From Irineochytrium annulatum (lineage: Eukaryota > Chytridiomycota > Chytridiomycetes > Chytridiales > Chytridiaceae): DNA of 64,000 nucleotides. The stretch covers positions 88,466-152,465 of the forward strand of contig JADGJL010000011.1 of NCBI GenBank assembly GCA_027600665.1. Reading direction: 5' to 3'. The notes beneath the pieces were generated by a model. It had not been told where the DNA came from, did not search any database, and worked only from the letters and a program-made list of their open reading frames with translations. Positions 1 through 64,000 of the stretch are shown piece after piece (position 1 is the stretch's first letter; every line of letters begins with the position of its first letter). A program made the translations under genes and the position numbers.

Positions 1-1
1 C

Positions 2-1849
2 AACTCGGGTACAACATATGCGGGCAAAGAGGTTGTACAAGTCTATTATGAAGCCCCGCAAGGCAAACTGGGACAACCGGTGAAGGCTTTGGTTGCTTTT
101 GGCAAGACGGGATTGTTGCAGCCGGGCGAGTCAGAAATTCTGACGATCAGCTTCCCGATCCATGACATGGCATCCTACGATGATGCGGGTGTTACAGGTC
201 ATGCTTCCGCATACGTTCTGGAAGAAGGCACATATCGACTGCATGTAGGAACCAGTGTGAAACAAGTGCAGCACGTTAGCATCGATGGTCAGGATGGATA
301 TGTGATTGAATCCCTTCAATTGGTGGAGCAGCTGCAAGAAGCGATGGCCCCAACGGAAGATTTTACACGGATGAAACCAGGTGCGCGCAAGGAAGATGGA
401 TCATATGAACTGACTTATGCAGAAGTACCGAAACGTAAGATATCCATGGCGAACCGGATCGAGCAGAATCTCCCGCAAACGCTGGAGCAGACGGGCAACC
501 AGGGCCACAAGCTGAGTGACGTTAAAGCTGGCAAAGTGAGTCTGGAAGCCTTCATCGCTCAACTGAGTGATCAGGATCTGGCAGCGATTATCCGTGGCGA
601 AGGCATGAGCAGTCCACTCGTTACTTCGGGAACGGCATCTGCATTTGGGGGTGTCAGCGACAGCCTGTTTAACTATGGTATTCCGGTAGCTTGTACGGCA
701 GATGGCCCGTCCGGTATTCGTATGGACAGTGGAGAGAAAGCAACCCAGGTATCCATTGGTACGTTACTTGCGGCGACATGGAACAAGGAGCTTGTTGAAG
801 AGTTGTATGTGATGGAAGGACAGGAACTGCTCAGAAATCAGGTGGATACCCTGCTCGGACCTGGACTGAATATTCGCCGGAGCCCGCTTAATGGCCGGAA
901 CTTTGAGTACTTCTCTGAAGATCCTCTGATCTCGGGTGTATTTGCCGCAGCGTGTACGAAAGGTATTATGAAGGGTGGTTCCAATGCCACACTGAAACAC
1001 TTTGCCTGCAACAACCAGGAGAAACACCGCAGTAAAGTGGATGCTGTTGTCTCCGAACGTGCACTGCGTGAAATTTACCTGAAAGGGTTCGAAATCGCTG
1101 TAAAAGAAGGCGGAGCGAACTCCATCATGACCTCCTACAACCCGATTAACGGACACTGGGCGGCATCGAACTACGACCTGAATACCACAATTTTGCGCGG
1201 CGAGTGGAATTTTGAGGGTATCGTCATGACCGACTGGTGGGCCATTATGAACGATGTGACCGAAGGTGGAGAGGCGGATCGCAAATACACGAACTGGATG
1301 ATTCGTGCGCAGAATGATCTCTACATGGTTGTACCGAACTACGGCGCAGAGATCAACGGCTGGGACGATAACACGATTGAATCCTTGGAAAATGGAACAT
1401 TGACGCGTGGAGAGTTGCAACGCTCGGCAATCAACATCTGCAAATTCATCATGAATGCACCGGTGTCCGATCGAAAACACGAGATCGTGGAGAACGTAGC
1501 TTCGTTCCAAGCGAATGCTTCCCTATCGGCTGAACAGGCCCAGGCTCTGGTTGAGAACGCACAGGTGAAACCTGCGGTAGCTGAACCGGTCTACATGAAA
1601 GTGGATGAGCCTGGCCATTATCGAATTATTGTACAGATCATGTCCCCTGAGCCGGAACTGGCTCAAAGTGCATGTAACCTGCTCCTGAATGACCAATTGG
1701 TAACCACCATTCAAACGAATGGTACGGAAGGCAAATGGATCAGACAGAAGCTTGTCAAAGTAGACCTTGAAGCAGGTCTGTATGAATTGAAACTGGACTT
1801 CACCAAACCAGGTCTCCAGATTGATTGGATCGAATTCAAGCAGGTGTAG
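2..1849 (+). CDS. Domain-permuted GH3 beta-glucosidase-like enzyme, 5' end outside window
   Basis: The frame is already open at base 2, so the N-terminus lies beyond the left edge. The visible part begins in a fibronectin-III-like domain (about visible residues 1-80), then passes into a GH3 (beta/alpha)8 barrel with KHFACNNQE at about visible residue 332 and the nucleophile Asp in TDWW at about 411. The last ~95 residues form a beta-rich, carbohydrate-binding-like tail. In ordinary GH3 enzymes the FnIII domain comes last. Here it precedes the barrel, the permuted order known from Ruminococcus albus-type beta-glucosidases. It has no signal peptide in view and may be intracellular. GH3 family assignment is firm; the substrate (glucoside, xyloside or other) is not decided by the sequence. 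Confidence 0.9.
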   Translation, partial: NSGTTYAGKEVVQVYYEAPQGKLGQPVKALVAFGKTGLLQPGESEILTISFPIHDMASYDDAGVTGHASAYVLEEGTYRLHVGTSVKQVQHVSIDGQDGYVIESLQLVEQLQEAMAPTEDFTRMKPGARKEDGSYELTYAEVPKRKISMANRIEQNLPQTLEQTGNQGHKLSDVKAGKVSLEAFIAQLSDQDLAAIIRGEGMSSPLVTSGTASAFGGVSDSLFNYGIPVACTADGPSGIRMDSGEKATQVSIGTLLAATWNKELVEELYVMEGQELLRNQVDTLLGPGLNIRRSPLNGRNFEYFSEDPLISGVFAAACTKGIMKGGSNATLKHFACNNQEKHRSKVDAVVSERALREIYLKGFEIAVKEGGANSIMTSYNPINGHWAASNYDLNTTILRGEWNFEGIVMTDWWAIMNDVTEGGEADRKYTNWMIRAQNDLYMVVPNYGAEINGWDDNTIESLENGTLTRGELQRSAINICKFIMNAPVSDRKHEIVENVASFQANASLSAEQAQALVENAQVKPAVAEPVYMKVDEPGHYRIIVQIMSPEPELAQSACNLLLNDQLVTTIQTNGTEGKWIRQKLVKVDLEAGLYELKLDFTKPGLQIDWIEFKQV

Positions 1850-1925
1850 AGATAATCAGAAATATCTTGTGATAGCAGCAATCATAAGATTGTTCTTCAT
1901 CAAAAGCAGAATACGTGGGTACATG

Positions 1926-1955
1926 ACAAAGGACACTGCTCGCGGTGTCCTTTGT
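1926..1955 (+). terminator. Hairpin after GH3 gene, possible terminator
   Basis: A perfect 11-bp inverted repeat (1926-1936 with 1945-1955, ACAAAGGACAC arm) sits 77 bases after the GH3 stop. The T-tract after it is weak, so it may be a terminator or an mRNA-stabilising hairpin. Confidence 0.5.
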
Positions 1956-2012
1956 TGTAACACGGAATAGCTGCTGTTATGATAGTGTTATGGGATTTTG
2001 GAGTTCTGAACA

Positions 2013-2228
2013 ATGGGGTCAGGGGTGTTGCGAAGAATGAGAAATTATAATTTTATGAGTCCGATCCTGCTAGTTGTGGTGGCGCTGATTGTAAGAGGTC
2101 TGGTGACTAACCTGGGCGTTCTTTTTGGCTTATCACAAGAAGTGGCAAGTAATATTGCCATGATTGCCATGATCATTGCGGCACTGATTATGTTTAATCG
2201 AATGACGAAGGCTCGGCGTAAAAAATAG
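2013..2228 (+). CDS. Small membrane protein, unknown function
   Basis: A 71-residue protein with two hydrophobic segments (about residues 16-37 and 45-62) and a basic C-terminus ending in RRKK. I do not recognise a characterised family. Two starts are possible: 2013 (GGAG nine bases upstream) or 2037 (AGGGGTG nine bases upstream), the latter giving 63 residues starting MRNYNF. It stands alone between two hairpins, in the same direction as its neighbours, so it is probably a single-gene transcript. The coding potential looks real because the hydrophobic pattern is regular and a good terminator follows directly. Confidence 0.6.
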   Translation: MGSGVLRRMRNYNFMSPILLVVVALIVRGLVTNLGVLFGLSQEVASNIAMIAMIIAALIMFNRMTKARRKK

Positions 2229-2265
2229 AAAAGCTCGGATAATCTTAAATTTATCCGAGACATGA

Positions 2266-2290
2266 AGACACCCTAAGGGTGTCTTTTTTT
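2266..2290 (+). terminator. Rho-independent terminator
   Basis: An 8-bp perfect stem (AGACACCC with GGGTGTCT, loop TAA) is followed by seven T. A second 9-bp hairpin (2234-2242 with 2251-2259) lies just before it, directly after the small membrane protein. Confidence 0.85.
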
Positions 2291-2444
2291 GTATTGACGT
2301 TCTGAACCTAACGTTTTAGACTATTGCTAATTGATAATAACATTGTAAATAACAAAAATAACAAAATGATTCAACAAAGCACATAAAATACGTTGCACTC
2401 TCTATTTGCTAACCCATTCCGGTCCCCCAAAGGAGAATCCATTC

Positions 2445-3485
2445 ATGAAGATCATTGCCGACAAACAATTTATCTTTCAGGAAGGTCAGCCTTTTCAGAG
2501 CAGTCATGCGTCCACGGTTGCTGTGTTACCAGATGGTGATCTGCTGGTTGCTTGGTTTGCAGGTCAGCATGAGAAGGCGAGTGATGTAGCGATTTGGCTC
2601 GCAAGGCAGAGTGGTAACGGAGCGTGGTCTGTTCCATGCAAAGTTGCAGATGAGGAAGGTATAGCTCACTGGAACCCGGTGCTATATGCACAGAATGATT
2701 CACTGATGCTCTTTTATAAAGTAGGGCATGAAATTACGGACTGGCATACCCGCTTCATTCAATCAGTAGACGGTGGGTACACGTGGACAGCTTCTCGGGA
2801 GCTGGTGCCCGGAGATATTGGTGGCCGTGGGCCGGTTCGGAACAAACCTATTCAGTTGGCGGATGGAACAATGCTGGCTCCTGGATCGATTGAACGATTG
2901 GACCCTGAGGTATCAGGCAAGCAGATCTGGGAGTCATTTGTCGATATCTCTACAGATCACGGGGTCACATGGACGAAGAGTGCGCATGTGCCGATGGACC
3001 TGTCCACCTATGTCGGGTCTGAGCATTGGTTTGCCAAGGGGCTGATCCAGCCTGCATTATGGTCTTCTGGTGGAGAGCACGTTCACATGCTTCTGCGCAG
3101 TACCGAAGGGTTTATTTATCGCAGTGATTCGCTAGATGGTGGACGCACATGGTGTGAAGCTTACGCTACAGAACTACCCAATAACAATAGTGGGATTGAT
3201 GCCATACGCATGGAGTATGGCTTGCTTGCGCTTGTCTACAATCCAATCTGTGGATACACAACGGAGAGTCCTCGAACCCCGCTGGTGATTACTTTTTCAA
3301 GGGACAATGGTCAGACCTGGGGTGATGAATATGTGCTGGAGAATGAACCGGGGGAATACTCGTATCCGGCAATCGTATCCCAGGGGAAGGTTCTATATGT
3401 CACCTATACGTGGAAAAGGGATCGGATTGCATGTTGGAAACTGACCGTCACTCATAACGATGAAGAAGGGCCGCAGGAGCGCTGA
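2445..3485 (+). CDS. Sialidase-like BNR/Asp-box beta-propeller protein
   Basis: A 346-residue protein with four Asp-box repeats of the S-x-D-x-G-x-T-W type, at about residues 107 (SVDGGYTW), 169 (STDHGVTW), 229 (SLDGGRTW) and 285 (SRDNGQTW). This is the signature of the six-bladed sialidase propeller (BNR_2/sialidase superfamily). There is no signal peptide, so it probably acts in the cytoplasm on imported oligosaccharide. Members of this superfamily include sialidases, but also other glycosidases and lyases, so true sialidase activity is not proven. I chose ATG 2445 because AAAGGAGA ends eight bases upstream; a TTG at 2406 lacks such a site. It opens the run of glycosidase genes downstream of the terminator at 2290. 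Confidence 0.82.
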   Translation: MKIIADKQFIFQEGQPFQSSHASTVAVLPDGDLLVAWFAGQHEKASDVAIWLARQSGNGAWSVPCKVADEEGIAHWNPVLYAQNDSLMLFYKVGHEITDWHTRFIQSVDGGYTWTASRELVPGDIGGRGPVRNKPIQLADGTMLAPGSIERLDPEVSGKQIWESFVDISTDHGVTWTKSAHVPMDLSTYVGSEHWFAKGLIQPALWSSGGEHVHMLLRSTEGFIYRSDSLDGGRTWCEAYATELPNNNSGIDAIRMEYGLLALVYNPICGYTTESPRTPLVITFSRDNGQTWGDEYVLENEPGEYSYPAIVSQGKVLYVTYTWKRDRIACWKLTVTHNDEEGPQER

Positions 3486-3658
3486 TGATGCACTTTGTCG
3501 GTCCTATATGTCATGGAGAGATGCAATGTACCCGTACAATAATGTTTATGGATGGTGGAACGGTCAGATGAGAAAGAGGGCTAATCATTTCCAATGTGCG
3601 CATGTCCTACGATTACGTATCATCCCTACATTTTATATGAAAGAAGGGAGTGAACTTT

Positions 3659-4387
3659 ATGAGCAGACCGCCTGTATTGGAAGTCATTGCTGTGGATGTG
3701 GAAGATGCCAAGGCAGCTGAGGAGGGAGGGGCCGATCGGATTGAGCTGGTGTCTGCGATGTCTGAAGGGGGACTTACCCCCAGTTATGGCGTCATGGCGC
3801 ATGTGTTGTCCCAGGTATCCATTCCGGTGTATGTCATGATCCGTCCCCATAGCCGCTCGTTCCGCTATAGCGCAGATGACATGCACGCCATGGCCCGCGA
3901 TGTTCGGGTGGCGAAGGAACTGGGGGCCGCTGGCATCGTAATTGGAGCCCTCACGGGAGAGGGTGAAGTAGATCTCATCAGCTTGCAATCATGTATGGCT
4001 GAAGCTGAGGGTTTGGGCGTTACGTTTCATCGTGCAATTGATGTGAGCGCAAGTCTGACTGGGGCGCTCAAGGCCATTAACACATTGGGCAATGTGGAGC
4101 GTGTGCTTACATCGGGAGGGAAACGGACAGCACCTGAAGCCATACTGGAGCTGAAACAGCTTCAGAATTTGGGGCAAACCTTGAACATCGCTGTCATGGC
4201 AGGGTCGGGAGTTACTTTAGAGGGAATTGAAACGTTAGTGAGTCAGACGGGCATCACGGAGATCCATATGGGATCAGGTGTACGCCGTGAAGGAAGCTTT
4301 GACCATCCCGCAGATTCGAAACTTATCGCTCAAGCCAAGCAGCAGTTATTACAGGCATCACTGCCATTTATGGACAGTAATGCGTAA
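3659..4387 (+). CDS. cutC: CutC family TIM-barrel protein
   Basis: A 242-residue protein with the CutC N-terminal signature (LEVIAVDVEDAKAAEEGGADRIELV) broken here into motif LEV..D...A..GGADRIEL, the EGGLTPS loop, and a C-terminal GSGV...E segment. Length matches the family. CutC was named for copper homeostasis, but its function is debated, and it is a TIM barrel able to bind small ligands. Here it sits between a sialidase-like gene and a fucosidase, which favours a role in sugar metabolism over copper handling. Start ATG 3659 has GAAGGGAG eight bases upstream; a GTG at 3650 in the same frame overlaps that site and is less likely. Family call firm; role open. Confidence 0.9.
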   Translation: MSRPPVLEVIAVDVEDAKAAEEGGADRIELVSAMSEGGLTPSYGVMAHVLSQVSIPVYVMIRPHSRSFRYSADDMHAMARDVRVAKELGAAGIVIGALTGEGEVDLISLQSCMAEAEGLGVTFHRAIDVSASLTGALKAINTLGNVERVLTSGGKRTAPEAILELKQLQNLGQTLNIAVMAGSGVTLEGIETLVSQTGITEIHMGSGVRREGSFDHPADSKLIAQAKQQLLQASLPFMDSNA

Positions 4388-4464
4388 TGTAATCCGTAAC
4401 GGCCCAAAAAGCAAGGGTGGTCCAGTGACATAGAAATGCACGAAATAAAAGGAGGGATAACACC

Positions 4465-5946
4465 ATGAACCAGGACATGCAAGCAGCCGAATGGATCAAG
4501 TTCGCAGCAGAGGTCAGCCCATCCGAACGCCAGTTGAAATGGCAGGAGATGGAGTTTTACGCGTTTATTCATTTTACGGTAAATACATTCACGGATCGGG
4601 AATGGGGCACTGGGGAGGAAGAACCGTTGATCTTCAATCCTTCTGAACTAAGCGCAGCGCAATGGGTGCAGGCGTGCAAGGCTGCCGGGATGAAGGGGCT
4701 GATTTTGACGTGTAAGCATCATGATGGATTTTGTTTGTGGCCAAGCCAGTATACAGCGCATACGGTCGCGGCCAGTCCATGGAGGAACGGTGCGGGGGAT
4801 TTGGTTCGGGAAGTCGCCGATGCCTGCCGTGAGGGTGGATTGAAGTTCGGCGTGTACCTGTCTCCTTGGGATCGGCATGAAGCCACTTATGGAGATTCCG
4901 AGAGGTATAACGAGTTTTTCCTCCATCAGTTACGTGAGCTGCTTACGAATTATGGCGATATCTTCTGTGTATGGTTCGATGGCGCGTGTGGTGAGGGTCC
5001 GAATGGCAAAAGGCAGGTCTATGACTGGGACGCCTATTATGCGCTTATTCGTGAACTTCAGCCCGATGCTGTCATCTCGGTATGTGGACCGGATGTTCGT
5101 TGGTGCGGCAATGAGGCGGGGCATACGCGGGAATCGGAATGGAGCGTTGTGCCCGCGCATATGCAGGATAATGAGAAGATTCAGGAGCAATCGCAGCAGG
5201 TGGATGATGGCGAGTTTGCCACAAGGATCAATACACAGGACCGTGATTTGGGAAGCCGAGAGGTCATTCGTTCCCAAGGTGAGCAATTGATCTGGTACCC
5301 TGCTGAGGTGAATACCTCGATTCGCCCGGGATGGTTCTATCATACAAGTGAGGATGATCAGGTCAAAACATTGGAAGAACTGCTCGCCGTCTATTACGGC
5401 GCAGTGGGAGGCAATGCCACCTTTTTGCTCAATCTGCCACCGGATACGCGTGGTCTCATTCATGAACGGGATGTAGAGCGACTACAGGAATTAGGAGATT
5501 CGCTACGTACCATTTTTCAGGAAAATTTGGCCTTGCAGGCGCTGGTAAAAGCATCGGAGACGATGGATGAACAACATGTCGTATCGGAGTTGCTGACGGA
5601 ACGACGGGATACGTATTGGTGTCCTCATGAAGGAACGGAGCAGGCTTGGATTGAGCTGGATTTGCAGGAGGAAATGACGTTTGACCGGGTGGTGCTGATG
5701 GAACATATCGAGACAGGCCAACGGATTGAGCGTTTTACACTGGAGTCACAAAGGGCAGATGGGGGTTGGGAGGCGTTCTACACGGGGACTGTGGTGGGGT
5801 ATAAACGAATTTGCTGTTTCCCCCAGGTCACATTGAGAAGCATGCGATTAACCATTCATGAATCCAGATGGTATCCTACGTTGTCCGGGTTAGGCATATA
5901 TCTGAGCGAGCAGGGAGGGATGCGAAATGCCGCTGCTAACGTATAA
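4465..5946 (+). CDS. GH29 alpha-L-fucosidase with C-terminal F5/8-type domain
   Basis: A 493-residue protein matching GH29: the N-terminal FIHFTVNTF and LTCKHHDGFCLW motifs, and the catalytic nucleophile Asp (about residue 172) in VWFDGACGEG. GH29 enzymes release terminal alpha-L-fucose with retention. The last ~130 residues are beta-rich and resemble a discoidin (F5/8 type C) carbohydrate-binding domain. No signal peptide is present, so it should work on imported oligosaccharide. ATG 4465 has a strong AAAGGAGGG about six bases upstream. The 3' end overlaps the GH35 gene by 20 bases, which points to translational coupling. A second GH29 lies at 10.8 kb and differs clearly in sequence, so the two may differ in linkage preference. 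Confidence 0.92.
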   Translation: MNQDMQAAEWIKFAAEVSPSERQLKWQEMEFYAFIHFTVNTFTDREWGTGEEEPLIFNPSELSAAQWVQACKAAGMKGLILTCKHHDGFCLWPSQYTAHTVAASPWRNGAGDLVREVADACREGGLKFGVYLSPWDRHEATYGDSERYNEFFLHQLRELLTNYGDIFCVWFDGACGEGPNGKRQVYDWDAYYALIRELQPDAVISVCGPDVRWCGNEAGHTRESEWSVVPAHMQDNEKIQEQSQQVDDGEFATRINTQDRDLGSREVIRSQGEQLIWYPAEVNTSIRPGWFYHTSEDDQVKTLEELLAVYYGAVGGNATFLLNLPPDTRGLIHERDVERLQELGDSLRTIFQENLALQALVKASETMDEQHVVSELLTERRDTYWCPHEGTEQAWIELDLQEEMTFDRVVLMEHIETGQRIERFTLESQRADGGWEAFYTGTVVGYKRICCFPQVTLRSMRLTIHESRWYPTLSGLGIYLSEQGGMRNAAANV

Positions 5947-7708
5947 AGGTTCACAATTCATGTATGATGGCGAGCCCATTCGGATTTTGTCGGGTGCCAT
6001 TCATTATTTTAGAGTGGTCCCTGAGTATTGGGAGGATCGGCTAATCAAGCTGAAAGCCTGCGGTTTCAATACAGTGGAAACGTATGTGCCGTGGAATGTT
6101 CATGAGCCGCAGCCGGGGCAGTATTGTTTTGAAGGCATGGCTGATCTGGAACGTTTTATTCGTATTGCGGGAGATGTGGGTCTGCATGTGATTGTACGCC
6201 CAAGTCCTTATATATGTGCGGAGTGGGAGTTTGGCGGATTGCCTTCCTGGCTGCTTGCAGCTGATGATGTCCGTCTTCGGTGTAATGATGTAACATTTCT
6301 GGCGAATGTGGATCGTTATTATGATGTGCTTTTGCCCAAATTGAAACCCCTTCTTAGCACGCATGGTGGGCCGATCATCGCGATGCAAATTGAAAATGAG
6401 TACGGCAGTTTCGGCAATGACGCGAGTTATCTGCAATATTTACGGGATGGCATGGTAGAGCGGGGGATGGATGTGTTGTTATTTACCTCTGACGGACCGA
6501 CAGACCCTATGTTGCAAGCAGGTTCGGTGTCAGGGCATCTGGCTACAGTTAACTTTGGATCAGGGACGCAAGGAGCGTTCGCCAAGCTGCGTGAATATCA
6601 GGCAGAAGAACCTTTGATGTGCATGGAGTATTGGAACGGCTGGTTCGATCATTGGGGTGAGTCGCATCATACCCGGGAAGCCGCAGATGTAGCAGATGTA
6701 TTTGAAGAGATGCTTCGGGCAGGTGCTTCGGTTAACTTTTACATGTTCCACGGGGGAACGAACTTTGGATTTTATAACGGAGCGAACTGTCAGCAGAAAG
6801 ATCAATATGAACCCACCATTACAAGTTACGATTACGATTCACTGCTCAGTGAATCCGGGGAGCCAACAGCAAAATTCCATGCCGTACGTGATCTTATTGC
6901 TCGGTATAGCGATGAAGATCTGGGTGAGCTCGTGTTGCCAGAATCGAAGGGGACATTCGCCTATGGGCGCGTGGAGTTGAACCAGCAGGCGTTATTACTG
7001 CCACAGTTGGACCGGATATCAGCCCCGGTGCAACGCACGAGTCCGGAACCGATGGAGAAGCTTGGTCAGGATTATGGCTTTATTTGTTATCAAACCCGAA
7101 TATCCGGGCCCAGGGACCGACAGGAATTGGTGGTTCAGGAGGTGCGTGACCGTGCGCTTGTGTTTGTTGATGGGCAATTTCAGGGCGTGCTGGAACGGGG
7201 GAATACAGCAGTATCGATTTCGTTTGAAGTGCCGCCAGAGGGCGCAGATCTATTGATCCTTGTTGAAAATATGGGGCGAATCAACTATGGCCCGTATTTG
7301 AGAGATCCAAAGGGGATTACGGAGGGAGTGCGGCATGGCTTTCAATTTTTATTCGATTGGACAATTCATTGTCTGCCTTTAACCGACCTGTCGTGTCTAA
7401 AATTTAGCGAGAAATTTTCGGCAGGGGATGAAGAAGGAGAGAGAGTGGGGGGAGGGCCAGCCTTTTACCAGGGAAGTTTTCAAGTAACGGGTGTAAGAGA
7501 TACTTTTCTGCGTCTGGATAACTGGACCAAAGGTGTTGTCTTTGTAAACGGATTCAATCTGGGTCGCTACTGGAATAAAGGACCGCAAAAAACATTATAC
7601 GTACCTGCCCCACTCCTTCACGAAGGTGAGAATGAAATTACTATATTTGAACTCCACGAGACGGCTGATCTGGCCGTTACGTTCGTGGATACACCGGATT
7701 TGGGCTAG
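5927..7708 (+). CDS. GH35 beta-galactosidase
   Basis: A 593-residue protein with GH35 hallmarks: LSGAIHYFR near the N-terminus, ETYVPWNVHEP, the acid/base Glu in QIENEYGSFG (about E158) and the nucleophile Glu in CMEYWNGWFDHWG (about E234). Beta-sandwich domains fill the C-terminal half. GH35 enzymes cleave terminal beta-linked galactose. There is no signal peptide, so it is probably cytoplasmic. ATG 5927 lies inside the end of the GH29 gene, with GGGAGGG just upstream. Pairing of fucosidase and beta-galactosidase fits a substrate with Fuc-Gal side chains such as xyloglucan or an N-glycan antenna; this is inferred. Confidence 0.93.
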   Translation: MPLLTYKGSQFMYDGEPIRILSGAIHYFRVVPEYWEDRLIKLKACGFNTVETYVPWNVHEPQPGQYCFEGMADLERFIRIAGDVGLHVIVRPSPYICAEWEFGGLPSWLLAADDVRLRCNDVTFLANVDRYYDVLLPKLKPLLSTHGGPIIAMQIENEYGSFGNDASYLQYLRDGMVERGMDVLLFTSDGPTDPMLQAGSVSGHLATVNFGSGTQGAFAKLREYQAEEPLMCMEYWNGWFDHWGESHHTREAADVADVFEEMLRAGASVNFYMFHGGTNFGFYNGANCQQKDQYEPTITSYDYDSLLSESGEPTAKFHAVRDLIARYSDEDLGELVLPESKGTFAYGRVELNQQALLLPQLDRISAPVQRTSPEPMEKLGQDYGFICYQTRISGPRDRQELVVQEVRDRALVFVDGQFQGVLERGNTAVSISFEVPPEGADLLILVENMGRINYGPYLRDPKGITEGVRHGFQFLFDWTIHCLPLTDLSCLKFSEKFSAGDEEGERVGGGPAFYQGSFQVTGVRDTFLRLDNWTKGVVFVNGFNLGRYWNKGPQKTLYVPAPLLHEGENEITIFELHETADLAVTFVDTPDLG

Positions 7709-7813
7709 GAAAAGGAAAATAGGTGAGCCATACGATTATTGGCAATTGTCGTGTCTGCCGGAAAAAGGTATACGTTGGGTATGGACAGCAACTACAGGAG
7801 AGGATGAGGAAAA

Positions 7814-8680
7814 ATGAAAGTTGGACTCAGCACCTACAGTCTGCAACAAGCACTGGATCGTAAAGAATTAACCGTACCGGATGCCATTCGCTGGATCGCC
7901 GATCAGGGCGGGGAACATGTGGAGATTGTTCCGATGGGATTCAGTCTGATCGAACATCCGGAGTTGATTGATGAGATTAAAGCTGTCGCAAAAGAGGTAG
8001 GAATCGATATTTCCAATTATGCCATCGGCGCTAACTTTGCTGTACAGGAGGACGCCGAAGCGTTGGAGCAAGAGATCCAGAATGTGATGCGACATGTGGA
8101 TGTGGCTGCTGCATTGGGTGTAAAACTGATGCGGCATGACGTGGCTTTCCGTCCCTCACCGGAAGGAACCGTAGCACAGTTCGAGATCGACCTGCCTGTA
8201 CTGGTGAAGGCTTGTCAGCGGATAGCCGATTATGCAGCGGATTTTGGGATTACAACAAGTGTGGAGAACCATGGGTACTATGTGCAGTCGAGTGAGCGAA
8301 TTCAACGTTTGCTCCACGAAACGGCGCGGAATAACTTCAAAACCACCCTGGATGTCGGGAATTTCCTCTGTGTGGATGAAGATCCGGTGAGTGCGGTGAA
8401 AAATAATATTCCGTACGCGTCGATTGTGCATGCCAAAGACTTCTATTGGAGACCTTCCTACCGGAACCCCGGTGAAGGCTGGTTCCAAACCTCGCATGGC
8501 AATTACCTGCGTGGTGCCATTGTGGGCCATGGCGATATCAACATGCCTGAAGTTATCCGTGTGTTAAAACAATCCGGGTATGACGGATATATCTCGGTCG
8601 AATTTGAAGGCATGGAGGATTGCAAAACCGCCTCACGCATTGCCATGGATAACGTCCGCCGCCTATGGGAAGAGGCATAG
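7814..8680 (+). CDS. Sugar phosphate isomerase/epimerase (AP endonuclease 2-type TIM barrel), copy 1
   Basis: A 288-residue TIM barrel of the xylose-isomerase-like/AP_endonuc_2 family. The four expected metal ligands are visible: Glu in SVENHGYY, Asp in TLDVGNF, His in VHAKDFYW and Glu in SVEFEGMED. It is clearly a paralogue of the gene at 25058; both begin MKVGLSTYSL and share the ligand motifs and C-terminus, at roughly half identity by eye. Family members isomerise or epimerise sugars; some act on 3-keto-glycosides, opening glycosidic bonds by elimination. A Gfo/Idh dehydrogenase follows after 250 bases, which is the usual partner in that chemistry. ATG 7814 follows GAGGATGAGGA. The family call is firm, the reaction is not known. 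Confidence 0.85.
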   Translation: MKVGLSTYSLQQALDRKELTVPDAIRWIADQGGEHVEIVPMGFSLIEHPELIDEIKAVAKEVGIDISNYAIGANFAVQEDAEALEQEIQNVMRHVDVAAALGVKLMRHDVAFRPSPEGTVAQFEIDLPVLVKACQRIADYAADFGITTSVENHGYYVQSSERIQRLLHETARNNFKTTLDVGNFLCVDEDPVSAVKNNIPYASIVHAKDFYWRPSYRNPGEGWFQTSHGNYLRGAIVGHGDINMPEVIRVLKQSGYDGYISVEFEGMEDCKTASRIAMDNVRRLWEEA

Positions 8681-8767
8681 GGCTGAGTGCTTGTTTTAAA
8701 TGAAATATGACTTGTTATGTATGGCTCAAAAAGAAAGTTAATTCATTCAGAAAAAGTAGTGGAGGGG

Positions 8768-8878
8768 GCGAAATCGATTCTGAAGAAGCGAAGCGTGCGC
8801 CTTTATCCCCGGATTTCCCCTTTGCAAAAAGGTGAGTGAAGAAATCTGGGGATAAGAGTGATCGGAAGAACGATTCGC
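8768..8878 (+). repeat. Structured repeat element, copy A
   Basis: The gap between the isomerase and dehydrogenase genes holds an element also found at 10649-10760. It has an outer stem (GCGAAATCG at 8768-8776 with CGATTCGC at 8871-8878), conserved internal strands (TCTGAAGAAGCG at 8779 and GATCGGAAGAA at 8860) and a 14-bp central stem (8803-8816 with 8842-8855) with one G-U pair. Strand is arbitrary. See copy B for the comparison. Confidence 0.7.
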
Positions 8879-8933
8879 AACCGGAACGTCTACTCTGCAG
8901 AACTTTAATTTTATTTATGGAGGAATCAACACT

Positions 8934-9992
8934 ATGTCCAAATTGAAAGTCGCCGTCATCGGTGCCGGATCCATATCCGATTGCCACTTGCAAGCCTATG
9001 CCAGTAATCCTGACGTTGAGATATACGCTATCTGCGACCTGAATGCAGAACGTGCCGCAGAAGTGGCGAAGCAATATAATGCACCTCATGTGTTTACCGA
9101 CTACAAGGAACTGCTCGCAATGCCCGAGATTCATTCCATTAGCATCTGTACATGGAACGACTCCCATGCCGAGATTAGCATTGCTGCGCTGGACGCAGGC
9201 AAAAACGTGTTATGTGAAAAACCACTCTGCCAGACGGTGGAGGATGCCCTCGAGGTAGAGAAGGCCGTTCATCGCAGCGGAAAACTGCTGCAGGTTGGTT
9301 TTGTTCGCCGCTATAGCGACAATGCACAGATTCTGAAGAAGTTTATCGACGAGGGTGAACTGGGCGAGATCTATTATGCCAAAGCCTCCAGTCTGCGCCG
9401 TTTGGGTAATCCGGGTGGCTGGTTCTCCGATATCAACCGCTCCGGCGGCGGCCCGCTGATTGATATCGGGGTGCATGTAATCGACATTTGCTGGTATCTG
9501 ATGGGCAGACCGAAGGTGAAATCCGTCTCCGCTAACGTGTCCAACCGATTGGGGAACCGCTCGAACATTAACAATCTGTCGTTCTACAAAGCGGCGGACT
9601 ATGACGCGCAGCAGAATACTGTTGAGGATATGGCAAATGCCCTGATTCGTTTCGAGAATGGTGCGAGCCTGCTCGTGGATGTCAGCTTCACGCTCCATGC
9701 CAAAGCAGATGAGACCTCAGTCAAGCTATATGGTGACAAAGGCGGTGCCGAGCTGGAGCCGGAAATTTCGATTATTGGCGAGAAATTTAACACCATTTTG
9801 AACATGACTCCACAGGTGGATTTCAAATCATTCGACTTTATGGGCTCGTTCCGCAATGAAATCAACCATTTTATCGATAGTACACAGGGCCGCAAAGAAA
9901 CACTTAGCCCAGTTGAAGACGGCGTCGAAGTAATGAAAATGCTCTGTGCCATCTACGAATCAGCCCGTCAGGGACGCGAAATTACGTTGTAA
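8934..9992 (+). CDS. Gfo/Idh/MocA family oxidoreductase
   Basis: A 352-residue NAD(P)-dependent dehydrogenase. The Rossmann glycine motif VIGAGSIS lies at residues 8-15 and the family's catalytic Lys is K96 in CEKPL. The C-terminal alpha/beta domain carries the expected GGGPLIDIGVHVID helix with Asp and His of the active site. Members oxidise or reduce sugar hydroxyls or cyclitols, including oxidation of glycosides at C3. It stands between an isomerase-type TIM barrel and a fucosidase, so a sugar substrate is likely. ATG 8934 has TGGAGGA nine bases upstream. No terminator follows; the next 835 bases are non-coding and repeat-rich. Confidence 0.93.
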   Translation: MSKLKVAVIGAGSISDCHLQAYASNPDVEIYAICDLNAERAAEVAKQYNAPHVFTDYKELLAMPEIHSISICTWNDSHAEISIAALDAGKNVLCEKPLCQTVEDALEVEKAVHRSGKLLQVGFVRRYSDNAQILKKFIDEGELGEIYYAKASSLRRLGNPGGWFSDINRSGGGPLIDIGVHVIDICWYLMGRPKVKSVSANVSNRLGNRSNINNLSFYKAADYDAQQNTVEDMANALIRFENGASLLVDVSFTLHAKADETSVKLYGDKGGAELEPEISIIGEKFNTILNMTPQVDFKSFDFMGSFRNEINHFIDSTQGRKETLSPVEDGVEVMKMLCAIYESARQGREITL

Positions 9993-10230
9993 ATAGTGGT
10001 ATTGTATCGCGTGGATGTGGGTGCTCCATGTGGTTACTTCACGTTGATACTTAACTACTCCCATGGCATTAAAGGTTATGAGCATTTCACTCCCTTCTCA
10101 ATGAAGCCCCACTCCGGGCGAGGTTCGGAGTCGTCCTCTCCGCTTGCATTTGGAGCAGAGAGCAGTGGGAGCGAGTGCTAACGAATCTGATCCGTCTTAT
10201 TTAAGGATATGGAGCGCGAGCAGAAACCTA

Positions 10231-10321
10231 AAGAACCTGAGACACGCTATATGAGAATAAACAGCAGTTTACAGCATTATTATCAGCTAATTTCGGGAAA
10301 TAACGTGTCTGAAGTTCCTTA
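10231..10321. repeat. Imperfect inverted repeat in a long non-coding gap
   Basis: Within the 835-base gene-free gap (9993-10827) the arm AAGAACCTGAGACACGCTAT (10231-10250) is matched in inverted form by TAACGTGTCTGAAGTTCCTT (10301-10320). A third related arm, AATAAGGCGCCCTGAGTTCC, begins at about 10349. The layout resembles a small non-autonomous mobile repeat, but no target-site duplication was found. Confidence 0.5.
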
Positions 10322-10383
10322 CGATTTAAAAAGAGGATCAAAAGGCTGAATAAGGCGCCCTGAGTTCCTTAGAAAGTTTCCTG

Positions 10384-10469
10384 CGATTCGCGAAGGTGCC
10401 AGTTTATATTCCTCTGGAGGCAAGCGGAGAATGTGGGATTCATAGGAATTGAAGATGGCACCGCAATCG
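10384..10469. repeat. Inverted repeat/long hairpin in non-coding gap
   Basis: CGATTCGCGAAGGTGCC (10384-10400) pairs with GGCACCGCAATCG (10457-10469) with small bulges. Inside are further short complementary pieces (ATTCCT with AGGAATT, CCTC with GAGG). It could fold as a DNA cruciform or RNA hairpin. No promoter or ORF is associated. Confidence 0.45.
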
Positions 10470-10509
10470 AAATAACAGAGTTACTACGCCCCATAATAGT
10501 TAAACATAC

Positions 10510-10580
10510 CGTTTACGCCAAAACGGAGAGTGCAGAACCTATCCGAAGAAGCGAAAAACAAAAGCTTCGGAAGATCCTAC
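10510..10580. repeat. Short variant (copy C) of the structured repeat
   Basis: It shares the leading box CGTTTAC...AACGGAGAG...CAGAA and the strand ATCCGAAGAAGCG with copy B, and the closing strand CGGAAGAT. The central 14-bp stem is missing; a short CCGAAG/CTTCGG hairpin (about 10543-10569) takes its place. It therefore looks like an internally deleted copy. Confidence 0.5.
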
Positions 10581-10628
10581 CACACTAAAAATGACAGGAT
10601 TTAATATGTCCTTTTTAGTTGAACTAAA

Positions 10629-10760
10629 CGTTTACACGATAACGGAGAGGTCAGAAAAAATCTGAAGAAGCGGAGCGCTCGCCTTTATCCCCGGATTTCC
10701 CCTCTAGGAAAATAATCAAAGAAATCTGGGGGTAACAGCGATCGGAAGATTATTCTGACC
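10629..10760 (+). repeat. Structured repeat element, copy B
   Basis: The box CGTTTACACGATAACGGAG (from 10629) leads into an outer stem GGTCAGAA (10649-10656) with TTCTGACC (10753-10760), plus ATCT with AGAT. Then come the conserved strands TCTGAAGAAGCG and GATCGGAAGAT, and the central stem 10685-10698 with 10722-10735. Compared with copy A the outer stem has entirely different bases yet still pairs, and the central stem changes a T-A pair to T-G. Such changes favour a conserved RNA fold over a DNA palindrome. It ends 67 bases before the fucosidase start. Confidence 0.7.
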
Positions 10761-10827
10761 GCGTAGTGGCCGAGTGTAAACCTATGTGTTCAGCGTTTGA
10801 CATGAAATCCAGAGGAGATGAATCAGG

Positions 10828-12240
10828 ATGAGCGAAACCCAAGAAACCGTACTGGAGCAGGAAGAGCAGATTGTTGAAGCCGGGGTGCACAATTTTAGCA
10901 AAGAGGAAGAGTGGATCAGACCGGAGGACCCGCTGCTGAATGAACGGCTGGAGTGGTTCAAGGACCAGAAGCTGGGGCTGATGATGCATTGGGGACCGTA
11001 TTCCCAGCTTGGTCTCGTCGAGTCCTGGGCGCTGAGTGACGAGGATGGCGATTGGTCGCGTGATGACATCGACTGGACGGATGACATGGAAGACTTCAAA
11101 CGGGAATACTTCGATCTCAACAAAACCTTCAATCCGATTCGTTTCCAACCTGAGGAATGGGCACAGATGGCGGCAGATAATGGGTTCAAATACTTCCTGT
11201 TCACCACCAAGCACCATGACGGATTTTGCATGTGGGATACCAAAACGACGGATTACCGGATTACGGGCAAAGACACCCCTTTTCATACCCATAAGTACGC
11301 GGACATCTGTCGAGCATTATTTGACGCTTTTCGGGCTAAAGGGCTGGGCATCTCAGCGTATTTCTCCAAAGCGGACTGGCATACCCCGTATTACTGGGCA
11401 CCCGGTATGGAGCGTGGGCGCCATATGTGGCGCGGTCCCTCGTATGATCCCCATAAGTATCCATGGCTGTGGGAGCAATTCGTAGAGTTCACACATGAGC
11501 AGATCATGGAGCTGCTGACGAATTACGGACGGATCGAGTGTCTGTGGCTGGATGCCGGCTGGGTGCGCGAAGGTCGCCATGGGCAGGATATCAGGCTCGG
11601 AGAAGTCGTGGAACGTGCACGTCAGACCACACAACCATGGCTCCTGTCCGCAGATCGCACCGTGGGTGGGCCGTATGAGAATATCGTTACCCCCGAGCAG
11701 ACCATACCGGAACATCCGATGAACATTCCATGGGAGAGCTGTATTACCGTGGGCAACTCCTTTGCCTTCGGATTCGATGATCAGTACAAAACAGGAAGAC
11801 AGCTGGCACATATTCTACTCGAAGTCGTGTCCAAGGGTGGTAACCTGGCGCTGAATGTAGGACCACAACCCGATGGGCGTCTGCCCAAAGGGGCAATTCG
11901 AGGCATCAAGGGCCTCGGTGAATGGCTGGGTACTCATGGAGAAGGGGTCTATGGAACCCGGATCTGCGGGCCATATTTTACGAAAGATTGGGCCTTCACA
12001 CAGAAGGAAGAGATCAACACCGTATATGCCTTCCGTTTATACCGAAACGAACATGAGAGCGTACAACCACAGCTAGTCATTCCTTATCTGGAAAAGGTAG
12101 AGCGGGTCGAACTCATCGGTAGCGATGACGTACTTACGTATCAGCATACGGAAGACGGACTTCTCGTGGAACTTCCACAATCGGTTACAACCAGTGCATT
12201 ACCCATCACACATACGTTCAGATTGATCACAAGCGCATAG
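10828..12240 (+). CDS. GH29 alpha-L-fucosidase, second copy
   Basis: A 470-residue GH29 enzyme. It has the early LGLMMHWGPYS strand, FTTKHHDGFCMWDT, and the nucleophile Asp (about residue 242) in LWLDAGWV. Compared with the copy at 4465 it lacks the C-terminal discoidin-like domain and carries a short acidic N-terminal extension (residues 1-30). A closing beta domain of about 80 residues is present. There is no signal peptide. ATG 10828 follows AGAGGAGATGA. It is followed by a good terminator, so together with the structured repeat upstream it may be a single-gene unit. Family call firm; fucose linkage unknown. Confidence 0.9.
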   Translation: MSETQETVLEQEEQIVEAGVHNFSKEEEWIRPEDPLLNERLEWFKDQKLGLMMHWGPYSQLGLVESWALSDEDGDWSRDDIDWTDDMEDFKREYFDLNKTFNPIRFQPEEWAQMAADNGFKYFLFTTKHHDGFCMWDTKTTDYRITGKDTPFHTHKYADICRALFDAFRAKGLGISAYFSKADWHTPYYWAPGMERGRHMWRGPSYDPHKYPWLWEQFVEFTHEQIMELLTNYGRIECLWLDAGWVREGRHGQDIRLGEVVERARQTTQPWLLSADRTVGGPYENIVTPEQTIPEHPMNIPWESCITVGNSFAFGFDDQYKTGRQLAHILLEVVSKGGNLALNVGPQPDGRLPKGAIRGIKGLGEWLGTHGEGVYGTRICGPYFTKDWAFTQKEEINTVYAFRLYRNEHESVQPQLVIPYLEKVERVELIGSDDVLTYQHTEDGLLVELPQSVTTSALPITHTFRLITSA

Positions 12241-12318
12241 AGATTGTTCCAGTGTGTTCCCCTTCTCGGTGCTGAATCGGTAACTTTTTGAACATGCATG
12301 TACAGAACGCCATGTCAA

Positions 12319-12354
12319 TTCCGGGGGAGATCTAGCCACCTCCGGGATTTTTTT
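12319..12354 (+). terminator. Rho-independent terminator
   Basis: A 9-bp GC-rich stem with two G-U pairs (12319-12327 with 12339-12347) is followed by seven T, 78 bases after the fucosidase stop. Confidence 0.8.
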
Positions 12355-12489
12355 ATTCATACATAAGGAACATAATTTCCACTAAAAACAGCTCGTAATC
12401 GCTTGCTACACAAGGGTTTAGAGAATAAAGAGAAGTCGGAGAAAATTGCAAATTGATAAAAGTTTACCGTGCGATGTACTATCAAATCA

Positions 12490-12503
12490 AGAAAGCGCTA
12501 CCT
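12490..12503 (+). promoter_or_regulatory. Possible cre (CcpA) site before sugar ABC operon
   Basis: AGAAAGCGCTACCT matches the core GAAAGCGCT of the catabolite responsive element, with about 11 of 14 consensus positions. It sits 117 bases before the first permease gene. The rest of the 12355-12619 gap shows no gene and no convincing promoter pair. Confidence 0.25.
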
Positions 12504-12619
12504 GATATGAATGTTTACATCGATTATGTTTAACAAGGGAATCAGATCAGAAAAAAGGTTATTTAAGGGATGTAAATGTAATGTATTATTACACTTGAGG
12601 TGTAGAAGGAGTGACGCAA

Positions 12620-13597
12620 ATGAGTCGAGCTACGGAAAGCATACCCGCTAAGTTGGAACTCCAGCAGAGGAAACATGTGGAGCCCAAGCGGCAGCATCCA
12701 TTCATCAAAAGCCTCAAGAAGCACTGGGAGCTCTACCTGCTCGTGCTGCCTCCCGTGTTGTATCTGTTGATCTTCAAGTACATCCCTATGGTGGGTGTCC
12801 AGATCGCCTTCAAGGACTTCAGTGTAGTCAAAGGAATCTGGGGAAGCCCCTGGGTTGGTTTCAAACACTTCGAAGCCTTCTTCCAGTCTCCAAACTTCTG
12901 GCTGTTGATCAAGAACACGATAGGCATCAGCTTCTATTCCTTAATTGCGGGTTTCCCCATTCCAATCCTGCTGGCGCTGGCGCTGAATGAGATTCGTACG
13001 GGTTATTTCAAGAAGACCGTGCAGATGGTCACTTACGCTCCGCATTTTATCTCCACCGTTGTCATGGTATCCATTATCATTCTGATGCTCTCCCCACATG
13101 TGGGCGTGGTAGACAAGCTGTTCACGCTGCTCGGCTTCCCAATGACCAACTTCATGGGCATTCCGGAATACTTCAAATCAATCTACGTCTGGTCAGGTGT
13201 ATGGCAGGGCATGGGGTATTCATCCATCATATATATCGCAGCTCTTGCTGGTGTTGACCCATCCCTGTATGAAGCAGCGAAGATGGACGGCGCATCAAGA
13301 CTTCGGAAAATCTGGCACATTGACCTTCCAACACTCGTTCCAGTCACCGTCATCATGCTGATTCTGAGTCTGGGCAGCATTATGGGCGTGGGCTTCGAGA
13401 AAATATACCTGATGCAGAATCCGCTCAACACAAGCGCTTCAGAGGTCATCTCCACGTATGTGTACAAGGTGGGTCTGATTGGTGCGAATTTCAGTTTCTC
13501 CTCGGCAGTAGGGTTATTCAACTCCATTATCAACCTGATTCTGCTGGTTATCGTCAACGGCATATCGCGCAAAGTATCCCAGAACAGCTTGTGGTAA
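12620..13597 (+). CDS. ABC transporter permease, LplB-like, for oligosaccharide
   Basis: A 325-residue membrane protein with six predicted transmembrane segments after a basic N-terminal tail. The cytoplasmic EAA loop, EAAKMDGASRLRKIWHIDLP, is intact and contacts the ATPase. It belongs to the binding-protein-dependent carbohydrate uptake type 1 family, LplB branch. ATG 12620 has GAAGGAGTG seven bases upstream; the GTG at 12611 overlaps that site. No ATPase gene is present in this cluster, so a shared MsmX-type ATPase elsewhere in the genome probably powers it, as is usual for such systems in Bacillota. The second permease follows after 15 bases. Confidence 0.92.
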   Translation: MSRATESIPAKLELQQRKHVEPKRQHPFIKSLKKHWELYLLVLPPVLYLLIFKYIPMVGVQIAFKDFSVVKGIWGSPWVGFKHFEAFFQSPNFWLLIKNTIGISFYSLIAGFPIPILLALALNEIRTGYFKKTVQMVTYAPHFISTVVMVSIIILMLSPHVGVVDKLFTLLGFPMTNFMGIPEYFKSIYVWSGVWQGMGYSSIIYIAALAGVDPSLYEAAKMDGASRLRKIWHIDLPTLVPVTVIMLILSLGSIMGVGFEKIYLMQNPLNTSASEVISTYVYKVGLIGANFSFSSAVGLFNSIINLILLVIVNGISRKVSQNSLW

Positions 13598-13612
13598 AGG
13601 AGGAGCTTATTC

Positions 13613-14521
13613 ATGTTCAACCTGATTAATCGGAACCGGATCAAGGACCCGCTCGGTGACCGCATTTTTATGACACTTAACTATATCTTTCTGTTTGCCA
13701 TACTGCTTACGGTGTTTTATCCGCTCTTGTATATCATCAGTTCTTCGTTCAGCTCTTCACGGGCCGTCACATCCGGTCAGGTGTGGCTGTTCCCGGTCGA
13801 TTTTAACATCAAGGCTTATATCTCCATATTCAAAAGCCAACAGCTGATGCTCGGTTTCTACAACACGATCATCTACACCGTGGTGGGCACGTTCATTAAC
13901 GTGGCACTGACCGTCATGCTGGCGTATCCCTTGTCACGCAAGTCATTCTATGGACGAGGTGCCATTATCATTTTCATGATGATCACGATGTTCTTTGATG
14001 GCGGTCTGATTCCCACCTACCTCCTGATGAAGGACTTGCACCTGCTGGATACACGTTGGGCGATGTGGTTGCCCGGGGCGCTCGCGGTGTTCCAAGTCAT
14101 TGTAGCAAGGACGTTCTTCCAATCTTCCATTCCGGAAGAGCTTGGAGAGGCCGCAGAGATGGATGGTTGCCGGGATATCCGGTATCTGATCAGCGTGGTT
14201 CTTCCTTTATCAAAGCCTATTCTGGCGGTCATGACACTCATGTATGCCGTAGGTCACTGGAATGCGTACTTTGATGCACTGATCTACCTGCGTTCTGAGA
14301 AATTGTTCCCTCTCCAGTACGTGCTGCGCAATCTGCTTATCCTGAACGCGGCTGATCCGGCGATGCTTGCCAATACCAGCCAACAGTTGCGGGATCAAGG
14401 GTTTGAGCAGGTGTTGAAATATGCACTGATCGTTGTCGCGAGTATCCCCATTCTGATCATGTATCCATTTGTACAGAAGCATTTTGTTAAAGGAGTCATG
14501 GTTGGTTCCCTCAAAGGTTAA
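13613..14521 (+). CDS. ABC transporter permease, YtcP-like, for oligosaccharide
   Basis: A 302-residue protein with six transmembrane segments and the EAA loop EAAEMDGCRDIRYLISVVLP. It is the second half-channel partner of the preceding permease and belongs to the YtcP/AraQ branch of carbohydrate permeases. The ribosome site AAAGGAGGA lies eight bases before ATG 13613. The 128-base space before the binding-protein gene contains a second strong AAAGGAGGTGG without a following start codon and a small CCGGcttCCGG hairpin, possibly tuning the relative amounts of the products. Confidence 0.92.
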   Translation: MFNLINRNRIKDPLGDRIFMTLNYIFLFAILLTVFYPLLYIISSSFSSSRAVTSGQVWLFPVDFNIKAYISIFKSQQLMLGFYNTIIYTVVGTFINVALTVMLAYPLSRKSFYGRGAIIIFMMITMFFDGGLIPTYLLMKDLHLLDTRWAMWLPGALAVFQVIVARTFFQSSIPEELGEAAEMDGCRDIRYLISVVLPLSKPILAVMTLMYAVGHWNAYFDALIYLRSEKLFPLQYVLRNLLILNAADPAMLANTSQQLRDQGFEQVLKYALIVVASIPILIMYPFVQKHFVKGVMVGSLKG

Positions 14522-14649
14522 TCCTTGTGAGTTAAGCCCGGTTGCCTCTTGAAAGGAGGTGGAAGGAACACGCCGGCTTCCGGGAGTGATTGGATACGTG
14601 TGCACTACAACCAATGGTTTGCCGTTATGAACAAAAAGGAGGAGTCAGA

Positions 14650-16287
14650 TTGAGAAAATCTTGGATTTCGATGTTGTTTCTGGTCTTTGCTTCGATGGCT
14701 TTGTTGTCCGCATGTAGTTCATCCGAGGAATCGGGTGGAAGTAGCGACGGTAGCGGGGAGAGCGGCGGTCCTGTAACCATGACCTTCTTTGCTCCGCAAG
14801 GCAAAGCGTCCATGGAAGAGAATGAATTTACCCAATTTATCGAAGACAAGTTCGACGTTACCCTAAAATGGGATCTGGCCCCTACAGACGCCTTGCAGGA
14901 TCGCAGACAATTGCTGCTGGCCAGTGGTGATTATCCGGAAGTGTTTCTTCACGGCAAGTTCACCACTTCAGACCTTCAAACCTATGGAAAACAGGGCGTG
15001 TTCCTTCCGCTACAAGATCTGATTAAGGAGTATGGTCCGAACCTGACCAAGATTATGGAAGAGAAGCCATATTTCAAAGAAGCCATTACAGCACCGGATG
15101 GCAACATCTATGCACTGCCGATCTTCAATGAATGTTACCACTGTACGTATGCACAGAAATACTGGATCAACACAGAATGGCTCGATAATCTGGGTCTGAA
15201 AATGCCAACAACAACCGATGAACTGTACACCGTTCTGAAGGCGTTTAAGACACAGGATCCCAACGGTAACGGGAAAGCGGACGAGATTCCACTTACGGGT
15301 GCACCGAACAAGTATGTATGGAATGGCAACATTGATGCCTATCTGATGAATAGTTTCATATACAATGACAACGACAAATACCTGATCGTGAACGATGGCA
15401 AGGTGAGTTTTGCCGCCAATCAGGAAGGATGGAAGAAAGGGCTGGAGTACATGAACAAGCTGTATGCAGATGGCCTGATTGATCCAGCTTCCTTCACGCA
15501 GAACGATCAGGCGATTGGACAACTGGGCAACAAAGAAGGCGATGAGGTGGTCGGCTCCATTACAACGGCGCTGGTCAGCTATCTCGTAAATACCTATGAC
15601 AAAGACATTACTCGTCACCAGCACTGGGATATTGTCCCTCCATTGAAAGGGCCGGATGGCGTGCAGACAACAGGCGCCACGCAGAGCGTCGGTGAGTTTG
15701 AGTTTGCCATTACCAACAAAGCGACAGAAGCACAGCAGATTGCCGCTATCAAAATTGTGGACTACATGTTCAGTGAAGAAGGTGCACTATACGCGGAGTA
15801 TGGACCAACCGAAGGCAAGGGCTGGAAAAAGGCAGATGCCGATGAGAAAAACATCAATGGCGAGCCTGCCAAATACAGTTACTACAACCTGCCTGAGCGT
15901 GATCCAAACGTTGTTGTGAATGAGAGCTGGTCACAGATCGGAGCGCATGACTTGTCCAACACATTCCGTAATCTGTTTGCCGAAGGGCAGAACCCTTTGG
16001 AAGCAGAGGGTTATGGTACACGTCTGGCGCAAGCTACCAATGTGTATGAACCCTATGCACCAAAAGAAGTATATCCTGCGAACGTGTTTATCCGTCCAGA
16101 GGATACGGAATCAGCTGCACAATTGACTACGGCCATCAAGGATTATGTGCAGACGAATATGGCACAGTTCATTATCGGTAGCAAGAGCATTGATAAGGAA
16201 TGGGATGCATATGTCAAAGGCTTCGATGGTCTTGGGCTAAGTAATTACCTTGAGATCTACCAGCGCGCCATTGAGAAGAATCAATAA
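14650..16287 (+). CDS. Extracellular sugar-binding lipoprotein (LplA-type)
   Basis: A 545-residue solute-binding protein. It has a lipoprotein signal peptide (basic MRKS, hydrophobic core, lipobox LLSAC with Cys about 20) and a Ser/Gly/Glu-rich spacer that sets the domain off from the membrane. The length and the DEIPLTG and calcium-like DPNGNGKADE motifs fit LplA-type proteins that bind large oligosaccharides. I chose TTG 14650 because AAAGGAGGAG ends about five bases upstream and it gives a perfect signal peptide; longer frames start without a site. It is the third gene of the importer operon and should recruit substrate to the two permeases. Confidence 0.9.
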   Translation: MRKSWISMLFLVFASMALLSACSSSEESGGSSDGSGESGGPVTMTFFAPQGKASMEENEFTQFIEDKFDVTLKWDLAPTDALQDRRQLLLASGDYPEVFLHGKFTTSDLQTYGKQGVFLPLQDLIKEYGPNLTKIMEEKPYFKEAITAPDGNIYALPIFNECYHCTYAQKYWINTEWLDNLGLKMPTTTDELYTVLKAFKTQDPNGNGKADEIPLTGAPNKYVWNGNIDAYLMNSFIYNDNDKYLIVNDGKVSFAANQEGWKKGLEYMNKLYADGLIDPASFTQNDQAIGQLGNKEGDEVVGSITTALVSYLVNTYDKDITRHQHWDIVPPLKGPDGVQTTGATQSVGEFEFAITNKATEAQQIAAIKIVDYMFSEEGALYAEYGPTEGKGWKKADADEKNINGEPAKYSYYNLPERDPNVVVNESWSQIGAHDLSNTFRNLFAEGQNPLEAEGYGTRLAQATNVYEPYAPKEVYPANVFIRPEDTESAAQLTTAIKDYVQTNMAQFIIGSKSIDKEWDAYVKGFDGLGLSNYLEIYQRAIEKNQ

Positions 16288-16310
16288 TTGTTGAAGGATT
16301 CCATATAGAG

Positions 16311-16343
16311 GCTGTCCCGTCTGTCACCCGTGACCGGGACAGT
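16311..16343 (+). terminator. Hairpin after importer operon
   Basis: GCTGTCCCG (16311-16319) pairs with CGGGACAGT (16335-16343). The run after it is CTTCTCC, so the T-tract is poor; it may let some transcription through to the regulator gene. Confidence 0.5.
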
Positions 16344-16465
16344 CTTCTCCTATGACAACCCCACGTCATCCGATATAATGTACTGAATATTTATGGGAAA
16401 TTAGCGATCAGCACAAATGATTGTCGTCATTCAGCATGAACAGTAATGGTGGGGGGATCTCGGAG

Positions 16466-18685
16466 ATGAACAACAATTGGTTTAGACGTTTGCTGTTATC
16501 GTATCTGCCTGTTTTCTTTATTGTGACGACCATTCTATTCTTTATTTTCTTCCAGGTCTTCAATGAACAGAACCGTAGAGAAGCGCTTAAGGCCAACGAA
16601 TTCCTGGCCTCACAGGTCACACAATATTTGGACAACTCTTTGCGCTCCATTGATTTTAAGGTACTGCGTGAGATTTTGACCAACCCTAACTTGAAGAATT
16701 ATTTCTCGGTATCTGGCAGCGATGATGTGTATGCCGGCATTCAGGCGGTCCAGGTGGTTGATGAATTGAAAATAGAGTATCCGCTGATTGATTCGATATA
16801 TCTCGTTCGATATGGAGATGGCACGGTCTTCAGTAACGGGAAGGCGGTTCCGATTGAAGAGTTCCCGGATGCAGGCTTTATTGCAGATAGCCGGACGAGG
16901 GATGAACAAAAGTGGGCAGGGGCACGAGCATTCCGGGCTTTCCCTTCACAAGCAACGGAGCAGGTAATTACAATTGTGCGAAGTGTAGGGAACGGCAAAG
17001 GACTTGTAGTCACCAACGTAGATCTGAGTACCCTGAGGAAGTCCATTATGCAGATGTATGATCCGGAATTTACGTTTGTGAACATCTTCAACCGTTCGGG
17101 CGGCAATCTTTGGGATAGCAGCAGACCAGAAGGGATTACAGCTTCCACTAAAACCACGTCGGGAGAAGTCTTCTCTGAATTTACGTCGAGTTATAGCGGC
17201 TGGAAGGTGCAGACGGGACTCAATAACGGCAAAATCGTCAAATGGGCTCTGCAATTTTATAATATCTGGTTTGCCTTTGCTGTAGTGGTTGTGTTGATTG
17301 GCGTGGTGTGGGTGATCTATGTGACCCGCAGAAACTACAAGCCGATTCAGCAGATTGTCACGTTAATTCAGACCGTCTCTTCGCAGAAGCAATCCGGACT
17401 GAACTATGGCAAAGAGAATGAGTTCCGCTTCATCCATGCCACGCTGGAACGCATGATTGATCAGACGAGACAATATCAGGAGGAGCATGAAGAGAATCTG
17501 ATTTTGCAGAAAAGGATGTTCTTTCAGGAGTTGCTGGAAGGCACACGAGACTTTACGAGCACGGAGCTGACAGCAGAGATGAAGAAGTTCAAACTGCCTG
17601 AGCTGGAGCATCGTTGGGCCGTCATGGTAATTGAAATGGATCGGTATGATGCATTTGCGACGGAGTATCATCATCAGGACCAATCCCTCCTGAAATTTGT
17701 GTTGTCCAGTATTCTGCAAGAGAGTGCACGCCATGAAGGAACGGAAGTATGGGCTGAATGGATCTCCGATCAGCGTCTGTACGCCATCCTCTGGATGCCG
17801 GATATGGAACAGGCCGAGGAGATGGAGCATCGATTGCTGGCTGGTTATCTGGATAGAATCGATCAGTATCTCAACTTCACCGTAACCATTGGGGTGGGTC
17901 GAGTTGCTGTCGATATTCGGGGATTGAGAGCTTCATTGAAAGAAGCTGTGCACGCGCTGGAGTACAAGGCTGTACTGGGAATAAATCGCATCATTCCGTG
18001 TAGCGATGTGCCGAATTCGACCAATGATGTGTATGAGTTCCTGAAAACCATCTCACTGCTGGTACAGGCAATGCGTTTATCGGACGATGTCTGGGAAAAG
18101 CATTTTGAAAGACTGTTTGAACAAATCAGTGAGTCCGTCCTGTCCCGTCAGGAAATTATGAATACAATCCAATTGTTATTTCAACATTACAATCGGGAGT
18201 TCGCCGAACTTCCACGGGAGTACCAGGATTCGTGGGCCGCTATATTCACCCCGCTTCTCCCAAGGCTTGAGGGCTGGGAGACGTTAGACGATTTGCGTGA
18301 GCTGTGCTGGGAAGGGTTCCGGGAACTGGCCCTACAGATGAAGACGCTGCAATGTTCGCGTAAACACAGATCTCATATTCTAGAGATTCGCAAATACATC
18401 GAAGAGCATTACAATAATCCCGATCTGTCGCTGAACTACCTTAGTGATCGATTCGATATTAATCCGAAGTATCTGAGCAAGCTTTTCAAGGATGAGATTG
18501 GGGAGAAGTTCGTGGATCTGCTCATTAGTCATCGCATCGAAAAAGCCAAATTGCTCATGCAGGAGACCGATAAGGCTATTCAGGAAATCAGTGAAGAAGT
18601 GGGATATACCAACTATAATTCCTTCAATCGGGCTTTCAAAAACGTGGTGGGTGTAGCGCCAAGTGACTACCGTAAGGCCATGTGA
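16466..18685 (+). CDS. Membrane-spanning AraC family regulator with extracytoplasmic sensor
   Basis: A 739-residue protein. A transmembrane segment (about residues 7-30) and a second one (about 270-292) enclose a Cache-like outer domain. A HAMP-like linker and a long middle region follow, and the C-terminal ~100 residues hold two HTH motifs of the AraC type, including LNYLSDRFDINPKYLSKLFK and EISEEVGYTNYNSFNRAFK. Such proteins sense extracellular sugars or binding proteins and activate the neighbouring importer. The position directly after the ABC operon and before GH3 supports that. ATG 16466 has a GGGGGG-ATCT-CGGAG stretch upstream; earlier in-frame starts (16421, 16436) would add a hydrophilic tail and lack a site. 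Confidence 0.9.
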   Translation: MNNNWFRRLLLSYLPVFFIVTTILFFIFFQVFNEQNRREALKANEFLASQVTQYLDNSLRSIDFKVLREILTNPNLKNYFSVSGSDDVYAGIQAVQVVDELKIEYPLIDSIYLVRYGDGTVFSNGKAVPIEEFPDAGFIADSRTRDEQKWAGARAFRAFPSQATEQVITIVRSVGNGKGLVVTNVDLSTLRKSIMQMYDPEFTFVNIFNRSGGNLWDSSRPEGITASTKTTSGEVFSEFTSSYSGWKVQTGLNNGKIVKWALQFYNIWFAFAVVVVLIGVVWVIYVTRRNYKPIQQIVTLIQTVSSQKQSGLNYGKENEFRFIHATLERMIDQTRQYQEEHEENLILQKRMFFQELLEGTRDFTSTELTAEMKKFKLPELEHRWAVMVIEMDRYDAFATEYHHQDQSLLKFVLSSILQESARHEGTEVWAEWISDQRLYAILWMPDMEQAEEMEHRLLAGYLDRIDQYLNFTVTIGVGRVAVDIRGLRASLKEAVHALEYKAVLGINRIIPCSDVPNSTNDVYEFLKTISLLVQAMRLSDDVWEKHFERLFEQISESVLSRQEIMNTIQLLFQHYNREFAELPREYQDSWAAIFTPLLPRLEGWETLDDLRELCWEGFRELALQMKTLQCSRKHRSHILEIRKYIEEHYNNPDLSLNYLSDRFDINPKYLSKLFKDEIGEKFVDLLISHRIEKAKLLMQETDKAIQEISEEVGYTNYNSFNRAFKNVVGVAPSDYRKAM

Positions 18686-18735
18686 TGTAAGTGCACGAGC
18701 CTAACTAATTCCGAACGCATAAGGAGAATGTGCAT

Positions 18736-21048
18736 ATGGACTACAAAGATGCTTCGCTCCCCATTCAGGAGCGGGTTCAGGATCTGATCGGACGGATGAC
18801 AACGGCAGAGAAGATTGGACAACTCATACAGCCAATGGGCTGGAAGACGTATGTGAAGGCAGCAGATGGCACAGTACAGGTCACGGAAGAGTTCGAAGCG
18901 GACATGGAACAGGGCGGAGTCGGTTCTCTGTATGGTGTGCTTCGGGCCGATCCATGGACTGAAGTAACGCTGGAGACAGGTCTGACACCACGACAAGGAG
19001 CCGTTGCCACGAATGTCATCCAGCAGTATGCCTTGGAGCATTCCCGACTGGGCATTCCCATTCTGTTCGGGGAAGAGTGCTCCCACGGTCATATGGCGAT
19101 TGGGGCGACTGTATTTCCGGTGCCTTTAACCGTGGGCAGCACGTGGAATATGGAATTATACCGCAAGATGTGTGAAGCCATCGCTGTGGAGACCCGGAGC
19201 CAGGGGGGAGCGGCAACGTATTCCCCGGTGCTTGATGTCGTGCGTGACCCGAGATGGGGGCGGACGGAGGAATGTTTTGCCGAAGATCCATACCTGATTG
19301 GTGAATTCGCAGTAGAAGCCATGAAGGGACTACAGGGTGACCGCCTCGATTCCAACCAGACGATTGTAGCTACACTCAAGCATTTTGCGGCTTATGGCAG
19401 TTCAGAGGGTGGGCGCAATGCCGCACCAGTGCATATGGGATTACGTGAATTGCATGAAATAGATCTGTTGCCGTTCAAAAAGGCAGTGGAAGCCGGGGCT
19501 TGCTCCGTGATGACCGCTTATAATGAGATTGATGGCGTACCGTGCACGTCCAGTACGTATCTGCTAAATGACCTGCTGCGCGAAGAGTGGGGATTTGATG
19601 GATTCGTCATTACTGATTTTGGCGCCATTCAGATGCTGGTCCATGGACATAACACCGCCGAGAACGGGGAGCAGGCCGTAGCGCAGTCCCTTCAGGCAGG
19701 TGTGGACATGGAGATGTCCGGTTACATGTACCGCAAACATCTCGGTCAGGCGCTGGAGCAGGGACTGATTGAAGAGAAAGATCTGGACTTGGCTGTGTGG
19801 AGGGTGCTGGAGATGAAATTCAGACTCGGGTTATTCGAACAGCCTTTTGTAGATCCTGACTTTGCAGAACGGGTCATCGGATGTGAAGATCATGTGCGGC
19901 TGGCGAGGGAAGTTGCGCAAGAGGGGATTATTTTACTGAAAAATGAAGGGGCGACATTGCCACTCTCCAAAACTGGCACGAAGCTGGCTGTCATTGGTCC
20001 GAATGCGAACCATATCTATAACCAGCTTGGGGACTACACCTCGCCACAGCCGAGAGAACAGATCGTCACCGTACTGGATGGTATTACGCGCAAGCTTGGC
20101 GCGGATTCAGGTCAGGTGCTGTACGCACCGGGTTGCCGGATTAAAGGCGATTCCAGAGAGGGCTTTGCACAAGCGCTCGCCTGTGCGGAACAGGCCGATG
20201 TCATCGTGATGGTGATGGGTGGTTCCAGCGCCCGCGATTTTGGTGAAGGCACGATCGACTTGCGGACAGGAGCGTCTGTGGTAACGGATGACCCATGGAA
20301 TGATATGGAGTGCGGCGAGGGCATTGACCGGGCTTCCCTGAATCTCATGGGTGTTCAATTGGAGCTGGTGCAGGAGGTACATAAGCTGGGTAAACCGGTT
20401 ATCGTAGTGTATATCAACGGTCGTCCCATTGCTGAACCTTGGATTGATGAGCATGTTCATGCCATTGTGGAGGCTTGGTACCCAGGACAGGAAGGTGGTA
20501 ACGCGATCGCAGATATTCTGTTTGGCGATGTGAATCCATCTGGCCGTCTTACGGTTTCCATTCCCAAGCATGTTGGGCAACTTCCGGTCTATTATCATGC
20601 CAAACGCACGCGTGGCAAGCGGTATCTGGAGATGGATCCTGCGCCACAGTATCCGTTCGGATATGGACTGAGCTACACCGAATTCACATATGAGCATGTA
20701 CGGGTAGTACCGGAAGTGATCGGGCCAGAAGATGAAGCGCAAGTGATGGTTGAGGTCACAAATACCGGAGCGGCTGCGGGAAGTGAGGTTGTACAGTTGT
20801 ATATCACGGATGTGTCGGCTTCAGTCACCCGGGCTGAAATGTCATTGAAGGGTTTTCGTAAAATCCATCTGGAGCCAGGAGAGACCCGGACCGTTACATT
20901 CCCTGTGCAAAAAGAACATCTCGCACTGATCGACTCCCGTCTCCAGTCTGTTGTGGAACCAGGCGAATTCAGACTCATGGTTGGCAGCAATTCTGCTGAC
21001 TGGACCGCTTGCAGTCTGCACATTCAGAAGGTGGGGGTGGAGGTATGA
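18736..21048 (+). CDS. GH3 beta-glucosidase/beta-xylosidase, canonical domain order
   Basis: A 770-residue GH3 enzyme with the standard order: barrel, alpha/beta sandwich, then FnIII-like domain (about residues 655-730). The nucleophile is about D294 in FVITDFGAI, preceded by KHFAAYGSSEGGRN. The second domain carries the NPSGRLTVSIP segment and the SYTEFTYEHV entry to FnIII. It has no signal peptide. It differs from the permuted GH3 at the left edge. The likely action is removal of terminal beta-glucose or beta-xylose from imported oligosaccharides. ATG 18736 has AAGGAG nine bases upstream. The stop overlaps the start of the mannosidase gene (ATGA), so the two are coupled. Confidence 0.92.
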   Translation: MDYKDASLPIQERVQDLIGRMTTAEKIGQLIQPMGWKTYVKAADGTVQVTEEFEADMEQGGVGSLYGVLRADPWTEVTLETGLTPRQGAVATNVIQQYALEHSRLGIPILFGEECSHGHMAIGATVFPVPLTVGSTWNMELYRKMCEAIAVETRSQGGAATYSPVLDVVRDPRWGRTEECFAEDPYLIGEFAVEAMKGLQGDRLDSNQTIVATLKHFAAYGSSEGGRNAAPVHMGLRELHEIDLLPFKKAVEAGACSVMTAYNEIDGVPCTSSTYLLNDLLREEWGFDGFVITDFGAIQMLVHGHNTAENGEQAVAQSLQAGVDMEMSGYMYRKHLGQALEQGLIEEKDLDLAVWRVLEMKFRLGLFEQPFVDPDFAERVIGCEDHVRLAREVAQEGIILLKNEGATLPLSKTGTKLAVIGPNANHIYNQLGDYTSPQPREQIVTVLDGITRKLGADSGQVLYAPGCRIKGDSREGFAQALACAEQADVIVMVMGGSSARDFGEGTIDLRTGASVVTDDPWNDMECGEGIDRASLNLMGVQLELVQEVHKLGKPVIVVYINGRPIAEPWIDEHVHAIVEAWYPGQEGGNAIADILFGDVNPSGRLTVSIPKHVGQLPVYYHAKRTRGKRYLEMDPAPQYPFGYGLSYTEFTYEHVRVVPEVIGPEDEAQVMVEVTNTGAAAGSEVVQLYITDVSASVTRAEMSLKGFRKIHLEPGETRTVTFPVQKEHLALIDSRLQSVVEPGEFRLMVGSNSADWTACSLHIQKVGVEV

Positions 21049-24000
21049 TTCGAATTCAACGATTCATTGAGGACATGAACCGGTCGCAGTGGCTGGATAC
21101 GATCGAGCTTCCAACGTGGGAGATGCAGAAGGCCAGGTACATTCGGCCAGGGGAATACGAGTATGAGCAGGCGGACAAGGCAATGCAGAGCTTGAATCCG
21201 CTGAACAGCGTACACGGAACGACGTATTTTCTGAGTAAATGTGTGGATATTCCAGACAGTTGGCAGGATCAAGCCATTGGGTTGATTTTTGAGACTGGAG
21301 GAGAAGGGCTGCTGAAGGTGAATGGCTTGTCTTATCACGGACTGGATCGGAATCACGGATTCGTACCTCTTCCGAGAAGTCGAGTAGGCAATACGCCGCA
21401 GTTGGAGATTGAACTCTACGACCCGATCCCGGAGCCACATGATCCACTCAATCGACAAGCTGTGATTCAGCCGCCTATTCAGGGCATTCGCACAGCATTG
21501 GTTCATATCAATCAGCCATTGCAGAGCCTGATGTATAGCGTGACGGTACTCGCCGAGTCACTCCGGGCATATAACGAGAAGGAGCCCAAGCGGATGGCAC
21601 TTGTTCAGGCCATTCACCAGGTGATGGATGAGATGTACAATAATCCGGACCGCTGGACGGATGCGGCATGGATACAGAATTTTGAACATGGACTGGTACA
21701 GTCAGTGCAGCAGGAAGACCCGGAGGAGTATCGAAGTGGCTTCATGCATCTGGTTGGACAATCTCACATTGATATTGCCTGGCTGTGGCCTGTGCGAGAG
21801 ACGGTTCGCAAGTCCAGTCGCACGTTCTCGACCATGTGTACCTTGATGGACAAGTATCCGGATTTTGTGTATTCCCAGAGCCAGCCGCAGCTGTATGCCT
21901 TCGTCAAGGAGCATTACCCGGAGCTGTACGAGCGAGTTAAAGCACGCATTGCTGAAGGTCGCTGGGAGTTGGTTGGAGGCATGTGGGTGGAGCCGGATCT
22001 GAACATTCCGAGTGGCGAGTCGCTCGTCCGGCAGATTCTGTATGGACAGAACTTCTACCAGGCGGAGTTTGGCAAACGCTCCAACATCGAGTGGCTGCCC
22101 GATACCTTTGGCTACTGTGCTTCCTTGCCGCAGATGCTGAAGCTTGCGAATATTCCTTATTTTATGACGACCAAGCTGAATTGGAATGACACCAACGCGT
22201 TTCCTTATGACCTCTTCGACTGGGTAGGCATTGACGGTACTTCAGTGCTGGCCTATCTGAATCATGGGGTGAATGAGCATACGCGGCCCAAAGATGTGGA
22301 TGAACATTGGCAATCGTTCAAGCAGAAGGATGTGCATCCCGAGCAGATGTTGCTCTACGGACATGGCGATGGTGGCGGCGGTGTGACGAATGAGATGGTG
22401 GAGTTTGCAGAGCGATCCCTTCTGATGGTCGGGCAGCCAATCAGCAAATTCAGCACGGCAGGTGCTTTTTTCGAAGACATATCGTCCAATAATCCAACGT
22501 TGCCAAAGTGGCACGGGGACTTGTACCTGGAGTTACACCGGGGAACCTATACGACCCATGCGAGGAACAAACGTAGCAATCGAAAGGCAGAGGTATTGTA
22601 CCGGGAAGCGGAGATCTGGGGGCAATTTGCCGGAGCTTGCGCTGCACACACGAAGAATGATCTGGATGAAGGCTGGAAGCTGATCATGCTCAACCAATTC
22701 CATGACATTATTCCGGGAACATCGATTCCTGAAGTATATGTAACGTCTACCGAGGAGTACACGAAAGTATTTACATTAGGTACATCCGCCTTGCGGGAAA
22801 CGCTGGATATCCTTGCGGAGAACATTGCAACCGATGAAGTTGAGGGTCTTCCCTACATTATATTCAACAGCCTCGGTTGGGAACGTGGAGAAAATATCAC
22901 CATTACAGGCGATGAACACCTCGCCGGGATGGCCGCATTTGATCGTCAAGGAAACCGTCTGGCCAGTGATCTGGAGCAAAAAGAAGACAAGTATACGCTG
23001 CTTGTGCATGTTCCATCGATTCCTGCTTTTGGGTATACAACCATATGGCTGTGCGAGGCACCGGATGTTATCCTTCCAGGAAGGGAAGAAGAACCCTTCC
23101 CTTCCACATGGGAAACTGAATTTTACACACTTGAGTTCAATGACTTGGGAGAGATCACCAAGTGGTATGACAAAACGGTAGGACGCGACTGGCTGAAGCC
23201 CGGTGATCGGGCGAATGAGTGGCAGTTTTTCCACGATAAGCCGACGTACTGGGATGCCTGGGATATCGATCCACGGTTTGAATCCCAGCGGGCAGGTGCG
23301 GTGCAGTTGGTCTCCAGAGAGGTTGTACAGCGCGGAGCTACGCGAGATGTGCTGCGTTATGTGTGGAAGCTGAATCAATCGGAGATCAGCCAGGATATTA
23401 TTTTGCATCACCACCAGCGGCGTGTTGATTTCCATACGAAAGTGAACTGGAATGAGAGTCATAAGCTGCTCAAGGTGGCATTTCCGGTGGATCTGGTGGC
23501 AGCCAAAGCAGCCTATGAGATTCCGTTTGGAGCATTGGAGCGTCCAACCCATAACAACACCAGTTGGGAGCAGGCGCAGTTCGAGGTCTGCGGGCATCGC
23601 TGGGCGGATATCTCAGAAGGCAATAGTGGTGTCAGTTTGCTGAATGATTGCAAGTATGGATACGACATCAAGGATCGGACGATTCGCCTGTCCCTGCTTC
23701 GTGCACCCAAATGGCCGGATGAACATGCTGATCAGGGCAACCATGAATTCACATATTCGTTCCTGCCACATCAGGGGGATTGGCGACAAGCTGCTGTCGT
23801 TCGCCGCGCAATGGAGCTTAATCATCCGGTGGAAGTTGTTGCAGTGAGTCCGTCTTCGGGCCACTTGCCGTCTGAACACGCTTGGGTTCAGTTCCATAGT
23901 GAGCATGTCATTCTGGATGCAATCAAGCCCGCAGAGGATGGCTCGGGAACGGTGCTGCGTTTCTACGAATCTTCAGGAGGTAGGGAAACGGTACATGTCG

Positions 24001-24152
24001 AATGGGTTAAAAGGGAAATTAAGGCGTCTGTCATTAATCTGCTGGAGGATGAGATCCATCCGTTGACTTGTGCGAATGGAGCATTCGAACTGACATTCAA
24101 ACCGTATGAAATTAAGTCAGTGAAACTTGTTCCAGTGAATCCAAATACGTAA
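21045..24152 (+). CDS. GH38 alpha-mannosidase
   Basis: A 1035-residue enzyme of the GH38 family. The zinc-binding motif GQSHIDIAWLW (H241, D243) and the nucleophile Asp (D353) in EWLPDTFGYC are in place, followed by the helical middle domain and C-terminal beta-sandwich domains. Length fits the family. GH38 enzymes remove alpha-linked mannose, as found in N-glycans. There is no signal peptide, so it is probably cytoplasmic. ATG 21045 overlaps the upstream stop by four bases and has GGTGGAGGT just before it. Together with fucosidases and beta-galactosidase it suggests a mannose-containing glycan, though GH38 enzymes also serve endogenous or fungal mannans. Confidence 0.93.
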   Translation: MIRIQRFIEDMNRSQWLDTIELPTWEMQKARYIRPGEYEYEQADKAMQSLNPLNSVHGTTYFLSKCVDIPDSWQDQAIGLIFETGGEGLLKVNGLSYHGLDRNHGFVPLPRSRVGNTPQLEIELYDPIPEPHDPLNRQAVIQPPIQGIRTALVHINQPLQSLMYSVTVLAESLRAYNEKEPKRMALVQAIHQVMDEMYNNPDRWTDAAWIQNFEHGLVQSVQQEDPEEYRSGFMHLVGQSHIDIAWLWPVRETVRKSSRTFSTMCTLMDKYPDFVYSQSQPQLYAFVKEHYPELYERVKARIAEGRWELVGGMWVEPDLNIPSGESLVRQILYGQNFYQAEFGKRSNIEWLPDTFGYCASLPQMLKLANIPYFMTTKLNWNDTNAFPYDLFDWVGIDGTSVLAYLNHGVNEHTRPKDVDEHWQSFKQKDVHPEQMLLYGHGDGGGGVTNEMVEFAERSLLMVGQPISKFSTAGAFFEDISSNNPTLPKWHGDLYLELHRGTYTTHARNKRSNRKAEVLYREAEIWGQFAGACAAHTKNDLDEGWKLIMLNQFHDIIPGTSIPEVYVTSTEEYTKVFTLGTSALRETLDILAENIATDEVEGLPYIIFNSLGWERGENITITGDEHLAGMAAFDRQGNRLASDLEQKEDKYTLLVHVPSIPAFGYTTIWLCEAPDVILPGREEEPFPSTWETEFYTLEFNDLGEITKWYDKTVGRDWLKPGDRANEWQFFHDKPTYWDAWDIDPRFESQRAGAVQLVSREVVQRGATRDVLRYVWKLNQSEISQDIILHHHQRRVDFHTKVNWNESHKLLKVAFPVDLVAAKAAYEIPFGALERPTHNNTSWEQAQFEVCGHRWADISEGNSGVSLLNDCKYGYDIKDRTIRLSLLRAPKWPDEHADQGNHEFTYSFLPHQGDWRQAAVVRRAMELNHPVEVVAVSPSSGHLPSEHAWVQFHSEHVILDAIKPAEDGSGTVLRFYESSGGRETVHVEWVKREIKASVINLLEDEIHPLTCANGAFELTFKPYEIKSVKLVPVNPNT

Positions 24153-24169
24153 TCTTCAGGAGGTATGAC

Positions 24170-25045
24170 ATGAAATTAACGAATAAGATCGGTGTCATCG
24201 TGGATAGCTTTGGCGTAGGTGTACGGGAAGGGTTGAACAAGGCGAAGGACGTAGGTGCAGAAGGTGTGCAGATATACGCCGTCAAGGGAGAGATGGACCC
24301 TGAAAATTTGTCACCTGCGGCGCGCAGGGAGCTGAAGAGTTACATCGATTCATTGGGCCTCGAAATTTCAGCCCTGGTTGGTGACCTTGGTGGACATGGT
24401 TTTCAGGTCAAGGAAGATAATCCGTGGAAAGTGGAGAAATCGAAGCGGATCGTGGATCTGGCCCTCGATCTGGGTACCAACATCGTCACGACACATATCG
24501 GCATTGTTCCACATGACCCTTCATCGGAAGTCTACGCTACGCTGCATGCTTCTTGTGAGGAACTGGGTCAGTACGCCAAAAGTGTTGGCGCTTATTTTGC
24601 CATTGAGACAGGTCCGGAAACGGCAGCTGACTTGAAAGGGTTCCTGGATACACTGTCGACCAACGGGGTATCGGTGAATTTTGACCCGGCAAATATGGTG
24701 ATGGTGACTGGAGACGATCCGGCGCAGGGCGTTCGTCTGCTTAAGGATTACATCGTACATACCCATGTGAAGGATGGTGTGCGGTTGAAGGAAGTCGACC
24801 CACGAGACGTATACGGAGCGGTCGGTTATGCGCCTATGGATCACGAAAAAATTGCCGAGATGGTCTCGTCCGGAACGTTCTTTCGTGAAGTGCCACTGGG
24901 CGAAGGTGGCGTTGATTTTGACGGATACTTTGCAGCGCTTCAGGAGATTGGTTACACCGGTTATCTGACGATTGAGCGCGAGGTAGGCAATCAGCCGGAG
25001 GAGGATATTCGCAAGGCGGTTCGATTCATTCAACAATATCGATAG
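24170..25045 (+). CDS. Sugar phosphate isomerase/epimerase (TIM barrel), divergent copy 2
   Basis: A 291-residue AP_endonuc_2-type TIM barrel. Metal ligands are visible as Glu in AIETGPETA, Asp in VNFDPANM, His in VHTHVKDG and Glu in TIEREVG. It belongs to a different subgroup from the copies at 7814 and 25058: it lacks their MKVGLSTYSL start and ENHG motif. ATG 24170 has CAGGAGGTAT six bases upstream and the gene lies 17 bases after the mannosidase, so it is part of the same transcript. A role in converting a released sugar is likely; the exact reaction cannot be read from the sequence. Confidence 0.85.
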   Translation: MKLTNKIGVIVDSFGVGVREGLNKAKDVGAEGVQIYAVKGEMDPENLSPAARRELKSYIDSLGLEISALVGDLGGHGFQVKEDNPWKVEKSKRIVDLALDLGTNIVTTHIGIVPHDPSSEVYATLHASCEELGQYAKSVGAYFAIETGPETAADLKGFLDTLSTNGVSVNFDPANMVMVTGDDPAQGVRLLKDYIVHTHVKDGVRLKEVDPRDVYGAVGYAPMDHEKIAEMVSSGTFFREVPLGEGGVDFDGYFAALQEIGYTGYLTIEREVGNQPEEDIRKAVRFIQQYR

Positions 25046-25057
25046 GGAGCTGAGCAG

Positions 25058-25930
25058 ATGAAAGTGGGCCTGAGCACGTACAGTTTGTTGAACGATTTGA
25101 ATTCTGGTGAGATGACGGTGCTGGATGTGATTGACTGGATTGCGGCAAACGGCGGAGAGCATATGGAGATGGTACCTTACGGTTACACCGTGGAGGACAA
25201 TCACGATCTGGCGGATGCGATTCGGGAACGGGCAGCGTCTGCAGGTATTGAATTGTCCAACTATTCGATGCCAGCCAATTTCGTGCAGGAGACGGAAGAG
25301 GCATTTGAAGAAGAGATGGCCCGCGTCAAAAGGCATGTGGATGTCATACACCGGATGGGTGTAAAACATATGCGTCACGACGTCACGGCGTTTACTCTGC
25401 CGAAGGAGAAGATGACCATCGCCTGGTTCGAGGAGCATCTGCCTCTGATGGTACGGGGAAGCCAGATCATTGCGGACTATGCAGCGCAGTTTGGGATCAC
25501 GACAACCATTGAGAATCACGGCTTCAGTGTGCAGGCGAGTGACCGGGTGCAGCGTGTGCTGCAAGCTGTGGACCGTCCGAACTTCAAGACAACACTCGAT
25601 ATTGGCAATTTCATGTGTGTGGACGAGAATCCAATCATTGGCGTCATGAAAAATCTGCCGTACGCTTCTCTGGTTCATTTCAAAGATTTCTACTTCCGTC
25701 CTTATGATGAGCATCCGGGTGAAGGGGAATGGTTCACGACAGCTTACGGTAACTTCCTGCGAGGGGCGATCGTTGGGCAAGGGGATATTCCGATCCGCAA
25801 AATTGTAAAGCTGATCAAAGACTCCGGTTATGATGGCCACATTACGGTGGAGTTCGAGGGCATGGAGGAATGCAAATCTGCATCCAAAATTGCCATGGAC
25901 AACCTGCGTCGCTTCTGGGAAGAGGCGTAA
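25058..25930 (+). CDS. Sugar phosphate isomerase/epimerase (TIM barrel), copy 3
   Basis: A 290-residue paralogue of the gene at 7814, sharing the start MKVGLSTYSL, the ENHG Glu, the TLDIGNF Asp, the VHFKDFYF His and the VEFEGMEE Glu, all expected to bind one divalent metal. Two such close paralogues flanking a set of glycosidases suggest distinct substrates or a two-subunit enzyme. ATG 25058 has a weak GGGAGCTGAG upstream; the gene starts 12 bases after the previous stop. A terminator follows after about 20 bases and closes the operon that begins with the GH3 gene at 18736. Confidence 0.85.
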   Translation: MKVGLSTYSLLNDLNSGEMTVLDVIDWIAANGGEHMEMVPYGYTVEDNHDLADAIRERAASAGIELSNYSMPANFVQETEEAFEEEMARVKRHVDVIHRMGVKHMRHDVTAFTLPKEKMTIAWFEEHLPLMVRGSQIIADYAAQFGITTTIENHGFSVQASDRVQRVLQAVDRPNFKTTLDIGNFMCVDENPIIGVMKNLPYASLVHFKDFYFRPYDEHPGEGEWFTTAYGNFLRGAIVGQGDIPIRKIVKLIKDSGYDGHITVEFEGMEECKSASKIAMDNLRRFWEEA

Positions 25931-25952
25931 CGAACATTATGGAGAGCAATCA

Positions 25953-25981
25953 AGGGCCGCGTCCAGACGTGGCTCTTTTTC
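25953..25981 (+). terminator. Rho-independent terminator
   Basis: AGGGCCGCGTC pairs with GACGTGGCTCT with three G-U pairs and a very short loop, followed by a T run. It ends the glycosidase region. Confidence 0.8.
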
Positions 25982-26055
25982 TCATACTACAGCAAGTGAA
26001 AAAGCCTATCAGAATATGGTTCTGCGCAAGGATTAAGTTACGAGCATCCCAAGTG

Positions 26056-26076
26056 TGGTATACTGAATATATTCAG
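26056..26076 (+). promoter_or_regulatory. Extended -10 promoter with overlapping palindrome
   Basis: TGGTATACT (26056-26064) is an extended -10 element. The perfect 14-base palindrome CTGAATATATTCAG (26063-26076) begins in its last two bases, a good place for a repressor to block transcription. The HTH gene starts 41 bases downstream. No clear -35 box is visible. Confidence 0.45.
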
Positions 26077-26117
26077 CCTGATAATAACTGGCTATGGATA
26101 GGAGAGGTCACTGATCT

Positions 26118-26345
26118 ATGCAGGTATTCGAGGACTGGAATCAGAAGGTAAAGAAGACGTTTAATGCTACGAACCCAGAGGTAGTATTGACGGTATCGGA
26201 AGCTGGAAGTTTGCTTGGATTGACCAAAGACCAGATGAAACTGTACGTGGACAAGAACAAACTTACGAAGGTCCCGATCATGAGAAGTGTTCACCGATAC
26301 CTCTTATTGAAAAGTGAAATAGATAACATCGTTCAAGCACGATAA
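26118..26345 (+). CDS. Small MerR/excisionase-like HTH DNA-binding protein
   Basis: A 75-residue protein. Residues about 25-72 read as a winged HTH of the excisionase/MerR type (LTVSEAGSLLGLTKDQMKLYV, then a basic KLTKVPIMRS wing) truncated here to its motif. There is no integrase or other phage gene nearby, so it is more likely a chromosomal regulator than part of a prophage. ATG 26118 has GGAGAGG eleven bases upstream. The palindrome at its promoter would suit self-regulation, but this is inferred. Target genes are unknown. Confidence 0.7.
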   Translation: MQVFEDWNQKVKKTFNATNPEVVLTVSEAGSLLGLTKDQMKLYVDKNKLTKVPIMRSVHRYLLLKSEIDNIVQAR

Positions 26346-26371
26346 CTTCATAGGATTGAACACAACCATTT

Positions 26372-26405
26372 GACCGACAGGCTTCGGGAGAGTGGTCTTT
26401 TTTTT
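26372..26405 (+). terminator. Terminator after HTH gene
   Basis: GACC-g-AC (26372) pairs with GT-GGTC (ending 26397) with one bulge, followed by eight T. The next gene's ribosome site lies only a few bases beyond. Confidence 0.6.
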
Positions 26406-26424
26406 ATCGGAAAGGGGACAGAAC

Positions 26425-26985
26425 GTGCTGAAGAAAGTGTCAGACTGGTTCTATCAGAGGGTAAACTGGTTTTGGGTTGTAGCTGCGGTTGTTGTATTTG
26501 CCTGCTTTATTGCATTTATACTGCCTTGGCAGGCGGCAAAGTCGGAGGAAGCCACAGGTGGCGGGCAGTCCCCGGATTCCTCTTTTTTGTACACGGCGGA
26601 TGATCTATATCAGATGGCTGAGCAGTATGGTGAAGCAGGGCGGAGCGCCTATATCCATGCACGGTTCACATTTGACCTCATATGGCCGTTGGCCTATCTG
26701 TTCTTATTGGTCGTTCTGTTATCCGTACTCTATCGTGTGCTTCCGGTAAAGAGTCGCTGGCGCTGGGTGAATCTCATTCCAGTCTTAGGTTGGGCTATGG
26801 ACATGTTTGAAAATGTAGGTGCATCCCTGATCATGTATCGTTATCCTGAACGTACGCCTGTGGTTGCTGAACTCACTCCGATATTTACCTTGTTGAAATG
26901 GTGTCTGATCTATGCCAGTTTTGCAGCACTGGTTCCGGGTGTTCTGATCCGTGTTCTCTACTATATACGCAAGCGAAAGAACTAG
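26425..26985 (+). CDS. Integral membrane protein, unknown function
   Basis: A 186-residue protein with four predicted transmembrane segments (about residues 14-32, 85-106, 113-131 and 155-177) and a basic C-terminus RKRKN. A conserved-looking stretch lies around GWAMDMFENVGAS. I do not recognise a characterised family. GTG 26425 was chosen because AAAGGGGA lies seven bases upstream; an earlier GTG at 26392 would lie inside the terminator hairpin. It is a single gene between two regulatory gaps. Confidence 0.7.
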   Translation: MLKKVSDWFYQRVNWFWVVAAVVVFACFIAFILPWQAAKSEEATGGGQSPDSSFLYTADDLYQMAEQYGEAGRSAYIHARFTFDLIWPLAYLFLLVVLLSVLYRVLPVKSRWRWVNLIPVLGWAMDMFENVGASLIMYRYPERTPVVAELTPIFTLLKWCLIYASFAALVPGVLIRVLYYIRKRKN

Positions 26986-27152
26986 TGGAGAGAGGGATGG
27001 ATTAAGAATATGTTGGTAACCCTAATCGTGTAAAAGTCGCCAGAGATGAGTGCAGAAATATACGCTTGTCAAAGGACAACCTGTTCATATATACTCATGT
27101 CGCAAGTGGCGTGAATTGTATAATTACATGAGCCCAAGGAGATGAAGAACGC

Positions 27153-27581
27153 ATGTCGATCAGCTTGAATGTGTATGTGATAACAGACGGTAATGGACGT
27201 GAAGCGGTAGATTTTTATCAAAAGGCATTTGGAGCGGAAGTGCTCGCACTTCAAACATTTGGTGACGGTCCATCTGACCCGAATCATCCCATCCCGCCAG
27301 AAGCGAAAGACCGTATTATGCATGCTTCTTTGCAGATTGGCAGCTCGGTATTAATGTTGTCTGACACATTTCCAGGCATGCCGTACACTATAGGTAATCA
27401 TGTTAGTATTACTGTGAACACGGATACTGTGGATGAAGCCAAAGCTATTTTCAGCCAACTGGAAGATGGCGGCGTAGTGGAAATGGCGATACAAGAGACG
27501 TTCTGGAGTCCAGCCTACGGCACGGTTGTCGACAAATTCGGCGTACATTTTCAAGTCAGTGCTAAACCGGGACAAGCTTAA
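27153..27581 (+). CDS. VOC family protein, PhnB-like
   Basis: A 142-residue protein of the glyoxalase/bleomycin-resistance (VOC) superfamily, PhnB-like subgroup. It starts with SLNVYVITDGNGREAVDFYQ and carries YQKAFGAEVL, then the second beta-alpha-beta module ending SPAYGTVVDKFGVHF. PhnB-like proteins lack a firmly known reaction; related ones are metal-dependent isomerases, dioxygenases or drug-binding proteins. ATG 27153 has CCAAGGAGATGA upstream. A TATAAT box at 27119-27124 is a possible -10, with no good -35. A terminator follows. Confidence 0.88.
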   Translation: MSISLNVYVITDGNGREAVDFYQKAFGAEVLALQTFGDGPSDPNHPIPPEAKDRIMHASLQIGSSVLMLSDTFPGMPYTIGNHVSITVNTDTVDEAKAIFSQLEDGGVVEMAIQETFWSPAYGTVVDKFGVHFQVSAKPGQA

Positions 27582-27616
27582 GGGCGTACTCTTCGCTAAT
27601 AAAGCCTACAAACGGC

Positions 27617-27659
27617 AAAACCTCCGCGATCTGCTTTGAGCAGTTCTGGAGGTTTTTTT
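27617..27659. terminator. Bidirectional terminator between convergent genes
   Basis: AAAACCTCC and CTGC pair with GCAG and GGAGGTTTT around a short loop; T runs on one strand and A runs on the other let it serve both the VOC gene and the - strand gene ending at 27683. Confidence 0.85.
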
Positions 27660-27682
27660 GTTTTTCCCTATACGGCGTGGGA

Positions 27683-28540
27683 TTACCCTTCCTTCTGAAT
27701 CTTGGAAGGGTTGTTGATTTTATAGGGAACCGGGTTACGTGTCAGCTTTTTCTTGATGATTTTGGCTTCAAACGTGATAACGTCTCCCACTTCGAGTTCT
27801 TGTTTCTTAACGGTGGCACTGTGGCTCGACCAGGCTTCCCCAACGTCAATGACGTCTGGCTCCGTGATGGTAACTGCTTCATAGATGATGACTTCATCGT
27901 CATTGTCAGAGAAGTGATTCGGCACAGTGGTGAATTCTTTGACAACGGCGCTCATCTTCACTTTGCCTTCTGGCAGATCAATCTTAACGGTCTTGGCCTT
28001 GCTCGCTGTTTTGGTCTTGGGTTTGGCTTCACCGGATGCCCCGGACTGAGGTCCAACATACGCTTCTACTAATCCATCCGGATCACCCTTCATCCCCGAG
28101 GAGAAATCATCGGTGTCCGTGTCGTCCGAATCATCCAGATTAGCCGGAATTTCATCCGGGTTAACCAGCATATCTTCTGGAGTTGGCGTAACATCAGCAG
28201 AGACTGGTGCGATTGTATCCGAAGTTGACGATTCTGTGCTGCGATCTGGCCCCGCAGTACTTACGCTTCTGGCGCTGTAACTGGACGCTTGCATTTCCTT
28301 TAGATACGACGGGTGAATGCAATGTTTTTGTCCATTATCCAGTTGAATGACGGCTGCCATGTGATCAACATATCCAATGATGGTGCACGGCATATTTAAT
28401 CCGTTTCCTTTATAATAGAACGTTTTGAGTTTGGTTGCTTTACCGGAAAGCAGGCCCCACTCCTGACATTTCTCAATCAGTTCATCTTCATTATCCAGCG
28501 TGATAAAATCCTGTGGTTCAATCATAAACGCGTATGTCAT
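27683..28540 (-). CDS. Acidic two-domain protein of unknown function
   Basis: A 285-residue protein I do not recognise. The N-terminal ~85 residues form a compact domain (PQDFITLDNEDELIEKC, then YYKGNGLNMPC and GQKHCIHPSYL). A long Ser/Thr/Asp-rich, low-complexity linker follows (about residues 90-190), then a second folded segment with repeated beta strands (VIIYEAVTITEPDVIDVGEAW). It has no signal peptide. I prefer the start at 28540, which has GGAAGGGCGG about nine bases upstream; a longer form from 28588 adds 16 residues and has only GGAAACG before it. It is transcribed convergently with the VOC gene and divergently from ytxJ. Confidence 0.7.
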   Translation of the reverse strand: MTYAFMIEPQDFITLDNEDELIEKCQEWGLLSGKATKLKTFYYKGNGLNMPCTIIGYVDHMAAVIQLDNGQKHCIHPSYLKEMQASSYSARSVSTAGPDRSTESSTSDTIAPVSADVTPTPEDMLVNPDEIPANLDDSDDTDTDDFSSGMKGDPDGLVEAYVGPQSGASGEAKPKTKTASKAKTVKIDLPEGKVKMSAVVKEFTTVPNHFSDNDDEVIIYEAVTITEPDVIDVGEAWSSHSATVKKQELEVGDVITFEAKIIKKKLTRNPVPYKINNPSKIQKEG

Positions 28541-28689
28541 ATGGAATTTCCGCCCTTCCAATCCATTCTTCATGTTCATCGTTTCCAAATTACAACCAGT
28601 GTATCACAAATGAGCATTTTGCTTAAATCCAATCACTGAAATCTGTACCTCAGAGACGAAGATTATCTACGCCTGCTCACAGAGGCCTA

Positions 28690-28698
28690 TGCTATAAT
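28690..28698 (+). promoter_or_regulatory. Extended -10 promoter for ytxJ
   Basis: TGCTATAAT is a perfect extended -10 element 65 bases before the ytxJ start. No convincing -35 box precedes it, as is usual for this promoter type. Confidence 0.5.
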
Positions 28699-28763
28699 TT
28701 GATCAGAATGTAAGGTGGGAAGGTATAGCCTTGATATACATATTTCGTGAAGGGAAGATCTGT

Positions 28764-29303
28764 ATGGATAAAAAGGTAAATCATCAAGCCGTATGGCTTG
28801 CTATAGGTGTTGCCCTGGGAGTCAGCATTGGTACGGCTACACAGCAACTTGGACTTGGGATTGCTTTTGGCTTGGCGCTTGGCATTGTCATTGGTTCGGT
28901 GGTTAGCAAACGTGTGGGTTCGGACCAGGAAGATATGCTCAGCGAACATGTTCGAGAATTGCACAAACCGGGTGATTGGCAAGAGGCCCTTCAACGCTCG
29001 CAGGATCATCCGGTTCTTATCCTGAAGCACAGCACAACGTGTCCGATAAGTGCGAGAGCGTACAGAGAATTTATCGCGTTTGTAGGCACCAATGCGTCAG
29101 ATCCCAAACATCCCATGGATTACCGCATCGTCAAAGTGATTGAAAATCGCTCTTTGTCCCGCCATATTGCGGAAGAGACAGAGATTCACCATGAGTCACC
29201 ACAGGTGCTTCTGCTCGATCAGGGGCAAGTTGTTAAACATACATCCCATGGCAAAATCACGAAAAAGAGATTATTGCAGTGGGCACAGCATCCGTTTGGA
29301 TAA
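28764..29303 (+). CDS. ytxJ: Membrane-anchored YtxJ-like bacillithiol-linked redox protein
   Basis: A 179-residue protein. The C-terminal ~115 residues match YtxJ (DUF2847), a thioredoxin-fold monothiol protein of bacillithiol-using bacteria, with the active Cys C93 in HSTTCPIS and the ESPQVLLL cis-Pro strand. The N-terminal ~50 residues are two glycine-rich hydrophobic segments (GVALGVSIG and GLALGIVIG) that should anchor it in the membrane; ordinary YtxJ proteins are about 108 residues and soluble. ATG 28764 has AAGGGAAG eight bases upstream. The role is probably reduction of bacillithiol-protein mixed disulfides at the membrane; this is inferred. Confidence 0.85.
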   Translation: MDKKVNHQAVWLAIGVALGVSIGTATQQLGLGIAFGLALGIVIGSVVSKRVGSDQEDMLSEHVRELHKPGDWQEALQRSQDHPVLILKHSTTCPISARAYREFIAFVGTNASDPKHPMDYRIVKVIENRSLSRHIAEETEIHHESPQVLLLDQGQVVKHTSHGKITKKRLLQWAQHPFG

Positions 29304-29316
29304 ATAGATACCCTTC

Positions 29317-29365
29317 AAAGACCCGTTCTTTTCAGCCCATAGCTGAGAAGTGCGGGTCTTTTTTT
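29317..29365 (+). terminator. Rho-independent terminator
   Basis: A long stem (AAAGACCCG with CGGGTCTTT plus an inner CTTTTCAGC/GCTGAGAAG) precedes a T run, 14 bases after the ytxJ stop. Confidence 0.85.
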
Positions 29366-29478
29366 ACGCTTTTTTTACACCTGTGAAGGCAATTCTTTAC
29401 CCCTTTTTTACAGCGTTTCATATTACGATTTTACATGTAGCAGGTGCAGAGAACGGTAGAGAGAGGGAGGGAGGGCGC

Positions 29479-29565
29479 ATGGTGAATGATGCCACGATGA
29501 TTGGATTGGTTGTGCTGCTGTTTGCGGTGTTCTGGGGATTTGTGAAATTCTGTGAAAAGGCTTGA
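29479..29565 (+). CDS. 28-residue membrane peptide ahead of kdpF
   Basis: A short frame MVNDATMIGLVVLLF... with one hydrophobic helix and a C-terminal KFCEKA. GGGAGGGAGGG lies directly upstream, a strong ribosome site. It ends 19 bases before kdpF and has the same layout (short lead, one membrane span, charged tail), so it is probably a second KdpF-like small subunit or an accessory peptide of the pump. No family is recognised; the call rests on the ribosome site, hydrophobicity and position. Confidence 0.6.
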   Translation: MVNDATMIGLVVLLFAVFWGFVKFCEKA

Positions 29566-29584
29566 GGGTAGAGGGGGGAACGGA

Positions 29585-29662
29585 ATGATTGCCATCGGCA
29601 TAATTGTGCTCGCACTGGTGATGTATCTCGGTTATGTGCTGGTGAAGCCAGAGAAATTCTGA
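29585..29662 (+). CDS. kdpF: KdpF, small subunit of the Kdp potassium pump
   Basis: A 25-residue peptide, one membrane helix ending VLVKPEKF, typical of KdpF (the family usually ends with a charged stretch like NAEKF/NAEAF). KdpF stabilises the KdpABC complex. GGGGGGAACGG precedes ATG 29585 and kdpA starts 58 bases after the stop. Confidence 0.85.
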   Translation: MIAIGIIVLALVMYLGYVLVKPEKF

Positions 29663-29720
29663 TGCTGACACTGTACGTAATGCGGAACAAGGGAACGTCG
29701 AATAGGGAGGAAATGCGGAT

Positions 29721-31400
29721 ATGGGTATCGGTGTAGTGCAAGTAGCGGTAACGCTGCTGATCATCCTGCTGCTGGTGAAGCCGGTGGGAAAATATGTAGT
29801 AAACGTGTTCGATGGACAGCGAACGGGAATGGATCAGTTTTTTGGCCGGCCGGAGCGATTGCTCTATCGCGTGATGGGGGTACGGGAGAATGAGTCCATG
29901 GGGTGGAAAAAGTACCTCACGGCCGTTCTCCTCTCCAACTTCGTAATGTTGGTGTTGATGTTTCTAGTACTGCGACTGCAAAAATATTTACCGCTCAATC
30001 CGGATGGGATTGACAATATGCCAGCGGCGCAGGCATTTAATACAGCCGTTTCGTTCATGACCAATACGAACTGGCAGTCTTATACGGGCGAGAACGCCCT
30101 GTCGTACCTGTCACAGATGCTGGCCGTGACATTCCCGATGTTTACGTCGGCAGCGACGGGATTCGCGGTAGCCATTGCGTTCATTCGCGGGCTGGTAGGC
30201 CGCCGGGATGAACTGGGGAACTTTTACGTCGACCTTGTACGGTCGATTACACGTATTTTTTTACCGCTGAGCTTCATCGTGGCCCTGTTCCTCGTGTTCC
30301 AGGGTGTGCCTCAGACGCTTGCGGGAGCGGTGAACGCCACCACGCTGGAAGGCGCCCAGCAGACGATTACACGTGGACTGGTCGCCTCACTGGAGTCGAT
30401 CAAACACATTGGCACCAACGGTGGTGGCTGGTTTGGAACCAATGCTGCGCATCCCTTCGAGAATCCAACGGCCCTGAGCAATTTGGTGCATATCGTCTGC
30501 ATGATGCTGTTGCCAACTGCGTTAGTCTACGCCTTCGGCTTGATGGTCAATAACCGGAAGCAGGGTTGGGCCTTGTTCGCAGCAATGAGTTTTCTTTTCC
30601 TTGTGATGTTGACCACGGTATTTGTCTCCGAATATCGCGGTGTGCCTGCGCTGGATGCAGCAGGTCTGCAGGGCAATATGGAAGGGAAAGAGGTCAGGTT
30701 CGGCATACCCGAGTCTGCTTTATTTACGGCAGTAACGACAGCGGCTACTACAGGTTCAGTCAACAATATGCACGAATCGCTTACCCCGCTTGGAGGTCTG
30801 GTGTCACTCGCCCAGATGATGCTTAATAACGTGTTTGGCGGCAAAGGGGTAGGGCTGATCAACGGACTGTTGTACGTGATTCTAGCTGTGTTTATCTGTG
30901 GATTAATGGTGGGGCGTACACCGGAGTTCCTAGGCAAAAAAATCGAGGGCAAAGAAGTGAAACTCGCATCCATCGCCTTGCTCATTCATCCTTTGATTAT
31001 TCTTGCGCCAACGGCACTCGCACTTATGCGGCCTGAAGCTATTGCGTCCATCTCGAACGGGGGCATGCATGGCCTGACCGAAGTTCTCTATGCTTTTGCC
31101 TCGGGTGCAGCCAATAATGGATCGGCCTTTGCCGGACTGAATGCCAATACAGACTTTTACAACATCGCGATTGGTATCGTTATGTTGCTGGGAAGGTACG
31201 TTTCGATGATCGCCATGCTCGCTATCGCGGGTTCACTTGCTGTGAAACGGGTTGTACCTGTAACCACAGGTACCTTGCGGACACACACACCTCTCTTTGC
31301 TGGCATTCTGGTTATGATGATCGTTGTTGTCGGCGCACTTACGTTCTTCCCTTCGCTTGCTCTTGGACCGATTGCAGAGCATCTGGCGATGATTCAATGA
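29721..31400 (+). CDS. kdpA: KdpA, potassium channel-like subunit of Kdp ATPase
   Basis: A 559-residue membrane protein with about ten transmembrane helices. The four pore loops typical of KdpA are seen, including SFMTNTNWQSY near residue 111, GTNGGGWFGTNAAHPFENP near 232, and later AATTGSVNNMHESL and ASGAANNGSAF. These form the K+ selectivity filter. Length matches the family (about 557). GGGAGGAAATG... gives the ribosome site before ATG 29721. The Kdp complex is a high-affinity, K+-starvation-induced pump; in the operon it precedes kdpB and kdpC. Confidence 0.98.
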   Translation: MGIGVVQVAVTLLIILLLVKPVGKYVVNVFDGQRTGMDQFFGRPERLLYRVMGVRENESMGWKKYLTAVLLSNFVMLVLMFLVLRLQKYLPLNPDGIDNMPAAQAFNTAVSFMTNTNWQSYTGENALSYLSQMLAVTFPMFTSAATGFAVAIAFIRGLVGRRDELGNFYVDLVRSITRIFLPLSFIVALFLVFQGVPQTLAGAVNATTLEGAQQTITRGLVASLESIKHIGTNGGGWFGTNAAHPFENPTALSNLVHIVCMMLLPTALVYAFGLMVNNRKQGWALFAAMSFLFLVMLTTVFVSEYRGVPALDAAGLQGNMEGKEVRFGIPESALFTAVTTAATTGSVNNMHESLTPLGGLVSLAQMMLNNVFGGKGVGLINGLLYVILAVFICGLMVGRTPEFLGKKIEGKEVKLASIALLIHPLIILAPTALALMRPEAIASISNGGMHGLTEVLYAFASGAANNGSAFAGLNANTDFYNIAIGIVMLLGRYVSMIAMLAIAGSLAVKRVVPVTTGTLRTHTPLFAGILVMMIVVVGALTFFPSLALGPIAEHLAMIQ

Positions 31401-31467
31401 GGGATGTGACAGGGGGACTACAGAGGAATTGGTGTAAGGACGTAATGTATGGAGGTGGCAATGTACG

Positions 31468-33609
31468 ATGAATGCAGTCGAACGAAAGAAGGAACAGACG
31501 ATGCAACACATGGATACAGAAATGTTTAGAACGAAGGGCAATGAGCCGGATAACAATCGCGGTCATATTCAACATGATCCCGGATCGAAACGGTCGTTAA
31601 GCAAAGATATGATACTTCAGGCTTCACGGGATGCGTTCAAGAAGCTTAATCCAGTGGTCATGATCAAAAACCCGGTTATGTTCATTGTCGAGGTAGGTAC
31701 ATTCATTACGCTCTTGTTATGCATCAATCCCGATCTGTTCACCGCATCCGAAGCGGGGCGCGGTTACAATATCGCCGTATTTTCCATTTTGCTGTTCACA
31801 CTGCTGTTCGCCAACTTCGCGGAGGCACTAGCTGAAGGTAGAGGTAAAGCGCAGGCGGATACGTTACGCAAGACGAAGTCGGACACCATGGCCAATCTGG
31901 TACAGAAGGATGGAACCATCCGACACGTGTTTTCGACCCAATTGAAAAAAGGAGATATGGTACGTGTGGAAGTTGGTGAACTGATCCCGACGGACGGTGA
32001 GATTATGGAGGGCTTGGCCTCTATTGATGAATCGGCTATTACGGGAGAATCTGCCCCGGTTATCAAGGAAGCAGGAGGCGATTTCTCTTCGGTTACCGGA
32101 GGTACTCGCGTCGTATCGGATTACATCGTCATGCGTGTTCAGACCGATCCGGGGGAGTCATTCCTTGACCGGATGATCTCTCTGGTTGAGGGTGCACAGC
32201 GCCAGAAAACACCTAATGAAATCGCGCTGACAACCCTGCTCGCCGTATTAACCCTGATCTTTCTGATCGTCATTCTGACAATGGTTCCGATGGCGAATTA
32301 CTTGGGTATTCGACTGGATCTGGCGACCCTGATCGCATTGCTCGTCTGCTTGATCCCCACCACCATTGGTGGATTACTGTCTGCTATTGGTATTGCCGGT
32401 ATGGACCGTGTTACGCAGTTCAATGTGCTCGCCATGTCGGGTAAAGCGGTGGAAGCAGCCGGGGATATCGACACATTGATTCTGGACAAAACGGGGACGA
32501 TCACATACGGAAACCGCATGGCATCTGAGTTTATTCCCGTTCAGGGCATTACTTCGTCAGAGATGACGCAAGCTGCTTTACAGGCTTCTGTGCGAGATGA
32601 GACCCCGGAAGGGCGTTCTGTTGTAGAACTGGCAGGCAAACAAGGCCAAAGCTGGCCTGAGACGGAGTATGCACATGCAGAAAATGTGGAATTCACGGCA
32701 GAGACCCGGATGTCCGGTCTCAATCTGAGTAGCGGAATGAAGATCCGCAAAGGTGCGGTGGATGCGATCAAAAGATATATTGCTTCCGAAGGAGGCCGTA
32801 TACCGGGGGATCTGGATGAGATCGCAAATCGAATTGCAAAGGCTGGGGGTACGCCGCTTGCTGTAGCTATCGATGAACATATCTACGGTGTGATCTATCT
32901 GAAAGACACTGTGAAGCCAGGGCTGAAAGAGAAGTTCGCTGAGATGCGCGCCATGGGCATCAAGACCATTATGTGTACAGGCGACAATCCGCTCACCGCA
33001 GCGACCATCGCGCTAGAAGCGGGCGTGGATGATTTTATTGCCGAAGCGAAGCCCGAGGATAAGATTGCGGCGATCAAAAAAGAGCAGCAGGAGGGCAAAC
33101 TCGTCGCCATGACGGGCGACGGTACCAACGATGCTCCTGCTCTGGCGCAGGCCGATGTGGGCCTGGCGATGAATTCGGGCACCATGGCGGCCAAGGAAGC
33201 GGCCAACATGATTGACTTGGACTCTGACCCGACCAAGCTATTGTCGGTCGTCTCCATTGGCAAGCAGCTGCTGATTACACGCGGTGCGCTCACAACCTTT
33301 TCGATATCCAATGATATCGCGAAATATTTTGCCATCATCCCAGCCATGTTTATTCTCGCCATGCCGCAGCTTCAGGCACTGAATATTATGAATCTGGCTT
33401 CACCGCAGTCTGCGATCCTGTCGGCGCTCATCTTCAACGCCATTATCATCCCGCTACTCATTCCTATCGCAATGAGAGGGGTCAAGTATCGGGCGATGTC
33501 AGCGGAACGGCTGCTTGGTCGCAATGTGTTCATCTATGGTGTAGGTGGTGTGATTGTACCTTTTATCGGCATTAAGCTCATTGATATGGTTCTGTCGGGG
33601 ATTCTTTGA
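31468..33609 (+). CDS. kdpB: KdpB, ATP-hydrolysing subunit of Kdp ATPase
   Basis: A 713-residue P-type ATPase subunit. The actuator motif AITGESAPV, phosphorylation site D340 in DKTGT, nucleotide-domain motifs, and the hinge [12 protein letters not shown] are all intact. KdpB couples ATP hydrolysis to K+ movement through KdpA. The N-terminus has an extra ~35 polar residues before the family core, somewhat longer than usual. ATG 31468 follows TGGAGGTGG. The last TM helices end [12 protein letters not shown] as usual. Spacing to kdpC is about 100 bases. Confidence 0.98.
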
Positions 33610-33708
33610 GAAAACGATGTGATCTTGAAACCCTGAACTAAAGAGTGATACACCGCAACGCTTATCAACATTATTCTTTTATCCTAATGAATTCAGGAAG
33701 TGATTTGT

Positions 33709-34269
33709 ATGAACATGTTCTTACCCGCCGTACGGCTATCCGTCGTGCTGATGGTGATCTGCGGTCTAATCTACCCGCTTGTAACGACTGGCGTAGCCCA
33801 ACTTCTCTTCCCTGCGCAGGCGAATGGCAGTCTGATTACGCAAAATGAGAAAATTATCGGCTCGTCACTGCTGGCGCAGGAAATCCAATCGCCGGGGCTG
33901 TTCCAGCCCCGGGCATCGAATGCCGGTTATGACCCAACGGCTTCAGCCGGTTCGAATCGTGCCGTAGCTTCAGAGGAGTATATTAGCGAGATGAAGGAAA
34001 AGATGGCTAAGCTTCAGCAGGAAAACCCCGGATTAAAGCAAATTCCTGCTGATCTCGTGACGGTTTCAGGCTCTGGACTTGATCCGGATCTCTCTCCCGA
34101 AGCCGCTGAGGCACAGATCCCGCGTATTAGCGAAGCTACTGGGCTTAGTGAACAGCAGCTTGTACAACTTGTACATGAGTATACGGAAGGCCGTCAGATG
34201 GGTATATTTGGGGAACCTCGTGTGAATGTAACGGCTCTGAATCTGGCGCTGACAGCCGAACTGAACTAA
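33709..34269 (+). CDS. kdpC: KdpC, accessory subunit of Kdp ATPase
   Basis: A 186-residue protein with one N-terminal transmembrane helix (about residues 7-29, with the GLIYPLVTTGVAQ motif) and an outer domain carrying FQPRASNAGYDPTASAGSN, the conserved KdpC segment. The end LVHEYTEGRQMGIFGEPRVNV is typical. KdpC stabilises the complex and helps nucleotide binding by KdpB. ATG 33709 follows AGGAAGTG; the TTG at 33700 overlaps that site. A terminator follows, so the regulator genes form a separate transcript or depend on read-through. Confidence 0.97.
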   Translation: MNMFLPAVRLSVVLMVICGLIYPLVTTGVAQLLFPAQANGSLITQNEKIIGSSLLAQEIQSPGLFQPRASNAGYDPTASAGSNRAVASEEYISEMKEKMAKLQQENPGLKQIPADLVTVSGSGLDPDLSPEAAEAQIPRISEATGLSEQQLVQLVHEYTEGRQMGIFGEPRVNVTALNLALTAELN

Positions 34270-34283
34270 CGAGTTAACATATT

Positions 34284-34328
34284 AGCCTGCTCACGACATA
34301 TCGTGAGGGGCTTTCTCCGTTTTTTTTA
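34284..34328 (+). terminator. Terminator between kdpC and the KdpD-like sensor gene
   Basis: AGCC..CTCACGA pairs with TCGTGAG.GGCT, followed after seven bases by eight T. It separates pump genes from regulator genes. Confidence 0.75.
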
Positions 34329-34361
34329 ATCCTATTATAAAGGGAAGGGGAAGAGAGACGG

Positions 34362-36701
34362 ATGGAAGACAGCTTCAAGCGCAAGTCACCGGAAGAGATG
34401 CTGAAGATGATTAAGAAGCTGCAGCAGGGTACGCTCAAAATCTACATCGGCCCCGTCAGCGGATCGGGCAAAACGTATCACATGTTACGTGAAGGAAATG
34501 CGTTGCGCGACCAGGGCGTTGATGTGGTCATCTGTGCCGTATCGACGATGCGCAGACCGGAAACGGTAGAGCAGCTTGGCACACTCGAACGGATTCCAAG
34601 CATTCACTGGTTGCGCCAGAGTGATGATGCAGAGATGAAGGATCTGAACTTGGATGCACTCCTGGGGCGTAATCCGGAGGTGGTGCTGGTGGATGGTTTG
34701 GCACATCACAACCGGGAAGGCGCCCGACATGCTACCCGGCTGGAGGACATTCAATTCTTGCTCCGACACAATATCAGTGTCATGACAACGGTGAATGTGT
34801 ATGAGTTGGAGGGTTATACCGAGCTGGCACGGCAGCTCACAGGTATCGCAGCAGAACATACCGTACCCGCGGATACACTGGAACTTGCGGATGAGGTCAA
34901 GCTGATTGACGTCACGCCGGAAACGATACTGAGCCGTCTGGCAGAAGGTCACTTGAAGGGGCGTGAGGGAGAAGCTGTATTTCGTCAAGGCAATCTGGGT
35001 ATTCTGCGCGAATTGGCCCTGAGATTGGTTGCAGAAGGGGTGAATGAATCCCTGCGTGAGCATCGGGAGGAGATGGGAATTACGGTGACAACAGGCATCG
35101 CGGAACGGATTCTGGTGTCCACGCAATATCATTGGAATGGTTCGATCTATATCCGGCGGGGACAACAGATTGCCAAACGACTGAATGGTGATCTGTGCGC
35201 CGTGGTTTTTCGGAATATGAAGCAGCCATTAACCAAAGAGGCAACCGTATTTCGGCGGAATATGATCAAGCTGGTGGAGAAGTTTGGCGGCCATATGGAG
35301 GAGCTGTCTGTATTACACCGTCGGAACATCCCGTCTACACTGGCACGTTACGCAATGGAGCATCAGATTACCCGGATTGTGATGGGACATTCCCGGCGTA
35401 CGCGCTGGCAGGAACTGTGGCAAGGGTCCGTTGTTAATTCGCTGCTACGCAGATTACGTGGTGTGGATCTGTTTCTGGTTGCTGATCGAGCGGCCCGGGA
35501 GGGTGAACGTGTGGTCCCGGCCAAAGTAAACGAAGTGGAGTCACTGACATACCGCAGACTAAGTGAGCAGGAGATGAAGGAACAGATTGGCCAGATCCAG
35601 CGGGGTACATTCAAAATATATATCGGAGCCGCACCCGGTGTAGGCAAAACCTACATGATGCTGCGGGAAGGCAATGATTTGCTCCGTAAGGGCATCGATG
35701 TGCGGATTGGCTTGTTGGAGACACATGGACGGGCGGAAACCGTGGAGCAGATAGGTCATTTATCTGTGATCCCTCGCGTGCAGCGAATTTATCAGGAAAC
35801 TCGTCTGGAAGAGATGGACACAGAGGCCATTCTGCATCTTTGCCCAGAAGTGGTGCTTGTGGATGAACTGGCACATACGAATATACCCGGGAGTGTCCTG
35901 CAAAAGCGTTATGAAGATGTCCTGCTCCTGCTGAATGCAGGCATCTCGGTGATTACCACAATGAACGTACAGCATCTCGAAAGTCTAAATGATGCCGTTG
36001 AACATATTACAGGTGTTCGTGTCCGCGAGACCGTACCCGATCGGATCATTCAGATGGCGGATGAGGTGCAGCTGATTGATGTGGCGCCCCAGGCCTTGCG
36101 GCAGCGCATGAGGGAGGGTAAAATCTATGCAACTGCCAAGGTCGAGCAAGCCCTTGCGAATTTCTTCAAAATCGGTAATTTGATTGCTTTGCGAGAACTT
36201 GCCCTGCGCGAACTGGCGGACGATGTCGATGAACGGCTTGAAACACAACAAGCTAAAATTGCACTTCGAGGACCTTGGCGCAGACAGGAAGCGGTCTTTG
36301 TATGTGTAAGCAGTGATCATCATGCCGAGCGGCTGATCCGGCGTGGATTCCGCATGGCTTTCCGTCTAAAAGCCATCTGGCACGTACATCATATCCACAT
36401 CGGTGAATCCATGAGTGCCGAAGTGAAGTGCCATCTGGACGCGTTGGAGCAACTGACGATTCGGCTTGGCGGTCAATTTCATATCCATCACAGTCCAAGG
36501 TTGCGCGAAGTACCTGAGATTTTGGCAAGAAAGGCATCGGAGGCGAGAGCAACCCAGTTGGTAGTCGGGCAGGCAAGACGGGTGTGGTGGCTGAATGGCT
36601 ACCGCGGCTCAGGTTCGGTGGTCAACCGACTTGTACGGTTGTCGCGGCATCTGGATGTATTAATCGTTGCAGATTACGATGAGGAACGGAGCGGGATGTG
36701 A
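34362..36701 (+). CDS. KdpD-type sensor with two tandem N-terminal modules, no kinase domain
   Basis: A 779-residue soluble protein made of two copies of the KdpD sensor module (KdpD N-domain followed by a UspA-like domain), each about 390 residues. Walker A motifs are GPVSGSGKT (residues 30-38) and GAAPGVGKT (about 422-430). The second copy has the family's VLVDELAHTN; the first reads VLVDGLAHHN, losing the acidic residue. It has no DUF4118 membrane part and no kinase, which are encoded by the next gene. The TGA stop is four bases before that gene's start. Ordinary KdpD has one sensor module fused to the kinase. The pair probably acts as a split KdpD; the first module may have become regulatory. 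AAGGGGAAGAGAG lies before ATG 34362. Confidence 0.9.
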   Translation: MEDSFKRKSPEEMLKMIKKLQQGTLKIYIGPVSGSGKTYHMLREGNALRDQGVDVVICAVSTMRRPETVEQLGTLERIPSIHWLRQSDDAEMKDLNLDALLGRNPEVVLVDGLAHHNREGARHATRLEDIQFLLRHNISVMTTVNVYELEGYTELARQLTGIAAEHTVPADTLELADEVKLIDVTPETILSRLAEGHLKGREGEAVFRQGNLGILRELALRLVAEGVNESLREHREEMGITVTTGIAERILVSTQYHWNGSIYIRRGQQIAKRLNGDLCAVVFRNMKQPLTKEATVFRRNMIKLVEKFGGHMEELSVLHRRNIPSTLARYAMEHQITRIVMGHSRRTRWQELWQGSVVNSLLRRLRGVDLFLVADRAAREGERVVPAKVNEVESLTYRRLSEQEMKEQIGQIQRGTFKIYIGAAPGVGKTYMMLREGNDLLRKGIDVRIGLLETHGRAETVEQIGHLSVIPRVQRIYQETRLEEMDTEAILHLCPEVVLVDELAHTNIPGSVLQKRYEDVLLLLNAGISVITTMNVQHLESLNDAVEHITGVRVRETVPDRIIQMADEVQLIDVAPQALRQRMREGKIYATAKVEQALANFFKIGNLIALRELALRELADDVDERLETQQAKIALRGPWRRQEAVFVCVSSDHHAERLIRRGFRMAFRLKAIWHVHHIHIGESMSAEVKCHLDALEQLTIRLGGQFHIHHSPRLREVPEILARKASEARATQLVVGQARRVWWLNGYRGSGSVVNRLVRLSRHLDVLIVADYDEERSGM

Positions 36702-36705
36702 ATAG

Positions 36706-38301
36706 ATGTTGTCTGAACGAATAAAAAAAGAAATGCAGGCATCCCATGGAAAACGGGTTCCGGCATATGTATGGGTGACCCTCGGGGTGACGCTGCTAAC
36801 TTTGCTGCTTCATGCCATTGGCATGAGTGGTGATCTGGTTAACGTAGCGCTTGTATACCTGTTTCCCGTTCTGGTGAGTGCTGTGTATTGGGGAATGGGT
36901 CCCGCTGTATATGCCGCGAGTTTTAGTGTCATTATGTTTGACTTCTTTTTTGTCCCGCCATATCTGAGCTTTACGGTCGAGGATTTGAGATATCTCATCT
37001 CTTTTGTCGTGTATCTTGCGGTGGCGATCCTGACAGCAAGTCTTGCAGGTCGGTTGCGACAACAACTGGAGATGGTAAAAGCACGTGAAGCCACAACTAA
37101 CTCCCTGTACGCATTGAGTCGTCAGATGACAGCCATTACCGATCTGAATACGCTACAGGTGAATATAGCAACCCAGGTTTCGCTCACCTTGGGCAAACCA
37201 GCAGCGGTGTATCTTCCCGATGGTCAGGGGGACCTACTGGTTACAAGCTCTTCTTCACCCGCATTAGAAGGGGAAATGGATAGCTGGGGGGGTGGAGAGT
37301 CGGAGATTGCCATTGCCAAATGGGTGTATCATCACGGACAGATCGCAGGTAAGGGATCATCCGCTTTACGGGAATCTCCCGGACTATATGTGCCGCTGCG
37401 TACAGAGGAGCAGATACATGGCGTGCTCGCCGTGAGTATGGACGCTGGCGAGTCTCATGAGCAGCAAGAGCAGCTTCGTCTGTTGGAGGCGTGCGGTGGA
37501 CTGGCGGCAGGTGCCATTGCCCGAGTGAAGCTGGCGGAAGAGGCCCGATTGGCGCAGATCACTGCTGAATCAGAGCGTATACGCACAGCGCTGCTGGACT
37601 CTGTCTCTCATGAATTGCGTACGCCCCTAACTGCCATTATCGGCTCGGCTACGGGATTGTTGGAGAATGATACTCTTTTTACACCCGAGGATCGGAGAGA
37701 ATTAACAGGCAACATTCGGGATGGGGCCTTGCGCATGAATCGTCTTGTCACGAATTTGTTGGGTATGGTTCGGCTGGAGAGCGGCATGTTGCAACTGAAC
37801 CGGAAATGGTGTGACGTGGGAGACATAATAAGCGTTGTACTGACACAAGTTCGGGAATTCAGTCCGCATCGCAACATTCAAGTTGAACTGCCTGATGATC
37901 CGGCCTTCATCTACGGAGATGAAGTCTTGCTGGAGCAGGTGCTGGTCAATATCGTCAGCAACGCCATCAAATATTCGCCCGATGAGAGCCAGATTGTTAT
38001 CATTGTGACGAGTAATAAGAGTCCAATTCAATTGACGATCCGGGTAGATGATCAAGGTGTCGGTATACCGGAAGCGGAAAGAATACGTATATTTGATAAG
38101 TTCTATCGCTCAGAGTCTACTCGGCATGTGACAGGAACAGGGCTTGGTCTGGCGATCTGCAAAGGCATTGTGGAAGTCCACGGAGGTACCATTGTGGCAG
38201 AGCCGAATCCGGGCGGGGGAACGAGAATGCGCATAGAACTCCCCATGGAGGCCCACGGATCGCGGTTTCCCTATTCAGAACAAGGAGAGGTTGAAGAATA
38301 A
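36706..38301 (+). CDS. kdpD: Histidine kinase equal to the C-terminal half of KdpD
   Basis: A 531-residue protein: a short lead, four transmembrane helices of the DUF4118 type (about residues 22-118), a GAF-like domain (about 150-275), then HisKA with the phosphorylated H302 in SVSHELRTPL and an HATPase domain with NAIKYSP, DQGVGIP and GTGLGLAI. This is the layout of KdpD minus its N-terminal sensor. In its own frame a TAG stop directly precedes ATG 36706, so the split from the sensor gene is clean, not a single frameshift. It should phosphorylate KdpE in response to K+ limitation, working with the sensor encoded just upstream. Confidence 0.92.
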   Translation: MLSERIKKEMQASHGKRVPAYVWVTLGVTLLTLLLHAIGMSGDLVNVALVYLFPVLVSAVYWGMGPAVYAASFSVIMFDFFFVPPYLSFTVEDLRYLISFVVYLAVAILTASLAGRLRQQLEMVKAREATTNSLYALSRQMTAITDLNTLQVNIATQVSLTLGKPAAVYLPDGQGDLLVTSSSSPALEGEMDSWGGGESEIAIAKWVYHHGQIAGKGSSALRESPGLYVPLRTEEQIHGVLAVSMDAGESHEQQEQLRLLEACGGLAAGAIARVKLAEEARLAQITAESERIRTALLDSVSHELRTPLTAIIGSATGLLENDTLFTPEDRRELTGNIRDGALRMNRLVTNLLGMVRLESGMLQLNRKWCDVGDIISVVLTQVREFSPHRNIQVELPDDPAFIYGDEVLLEQVLVNIVSNAIKYSPDESQIVIIVTSNKSPIQLTIRVDDQGVGIPEAERIRIFDKFYRSESTRHVTGTGLGLAICKGIVEVHGGTIVAEPNPGGGTRMRIELPMEAHGSRFPYSEQGEVEE

Positions 38302-38302
38302 G

Positions 38303-39004
38303 ATGAATGCACCACTAGGGGCTCGCATACTGGTGATCGATGATGAGCCGCAGATTCGCAAATTGCTCAAGGTCACTCTTCAGGCACATCAATTCGAACT
38401 CCACGAGTGTGGGGAGGGCGCAGAGGGTGTTATTCAGGCGAGTATTGTACATCCGGATCTGATCATCCTTGATCTGGGTTTGCCAGGCATGTCTGGTATG
38501 GAGGTACTTCGCCGCATTCGCGAATGGTCACAAGTGCCCATTATCGTGCTGACAGCGAAGGATCAGGAGGGAGACAAAATTGCCGCGTTGGATGGTGGTG
38601 CAGATGATTATGTGACCAAACCATTCGGGATGGGTGAGTTGGTCGCCCGTATTCGGGTGGCGCTGCGTCATGTAGCCAAAACGACGGATGAGCCGATACT
38701 GCGCTTCGGATCACTCACAATTGATCTGGCCCAAAGGCAAGTCGAACTGGAGGGGACTTTGGTCAAATTAACACCAACGGAATATGAGATGCTGAAGGTG
38801 CTCGCCTCGAATGCGGGGAAGATCATCACCCAGCGTCAGCTTTTGCAGCAAGTATGGGGAGGGCATCATCATGAGTCCGACAGCCATTATCTTCGGGTAT
38901 ATGTGGGACATCTGCGCAAGAAATTAAATGAAGATCCAACCAAGCCCCGGTATATTCAGACGGAGCCTGGCATTGGTTATCGCTTTTTGCTTCCTGCCGA
39001 ATAA
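38303..39004 (+). CDS. kdpE: KdpE response regulator
   Basis: A 233-residue OmpR-type regulator. The receiver domain has the acidic pocket IDDEP, phosphorylation site D57 in LIILDLGLPG, and K in VTKPF; a winged-helix DNA-binding domain with TPTEYEMLK follows. It should activate the kdp pump promoter. ATG 38303 lies one base after the kinase stop and has AAGGAGAGG about 12 bases upstream; an upstream in-frame TTG sits too close to that site. A bidirectional terminator follows. Confidence 0.95.
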   Translation: MNAPLGARILVIDDEPQIRKLLKVTLQAHQFELHECGEGAEGVIQASIVHPDLIILDLGLPGMSGMEVLRRIREWSQVPIIVLTAKDQEGDKIAALDGGADDYVTKPFGMGELVARIRVALRHVAKTTDEPILRFGSLTIDLAQRQVELEGTLVKLTPTEYEMLKVLASNAGKIITQRQLLQQVWGGHHHESDSHYLRVYVGHLRKKLNEDPTKPRYIQTEPGIGYRFLLPAE

Positions 39005-39076
39005 GGTTTAAGGGGGCGAGACATTTCATAATAGTGATGTGATGCACGCCTCAGTGGATGAGCGTTATTGAAGAGC

Positions 39077-39116
39077 AAAACACCGTCCCCTTTGGCTGCA
39101 AAGGAACGGTGCTTTT
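39077..39116. terminator. Bidirectional terminator
   Basis: AAAACACCGT...CTTTG pairs with CAAAG...ACGGTGCTTTT. It separates kdpE from the convergent melA gene. Confidence 0.85.
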
Positions 39117-39119
39117 ATA

Positions 39120-40421
39120 TTATGATGTATATTTCGGCAACCAGTCGCCGTGAGCTTCAATCAGCTCATCACACATCGCTACGATGTCATCGATAGACAG
39201 CTCAGCAGCCGTGTGTGGATCAAGCATGGCGGCGTGGTAGATATGTTCTTTTTTGCCCGTGATTGCTGCTTCAATGGTCAGCAGTTGCGTGTTGATGTTT
39301 GTCCGGTTCAATGCCGCGAGTTGTGGAGGCAGATCCCCAATGTACGTAGGGCTGATCCCTGATCCATCGACCAGACAAGGTACTTCGACACATGCCTCAC
39401 GCGGCAGGTTCGTAATCAGTCCGTTGTTCATGACGTTGCCGCCAATCTTGTACGGGTTATTCGTCTCCATGGCTTCAATAATATGCGATGCGTATTCACG
39501 GCTGCGGGTATGTTCAATATTTTCGCTGGCAAACAGCTTGGTACGCATTTCTTTCCAGCCTTCAATCTGGTTCACACAGCGGCGTGGATACTCATCCAGT
39601 GGAATGTTGAAGCGTTCAATCAGCTCCGGGTAATTCCGCTTGATGAAGTAAGGGTGGTACTCGGCATTATGCTCGGACGATTCCGTTACATAATAGCCAA
39701 ATCGCTGCATTAATTCATAACGAACCATGTCGTCATGCTGTTCTTTCTGTTTTTCCTTCGCCAGACGTTTAATCTCGGGGTACAGATCCTGCCCGTCTTT
39801 TGTAACTTCGAGCAACCACGCCATGTGGTTGATCCCTGCAATTTTAGCGACAACACCTGTCTGATCAATCCCCAGTGCATCGAACAGATGTGGTACACAT
39901 ACCTGCACACTATGACACAAACCTACGGTTTTGATCCCACCATGCACATTCATGACATTGGTAAGCACGGCCATCGGGTTGGTATAGTTCAGGAACCATG
40001 CATCCGGACATACTTCCTGCATATCCCGGGCAAAATCCAGCATGACCGGAATCGTCCGCAAGTTACGGAAAATTCCGCCTATTCCGAGTGTATCTGCAAT
40101 CGTTTGACGCAATCCGTATTTCTTCGGAATTTCGAAGTCCGTAATGGTACATGGATCATACCCACCGACCTGAATGGCGTTGATGACATATTTGGCCCCG
40201 CGCAGCGCTTCTTTGCGGTCATGATACACGTTCACGACGCAACGACTTCCGAGTGAACGGGCCAGACTGGTCAGCAAACGCTCTGAATCGCTCAGACGTT
40301 CAGCATCGATATCGAACAATGCTAGCTCAAAATCCTGAAGTGCTTCGGTCATCATGACATCACCCAATACATTTTTGACAAAGACGGTGCTTCCCGCACC
40401 GAGAAACGTAATTTTGTTCAT
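39120..40421 (-). CDS. melA: GH4 alpha-galactosidase (MelA type)
   Basis: A 433-residue GH4 enzyme. The N-terminal Rossmann motif FLGAGSTVF binds NAD, and C169-H170 in CHSVQ, with the later INHMAW, form the Mn2+ site. GH4 enzymes cleave by oxidation and elimination, needing NAD+ and Mn2+. The CHSVQ form is typical of alpha-galactosidases, which lack the CNVP of phospho-glycosidases, so free alpha-galactosides such as melibiose or raffinose sugars are the likely substrate. AGGGAGG lies 11 bases before the start. It is divergent from an AraC regulator across a 204-base gap. Confidence 0.92.
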   Translation of the reverse strand: MNKITFLGAGSTVFVKNVLGDVMMTEALQDFELALFDIDAERLSDSERLLTSLARSLGSRCVVNVYHDRKEALRGAKYVINAIQVGGYDPCTITDFEIPKKYGLRQTIADTLGIGGIFRNLRTIPVMLDFARDMQEVCPDAWFLNYTNPMAVLTNVMNVHGGIKTVGLCHSVQVCVPHLFDALGIDQTGVVAKIAGINHMAWLLEVTKDGQDLYPEIKRLAKEKQKEQHDDMVRYELMQRFGYYVTESSEHNAEYHPYFIKRNYPELIERFNIPLDEYPRRCVNQIEGWKEMRTKLFASENIEHTRSREYASHIIEAMETNNPYKIGGNVMNNGLITNLPREACVEVPCLVDGSGISPTYIGDLPPQLAALNRTNINTQLLTIEAAITGKKEHIYHAAMLDPHTAAELSIDDIVAMCDELIEAHGDWLPKYTS

Positions 40422-40625
40422 CTTAAATTCAGCCTCCCTGAAAAATGTTGTACCCCAACTATAGGCCGATTCGGCACATATAACTATGGCTCAACCCCTC
40501 TCAAACATGGCATAATCCCATTTTTGTTTCCGTTTTCAACTAATATTTATGTTCTTTAGCTGTTATAATTTAATTAGGCATATAGATGGTGAGCCTCGGA
40601 AGGAAACAAGAAGGGAGGGCATAAA

Positions 40626-41453
40626 ATGAGAAAAATAGAGATGAATGTGGTAGCCACGGACTGGACACAGATGGAACTGGTCTTGTTGTTCTTCGGGTGG
40701 GAGGCGTGTGAACCCGCCCATTATTGGGGACCGGGTGTACGTGATTCCTATATTGTGCATTACATCCATGAAGGACGGGGCATCGTGTACATGGGGGACC
40801 AGGAATACAAGCTTAGCGAGGGACAGGGTTTTATCATTTTCCCGGATACGCTTATTCATTATGAGGCAGATCCCAAGGAGCCCTGGACGTATTCGTGGTT
40901 CGGCTTCAAAGGTGTACAAGCCAAAGCATTCATGCAACGTGCCCAACTGAGCCCGGAGCGCCCGATATATGATGTCCATGATACGATTACGATGGAACAG
41001 TTGTATACGGAGATGGTCCAAGCTTCCACGCGACCGGAAGGTGATGTGTTGAACCAGAGTCTCTTGTACCGCTTGATGGCAGAATTAATCTCTTCTTCAC
41101 CTGTGAAGGAAGAGGTCGGGCAGCTCCTTTCAAACAAAGAAACATACATCCGGCAGGCGGTGCAATTTATGGAGAACAGGTACAGTCAGCGAACTTCCAT
41201 ACTGGATATTGCCCAAGCCGTGGGGCTGGATCGCACGTATCTATCGGGATTATTCAAAGAGCGATATGGCATGTCGCTACAGTCATTTTTTCTGGAGTAC
41301 CGTATGAATCGTGCTGCCCAACTTCTTCAGAATCCAGGGCTGTCGGTCAGTGAAGTGGCCCATTCTGTCGGTTATACGGACCCATTATTGTTTTCCAAGA
41401 TGTTTAAGCGTGTGACGGGCGTATCTCCGAAGGGGTCGAGAATTCGCGATTAG
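40626..41453 (+). CDS. AraC family regulator, probable activator of melA
   Basis: A 275-residue protein with an N-terminal cupin-like sugar-binding domain (HYIHEGRGIVY, then GQGFIIFPD, and the SWFGFKG strand) and a C-terminal AraC DNA-binding domain with two HTHs (SILDIAQAVGLDRTYLSGLFK and SVSEVAHSVGYTDPLLFSKMFK shortened to their core). It is soluble, unlike the membrane regulator at 16466. The divergent position points to melA as a target. ATG 40626 has AAGGGAGGG seven bases upstream. TATAAT at 40564-40569 is a likely -10 for this gene; the paired -35 is not clear. Confidence 0.9.
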   Translation: MRKIEMNVVATDWTQMELVLLFFGWEACEPAHYWGPGVRDSYIVHYIHEGRGIVYMGDQEYKLSEGQGFIIFPDTLIHYEADPKEPWTYSWFGFKGVQAKAFMQRAQLSPERPIYDVHDTITMEQLYTEMVQASTRPEGDVLNQSLLYRLMAELISSSPVKEEVGQLLSNKETYIRQAVQFMENRYSQRTSILDIAQAVGLDRTYLSGLFKERYGMSLQSFFLEYRMNRAAQLLQNPGLSVSEVAHSVGYTDPLLFSKMFKRVTGVSPKGSRIRD

Positions 41454-41543
41454 ACGCACCTAGTGTTTCAAATTTGAAAGAAAAGTTTTGATCATTAAAC
41501 GTTGTCCCGCTATACTGATACAGAAGTGTAATTGAATATGTGG

Positions 41544-41711
41544 AACTTGGTGCTTTGCCCGTCAGGGTGGAAGCTTAATAGGGAAGTCCGGTGTAATACC
41601 GGCGCGGTCCCGCCACTGTAACAGAGGAGTCAGGTAGCGATAATCCACTGGTTTAGACCGGGAAGGAGCTGCAAGTGACGATGATTCTGGAGCCAGGAGA
41701 CCTGCCAGGTT
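41544..41711 (+). promoter_or_regulatory. Cobalamin (B12) riboswitch aptamer
   Basis: The conserved core is readable: GAAGCTTAATAGGGAA, the CCGGTGTAATACCGGCGCGG segment, CCCGCCACTGTAA, and the B12 box AGCCAGGAGACCTGCC at 41691-41706. The closing stem P1 pairs AACTTGG (41544-41550) with CCAGGTT (41705-41711). Downstream, AAACAC/GTGTTT can pair as a competing helix before the terminator at 41792. It should switch off the transporter operon when adenosylcobalamin is plentiful. Confidence 0.93.
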
Positions 41712-41791
41712 TAACAAACACAGTAGTACCCTACGGGAGATAGGAAGGTGTTTAGAGAGCATGATTTTTTCTGAAAATCTGTTTATTTAAG

Positions 41792-41830
41792 GCGTCCTCA
41801 TCCAGTAACACGGAGAGGGACGCTTTTTTT
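41792..41830 (+). terminator. Riboswitch-controlled terminator
   Basis: GCGTCCTC pairs with GA-G-GGACGC (one bulged G), followed by seven T at 41824-41830, 60 bases before the first transporter gene. This is the expression platform of the cobalamin riboswitch. Confidence 0.85.
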
Positions 41831-41890
41831 GTTATGAACGAAGAACATCATGGCACATACATAGAGTTTTGGGGAAGGACGTTAGAGCAA

Positions 41891-42829
41891 TTGAGCAGAT
41901 ATATCGTTAAACGATTATTACAACTGGTAGTTGTGTTGTTCGGCATCACGTTCCTGACGTTCCTGCTAACCTACCTGTCTCCTGGAGATCCAGCCAGACT
42001 TATGCTTATGTCTACAGGGGTAACGCCATCCGATGAGCTGGTCAGGCAGGTGAGGTCTGAGCTTGGATTGAATGAGCCTTTTTTCTACCGATACGGGACA
42101 TGGTTGGGACAGGTGGTAACTGGAGACTTCGGTACATCATATAAATACAATCGTCCAGTACTGGACGTGCTGATGGCACGGCTCCCGGCAACGCTTTGGC
42201 TAACAGGAAGCGCTATGCTTCTGGTTATTCTGGTTTCCTTTCCACTGGGGATGCTGTCGGCTGTCTATCGTAACCAATGGCTTGATCACGTCATTCGTCT
42301 GTTCTCTTTTGCCGGATTATCGATGCCCAGCTTCTGGCTGGGTATGCTGCTCATGTTGGTCTTCGGTGTACAGCTGAAGCTGCTGCCGGTAATGGGCAAT
42401 TCCGGATGGTACAGCCTGATTCTGCCTGCATGTACTCTCGCGATTCCACTTGTTGCCCAGTACAGCAGACAGATTCGTGCGATCCTGCTTGAGGAGACAA
42501 GCCAGAACTATGTGATCGGAGCCAGATCCAGAGGTGTGAAGGAGTCGATTATTATTTTGCGTCATATTCTTCCCAATGCCCTGCTACCGATCGTTACCCT
42601 TATGGGTATGACAACAGGTGCTTTGTTAGGTGGTGCAGCGATTGTGGAAAGTTTATTTGTGTGGCCGGGTGTTGGACAGATGGCTGTAGATGCGATTTTC
42701 ACAAGGGATTATCCGCTGATTCAGGGATATGTCATCTGGATGGCGATCATATATGTCGCCCTGAATCTGCTGGTTGATATATGGACTCATCTTCGTGATC
42801 CCCGAATCCGACTGGATGTGGATATATAG
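41891..42829 (+). CDS. NikB-like permease of a B12-controlled Nik/Opp ABC importer
   Basis: A 312-residue permease of the NikB/DppB family with six transmembrane segments. It has the family start SRYIVKRLLQL, the motif GITFLTFLLTYLSPGDPA, and the EAA-type loop YVIGARSRGVKES. I chose TTG 41891: it gives the usual family N-terminus and a length equal to NikB (about 314), and GGGGAAGG lies 12 bases upstream. The ATG at 41834 lies right after the terminator T run without a ribosome site. It is the first gene after the riboswitch. Nickel, cobalt or a metal chelate is the likely cargo; peptide cannot be excluded by sequence alone. Confidence 0.85.
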   Translation: MSRYIVKRLLQLVVVLFGITFLTFLLTYLSPGDPARLMLMSTGVTPSDELVRQVRSELGLNEPFFYRYGTWLGQVVTGDFGTSYKYNRPVLDVLMARLPATLWLTGSAMLLVILVSFPLGMLSAVYRNQWLDHVIRLFSFAGLSMPSFWLGMLLMLVFGVQLKLLPVMGNSGWYSLILPACTLAIPLVAQYSRQIRAILLEETSQNYVIGARSRGVKESIIILRHILPNALLPIVTLMGMTTGALLGGAAIVESLFVWPGVGQMAVDAIFTRDYPLIQGYVIWMAIIYVALNLLVDIWTHLRDPRIRLDVDI

Positions 42830-43663
42830 ATGAGAGCCTTCAGACTGGTATTACTGCAGAATCGCTGGTTCACCTTCCTGCTGTCTCTGACCGCCTTCTG
42901 GATTATTCTTGCCATGGTTGCACCGCTGCTTGCACCACACGACCCACTTGCAACGAACTTTGCCAAAGTGTTGCAGCCATCCAGCGCCGAGTATCCTCTT
43001 GGAACCGATCAACTGGGCCGATGTGTATTATCTCGTCTTCTGTACGGTGCACGTACCTCGCTGCTGCTCACCTTTATGATGATTGGCATCGTGTTTGTGT
43101 TAGGTGTAACGATTGGAGTCATCGCCGGTTTCGCTCGGGGGGTGACGGATATGGTCCTCATGCGCCTGTCTGATACATTAATGGCATTTCCGGGGCTTAT
43201 TTTTGCGATCGCTGTGGTGGGGATGCTTGGGCCGGGATTGTTCAATACGGTGCTGGCACTGTCGGTTGTCTGGTGGGCGAAGTATGCAAGAATGGCCAGA
43301 AGCCTGGTGATTTCCCTTCAGCAAAAGGAGTATGTCGCTGCCGCTGCTTTCAGCGGAGCACGTAAAATACAGATCATCGGCAGGACGATCCTGCCCAATA
43401 TGATGTCTCCAATCATCGTCATGGCGATGATGGATGTGGGTGGTATGATGCTGTCGATCTCGGGGTTGTCCTTTCTTGGGCTTGGCGCGCAGCCTCCGAA
43501 CCCCGAGTGGGGGGCCATGTTAAATGAAGGCAGAAGATACCTGCAGACTGCACCATGGCTGTTGATATATCCGGGTCTGGCGATATTCAGCACCGTCATT
43601 ATTTTTAATTTACTGGGAGACAGTCTGCGAGATGTGCTTGATCCCAAGAAAAATACTGCTTAA
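42830..43663 (+). CDS. NikC-like permease
   Basis: A 277-residue permease, the same length as E. coli NikC. It has the N-terminal WIILAMVAPLLAPHDP segment, LGTDQLGRCVLSRLLYGARTS in core form, and the EAA loop YVAAAAFSGARKIQII, and the SFLGLGAQPPNPEWG motif of this family. It starts immediately after the stop of the previous gene, without a gap, so the two are coupled. Together they form the membrane channel. Confidence 0.88.
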   Translation: MRAFRLVLLQNRWFTFLLSLTAFWIILAMVAPLLAPHDPLATNFAKVLQPSSAEYPLGTDQLGRCVLSRLLYGARTSLLLTFMMIGIVFVLGVTIGVIAGFARGVTDMVLMRLSDTLMAFPGLIFAIAVVGMLGPGLFNTVLALSVVWWAKYARMARSLVISLQQKEYVAAAAFSGARKIQIIGRTILPNMMSPIIVMAMMDVGGMMLSISGLSFLGLGAQPPNPEWGAMLNEGRRYLQTAPWLLIYPGLAIFSTVIIFNLLGDSLRDVLDPKKNTA

Positions 43664-43677
43664 CTGGAGGAACCAGA

Positions 43678-45270
43678 ATGAAGAGGAATTTTCAAAAATC
43701 AATGTTGCTCACCCTCATATCCATGTTGGTTGTGTTCTTGCTTGCAGCTTGTGGCTCCGCCAATAATCCATCGACCTCGTCTGGTGCAACGGAGAAGTCG
43801 GCGGGTACGGACAAAGGTACGACAAGTGCACTGACTCATCTGAATGTGGCCCTGTTCTGGCTTGGCAGCAGTCTGGACCCGGCAGAAGAATGGAATGGCT
43901 GGACGCTGACGCGTGCAGCGATTGGGGAGACACTGATCCAGTTTGACGAGAATATGAAGCTGGTCCCTAAAATTGCAGATACTTGGGAACGAGTGGATGA
44001 CACGACTTGGCACTTTCATATTCGGGAAGGTGTAACTTTTCATAACGGAAATAAGGTAACTGCCGACGCAGTGAAAACATCGATTGAACGCTCCATTGAG
44101 TTAAACGAGAGAGGACAAGCGACTGTACCCGTAGCCTCAATGACTGCTGAAGGACAAGATCTGACGATTAAAACGAAAGAGCCTTATGCGTCCCTGCTTG
44201 GTAATATTGCCGAGCCACTGTTTGTCATTGTGGATACGAGTGCAGATACATCCAAATTCAAGAGCGAGCCTATTGCCACGGGGCCATTTATGGTGACAGG
44301 TTATACGCCGGATCAGGAGATCCAGGTGAAGAAGTATGACGGGTATTGGGGCGGTGCGGCAGATGTGGACACATTGACGTTGAAATATATTAAGGATGAT
44401 AGCACACGTGCTCTTGCCCTGCAGTCTGGAGAGATTGATGTAGCCAGTAACGTGGGACGCAGCAATTTGGCGTTATTCCAGGACAAGAGTCAATACACCA
44501 TTGATGAAATTCCCAGCCTGCGTACCCAGTTTGTATGGTTTAACACAACCAAACCGCTACTGAGTGATCCGGAGGTTCGCCGAGCGATTTCTTATGGTGT
44601 AGACCGGGAGATGTATGCCAATACGCTGGTGGGAGGTCAGGCGGCTAAAGGTCCATTTACCTCGGCGCTGCCTTTTGGATATGACAAGATCAAAGGATAT
44701 GGTTACGAACCGGAGAAAGCCAAACAGTTGCTGGATGGGGCTGGCTACAGGGATGCAGATGGCGATGGCATTCGTGAAAAAGATGGCAAGAAGCTGTCGC
44801 TACAGCTGATTCTGAACTCCGCTTACGAGTCTGATTCGATTGTGGCTGCTGCAATGCAGTCCCAGCTTAAAGAGATTGGCGTTCAGGTGGAGATGACCTC
44901 CTATGAGGATCTAACCGATCATCAGAAGAGCGGAAATTACGACCTCGCTTTGACCAGTATTAATACAGGCATCACGGGTGACCCGCAGTATATTCTGGAT
45001 TTCTACTTCATGACGGGTGCGGAATGGAATGTGGGCGGATATAGCAATCCGAAGCTGGATGAGGTAATTACTCGTCTTCATTCCGAGTTTGACGTGGAGA
45101 AAAGGTATGCCCTTGCAGCAGAGGCACAGCAGATGATTCTGGATGATGCAGCCTATATGTTTTTGACCTATACCCCGATTAATATTGTAAGTAAAAGTAC
45201 CGTGCAAGGCGCGACGATGTATCCCATCGACTTCTACCTACTGGATCGTAATATTAAGGTTGGGCAGTAA
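43678..45270 (+). CDS. NikA/OppA-like substrate-binding lipoprotein
   Basis: A 530-residue protein with a lipoprotein signal peptide (MKRNFQKS, hydrophobic core, lipobox LLAAC with Cys about 25) and the SBP family 5 layout: PKIADTWERVDDTTWHFHIREGVTFHNG and later the hinge regions (RAISYGVDRE, PEKAKQLLDGAGY). Length fits NikA (about 524). Cobalamin control of the operon points to a cobalt or nickel chelate as ligand. GGAGGAACCAG lies before ATG 43678. The stop overlaps the next start by one base (TAATG). Confidence 0.88.
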   Translation: MKRNFQKSMLLTLISMLVVFLLAACGSANNPSTSSGATEKSAGTDKGTTSALTHLNVALFWLGSSLDPAEEWNGWTLTRAAIGETLIQFDENMKLVPKIADTWERVDDTTWHFHIREGVTFHNGNKVTADAVKTSIERSIELNERGQATVPVASMTAEGQDLTIKTKEPYASLLGNIAEPLFVIVDTSADTSKFKSEPIATGPFMVTGYTPDQEIQVKKYDGYWGGAADVDTLTLKYIKDDSTRALALQSGEIDVASNVGRSNLALFQDKSQYTIDEIPSLRTQFVWFNTTKPLLSDPEVRRAISYGVDREMYANTLVGGQAAKGPFTSALPFGYDKIKGYGYEPEKAKQLLDGAGYRDADGDGIREKDGKKLSLQLILNSAYESDSIVAAAMQSQLKEIGVQVEMTSYEDLTDHQKSGNYDLALTSINTGITGDPQYILDFYFMTGAEWNVGGYSNPKLDEVITRLHSEFDVEKRYALAAEAQQMILDDAAYMFLTYTPINIVSKSTVQGATMYPIDFYLLDRNIKVGQ

Positions 45271-46067
45271 TGGAGCCCTTGCTTAGTGTCAATCATCTGT
45301 CCGTAACCTACAAGGGGGATTCTCTGGCTCTACGGGACCTGTCCTTCTCCATGAATAAGGGAGAGATTATCGGGATTGTAGGTGAAAGTGGTAGCGGAAA
45401 GTCGACCCTTATTCGGGCTTTGCTTGGCTTGTTACCTGAAGGTGGTCAATACACCGGGGGAGAGATCTCTTTTCAGGAAAAAGTGCTATTGCGTGATTCA
45501 CAGTCTGATTGGGGCGGTGTACGCGGAAAGCGGATCGCTATGGTGTTTCAGGACAGCGGGTCCTATCTTAATCCAATTCGCAGTATCGGCAGTCAGTATA
45601 TTGAAGCGATTCGAACTCATTTTACCGTATCCAAAAAAGCAGCTTATACCCTGGCTGTGAGTATGCTCGCGGACATGGGACTGGATGATCCCGAACGGAT
45701 TATGCGTTCCTATCCCTCGCAGCTTAGTGGAGGCATGAAACAACGCACAGCGATTGCTATGGCGGTTACGATGGAACCGGAGCTTCTGCTTGCGGACGAG
45801 CCGACGAGTTCGCTGGATGTGACGATACAGAATGAAGTGATGAACCGATTGAGCGAGCTTCGTTCCCGTCAAGGGACAGGCATGATCATCGTAACACATA
45901 ACATTGCCGTTGCAGCGCATATGGCAGACCGAATTGGTGTGATGCAGGACGGTATATTGGTTGAGATGGGAGATACTTTCCGCGTCATATCCGATCCTCA
46001 GCATGAATACACTCGCAAGCTGCTGAGTGCTGTACCTGAATTGGAGGGAAATGTTCATGGCTCATAA
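45270..46067 (+). CDS. NikD-like ATPase subunit
   Basis: A 265-residue ABC ATPase with Walker A GESGSGKST, signature LSGGMKQR, Walker B LLLADEPTS and switch His in IIVTHN. It belongs to the oligopeptide/nickel ATPase family (OppD/NikD type). ATG 45270 overlaps the previous stop, so it is translationally coupled. It lacks the C-terminal metal-cluster extension of OppD, consistent with the shorter NikD type. Confidence 0.88.
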   Translation: MEPLLSVNHLSVTYKGDSLALRDLSFSMNKGEIIGIVGESGSGKSTLIRALLGLLPEGGQYTGGEISFQEKVLLRDSQSDWGGVRGKRIAMVFQDSGSYLNPIRSIGSQYIEAIRTHFTVSKKAAYTLAVSMLADMGLDDPERIMRSYPSQLSGGMKQRTAIAMAVTMEPELLLADEPTSSLDVTIQNEVMNRLSELRSRQGTGMIIVTHNIAVAAHMADRIGVMQDGILVEMGDTFRVISDPQHEYTRKLLSAVPELEGNVHGS

Positions 46068-46938
46068 GGGGTTACCGATTCTGGAACTGAGAAATCTGTG
46101 CAAAACCTATGAGTTAAAGGGACACAGGGCAGTGGATGCACTGAAATCTGTTCATTTGCAGCTGTATCCCGGGGAATGTCTGGGAATTGTCGGGGAGAGT
46201 GGTAGCGGGAAGAGTACACTGGCGAGATGTGTAACCCATTTGGAGCGAGTGACTTCAGGGCAGATTCAATATCGTCAACAGGATATTACTCGATTGAATG
46301 GGAAGGTGTTACGCCAGCAACGAAAGCAGATTCAGATGGTCTTTCAGGAGCCTTCGGCTATCTTTAATCCGCGAATGAAGATTGGAGCTTTTATTCGGGA
46401 GCCACTCATTAATTATAAAGTAATGAAGGGCCAACAAGCGGATCGGGAAGTGTTCAGGCTGTTGGAACGGGTAGGATTATCTGCCGCTACGGCGGATAAA
46501 TATCCGCATGAACTGAGCGGGGGAGAGCAGCAAAGAGCAGTCATTGCTCGTGCGATTGGAGTAGAGCCGGACATCATCCTGTTCGATGAAGCCACCTCGG
46601 CACTGGATGTTTCCATTCAGCAGCAGATCCTGGATCTGTTGGTGGAGTTGAGAAAGGAAACAGGAATCTCATCTATTTTCATATCGCATGATCTTGCAGT
46701 GGTGCAACAGATCAGTGATCGGATTGCCGTGATGTACCAGGGTGAAGTGGTTGAGGTTGTGGAGAGTTCACAGCTGACCAGTTCAGCGAATCATCCCTAT
46801 ACCCGGAGCCTGATGGCCTCGGTGTTGTCTGTGAGAGAAATGAAGTATAAGATTCAGGAGCGGGACGAGGAACGGGAGCAAGAACAAGAGCAGGAGCAGG
46901 AGAAGGTGGAGGTTTTTCAGAAGGTTCTTTCAGGATAA
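46057..46938 (+). CDS. NikE-like ATPase subunit with charged repeat tail
   Basis: A 293-residue ABC ATPase with Walker A GESGSGKST, signature LSGGEQQR, Walker B IILFDEATS and IFISHD. The last ~27 residues are a low-complexity Glu/Gln/Arg stretch (EEREQEQEQEQEK) coded by a tandem GAGCAG-type run, which is not part of the family and may be a recent expansion. ATG 46057 has GGAGGGA eight bases upstream; ATG 46051 is too close. It overlaps the previous gene by 11 bases. It completes the five-gene importer. Confidence 0.88.
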   Translation: MAHKGLPILELRNLCKTYELKGHRAVDALKSVHLQLYPGECLGIVGESGSGKSTLARCVTHLERVTSGQIQYRQQDITRLNGKVLRQQRKQIQMVFQEPSAIFNPRMKIGAFIREPLINYKVMKGQQADREVFRLLERVGLSAATADKYPHELSGGEQQRAVIARAIGVEPDIILFDEATSALDVSIQQQILDLLVELRKETGISSIFISHDLAVVQQISDRIAVMYQGEVVEVVESSQLTSSANHPYTRSLMASVLSVREMKYKIQERDEEREQEQEQEQEKVEVFQKVLSG

Positions 46939-46993
46939 TACCAATGGCTGCTTTCGTTATGGGCTGATTAGATTATATCAATAGAATGATGCG

Positions 46994-47042
46994 AAAAGGG
47001 TTACCCCAGAAGTCCACAGATGACTTTTAGGGTAACCCTTTT
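46994..47042. terminator. Bidirectional terminator
   Basis: AAAAGGGTTACCC pairs perfectly with GGGTAACCCTTTT, with an inner AGAAGTC/GACTTTT stem. It serves the importer operon and the convergent - strand operon ending at 47106. Confidence 0.9.
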
Positions 47043-47105
47043 GTGGTATAACAGGAACGTTGGGTGTAGTTGGGACGTGATTGTTTTTTATTGGGTGATC
47101 CCGAA

Positions 47106-50100
47106 CTAGTGTGGTACCTGGGATTGGAAATCGTTCCGGCTGGACTGATCAGCATGGTAAAAGACAATATCACCATCCTTCAGAGGCCAGGTTCTGCCTT
47201 GGACGTCTGATGGCGTTTTGTTGAAACCTTCCATTTGCCACTGATTCATCAATGGTGCATGAATGTATTGCAGATGGGGTGTCTCTGTATTTCCATTTCG
47301 AAGGCTCTCCATGTTGAAGTTGACCACGATATAACCATTCTTCAGAAAAATATTTGATTTCTCATCCAGCTGATTTTGTCGAGCGAGGGGCTCCAGATCA
47401 GTACCTTTTGGTACGGCATATACATCCGCAGGCAAGCTGTACTCCCCGTACCAGCGCTGGATTGCTGCATTAGCCCGGTCTACATTGACCCCGGAAGGAA
47501 TGTCCGTTTTGGGTCCAATGAGTGTCCGAATTGGAGCAGACAGGATCATCCAGTCATAACGACCCACCCATGTTTTTTGATGGGAAGTCTGATCGACCAG
47601 TTGAACCATATGTTCCGCCAACGTACGCTGGTTGCGTTCTTCCGCTGACAGTTCATAAGTATACTGATAACGTGCGGTATCGCCTAACTCTGTGCCGGGA
47701 ACATTCCGAAGACGTGAGTTCAGGACAACAAATCGTTTCTCCAGATCCTGTGCCGATCCAATGCGAATCAGGCGTTCCTGGCCACGATGATAGTACAGAT
47801 CTACTTCTTGCCGGGAAGAACCGTCTTTACTCACAAAAGCAAAAGTGGGTGTAATTCGAATACCATCCTGTTTGCCAAACATATTGCCCTTGGTCTTCAG
47901 ATCGAACTTGAAATGGTATCCTGTCTTTACAGTTGCGTTAGCGAATCCCTGCACCGGATGGCTTCCTGGCCGAATGGGTAGAACAAATGGAGCCAGGTTG
48001 CCTCTCGGAGCACCATCAATGCTATTCATCCCTGCCCAGTAGCTAAGGTTCGTCGGGTCGGGACTACCCAATCGCTTGCGAAATACATTTTCCCAGTTGT
48101 AATCAGAGATATCCGTGACATGAAAATCATATAACCTACCGATGACATCTACCGGTACGGTGTCTGCTGCAACATGATGGGCCAGATTGGTATTGGCGTC
48201 CTGTTGCTCGGTATAGTTTGCAGGTGCATTCTCTGCAATATTGCGGAATGTAATATAGTATTTTCCCTCGTCTACCCATACAGGGAGATAGAATGTGGTA
48301 TCCAGTTGATTGACCGGAATATCGACCCATGTCTTGGCAGGGATAAACTGACTCCGGTCTGCGTTGTAGACATCAAACGGGAATTGCACCTGTTTAATTC
48401 GAAAATATTTGGCATAGTCCCGATTCCCATAACCGGGATAACTTGCTGCGTCCAAGTGCTGTCCCGATGTGGGAATTCGCACAATGAACGGACGTTCCAG
48501 AATGAGTGCAGCGCTGGTTGGATCCGGCACGGTTTTCTGATTATGCGGCTGATCATCCGATACCCAGGCGTAGTTGACGACAGGGGTATGTACGGTGACG
48601 GTGTTGATGCCGTTAATCGGTAATATTTTATTGGCACCTCCGTTCACGTTACCTGGTAGCAGATCATAATAGATCTCACCAGAGCTTGTGGTATTTGCTT
48701 TATTCAGCAGGGAATTGCTGATCATATTACCCGGTTTGTACAACACATCGCGACCAATCGTCGTTGGATTAGGAATGTTGGATGGCGTTGGGCCATCTTT
48801 GGTTGCTTCCACATCATTCATAATGGTTGTGTTGTTGAATTTCACTAGATCATTATTCACTTTACTTTGAGGCGTGTTGGATTCAGCCATTCCTTTTAAC
48901 CGTGATGTATCATCAGGCACACTGGGAGGTTGGTTCAAACCACCTGTTAATTTGGGTGGAGTATATGAGATAGAAGTGGTTTGCCCTGGTCGTACATGGC
49001 TTTCTACGGATTCATCATTTTTAGACTCCAGTGTTGGTGGTGTGTAACCTGATGGATTCATCGTAACGGTCTCACCGGGCAAAGCGTAATTGTTCATGGT
49101 TGCTTTAGCGATCTTGTATACTTCCAGGTTATTAATTTTCCAGTAGGAGTAGTCTCTTGTGATTTGGAAGTTGTATGGCTTGGGTACCGTGTCGTTCGCA
49201 GGTACAGGTGTCCCTGGTCTACAACCATCATCATCACATTCTTCTGGTCCAGGTACTGTCCACTCTCTGTCGTACGAGATGGTGACATTACAGTTGTATG
49301 TAACTTTACCGCTCATTTTCGCCCAGGCTTGTTTAAATAGATAATTGTCAGCAAAGGCATTTGTGTAGAGTGACTCGGAAGTAGGTATTCCTTTTAATAC
49401 ATTGAATGTCTTATTATCTCTGTTATCTGACTTAATCACTCCGTTGGCATTTGGATCGAGATCATTCATGCTCATGATGGTTCCAGCTGAAGGTGGTCCA
49501 ATCGTTGGTGTGCAACCTCCACCACCGCCCCCGTTACCGTCACCATCACCTCCAGGGCCCGGATTTTCTTCAACGCCAATGTTGGTTGTGGTAGTTAGCT
49601 CAAAATCATCCTTCTTCCACAATACGGTGATGGTTGTTGTTCCTCTGCTGACGGCTTGAACTAATCCGGAGTTACTAACGGTAGCGACACCAGGATTGGA
49701 TGATTCCCATGTCGTTGTACCCCCGCTGCCGGTATTTACATTGGTCTCTGCTCCAAAGTTTCCATCACCATTTTTCGTTTTGACGGTTGCATTCAATTGT
49801 TTGGACTGGTTCAAGCTAAGTTGCCCGCCAGCGGTAAGATTGATCTCTTTGGTTATTTCAGCTAAAGCACTCCAATAAAGATCAGTTCTGAAAATGTAGT
49901 CCGCTGACCATTTCGGAGGGTTATACTTTCTAGATGCAGTAGGGGCAATAGCACCCCCGATTTGCATTTGGAATTCGGTGCTCAAGCCATCAAATTTATC
50001 TACAGAAATCAAAATTGGATCTCCAATTCTATAATAGCTAGTGTTGTCCATGTAGTGCGGTTTCTTTGATCTTTCAGTTATTGTAGATGAAGGGAGCTGC

Positions 50101-50477
50101 TCATTATTTTTATCCTTGTACTCCGTTGGTTTGTATACATCTTTATCGAGATCTAATCGTACACATACTCTGGATGATTTAGGGAGGTTAGTTGAAGAAT
50201 CATTAAGTAGGTTAATGTCGTTACATTGACCTTCTACTCTCCAATCTAAATTATCGAGTTGAAAGATATAGATACCAAGATTTGTTTTTGCTTCTCCTTC
50301 AAGAGGAATAACTTTCTTCTGTGACTTAGCTGGTCCTGAGGGTTCCATGTGAAATGGTTTAACTTCTTCTTTAGTGCCTGGCCCCCCGCCAGCTTCAATG
50401 GTGGAAAAGGGGGCTAACAATGCACTTATTGTAAAGGCTACGATAAGAAATCGACTTATATTGCTTTTTAATGCCAA
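47106..50477 (-). CDS. Large secreted protein with Ig-like (Big_2) domain
   Basis: A 1123-residue protein with a signal peptide (MALKSNISRF, hydrophobic core, cleavage near IEAGG). Around residues 210-300 lies a bacterial Ig-like group 2 domain (WESSNPGVATVSNSGLV, then GTTTITV), followed by a Gly/Asp-rich linker with a run of Gly before GCTPTIGPP. The remaining ~800 residues are mostly beta-rich and include a Pro/Gly-rich stretch; they may correspond to DUF5704 of Paenibacillus proteins, but I cannot confirm that. It is the second gene of an operon with the SLH protein (13-base gap), so it may be displayed with or near the S-layer. Confidence 0.82.
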   Translation of the reverse strand: MALKSNISRFLIVAFTISALLAPFSTIEAGGGPGTKEEVKPFHMEPSGPAKSQKKVIPLEGEAKTNLGIYIFQLDNLDWRVEGQCNDINLLNDSSTNLPKSSRVCVRLDLDKDVYKPTEYKDKNNEQLPSSTITERSKKPHYMDNTSYYRIGDPILISVDKFDGLSTEFQMQIGGAIAPTASRKYNPPKWSADYIFRTDLYWSALAEITKEINLTAGGQLSLNQSKQLNATVKTKNGDGNFGAETNVNTGSGGTTTWESSNPGVATVSNSGLVQAVSRGTTTITVLWKKDDFELTTTTNIGVEENPGPGGDGDGNGGGGGGCTPTIGPPSAGTIMSMNDLDPNANGVIKSDNRDNKTFNVLKGIPTSESLYTNAFADNYLFKQAWAKMSGKVTYNCNVTISYDREWTVPGPEECDDDGCRPGTPVPANDTVPKPYNFQITRDYSYWKINNLEVYKIAKATMNNYALPGETVTMNPSGYTPPTLESKNDESVESHVRPGQTTSISYTPPKLTGGLNQPPSVPDDTSRLKGMAESNTPQSKVNNDLVKFNNTTIMNDVEATKDGPTPSNIPNPTTIGRDVLYKPGNMISNSLLNKANTTSSGEIYYDLLPGNVNGGANKILPINGINTVTVHTPVVNYAWVSDDQPHNQKTVPDPTSAALILERPFIVRIPTSGQHLDAASYPGYGNRDYAKYFRIKQVQFPFDVYNADRSQFIPAKTWVDIPVNQLDTTFYLPVWVDEGKYYITFRNIAENAPANYTEQQDANTNLAHHVAADTVPVDVIGRLYDFHVTDISDYNWENVFRKRLGSPDPTNLSYWAGMNSIDGAPRGNLAPFVLPIRPGSHPVQGFANATVKTGYHFKFDLKTKGNMFGKQDGIRITPTFAFVSKDGSSRQEVDLYYHRGQERLIRIGSAQDLEKRFVVLNSRLRNVPGTELGDTARYQYTYELSAEERNQRTLAEHMVQLVDQTSHQKTWVGRYDWMILSAPIRTLIGPKTDIPSGVNVDRANAAIQRWYGEYSLPADVYAVPKGTDLEPLARQNQLDEKSNIFLKNGYIVVNFNMESLRNGNTETPHLQYIHAPLMNQWQMEGFNKTPSDVQGRTWPLKDGDIVFYHADQSSRNDFQSQVPH

Positions 50478-50490
50478 AATTATCCCATCC

Positions 50491-51771
50491 TTATTTATTA
50501 TCGATCACACTGAATGTAACTCCCTCTTTAGTTGTAAGTGTAATTGCAGAAATCAGAGATTTATCAAAATGTAGTAGTCCATCGCCCCAGAATACAGGAT
50601 CTTTGACAGTGAAAACTCCTTTGCTTTTGAGAAATTCAATATTTGTCGGTATTCCAAATGAAACACTGGCTTTAGTTTTTGGGGAAAGAAGAGGGTCAAT
50701 AGCACTTGAGTTTAATAAACTTCCAGCTTGTAACTGATTCATAGATGAACTTTTAATATTTAATTCAAATTCGACATATGAGTGATAGGCCCCTCGTAAA
50801 GTTGTAATTACTCCTTCATCAACAAATACGGGATAATAAATGCTACGTTTTGCTCCAACTGCATAAGGACTAACAACAATCCAATTGTGGATTTTGAGAT
50901 CAGAATAATTTGTTAGAGTAACAAGGTTTTCATTTCTTATTTTTGAAAAGTCCTCTGTTACAGAATTATAGTCAATGTTAGGATTAACCTTTTTCTCAGG
51001 CGTTTTTTTGTAAGATGGCGCAATAATACTCAAATTCGTCCCCGTCAAACCCACTGCTCGCAGCTCATTCAGCCCCTGAAAATCAGCAGGTTTTGTCTTC
51101 GCAACTGCTGCATAACGTGCGATCAATACAGCTACTTCAGCTCGTGTTGTCGTACGATCGACGCCAAATGTTTTATCGTTTGCTACACTCATCAGTCCCG
51201 TTCCCAGTGCAACAGCGACTGCATTTTTTTGAGCGCTTGCGAGTTTACCTGTGAAATATTCCTTTGCAGGCACAACGGTGTTGGTCACATCAGAGAGTGC
51301 TTGTTTGTACTCAGGATCAACCACGGTTAGCCCTTGCGTCAGCCAAGTAGCCATCTCCCCTCGTTGAAGAGCACCTTGTGCATCCAATTTTCCCTTGTAA
51401 TGAGAAGGGCTGATAAAACCTTTTGCAATAGCAGTAGAGACACCACTTTTTGCCCACTCAGGTATGTCCGTGAAATTATTTTGTTCCTGAGTCGATGCAT
51501 TGGGCTGGTCGGATAAACGGCCCAGGATACTTGCCATTTCAGCTTTGGTAACCGGTGAACTTGGTTTAAATGTCCCGTCAGCATACCCCTTGAGATAACC
51601 TTGTTCCACGGCCGAATTAATCGCTGACGATGCCCAGTGTGTAGCCGGAACGTCTTTGAATGTAGTTGTAGCTTGTGCAGCTTCTACAGGATTGCCAATG
51701 ACTCCAAAACCTACGATCCCCCCTGTTAATATAGCCAATGCCGTTGCGCCGGAAATCATCATTTTTTTCAT
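50491..51771 (-). CDS. S-layer homology (SLH) domain protein
   Basis: A 426-residue secreted protein: signal peptide (MKKMMISGATALAILTGG, cleavage near VEAAQA), then three SLH domains (about residues 38-95, 100-160 and 165-225), seen as FKDVPATHWASSAIN, GYADGTFKPSSPVTKAEM, FTDIPEWAKSGV and the TTTRAEVAVLIARYA closing strand. SLH domains bind pyruvylated cell-wall polymer. The C-terminal ~200 residues are of unknown fold. GGAGAGGAG lies eight bases before the start. It leads the operon with the 1123-residue protein. Confidence 0.9.
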   Translation of the reverse strand: MKKMMISGATALAILTGGIVGFGVIGNPVEAAQATTTFKDVPATHWASSAINSAVEQGYLKGYADGTFKPSSPVTKAEMASILGRLSDQPNASTQEQNNFTDIPEWAKSGVSTAIAKGFISPSHYKGKLDAQGALQRGEMATWLTQGLTVVDPEYKQALSDVTNTVVPAKEYFTGKLASAQKNAVAVALGTGLMSVANDKTFGVDRTTTRAEVAVLIARYAAVAKTKPADFQGLNELRAVGLTGTNLSIIAPSYKKTPEKKVNPNIDYNSVTEDFSKIRNENLVTLTNYSDLKIHNWIVVSPYAVGAKRSIYYPVFVDEGVITTLRGAYHSYVEFELNIKSSSMNQLQAGSLLNSSAIDPLLSPKTKASVSFGIPTNIEFLKSKGVFTVKDPVFWGDGLLHFDKSLISAITLTTKEGVTFSVIDNK

Positions 51772-51963
51772 GAATCTTACTCCTCTCCATTGTCGTTTGT
51801 TGTCTTTGGTATGTACGATTTAGGTTACTAGATACTAAATTTGTAATATTAATGAATATTCTAACATGTAATACTAGGCTGTTGGTATGATTTATCAATA
51901 TGTTTTCTCCTTTCCACACCACTCTTACTAATTCTCCAGACCTATATTGCCTCAAAAAAACAC

Positions 51964-51996
51964 AAAAAAAGGCCACGAATCCGCAGATTCATAGCC
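51964..51996 (-). terminator. Terminator of a vanished - strand gene
   Basis: On the - strand GGCTATGAATC pairs with GATTCGTGGCC (one mismatch) and is followed by seven T. It stands directly after the stop of the fragment at 51997-52200, which has no start. Confidence 0.7.
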
Positions 51997-52200
51997 TTAT
52001 GCTTTAAGGTCTCTAACATATGTAGTTCCTTCATAAACCATCAATACATCAAGAATACTCGATTTCCAAACATTTGAAAAGCCCATATTCTTCTTACTCC
52101 AAATAAATTCAGGCAAGGGAATTTCGTTAGGTAATAGGTGCCATCGTAGGAAATTAGCAGGAAAAATAATATCAGTCGAAAAGCCTATATCCGTTCCTGT
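51997..52200 (-). pseudogene. C-terminal remnant of an unknown gene
   Basis: An open frame of 67 codons on the - strand reads plausibly as protein (segments IIFPANFLRWHLLPNE and SILDVLMVYEGTTYVRDL) and ends in TAA just before a perfect terminator. Upstream it runs into a stop with no start codon or ribosome site, and the only ATG lies near the middle. It therefore looks like the 3' end of a gene whose 5' part was lost. I do not recognise the family. Confidence 0.5.
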
Positions 52201-52823
52201 TTAATTTATACTATATTAGGATGTATCTTCAAATTATATAAATGGGAGTAAATGTATGTTCATACTGTGTGTGTACTCAATACGATATCAAATAGAACGA
52301 ATAGGGGAAGTAAAACATTGTTTCCACCTGAATGCGTAAACAATGGGAACATTTCCTCGTTGGAGATCCGTCTAGACTCGTTTTTAATTCTAAAGAGAAA
52401 TGATTTTGAACTTTATAAAGTCATGGACTAATGATGAAGAGATATTTGACGATTGAGCGTATGATGTGAATGCGATGCGAGAGCTTTTTAACAGGCTACT
52501 TTAGTAATTAAAAGCCAATAGTATCGACTAGAGAATGAATTTAATGATCGAAATATCTATTAAGAAAACTGGCTATATTTTAAAAATTTAAAAACTACCG
52601 TCTTTCAAGGATCGATTCACTAATTAATATGTTGTTTAGTTTATTGATACTACCACCATAATGGTGTGGTTTGACTTGTCTGAGCTTTAATACGCCTCTG
52701 TATATCTATGATGGATCAAAAACTATCTCGGTATATAAACTAGATGAAAAATGTTCATTAACTAGACTTGTCATAACTTTTTAGTGAATATACTTAGGGA
52801 ATTCACTTTAAATATAACTAAAT
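52201..52823. other. AT-rich gene-free stretch
   Basis: About 620 bases of AT-rich sequence with no frame that looks like a gene on either strand and only small inverted repeats (for example ATTGTTT/AAACAAT near 52318). The composition differs from the GC-richer flanks, in keeping with acquired or decayed DNA. Confidence 0.5.
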
Positions 52824-52867
52824 TTGATTTCTTTTCCATATGATGATACTATTAATTTGTAATTAAT
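52824..52867 (+). promoter_or_regulatory. Promoter-like pair with inverted repeat
   Basis: TTGATT (52824-52829) and TACTAT (52847-52852) are spaced by 17 bases. The inverted repeat ATTAATT-TGT-AATTAAT (52851-52867) overlaps the start region and could be an operator. The gene starts at 52893. Confidence 0.35.
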
Positions 52868-52892
52868 ACAAAATTTCCTTAAGGAGGAAAAT

Positions 52893-53735
52893 ATGCTTAA
52901 AAAGAAAACTCTTATTTCTGGTCTCTTGTCGTTATTTATGTTTTTTAGTCTTCTAACATCAGTTGGTGCTCAAGCCAGCAATGAAGTTGATGAGGCAGTT
53001 ATTCCTGCATTATCTGATGCCTTTTCTGCTGACGAAAGTACATTAAATAATCATTTAGAGAAAATGGGATTTAATTCTACGGAAATTTTTAATTTACCAA
53101 TTGATATGAAAAGAGACATTTCTAGTAAAGATGGTAAGAAAGTAGCTTCTCAAGATGTTGATCTCACTATTAATACTACTGATGAACAAGGAAAATCAGT
53201 AAATAAGCAAGCTTTCACTGAACAGGTAAGAGCTGCTGCTGCCAGCGGTCCGACGGTATCTGGTTATGCTGTGTATGGTGGGACATCTAATAATGGAAAA
53301 GAACGCATTTATCAAGTGTATGCGACATATAAATGGAGCAGTAGCCCATTCAATTTTTATACTGACAATCTAGCTATGGCTTGGCAGTCAAACGCTACTC
53401 CTACGGGTTCTCCTAATGGGCAGCATACGGTTTATGATACGAATGGTAAAAAAGCTGGTAGTTACTCTAGTAAAGTGAGTAAGGAAGAAGTTAGTGGTAC
53501 TGCTTGGCTTGTGGATATTAAAGCTGGAGGTAGCTATAACGTTCAAGATGGCTGGGGACGTCAGGAATTACGTTATCCTACTTCTTCCCAAGGGATTACC
53601 ACAGCAATTGCAGTAGGTTATTCGCATAGAACACTTCCTGGATTTACTACAGGGGTAGGCTTAAGTTTCGGTTATGTCTCTTTTACTGGAACAGGTAAAG
53701 TTGACTATACTGGTCGATTTAACTTTACTATTTAA
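52893..53735 (+). CDS. Secreted protein of unknown function in AT-rich island
   Basis: A 280-residue protein with a clear signal peptide (MLKKKTLISG, hydrophobic core, cleavage after VGAQA). Residues 27-115 are acidic and helical in pattern; after a short Ala-rich stretch comes a C-terminal ~160-residue beta-rich domain full of Gly, Ser, Thr and aromatic residues (YAVYGGTSNNG, VYATYKWSSSPF, GWGRQELRYPT, VSFTGTGKVDYTG). I do not recognise a family. The AT-rich codon use differs from the neighbours, suggesting transfer. AAGGAGG lies five bases before ATG 52893. A long, perfect terminator follows. Confidence 0.75.
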   Translation: MLKKKTLISGLLSLFMFFSLLTSVGAQASNEVDEAVIPALSDAFSADESTLNNHLEKMGFNSTEIFNLPIDMKRDISSKDGKKVASQDVDLTINTTDEQGKSVNKQAFTEQVRAAAASGPTVSGYAVYGGTSNNGKERIYQVYATYKWSSSPFNFYTDNLAMAWQSNATPTGSPNGQHTVYDTNGKKAGSYSSKVSKEEVSGTAWLVDIKAGGSYNVQDGWGRQELRYPTSSQGITTAIAVGYSHRTLPGFTTGVGLSFGYVSFTGTGKVDYTGRFNFTI

Positions 53736-53746
53736 ATTAAGGCCCA

Positions 53747-53799
53747 AAAAAATAAAAGCAACGCAAACATTAAAAATGATTGCGTTGCTTTTATTTTTT
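53747..53799. terminator. Strong bidirectional terminator
   Basis: AAAAATAAAAGCAACGCAA pairs perfectly with TTGCGTTGCTTTTATTTTT around a 13-base loop. Confidence 0.92.
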
Positions 53800-54023
53800 A
53801 AAAAGTCATATAGTAGCAGTACCTTCCAAATAGATCCTCTATATGTAATGAAAATTAATAGATGGTTTCTTTTTAATATCTATGTACCATAGGAGAAAGC
53901 AATGAATAAAAATATGTCTAAGAGATCATTTGCTTAAAAAGTAGAAGAACTCCTATTCAAAATATAAATATATTCAATTATTTCTTTCTATAACAATTTA
54001 AAGATTCAAAGATTATATTATAT

Positions 54024-54063
54024 AAAAAAACCAGATTGAGTTCTATTGCAATCTGGTTTTTTT
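54024..54063. terminator. Bidirectional terminator near udk
   Basis: AAAAAAACCAGATTG (54024-54038) pairs perfectly with CAATCTGGTTTTTTT (54049-54063). On the - strand it is about 85 bases after the udk stop. The rest of 53800-54146 holds only an 11-codon frame at 53902. Confidence 0.88.
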
Positions 54064-54146
54064 GTGCTGGCTAAATATCATTTTCTCAGGTTATCTTACT
54101 AAACCATTAAGATCCAAATCCGCCAAGCTAATAAAAAAGTTGCAAA

Positions 54147-54779
54147 TTAAGCCCCATTCCAATTTTCCCCAGTGAGATATTTCTCGGTGAGGATGGATAA
54201 CATCTGAATACCTACTTCATTATGTCCGCCTTCTGGAATAATGATATCGGCATACTTTTTGGATGGCTCGATAAACGCATCGTGCATCGGTTTTACCGTT
54301 TCGAGATATTGTTTGTACACGGATTGGATCGTGCGTCCGCGCTCTTCAATGTCCCGCAGTACTCTGCGCAGAATGCGCACATCGGAGTCGGTATCAACAA
54401 ATACTTTGATGTCCATCAGACTGCGAAGATGTTCGTCAATCAGCACATGCAATCCTTCTACAATGACAATATGGTTCGGTGCCAGTTCAACCGTCTCATT
54501 GGCAGCACGATTATCTATGGTGAAGTCATATACGGGAGCATACGCCGCTTGGCCTTTTTTCAACAAAGTGAGATGCTCAATCAACAGATCATTATCGAAT
54601 GCAAATGGGTGATCGTAATTGGTGAGTCGGCGTTGCTCAGGTGTGAGCTGCGACTGGTCTTTGTAATAATTGTCTTGGGATATAAACGTGACTTTACCTG
54701 ATCCCAGACGGTCGATGACGGAGCGAGCTACCGTCGTTTTACCGGAGCCGGTTCCTCCGGCGATACCAATAATGAGCAT
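54147..54779 (-). CDS. udk: Uridine kinase
   Basis: A 210-residue enzyme with P-loop GIAGGTGSGKT (residues 5-15), the uridine/cytidine-binding DNYYKD and YDHPFAFD motifs, and the VYDFTIDNRA loop. It phosphorylates uridine and cytidine in pyrimidine salvage. Length and motifs match the family closely. GGGAGG lies 14 bases before the start, a rather long spacing. It is the last gene of a - strand cluster whose other genes concern the cell envelope and stress response. Confidence 0.97.
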   Translation of the reverse strand: MLIIGIAGGTGSGKTTVARSVIDRLGSGKVTFISQDNYYKDQSQLTPEQRRLTNYDHPFAFDNDLLIEHLTLLKKGQAAYAPVYDFTIDNRAANETVELAPNHIVIVEGLHVLIDEHLRSLMDIKVFVDTDSDVRILRRVLRDIEERGRTIQSVYKQYLETVKPMHDAFIEPSKKYADIIIPEGGHNEVGIQMLSILTEKYLTGENWNGA

Positions 54780-54798
54780 GGTTGTTCCATAAGCCTCC

Positions 54799-54978
54799 CT
54801 AAAATGGCAGCATGATGAATGGATAAAAGCGCATCAGAAATCCTTCGTTCATGGCCTTTATCCACATGTCTGTCTCTGAATACACAATTCCTTCATTGTA
54901 CCATAGCAGACGGCTTTTTTCATCTTGGTGTATGGACCATGTTTTGCCTTCAGGGGCTTTATGCTTGTTCATATTCAT
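54799..54978 (-). CDS. 59-residue protein of unknown function
   Basis: A short frame between the VanZ and udk genes. The protein is soluble with many charged and aromatic residues (HKAPEGKTWSIHQDEK, RLLWYNEG, TDMWIKAMNEGFLMRFYP). The start lies one base after the VanZ stop, a sign of coupling, though there is no strong ribosome site. The amino acid pattern is typical of a real protein. I do not recognise a family. Confidence 0.55.
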   Translation of the reverse strand: MNMNKHKAPEGKTWSIHQDEKSRLLWYNEGIVYSETDMWIKAMNEGFLMRFYPFIMLPF

Positions 54979-54979
54979 T

Positions 54980-55561
54980 TTACTGCATATCTTTGGATGA
55001 TACTCCCCGTGGTGACTCCCATAGGGCCAGCAGGCGCTGTCCGATGGAACTTTTTGTTAACATATTCAGGATGACATAACCAAGAACACATCCTGTTGTA
55101 TTGGCTATCAAATCGTTCAGATCGGTGCTGCGACCGTTGCCTAAGGTTGCTCGGAGCAGCAACTGTGTTATTTCGATGAGGAAACTTACGCTCAATCCTG
55201 CGAATGCTGCTGTTCGTATCGAGTGAATCCAAGGCTTGATGAAAGGAAGCATGAACCCCAGTGGCATAAACAGCACAATGTTGAGGAGAAAGCTTGGTGC
55301 ATCTGCAGTCAGAAGCGGAATCCATTGAATGCTCTGATACCATGGGGTCTGATTGGCATAGATTCCGATGTTCACGTCGATAGGGAAAAATACAAAGTGC
55401 ATAACGCTCAACATATATATGGAAAATGTGAGCATCGACACATATTGTCTGACCGTATATCTGGTTTTGCTCACCCTGGCATGGAGCATCAGGGCGAGCA
55501 GGACCAGAACGAATAGTGGACCAAGTACGATGGGAGATGAGATTGAATATTGGATGGACAT
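54980..55561 (-). CDS. VanZ family membrane protein
   Basis: A 193-residue membrane protein with about five transmembrane segments and the VanZ motifs NIVLFMPLGFMLP and the conserved SFLIEITQLLL...STDLNDLIANTTGCVLGY. VanZ proteins are named for teicoplanin resistance but many are of unknown role in envelope stress. There is no van cluster nearby, so a resistance function is not indicated. GGAGGAG lies seven bases upstream. It follows the anti-sigma gene after 31 bases. Confidence 0.9.
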   Translation of the reverse strand: MSIQYSISSPIVLGPLFVLVLLALMLHARVSKTRYTVRQYVSMLTFSIYMLSVMHFVFFPIDVNIGIYANQTPWYQSIQWIPLLTADAPSFLLNIVLFMPLGFMLPFIKPWIHSIRTAAFAGLSVSFLIEITQLLLRATLGNGRSTDLNDLIANTTGCVLGYVILNMLTKSSIGQRLLALWESPRGVSSKDMQ

Positions 55562-55592
55562 GCGATGGCTCCTCCACAGAAATGAGATCAGG

Positions 55593-56717
55593 CTATTGAA
55601 GCTGAATCTTCATTTCCATTCCCTTGATGAATTGAGTGTCTTTAACCTCTTCCGTAAAATCATCCTTGATCTTGAAAGGTTTCACTATCAGATATTTTAC
55701 ATCCTTGGCAGTTGTGGCATATATGCGTTCCGATTTCAGTTGGTTCCCCTCGTATAGGCCTTCGCCGCTGAGAGCGGTTAGCTGCCGCCCCTGATCATCA
55801 TAGACGGCGAATCCGATGTGACGCAGCTGTTCTTCCTCTTTTGCCGTAAGTGTACTCTTATCGTTCAACCCAATCACGGTAGTTAAGCGGGTGGTGACAG
55901 GGGTAACCTCCGCTTCCGTAACAGCGGCTGTATACACATCGTTGGTCATGGCTGTGTTAGGCAGAACCTGATGAACGTTTTCTGTTGATTTGGCAAAAGG
56001 AACCGTCAACTCGAACTCATGATCGATGCCTTGCAACGTCAATTGAACCTTCGCCTCGAACTGATCCGGCAATTGTGCCGTTCCCTGATCGGAGGAAATG
56101 ACCTGCTCAAAGAGCAGTGTATTCGGCTGCGTTTCTCCTACCGAACTATAGAACATACCGCTATCCGAGAGGGACCCGTCGACTTTGAAAAAGACATTCT
56201 CAATACCACTGCTCAGTTTCACAATGTCCTTGCCATTGTCATATTCACCCTGATTCAGATTCGGCGCAGTGAAATGAACCAGGAATGCAGCACGGGTACC
56301 ATCATAAACCGTTTCAAGGACTTCCAGCTTCACATCCTGGTAAGCGACCTTGCTGTTAACAGGGGTAGTCAAGCCGTCGTTGCCCGCCGTTCGCAGACCC
56401 ATATCGGCTTCGATTGAGCTGAAGAGGCTTCCTACAAGTGGGATGTTGCGCAAGGAGGCGGCCATGGCCGGTGACACAAAGCCGGATGCAAATACGGTCA
56501 CGCCCAATACTCCGGCTGCGATCGTCGCAGCTGCAGCCTTGTTCCATCGCTTGTTCCGGCGACTGGAGCGCAAATTTTGTTCGGTTTTTAATGTGTTTGG
56601 GGAAGCCGGCAGAGAGTCCAGTGTGGCATCAATCCGGTTACGCACAAGTTCAGACATCAGAGGACGCTCCTTCGCTTGGTTCTTTAATTCCTGATCGATA
56701 TTAAACGGGTTTGACAT
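55593..56717 (-). CDS. Membrane anti-sigma factor, DUF4179 type
   Basis: A 374-residue protein with a cytoplasmic N-terminus (residues 1-60), one transmembrane helix (about 61-85) and a large outer domain that fits the DUF4179 family. Proteins of this type bind the partner sigma factor and release it upon envelope signals. Its start overlaps the sigma factor gene by 17 bases, as is usual for such pairs. GGGAGG lies about nine bases before ATG. The outer domain ends in a helical/beta tail KDVKYLIVKPFKIK. Confidence 0.85.
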   Translation of the reverse strand: MSNPFNIDQELKNQAKERPLMSELVRNRIDATLDSLPASPNTLKTEQNLRSSRRNKRWNKAAAATIAAGVLGVTVFASGFVSPAMAASLRNIPLVGSLFSSIEADMGLRTAGNDGLTTPVNSKVAYQDVKLEVLETVYDGTRAAFLVHFTAPNLNQGEYDNGKDIVKLSSGIENVFFKVDGSLSDSGMFYSSVGETQPNTLLFEQVISSDQGTAQLPDQFEAKVQLTLQGIDHEFELTVPFAKSTENVHQVLPNTAMTNDVYTAAVTEAEVTPVTTRLTTVIGLNDKSTLTAKEEEQLRHIGFAVYDDQGRQLTALSGEGLYEGNQLKSERIYATTAKDVKYLIVKPFKIKDDFTEEVKDTQFIKGMEMKIQLQ

Positions 56718-57237
56718 GTAAGTTTACCTCCCGAAAATTTTTGAATTTTTGATATAACTCCTGCCTTGCCCGAGTAAGTCTCATTTTCACTGCACTTTCG
56801 GAAATATTCAGCGCATCGGCGACTTGACGCAGGGATAGGTCCTCAAAATAATGCAAAACGACTACAATTCGTTTCGATTCCTCCAGTCGGTCTACTGCTT
56901 CTCGCATATCGACCTCATCGTAGGGACTAGAATGCTCCCGCTTTTCTGAAGGTACCTCCGCATAAGCGGTGGATAGAGAGCGGCGGGACAGGATCGTGTT
57001 GCATTCATTGATGAGGATCCGAAACAGCCAGGTTTTGAAATACCGGGGTTCCCGGAGCGTGGGCACCGATTTATATGCGTTCAGAATGGTCTCCTGAATG
57101 GCATCGGCCACGTCCTCCTCTTTTCGCAGCATGGATTTTGCTGTATTGTACAAAGCGTTCTCAATGTCTCGAATAAGCCGGATAAAGGCTTCACGATCTC
57201 CTTGGATGGCCTGGTTAACGAGATCGGTTGAATCCAT
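56701..57237 (-). CDS. ECF-type sigma factor
   Basis: A 178-residue sigma-70 family protein with region 2 (DADIQE-like VADAIQETILNAY and YFKTWLFRILINECN) and region 4 (LSLRQVADALNISESAVKMRLTRARQEL). The partner anti-sigma overlaps its end. I chose the start at 57237, with AAAGGAGC eight bases upstream; a start 14 codons earlier has no site. It probably directs a small envelope-stress regulon, including this operon. No recognisable own promoter was fixed. Confidence 0.92.
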   Translation of the reverse strand: MDSTDLVNQAIQGDREAFIRLIRDIENALYNTAKSMLRKEEDVADAIQETILNAYKSVPTLREPRYFKTWLFRILINECNTILSRRSLSTAYAEVPSEKREHSSPYDEVDMREAVDRLEESKRIVVVLHYFEDLSLRQVADALNISESAVKMRLTRARQELYQKFKNFREVNLHVKPV

Positions 57238-57436
57238 GGATAACAGCTCCTTTCGTATTGGGAGGAATGAAGTCAGCACTTGGCTGGTTTTGATATGAAT
57301 TAGACTGGCGGGCGGGGCATATGGTCACATTTTCTTTTTATAATTTTTAAAAAAGAGCGTTGTTATATATGACGTATCGGTTCTCTACGATCCCTTCAAT
57401 GCTAAGAAAGGTTGATTTATCCTGAAGATTGCATGA

Positions 57437-57464
57437 TTGACTTTTTCAAAAACAGCACTATAAT
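57437..57464 (+). promoter_or_regulatory. Sigma-A promoter of licT
   Basis: TTGACT (57437-57442) and TATAAT (57459-57464) are spaced by 16 bases, and a start site near 57471 would place the RAT at the very 5' end of the transcript. Confidence 0.75.
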
Positions 57465-57483
57465 AAACTTATATTCATAACAC

Positions 57484-57513
57484 GGACTGTTACTGGGGAA
57501 ACCAGGCATGACC
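57484..57513 (+). promoter_or_regulatory. RAT antiterminator target, licT leader
   Basis: GGACTGTTACTG...CAGGCATGACC is a ribonucleic antiterminator of the BglG/LicT/SacY type. Its last four bases are shared with the terminator stem, so binding of LicT excludes the terminator. A near-identical copy lies at 58448. Confidence 0.88.
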
Positions 57514-57554
57514 GAATTCGATTGCTTAACTGTAATCGCTTTCGGTCTTTTTTT
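57510..57554 (+). terminator. Terminator overlapping the RAT, licT leader
   Basis: GACCGAA (57510-57516) pairs with TTCGGTC (57541-57547), with an inner CGATT/AATCG stem, followed by seven T. Confidence 0.88.
57531..57544 (+). promoter_or_regulatory. Possible cre (CcpA) site in licT leader
   Basis: TGTAATCGCTTTCG agrees with 13 of 14 positions of the catabolite responsive element consensus. It lies downstream of the promoter, inside the terminator, where CcpA could block elongation. Confidence 0.45.
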
Positions 57555-57577
57555 ATTTTTGTTGGGGGGTGAGAACA

Positions 57578-58414
57578 TTGAAGGTTATCAAGAAAGTAAA
57601 CAATAACGTGGCCATTGCTATTAATGAACATAACGAAGAGGTATTTGTTGTAGGTAAGGGTGTAGGATTTCTGAAAACGCCTTATGAGCTGACGGAGACG
57701 GACTTGGTGGAAAAAATATTCGTAGCTCCGAAGAACATTCGGATGTATGATCTGCTGAACAGTATTCCAATTGAGGATATTTATCTCGCGGAGGAAGTCA
57801 TCAAGCTGGGCAGTCAGATCCTGAATAAAACATTTAACCCGAATCTGCTTCTCACCCTGTCTGACCATATCAGTTTTGCATTAACCCGAACCAAAGAAGG
57901 CATACGTATCAAAAACCCACTGGAATGGGAAGTGCGGACACTCTATCCGGACGAGACCCGGGTGGGAGAGGCTGCGCTGAAGCTGATTCAGGAAAAAACG
58001 GATATCGCTCTGCCGACAGCCGAAACAACCCTGATTGCTCTGCACTTTGTCAATGCACAAGTGGGCTCTGGAGAGATGAGTGATACCACCAAGGTAACCA
58101 CAGTTACGGGCGAGATCCTTTCCGTGATCAAGTATGCGCTCAAAATTGACTTTCAAGAGGATTCCATCCATTTCATGCGCTTTGCCACACATATTCGGTA
58201 TTTCATTCTGAGGCAGATGAGCGGTAAATCGCTCAAAGACGAGAATGAATCGCTTTTCCTGATGGTGAAGGAGAAGTTTCCGAAAGAACTCGCTTGTGTG
58301 GAGAAGATTGCGGATTTCCTGAAAAATCATTATGGCTGGACCTGTTCGGATGATGAAAAATTATATTTGATCTTGCATATTCAACGATTGATCTCAAATG
58401 AACCAACGGAATGA
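57578..58414 (+). CDS. licT: LicT-type transcriptional antiterminator
   Basis: A 278-residue protein of the BglG/SacY family: an RNA-binding domain (residues 1-57, KVIKKVNNNVAIAINE), then two PRD domains with the conserved His residues phosphorylated by the PTS (for example in LSDHISFALTR and FMRFATHIRYF). It binds the two RAT sites and lets transcription through when beta-glucosides are taken up. I chose TTG 57578: it gives the family start and GGGGGGTGA lies just upstream; GTG 57569 overlaps that site. Length matches LicT (277). Confidence 0.92.
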   Translation: MKVIKKVNNNVAIAINEHNEEVFVVGKGVGFLKTPYELTETDLVEKIFVAPKNIRMYDLLNSIPIEDIYLAEEVIKLGSQILNKTFNPNLLLTLSDHISFALTRTKEGIRIKNPLEWEVRTLYPDETRVGEAALKLIQEKTDIALPTAETTLIALHFVNAQVGSGEMSDTTKVTTVTGEILSVIKYALKIDFQEDSIHFMRFATHIRYFILRQMSGKSLKDENESLFLMVKEKFPKELACVEKIADFLKNHYGWTCSDDEKLYLILHIQRLISNEPTE

Positions 58415-58447
58415 ACTAGTGAAGGAACTAACCGAATAATCCATATT

Positions 58448-58477
58448 GGACTGTTACTGATTCGATCAGGCATGACC
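58448..58477 (+). promoter_or_regulatory. RAT antiterminator target, bglP leader
   Basis: The same flanks GGACTGTTACTG and CAGGCATGACC as the licT RAT, with a different loop (ATTCGAT). It lies between licT and bglP and again shares its last four bases with a terminator stem. Confidence 0.9.
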
Positions 58478-58517
58478 AAGCGTAGGGAATGACGATTCCC
58501 CGGCTTGGTCATTTTTT
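58474..58517 (+). terminator. Terminator overlapping the RAT, bglP leader
   Basis: GACCAAGC pairs with GCTTGGTC, with an inner GGGAAT/ATTCCC hairpin, then six T. Confidence 0.9.
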
Positions 58518-58552
58518 ATATATCCAATTTATTGATGTAGAGGAGAAGAGTC

Positions 58553-60481
58553 ATGAACAACAAAGAATTGGCTAAAAACGTACTTGATCTCGTTGGCGGC
58601 GAGCAAAATATATCGGGTCTGACACACTGTGCAACCCGTTTGAGATTTGTACTGAAGGATGATCACAAAGCAGACCTCAAGGCGCTGGATCAGCTCGAAG
58701 GCGTGCTTAAGGCACAGAATTCCGGGGGGCAGATTCAGGTTGTCATCGGTGCCAGGGTAGATGCAGTCTACAGTGAAATGAAAAATCTTACCTCTGACCA
58801 TATTGGCGAACTTATGGAGTCTGCAGATAGTGGACCGAAAAAGAGACGTAACCCCGTCAATGTCGTGCTTGAAACCATTGCAGGTATCTTCACGCCTGTT
58901 CTGCCAGCACTCGTTGGTTGCGGGATGATCAAATGTTTAGCCACCGTTATAACTGCCATGGGTTACTTGGAAGGCTCTGGATTCCTAACGATCATTAACA
59001 TGATCGGGGACTGTATTTTCTACTTCATGCCATTCTTCCTGGCAGTTAGTGCAGCAAACCGTTTCAAAACGAATCCCTATTTGGCGGTAGCTCTCGCTGC
59101 GGGACTCATGCATCCAACCATTTTGAACGCTGCGGCTCAGATTGCTGAGACGGGTGTAAACCGTATTGATTTTCTCGGCTTGCCGATTCTGTTGATGAAA
59201 TATTCCTCTTCCGTCATTCCAATCATTTTGGCGGTATGGATTATGAGTTATGTGTATCCAATCGTCAATCGAGTGATTCCCAAGTTTCTACAGGTCCTGC
59301 TTACCCCAATGATTGTTTTGTTCATTATGATTCCAGTGGAACTAATCGTGCTTGGTCCAGTAGGTTCATATATCGGTGACTGGTTGACCAATGGCATTAA
59401 TTCATTGTTCTCAACCGCAGGTGTCCTTGCTGGTGCGATTCTTGGATTTTTCAAACCGATTATGGTCATGTTCGGTATGCACTATGCCATCATGCCTATT
59501 CAGGTTCAACAAGTGGCTACACTGGGTGCAACCGTGCTGTTACCAACGGCACTGGCAGCGAATTTGGCTCAGGCTGGAGCAGCCTTCGGTGTGTTTGTAC
59601 TGACAAAGAGCAAAACGATGAAATCAGCGGCTGCTTCGAGTGGATTCACCGCGTTGTTCGGGATCACCGAGCCGGCGATCTATGGTGTAACACTCAAATA
59701 TAAACGTCCTTTTTTCGCAGGTTGTCTTGCAGGTGGATTAGTCGGTGGATTCTACAGCTTGGTGCATACCACAGCGAACGCTATTTCACTTCCAGGTGTA
59801 TTGGCAATTGGTACGTATTCATCTGATCGTTACATGTATGTTGTTATTGGTTGTATTGCCGCCGTTGTACTCGGTTTTGTCTTCACGCTGATGGCAGGCA
59901 TCAAGGAAGATGCAGAAGGAGCCAAGTTGAAGCAGCAAACCACTGGTGGAGTAAATAGCAATCCAACCGTTGCTGCCACAGAGGTAACTCCAGCATCCGC
60001 ATCAACACAGACATCCACATCTGCTGACATGCTTATCGTTAGTCCGATGACAGGGGAGATCAAACCGATCTCTGAAGTGGAAGATCAGGCATTTGCCCAA
60101 GAGTTAATGGGTAAAGGTATTGCGATTGTTCCGACAGATGGCAAGGTATATGCTCCATTTGACGGAGTAGTCGAGGCCCTTTATCGTACCAAACATGCCA
60201 TCGGATTGAAGGCGGCGAATGGTGTCGAGATCCTCATTCATATCGGGGTAGACACCGTCAGCCTCAAAGGCAAATATTTTACCGCCCATATCGAACAGGG
60301 ACAGACCATCAAGGCTGGCGATTTATTGGTAGAGTTTGATCCAGAGGGCATTACGACAGCAGGTTATAACACCATTACATCCATTGTGGTGACCAACATG
60401 CAACAGTATGGGGACGTGCTGACTACAGCGACCAGCGGCCCGATCCGGGAGAGTGAGGCGCTGATCAAGCTAATCCCCTAG
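58553..60481 (+). CDS. bglP: Beta-glucoside PTS transporter, EIIBCA
   Basis: A 642-residue PTS permease in the order IIB, IIC, IIA. The phosphorylated Cys is C26 in THCATRLRF; the membrane IIC domain covers about residues 105-460; a Thr/Ser/Ala-rich linker (about 465-495) leads to the IIA domain with the active His about H563 in ILIHIGVDTVSL. It imports and phosphorylates beta-glucosides, and also phosphorylates LicT to keep it inactive without substrate. GGAGAAGAG lies about seven bases before ATG 58553. The downstream gene encodes the matching phospho-glucosidase. Confidence 0.95.
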   Translation: MNNKELAKNVLDLVGGEQNISGLTHCATRLRFVLKDDHKADLKALDQLEGVLKAQNSGGQIQVVIGARVDAVYSEMKNLTSDHIGELMESADSGPKKRRNPVNVVLETIAGIFTPVLPALVGCGMIKCLATVITAMGYLEGSGFLTIINMIGDCIFYFMPFFLAVSAANRFKTNPYLAVALAAGLMHPTILNAAAQIAETGVNRIDFLGLPILLMKYSSSVIPIILAVWIMSYVYPIVNRVIPKFLQVLLTPMIVLFIMIPVELIVLGPVGSYIGDWLTNGINSLFSTAGVLAGAILGFFKPIMVMFGMHYAIMPIQVQQVATLGATVLLPTALAANLAQAGAAFGVFVLTKSKTMKSAAASSGFTALFGITEPAIYGVTLKYKRPFFAGCLAGGLVGGFYSLVHTTANAISLPGVLAIGTYSSDRYMYVVIGCIAAVVLGFVFTLMAGIKEDAEGAKLKQQTTGGVNSNPTVAATEVTPASASTQTSTSADMLIVSPMTGEIKPISEVEDQAFAQELMGKGIAIVPTDGKVYAPFDGVVEALYRTKHAIGLKAANGVEILIHIGVDTVSLKGKYFTAHIEQGQTIKAGDLLVEFDPEGITTAGYNTITSIVVTNMQQYGDVLTTATSGPIRESEALIKLIP

Positions 60482-60516
60482 AACGTTAAATAAACCATTT
60501 AAACAACACGTAATAA

Positions 60517-61989
<1,473 letters not shown>

Positions 61990-61995
61990 CAGGTC

Positions 61996-62955
61996 ATGAA
62001 TATTCTGGGCCGAATCAAAAAAATTCCCGGCGGCTTGCTGATTGTTCCCATGCTGGCCGCCGCGGTCATCAACACGGTGTTTCCATCGTTGTTTCAGATC
62101 GGAGATCCAACGACAGCACTATTCACATCGAAAGGTACCATGGTGCTGATTGGCATGATTTTGCTCGTGTCCGGAACACAGCTCAATCTGTCACAGCTTC
62201 TGGTGACCTTGAAAAGAGCAGGGGTACTTTGTATTTCACGTATTCTTATCAGCTGTCTGTTCGGCTGGGCGTTTGTACACTTTTTTGGCATTAGTGGGGT
62301 TGGAGGCGTGTCTGCGGTAGCTTTCATTGCTGTTCTGACCAGTTGTAATCCGGGTTTATATCTGGCCTTGATGAATACGTATGGAGATGATGTGGATCGT
62401 GCCGCGTTTGGCATTCTGAATCTGATTGCCGTACCGGTTATTCCGGTTATGATATTGAATTCGGCAAGTGGGGTCGGTATCGATTACCTCAGTGTTCTTG
62501 CTACGCTGGTGCCTTTCTTCATCGGCATATTGCTTGGCAACCTAGACAGCAACATTCAGAAGATGTTCGCTCCGGGAACACTGATTCTGCTGCCTTTCCT
62601 GGGTACAAGCTTTGGGTCCAATATTGATCTGCGTATTGCATTTCAATCCAGTCTATCCGGTTTGCTGGTCACGGTGTTATTTTTGCTGATCTGCATGCTG
62701 CCGCTCACTGGAATCGATCGTGCGATATTAAGACGGCCAGGTTACGCAGCGGCTGCGACATGTTCGGTTGCTGGGTTGTCCATGGTCGTGCCATCGATGG
62801 CGGCAGAATTCAATCCGGCGTATGCGCCTTATGTGGACACAGCCATCGCTCAGATTGCGTTTGCCGTGATCCTGACATCGGTGACCGTACCTTATATCGT
62901 GAAGCGACTGGCTAGAGGAACAGCGACGGAAGCTTCGACAAAAGCAAATCATTAA
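61996..62955 (+). CDS. kdgT: KdgT-type 2-keto-3-deoxygluconate permease
   Basis: A 319-residue membrane protein with about ten transmembrane segments. The start RIKKIPGGLLIVPML and the later TSCNPGLYLALM and the CSVAGLSMVVPS segment fit the KdgT family, which takes up 2-keto-3-deoxygluconate in symport with protons. It starts six bases after bglA and so probably belongs to the bgl transcript, an unusual partner. It has no strong ribosome site, suggesting coupling to bglA translation. The actual cargo here might be a related sugar acid. Confidence 0.85.
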   Translation: MNILGRIKKIPGGLLIVPMLAAAVINTVFPSLFQIGDPTTALFTSKGTMVLIGMILLVSGTQLNLSQLLVTLKRAGVLCISRILISCLFGWAFVHFFGISGVGGVSAVAFIAVLTSCNPGLYLALMNTYGDDVDRAAFGILNLIAVPVIPVMILNSASGVGIDYLSVLATLVPFFIGILLGNLDSNIQKMFAPGTLILLPFLGTSFGSNIDLRIAFQSSLSGLLVTVLFLLICMLPLTGIDRAILRRPGYAAAATCSVAGLSMVVPSMAAEFNPAYAPYVDTAIAQIAFAVILTSVTVPYIVKRLARGTATEASTKANH

Positions 62956-63007
62956 AAAACAGCATGTGTTCTGTCAGGTCATGACGGATCACATGCTGTT
63001 TTGCTTT
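62956..63007. terminator. Bidirectional terminator
   Basis: AAAACAGCATGTG pairs with CACATGCTGTTTT around a long loop. It serves both the bgl operon and the convergent gene at 63057. Confidence 0.85.
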
Positions 63008-63056
63008 TACATCTATATGATCTCCTGGGGGGAGGAGAGGGATCGATCGGTTTATT

Positions 63057-63740
63057 TTACAGACCCAGCAATTGTTTAACACTTTCAGCTACCGCTTTGC
63101 TGGATTGCGGATTCTGTCCTGTGACCACGCGGCCATCTGTTGTGACATAAGAGCTGAAGGCAGCAGCTTTATCGTACTGTGCGGCACGTTCTCTCAAAGC
63201 ATCTTCCAGCAGGAAAGGAACATATTCGGTTTGTTGTGCCAATGCTTCCTCTTCATTCGTGAAGCCGGAGACGGTTTTGTCTTTGATCAAGAGCAAGCCG
63301 TTGGACAACTTCACGTTCAGCAGGGCTGTAACCCCGTGGCACACACCGGACACAACGCCACCTTTTTCATAGATTTCACGAGAAAGCTCTTGAAGTTCCG
63401 CATTGTCCGGGAAATCCCACATTGTACCGTGACCCCCTGTGAAGTAGATCGCATCATAATCACTTGCATTCACTTCGCCAGGTTTCAACGTGTTCTTCAA
63501 TTGGTTCATGAATGTTTCGTTCTCGAAATAGGCTTTGGTGCTCTCATCCAGGGAGTCACCGAGACTTTTCGGATCAAGAGGTACGTTACCCCCTTTAGGG
63601 CTAACCAGATCGATCTGAACATTGTCATTATGGTCAAACTCTTCAATAAAGTGAGTTGCTTCGCTCAGCCACAAGCCGGTAGGTTCGTCCTTCGTTGCGT
63701 ATTTATCTACGTTTGTTAGTACAACCAGTATCTTTTTCAT
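63057..63740 (-). CDS. DJ-1/PfpI family protein, Hsp31-like
   Basis: A 227-residue protein of the class I glutamine amidotransferase-like fold. The active Cys is C134 in SGVCHGVTALL, next to H135, with GGHGTMWDF and the acidic N-terminal EPTGLWLSE motif that completes the triad. Such proteins are chaperones or glyoxalase III/deglycase-type enzymes acting on methylglyoxal. GGGAGG lies before the start at 63740; a longer frame from 63833 has no site and would be hydrophobic nonsense. It is probably divergent from a regulator starting at 63990. Confidence 0.92.
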   Translation of the reverse strand: MKKILVVLTNVDKYATKDEPTGLWLSEATHFIEEFDHNDNVQIDLVSPKGGNVPLDPKSLGDSLDESTKAYFENETFMNQLKNTLKPGEVNASDYDAIYFTGGHGTMWDFPDNAELQELSREIYEKGGVVSGVCHGVTALLNVKLSNGLLLIKDKTVSGFTNEEEALAQQTEYVPFLLEDALRERAAQYDKAAAFSSYVTTDGRVVTGQNPQSSKAVAESVKQLLGL

Positions 63741-63989
63741 ATAAAAACCTCCCGTAAAGTGTATAACATCATTTATATTAAATATCACAAAATTAAATTG
63801 TGTAAAATATATTATTAAACATAACATAACCATGTTCTAAAGTAAAATCATGAACGTATCTTCGATCTCCATTGTTACTTTCAAGCGTAGGCGTAAAGAA
63901 CAATCTAGTCGTAGTAAATATGCTCTCAAGAATGCACGTTTACTTATAATGTTCTTTTTAATTTACTCAATTTGTAAGCGGAGGTAGGC

Positions 63990-64000
63990 ATGTGTAAGGG
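63990..64000 (+). CDS. Start of a probable regulator gene, cut by window edge
   Basis: CGGAGG lies five bases before ATG 63990, and the first codons read M-C-K-G. A start with MC followed by a basic residue is common in HxlR-type regulators, which often stand next to DJ-1/PfpI-type genes. Only three full codons are visible, so the call is a guess. The gap 63741-63989 shows no other gene. Confidence 0.35.

Follow-up and report, generated by a model that had tools for sequence, protein, structure and literature searches.

The window, by which we mean the whole stretch of 64,000 nucleotides analysed, contains a gene for a tandem KdpD, in which two KdpD+USP modules are joined in a single chain without a histidine kinase, as seen from translation of the ORF and from domain profiles (Table 1). 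We consider this chain to be probably an intramolecular pseudo-kinase/kinase pair, which would control the Kdp K+ pump post-translationally. The novelty lies in the tandem with a putative pseudo-atypical serine kinase (pseudo-ASK) in front; short ASKs, and ASKs and histidine kinases (HKs) on separate chains, are known (PMC11018627, consulted in part here and below).

Table 1. Features of the kdp locus in the window
Feature	Position	Strand	Basis
Tandem short KdpD: putative pseudo-ASK module and predicted ASK module, 779 aa	34362..36701	+	Profiles, homologue length/coverage
Module 1 KdpD domain, PF02702, residues 22-227	34425..35042	+	Profile, residue comparison
Codon of Gly112, module 1, at catalytic Walker B Glu position (E. 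coli KdpD E110)	34695..34697	+	Sequence, column counts
Module 1 USP, about residues 245-376	35094..35489	+	Loop identity, fold match to 7ji4
QYHWNGS loop, within module 1 USP	35124-35144	+	
Module 2 KdpD domain, PF02702, residues 413-622, with intact Walker A, Walker B (Asp-Glu) and Arg	35598..36227	+	
Codon of Glu502, module 2 catalytic Walker B Glu	35865..35867	+	Sequence, column counts
Module 2 USP, about residues 641-775, variable ligand loop	36282..36686	+	NF038185 stretch 397-771, residue comparison
Membrane histidine kinase half, 531 aa: DUF4118 TM, GAF, HisKA, HATPase_c; without N-module	36706..38301	+	Profiles, kinase tree
KdpE-type response regulator	38291..39004	+	Best model PRK10529 KdpE, 273 bits, under cut-off 325
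kdpA	29721..31400	+	TIGR00680
kdpB, TGES motif	31468..33609	+	Profile
Codon of Ser195 of KdpB (E. coli KdpB S162), presumed phosphorylation site	32050-32052	+	TGES motif
kdpC	33700..34269	+	NF001454

Architecture and distribution of the tandem gene

The first-pass annotation had described a sensor module doubled within one kinase-less gene, followed by a separate gene for the membrane and kinase half, and both ORFs are confirmed by sequence and profiles alike. PF02702 matches the tandem ORF twice, with 222 bits for module 1 and 305 bits for module 2 when the modules are cut apart, and the two Walker A motifs span residues 30-38 and 422-430. The Pfam Usp profile scores above its cut-off in module 1 (27.5 bits against 24) and below it in module 2, and NF038185 ('KdpD-like non-kinase potassium sensor') matches two stretches in tandem, the best being residues 397-771, with 722 bits for the protein against a cut-off of 550 and no HisKA or HATPase match. 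The ORFs are also cleanly closed, as had been claimed: a TGA at 36699-36701 ends the tandem ORF, and a TAG at 36703-36705 lies in the frame of the kinase half, directly 5' of its ATG, with a gap of 4 bases between the two genes. Frameshifting of a single gene is ruled out by these stops in both frames. Sequencing or assembly error is excluded because the same tandem ORF is found in relatives, the 120 homologues listed from the 7599 found sharing its length (763-824 aa) at a query coverage of 97-100%. The tandem is the usual KdpD of the Paenibacillus families surveyed and is present in part of the Bacillales. Soil Bacilli such as Paenibacillus are among the carriers, with the two module copies fused head to tail.

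Between them, the two genes hold all the domain types of the canonical one-chain KdpD (E. coli K-12, NC_000913), from which they differ in not forming one chain and in having a kinase half without its own N-module; the tandem scored 510.9 and the kinase half 337.7 with the canonical KdpD model NF007793 (PRK10490), both below its cut-off of 1123. The tandem resembles the short KdpD ASKs (such as Deinococcus geothermalis KdpD, PMC11018627; NF038185), which combine KdpD and USP without a histidine kinase and whose gene usually lies beside kdpABC, and the catalytic residues reported for ASKs are present in its module 2 (PMC11018627). However, it has two modules, of which the first lacks the Glu and bears a specially conserved USP loop. 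In the species published as having ASK and HK as distinct proteins, serine-kinase and TM/GAF/DHp-CA kinase chains are, as here, encoded by separate genes, but the commonest ASK chain there is a one-module KdpD/Usp (PMC11018627), whereas the tandem has two modules. No mention of duplication was found in the parts of PMC11018627 consulted, and literature searches, together with a word search of that paper, found no published report of a tandem KdpD.

Active-site residues and USP domains of the two modules

The Walker B stretch reads VDGLAHHN in module 1 and VDELAHTN in module 2. When 132 tandem proteins (131 distinct) were counted, the catalytic Glu was present in only four of the module 1 sequences and is replaced by Gly in the window, and module 1 is therefore not classed as an ASK. 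In module 2, Walker B Asp and Glu were each found in 132/132, a conservation favoured by the sampling, because 98 of the tandems came from lists ranked by best domain score, i.e. module 2, and 17 from a search using the patterns [VI]DELAHTN and GKTYHMLR; the Glu position of module 1 is unaffected by this, although GKTYHMLR does demand the end of its Walker A. Elsewhere the Glu was present in 16/16 short single KdpDs from profile-found Bacillales loci and in 59/60 single-module or full-length sequences, the latter a control set biased by the same two patterns. Module 1 nevertheless retains the Lys of Walker A, the Asp of Walker B and the Arg that binds adenine (each 132/132), and G30, G36 and K37 of the Walker A G-X5-GKT are kept 132/132 in each module. 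E. coli KdpD has the adenine pair W39/R190; both modules keep R190 and have Tyr or Phe at position 39, like the 38 single modules compared (22 of them from the pattern-biased set). The earlier claim that module 1 had lost its acidic residue is thus correct for the Glu, but Walker B has two acids and the Asp is kept. Its reading as a pseudo-ATPase is backed by the residue comparison as far as a pseudo-enzyme is concerned; pseudo-serine-kinase is the better term, because no ATPase activity is reported for the E. coli KdpD domain (PMC11018627).

The Glu position of module 1 varies among 11 residues in the 132 tandems, with seven seen in the Bacillales set. The four Glu-bearing module 1 sequences sit nested among non-Glu relatives, so that loss of the Glu is neither irreversible nor strictly required, and five tandems outside this group (loci L022, L023, L024, L351 and L352) have Glu in both modules, indicating that a tandem is possible without a dead half. 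That module 1 is a functionless remnant undergoing decay is barely credible; loss of the Glu and a long stem branch in the module tree (0.97 changes per column) are what decay would leave, but module 1 is in frame across the families surveyed and its ATP-site and USP-loop residues are invariant, and plain decay was rejected on this conservation. Alternatively, module 1 may have been re-tooled, with its catalytic base moved or another substrate phosphorylated or hydrolysed. Its gains near the active-site strand, Y147 (129/132) and E148 (132/132, in NVYEL, where singles and other KdpDs have His, as in NVQHL), make a relocated base possible, and retention of the known ATP ligands and the Walker B Asp in 132/132 would suit such a change. 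We nevertheless think re-tooling unlikely: position 110 drifts as relaxed constraint predicts, 30 residues conserved in singles have gone from module 1, including ones of ETH and QH, and E148 is found also in the four sequences that retain Glu110.

Constraint on the two modules is reciprocal, the more conserved parts being the ATPase domain of module 2 and the USP of module 1, and ligand-loop identity is 0.844 in the module 1 USP (USP1) and 0.492 in that of module 2 (USP2). Two AlphaFold models, of low overall pTM (0.41 and 0.52), predict that USP1 packs on USP2 like a tandem-USP dimer, and the predicted structure of USP1 has a fold match to 7ji4; by sequence, USP1 alone gave a best E of 0.1 against PDB entries. 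The predicted packing is similar to that of tandem-type USPs (UspE, 3loq, Rv2623), but in the KdpD tandem the two USPs are apart in sequence, each coming after a KdpD domain. Such docking, together with the missing catalytic Glu, would also fit module 1 as a structural spacer, a second USP for dimerisation with an ATP site retained for folding. This too is improbable, as it predicts neither the constraint on the USP1 ligand loop nor the absolute retention of ATP-contacting residues. The c-di-AMP motif of the S. aureus KdpD USP, (A/G/C)XSXSX2N(Y/F) (PMC8214093, seen in part), is absent in the alignment from both USP loops (VSTQYHWNG in module 1, VCVSSDHHA in module 2); c-di-AMP acts on the short KdpD of D. 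geothermalis (PMC11018627).

Ancestry of the tandem and the neighbouring kdp genes

In the module tree, both tandem modules group with stand-alone short KdpDs, and the N-modules of full-length KdpDs (Paenibacillaceae, E. coli) branch apart from them with 100/99 support; three rows from other phyla fall inside the short-KdpD group. In the kinase tree, the kinase half falls among full-length KdpDs that have kept an N-module of their own. These topologies indicate that the tandem modules are derived from short KdpDs lacking a kinase and that the kinase half belongs to a separate full-length lineage and has lost its own N-module. The first-pass reading of a KdpD split in two, whereby an ancestral gene was cut, its front half then duplicated and its back half left as the adjoining kinase, is not supported by this comparison and is very improbable. 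Gene order, the short intergenic gap and the presence of KdpD, USP, TM, GAF and kinase domains across the two products are consistent with it, but a single split KdpD was rejected on both trees. Furthermore, full-length KdpDs with a degenerate N-module of their own adjoin tandems or short ASK genes (L017, L010, L040, L362 and L363), and in the kinase tree the first three fall among, or next to, the kinase halves that lack an N-module. The two-gene layout does occur in related genomes, but as a minority state, the kinase half adjoining the tandem in only 16/100 surveyed loci.

The tandem co-occurs with kdpB in the locus survey; eight loci are without kdpABC, and two of these have kdpB about 9-11 kb off. 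TGES is kept in 90/90 surveyed KdpBs, including that of the window. A c-di-AMP riboswitch lies upstream of kdpA in 16/20 loci without a neighbouring kinase, and histidine kinase and riboswitch alternate across loci; both would presumably act on kdp in these species. The terminator/promoter scan gave terminator-like sites at the expected frequency (8 against 7.7) and fewer promoter-like sites than expected (4 against 9.6).

Proposed control of the Kdp pump

Pseudokinase-kinase tandems comparable to the one proposed here are found in the eukaryotic JAK kinases, in which a catalytically dead copy that bears a nucleotide site is fused before a live copy; the fold of the KdpD tandem is unrelated (a P-loop KdpD domain), and its target would be a membrane pump. 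In our working model, module 2 would be, by homology, an active atypical serine kinase that phosphorylates the TGES serine of KdpB when K+ is plentiful. Module 1 would hold ATP-Mg without the catalytic Glu, and its conserved USP would serve as the main ligand sensor, docked onto the USP of module 2. The chain would thereby be locked as a heterodimer: module 1 may read the state of the cell through a nucleotide, plausibly c-di-AMP, and gate module 2. Transcription would be handled separately, here by the KdpD-type histidine kinase without an N-module together with KdpE, and in most sampled relatives without the kinase by the riboswitch. A fuller account, which we advance more tentatively and hold to be somewhat short of an even prospect, is that duplication and fusion turned a short-KdpD homodimer into an obligate heterodimer of an ATP-loaded ligand-site sensor (module 1) and a KdpB catalyst (module 2), and that Paenibacillaceae use this protein as their standard Kdp regulator, alongside either a histidine kinase or a c-di-AMP riboswitch for transcription.

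Control of KdpD serine-kinase activity is described as still to be characterised in the Discussion of PMC11018627. In the tandem, the sensor-bearing and catalytic copies are separated on one predicted soluble chain, so that the question becomes testable by removal of either half. If the model is true, inter-module regulation could be dissected within a single soluble protein, and the bacterial P-loop serine kinases would gain a clear case of a dead/live pair that is conserved. The survey further suggests that a riboswitch and a histidine kinase can replace one another in controlling transcription, with no accompanying change in the post-translational brake.

A duplicated KdpD module behind kdpC

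The first-pass annotation placed two KdpD sensor modules, without a kinase, in the gene behind kdpC and the kinase half in the next gene. Domain content confirmed this arrangement, as the sequence did the stop codons said to close both ORFs.

Features of the kdp locus and its surroundings in the window
Feature	Position	Strand	Remarks
kdpA	29721-31400	+	
kdpB	31468-33609	+	
kdpC	33700-34269	+	
Hairpin, then T-run	about 34290-34327		between kdpC and tandem gene
Tandem gene	34362-36701	+	779 aa; KdpD domain + USP twice; no kinase core
Kinase-half gene	36706-38301	+	531 aa; DUF4118, GAF, HisKA, HATPase_c
KdpE-type regulator	38291-39004	+	
Cobalamin riboswitch RF00174	41531-41723	+	118 bits; shortly upstream of next feature
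ABC-transporter permease-like gene	41834		named from reading its sequence

A hairpin of such kind in the kdpC-tandem gap was present in 4 of the 89 loci measured, the window counted in. The tandem gene is the sole source of the KdpD domains found (two) in its assembly (26.9 Mb, 1082 contigs); the contig is Paenibacillus-like, and the assembly is probably mixed or contaminated.

Among the matches listed, those from Paenibacillus amylolyticus (96% identity) and P. xylanexedens (95%; a second protein, 84%) ranked highest. The best 120 of 7599 homologues, with named sources in Paenibacillus, Brevibacillus, Cohnella, Gorillibacterium and one Bacillus sp., are 763-824 aa long at 97-100% query coverage. 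Such full-coverage homologues of similar length exclude a sequencing or assembly error, the latter named by the first-pass annotation among the outcomes that would refute it, as the origin of the tandem ORF. In the P. planticolens family (the tool's grouping), a KdpD domain exceeded the cut-off in 85 of 104 genomes, and the best one lay inside an open frame of 768-839 aa in 79 of the 85 (exceptions: G012, G013, G029, G058, G089 and G110). In G058 (locus L264) the modules occupy two overlapping ORFs of 390 and 381 aa and kdpC is broken too, possibly through a sequencing fault. The family around Paenibacillus sp. HW567 had the domain in 301 of 394 genomes, mostly in frames of about 770-850 aa among the matches listed; of 299 genomes drawn evenly from the order to which Bacillus methanolicus belongs, 46 had it, by hand count 14 tandems, 30 single modules (377-424 aa) and two fragments.

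All 82 P. planticolens-family genomes with kdpB also carried a KdpD domain, 19 of the 104 had neither over the cut-offs, and three (G084, G089, G096) had the domain but no kdpB match at 1e-250. Eight of 100 loci lacked kdpABC on the fetched stretch, and in each case kdpB lay elsewhere in the genome: about 9-11 kb from the tandem for L244 and L247 (genomes G216 and G236), and far off or on another contig for L184, L198, L200, L216, L226 and L238, whose module 2 reads VDELPH, not VDELAH. No additional KdpD domain over the cut-off was found in these eight genomes.

Loss of the catalytic Glu and constraint on module 1

The KdpD domain is described in the main text of PMC11018627 as an atypical serine kinase (ASK) acting on KdpB Ser162, with Walker B Asp109 and Glu110 each essential, and Walker A and the W39/R190 pair required, probably for ATP binding. 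We compared 132 tandems (131 distinct; 98, 17 and 16 from three sources, plus the window). The loss of the acidic residue from module 1, claimed for the window, proved widespread: position 110 is Glu in 132/132 module 2 domains and 38/38 single modules vs 4/132 module 1 domains, the remainder of which have Gly (96), His (8), Asp (6), Ser (5), Asn (5), Ala (4) or, once each, Leu, Ile, Arg and Gln. G36, K37, D109 and R190 are present in all 132 copies of both modules. A second set of 121 proteins from a protein search, overlapping the first in species, had Glu in 2/121 module 1 and 121/121 module 2 domains; in Bacillales it was missing from 11/11 module 1 domains, which carry seven different residues instead, and present in 16/16 short single modules that a profile search retrieved. 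A tree of 117 module 1 domains, built without column 110, requires at least three changes between Glu and non-Glu, and at least 16 of the residue itself. The Glu-bearing domains (L178, L190, L235, L238) are nested among non-Glu relatives. As judged from sequence, position 110 of module 1 is drifting and the ATP site is not. In two of the four Glu-bearing genomes (G287, G286) there is another Kdp operon, whose KdpD is full-length (L360, L361).

Mean pairwise identity within the same 132 proteins (4000 random pairs, not independent and hence given no p-value) was 0.644 in module 1 vs 0.754 in module 2 for the KdpD domain, 0.586 vs 0.473 for the USP, and 0.844, 0.492 and 0.453 in module 1, module 2 and single modules for the 11-column ligand-loop region. 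Of 111 columns conserved in single modules, 54 are kept in both tandem modules, 30 are lost from module 1 only and two from module 2 only. Plain decay of module 1 is countered by its own fixed residues, among them E148 (132/132) and Y147 (129/132), where single modules have H and Q, along with Q269, G260 and S261; together with the constraint pattern, these indicate that module 1 is not simply decaying, and it seems to have taken on another job.

Descent of the tandem and the kinase half

A careful tree of 54 KdpD domains recovers module 1 as one group (100/100), module 2 as another (99/98) and an independent four-tandem set as a third (95/91), all among short stand-alone KdpDs. These are separated at 100/99 from the N-modules carried by full-length KdpDs (from Paenibacillaceae, E. 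coli, two alphaproteobacteria and an Anaerolineae MAG), a split by architecture that is imperfect, in that L036, L037 and L050 from other phyla fall in the short group and the actinobacterial L050 is full-length. Bacillales and Paenibacillaceae lie broadly apart in both modules, B. methanolicus standing alone in module 2, which suits a single old duplication followed by joint descent. Further tandems, with Glu in both modules, are L022, L023 (a cyanobacterium MAG), L024, L351 and L352 (both with TM+HK and regulator downstream); four of them form the independent group.

In a quick kinase tree (SH-aLRT 83-95 on the relevant branches), the kinase half clusters with full-length KdpDs. Among the N-less halves stand P. 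sedimenti L017 (895 aa) and Saccharibacillus L010 (823 aa), each with its own N-module, and at their base L040 (889 aa). The earlier description of a KdpD split in two does not agree with these placements; on the trees, tandem and kinase half are two lineages, not one split gene. Where a full-length KdpD sits next to a tandem or a short ASK gene, its N-module has Glu in 0/5 cases (L017 N, L010 R, L040 G, L362 D, L363 D), vs 4/4 where it is the operon's sole KdpD (L267, L360, L361, L364; Fisher's exact p = 1/126, by hand, the rows being few and related), a pattern that fits one serine-kinase chain per pump.

Proposed mechanism and transcriptional control

The best-supported reading of these sequences is that the tandem represents a pseudo-ASK/ASK pair. 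By homology, module 2 would phosphorylate the TGES serine of KdpB, which 90/90 KdpBs carry; module 1 may bind ATP and a USP ligand and gate module 2. The main text of PMC11018627 reports stimulation of the short KdpD of D. geothermalis by c-di-AMP; the S. aureus c-di-AMP motif was matched in neither USP of the tandem. Short KdpDs, and ASK and histidine kinase (HK) on separate chains, are already known, whereas the duplicated module and pseudo-ASK are apparently undescribed, no description having been found in the literature searched, including the text of PMC11018627 without its supplements.

The two-gene layout that the first-pass annotation suggested seeking in relatives recurs in part: kinase half and regulator directly follow the tandem in 16 of 100 loci (a set in which L264 has its modules in two ORFs and L267 has a full-length KdpD and no tandem), plus the window, and not in the rest. 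This count covers directly following kinases only; L008 has its kinase divergently upstream. The window yielded no c-di-AMP riboswitch. The c-di-AMP riboswitch RF00379 lay in sense no more than 1 kb upstream of kdpA in 16/20 loci hand-picked among those without the kinase half vs 1/16, all loci having it (p = 9.5e-6), and anywhere on the fetched stretch in 16/20 vs 3/16 (p = 0.0006), by Fisher's test, which ignores relatedness. An earlier survey with shorter upstream parts gave 4/10 vs 0/10, six of ten loci recurring among the 20; in Bacillales the riboswitch was present in 3/3 tandem loci and 0/1 single-module locus. By these counts, predicted transcription control alternates between the kinase half and the riboswitch.

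The loci with riboswitches of this class upstream of kdpA, doubled in several of them, are among L380-L400, L410 and L415-L418 (Paenibacillaceae, Bacillales; tandem KdpD). Another element of kdp loci (L391:2660-3148, L385:2742-3143, L410:2777-3169 and others) gave weak below-cut-off matches only, TrkA_N included, and was found by tblastn in 78 of the 202 sequences tested but not in the window, some genomes being counted twice and some stretches not covering the place.

In PMC6488665, riboswitch and KdpDE are already reported as mutually exclusive, and riboswitch-controlled kdp as belonging mainly to the B. cereus group; our addition is the Paenibacillaceae cases.
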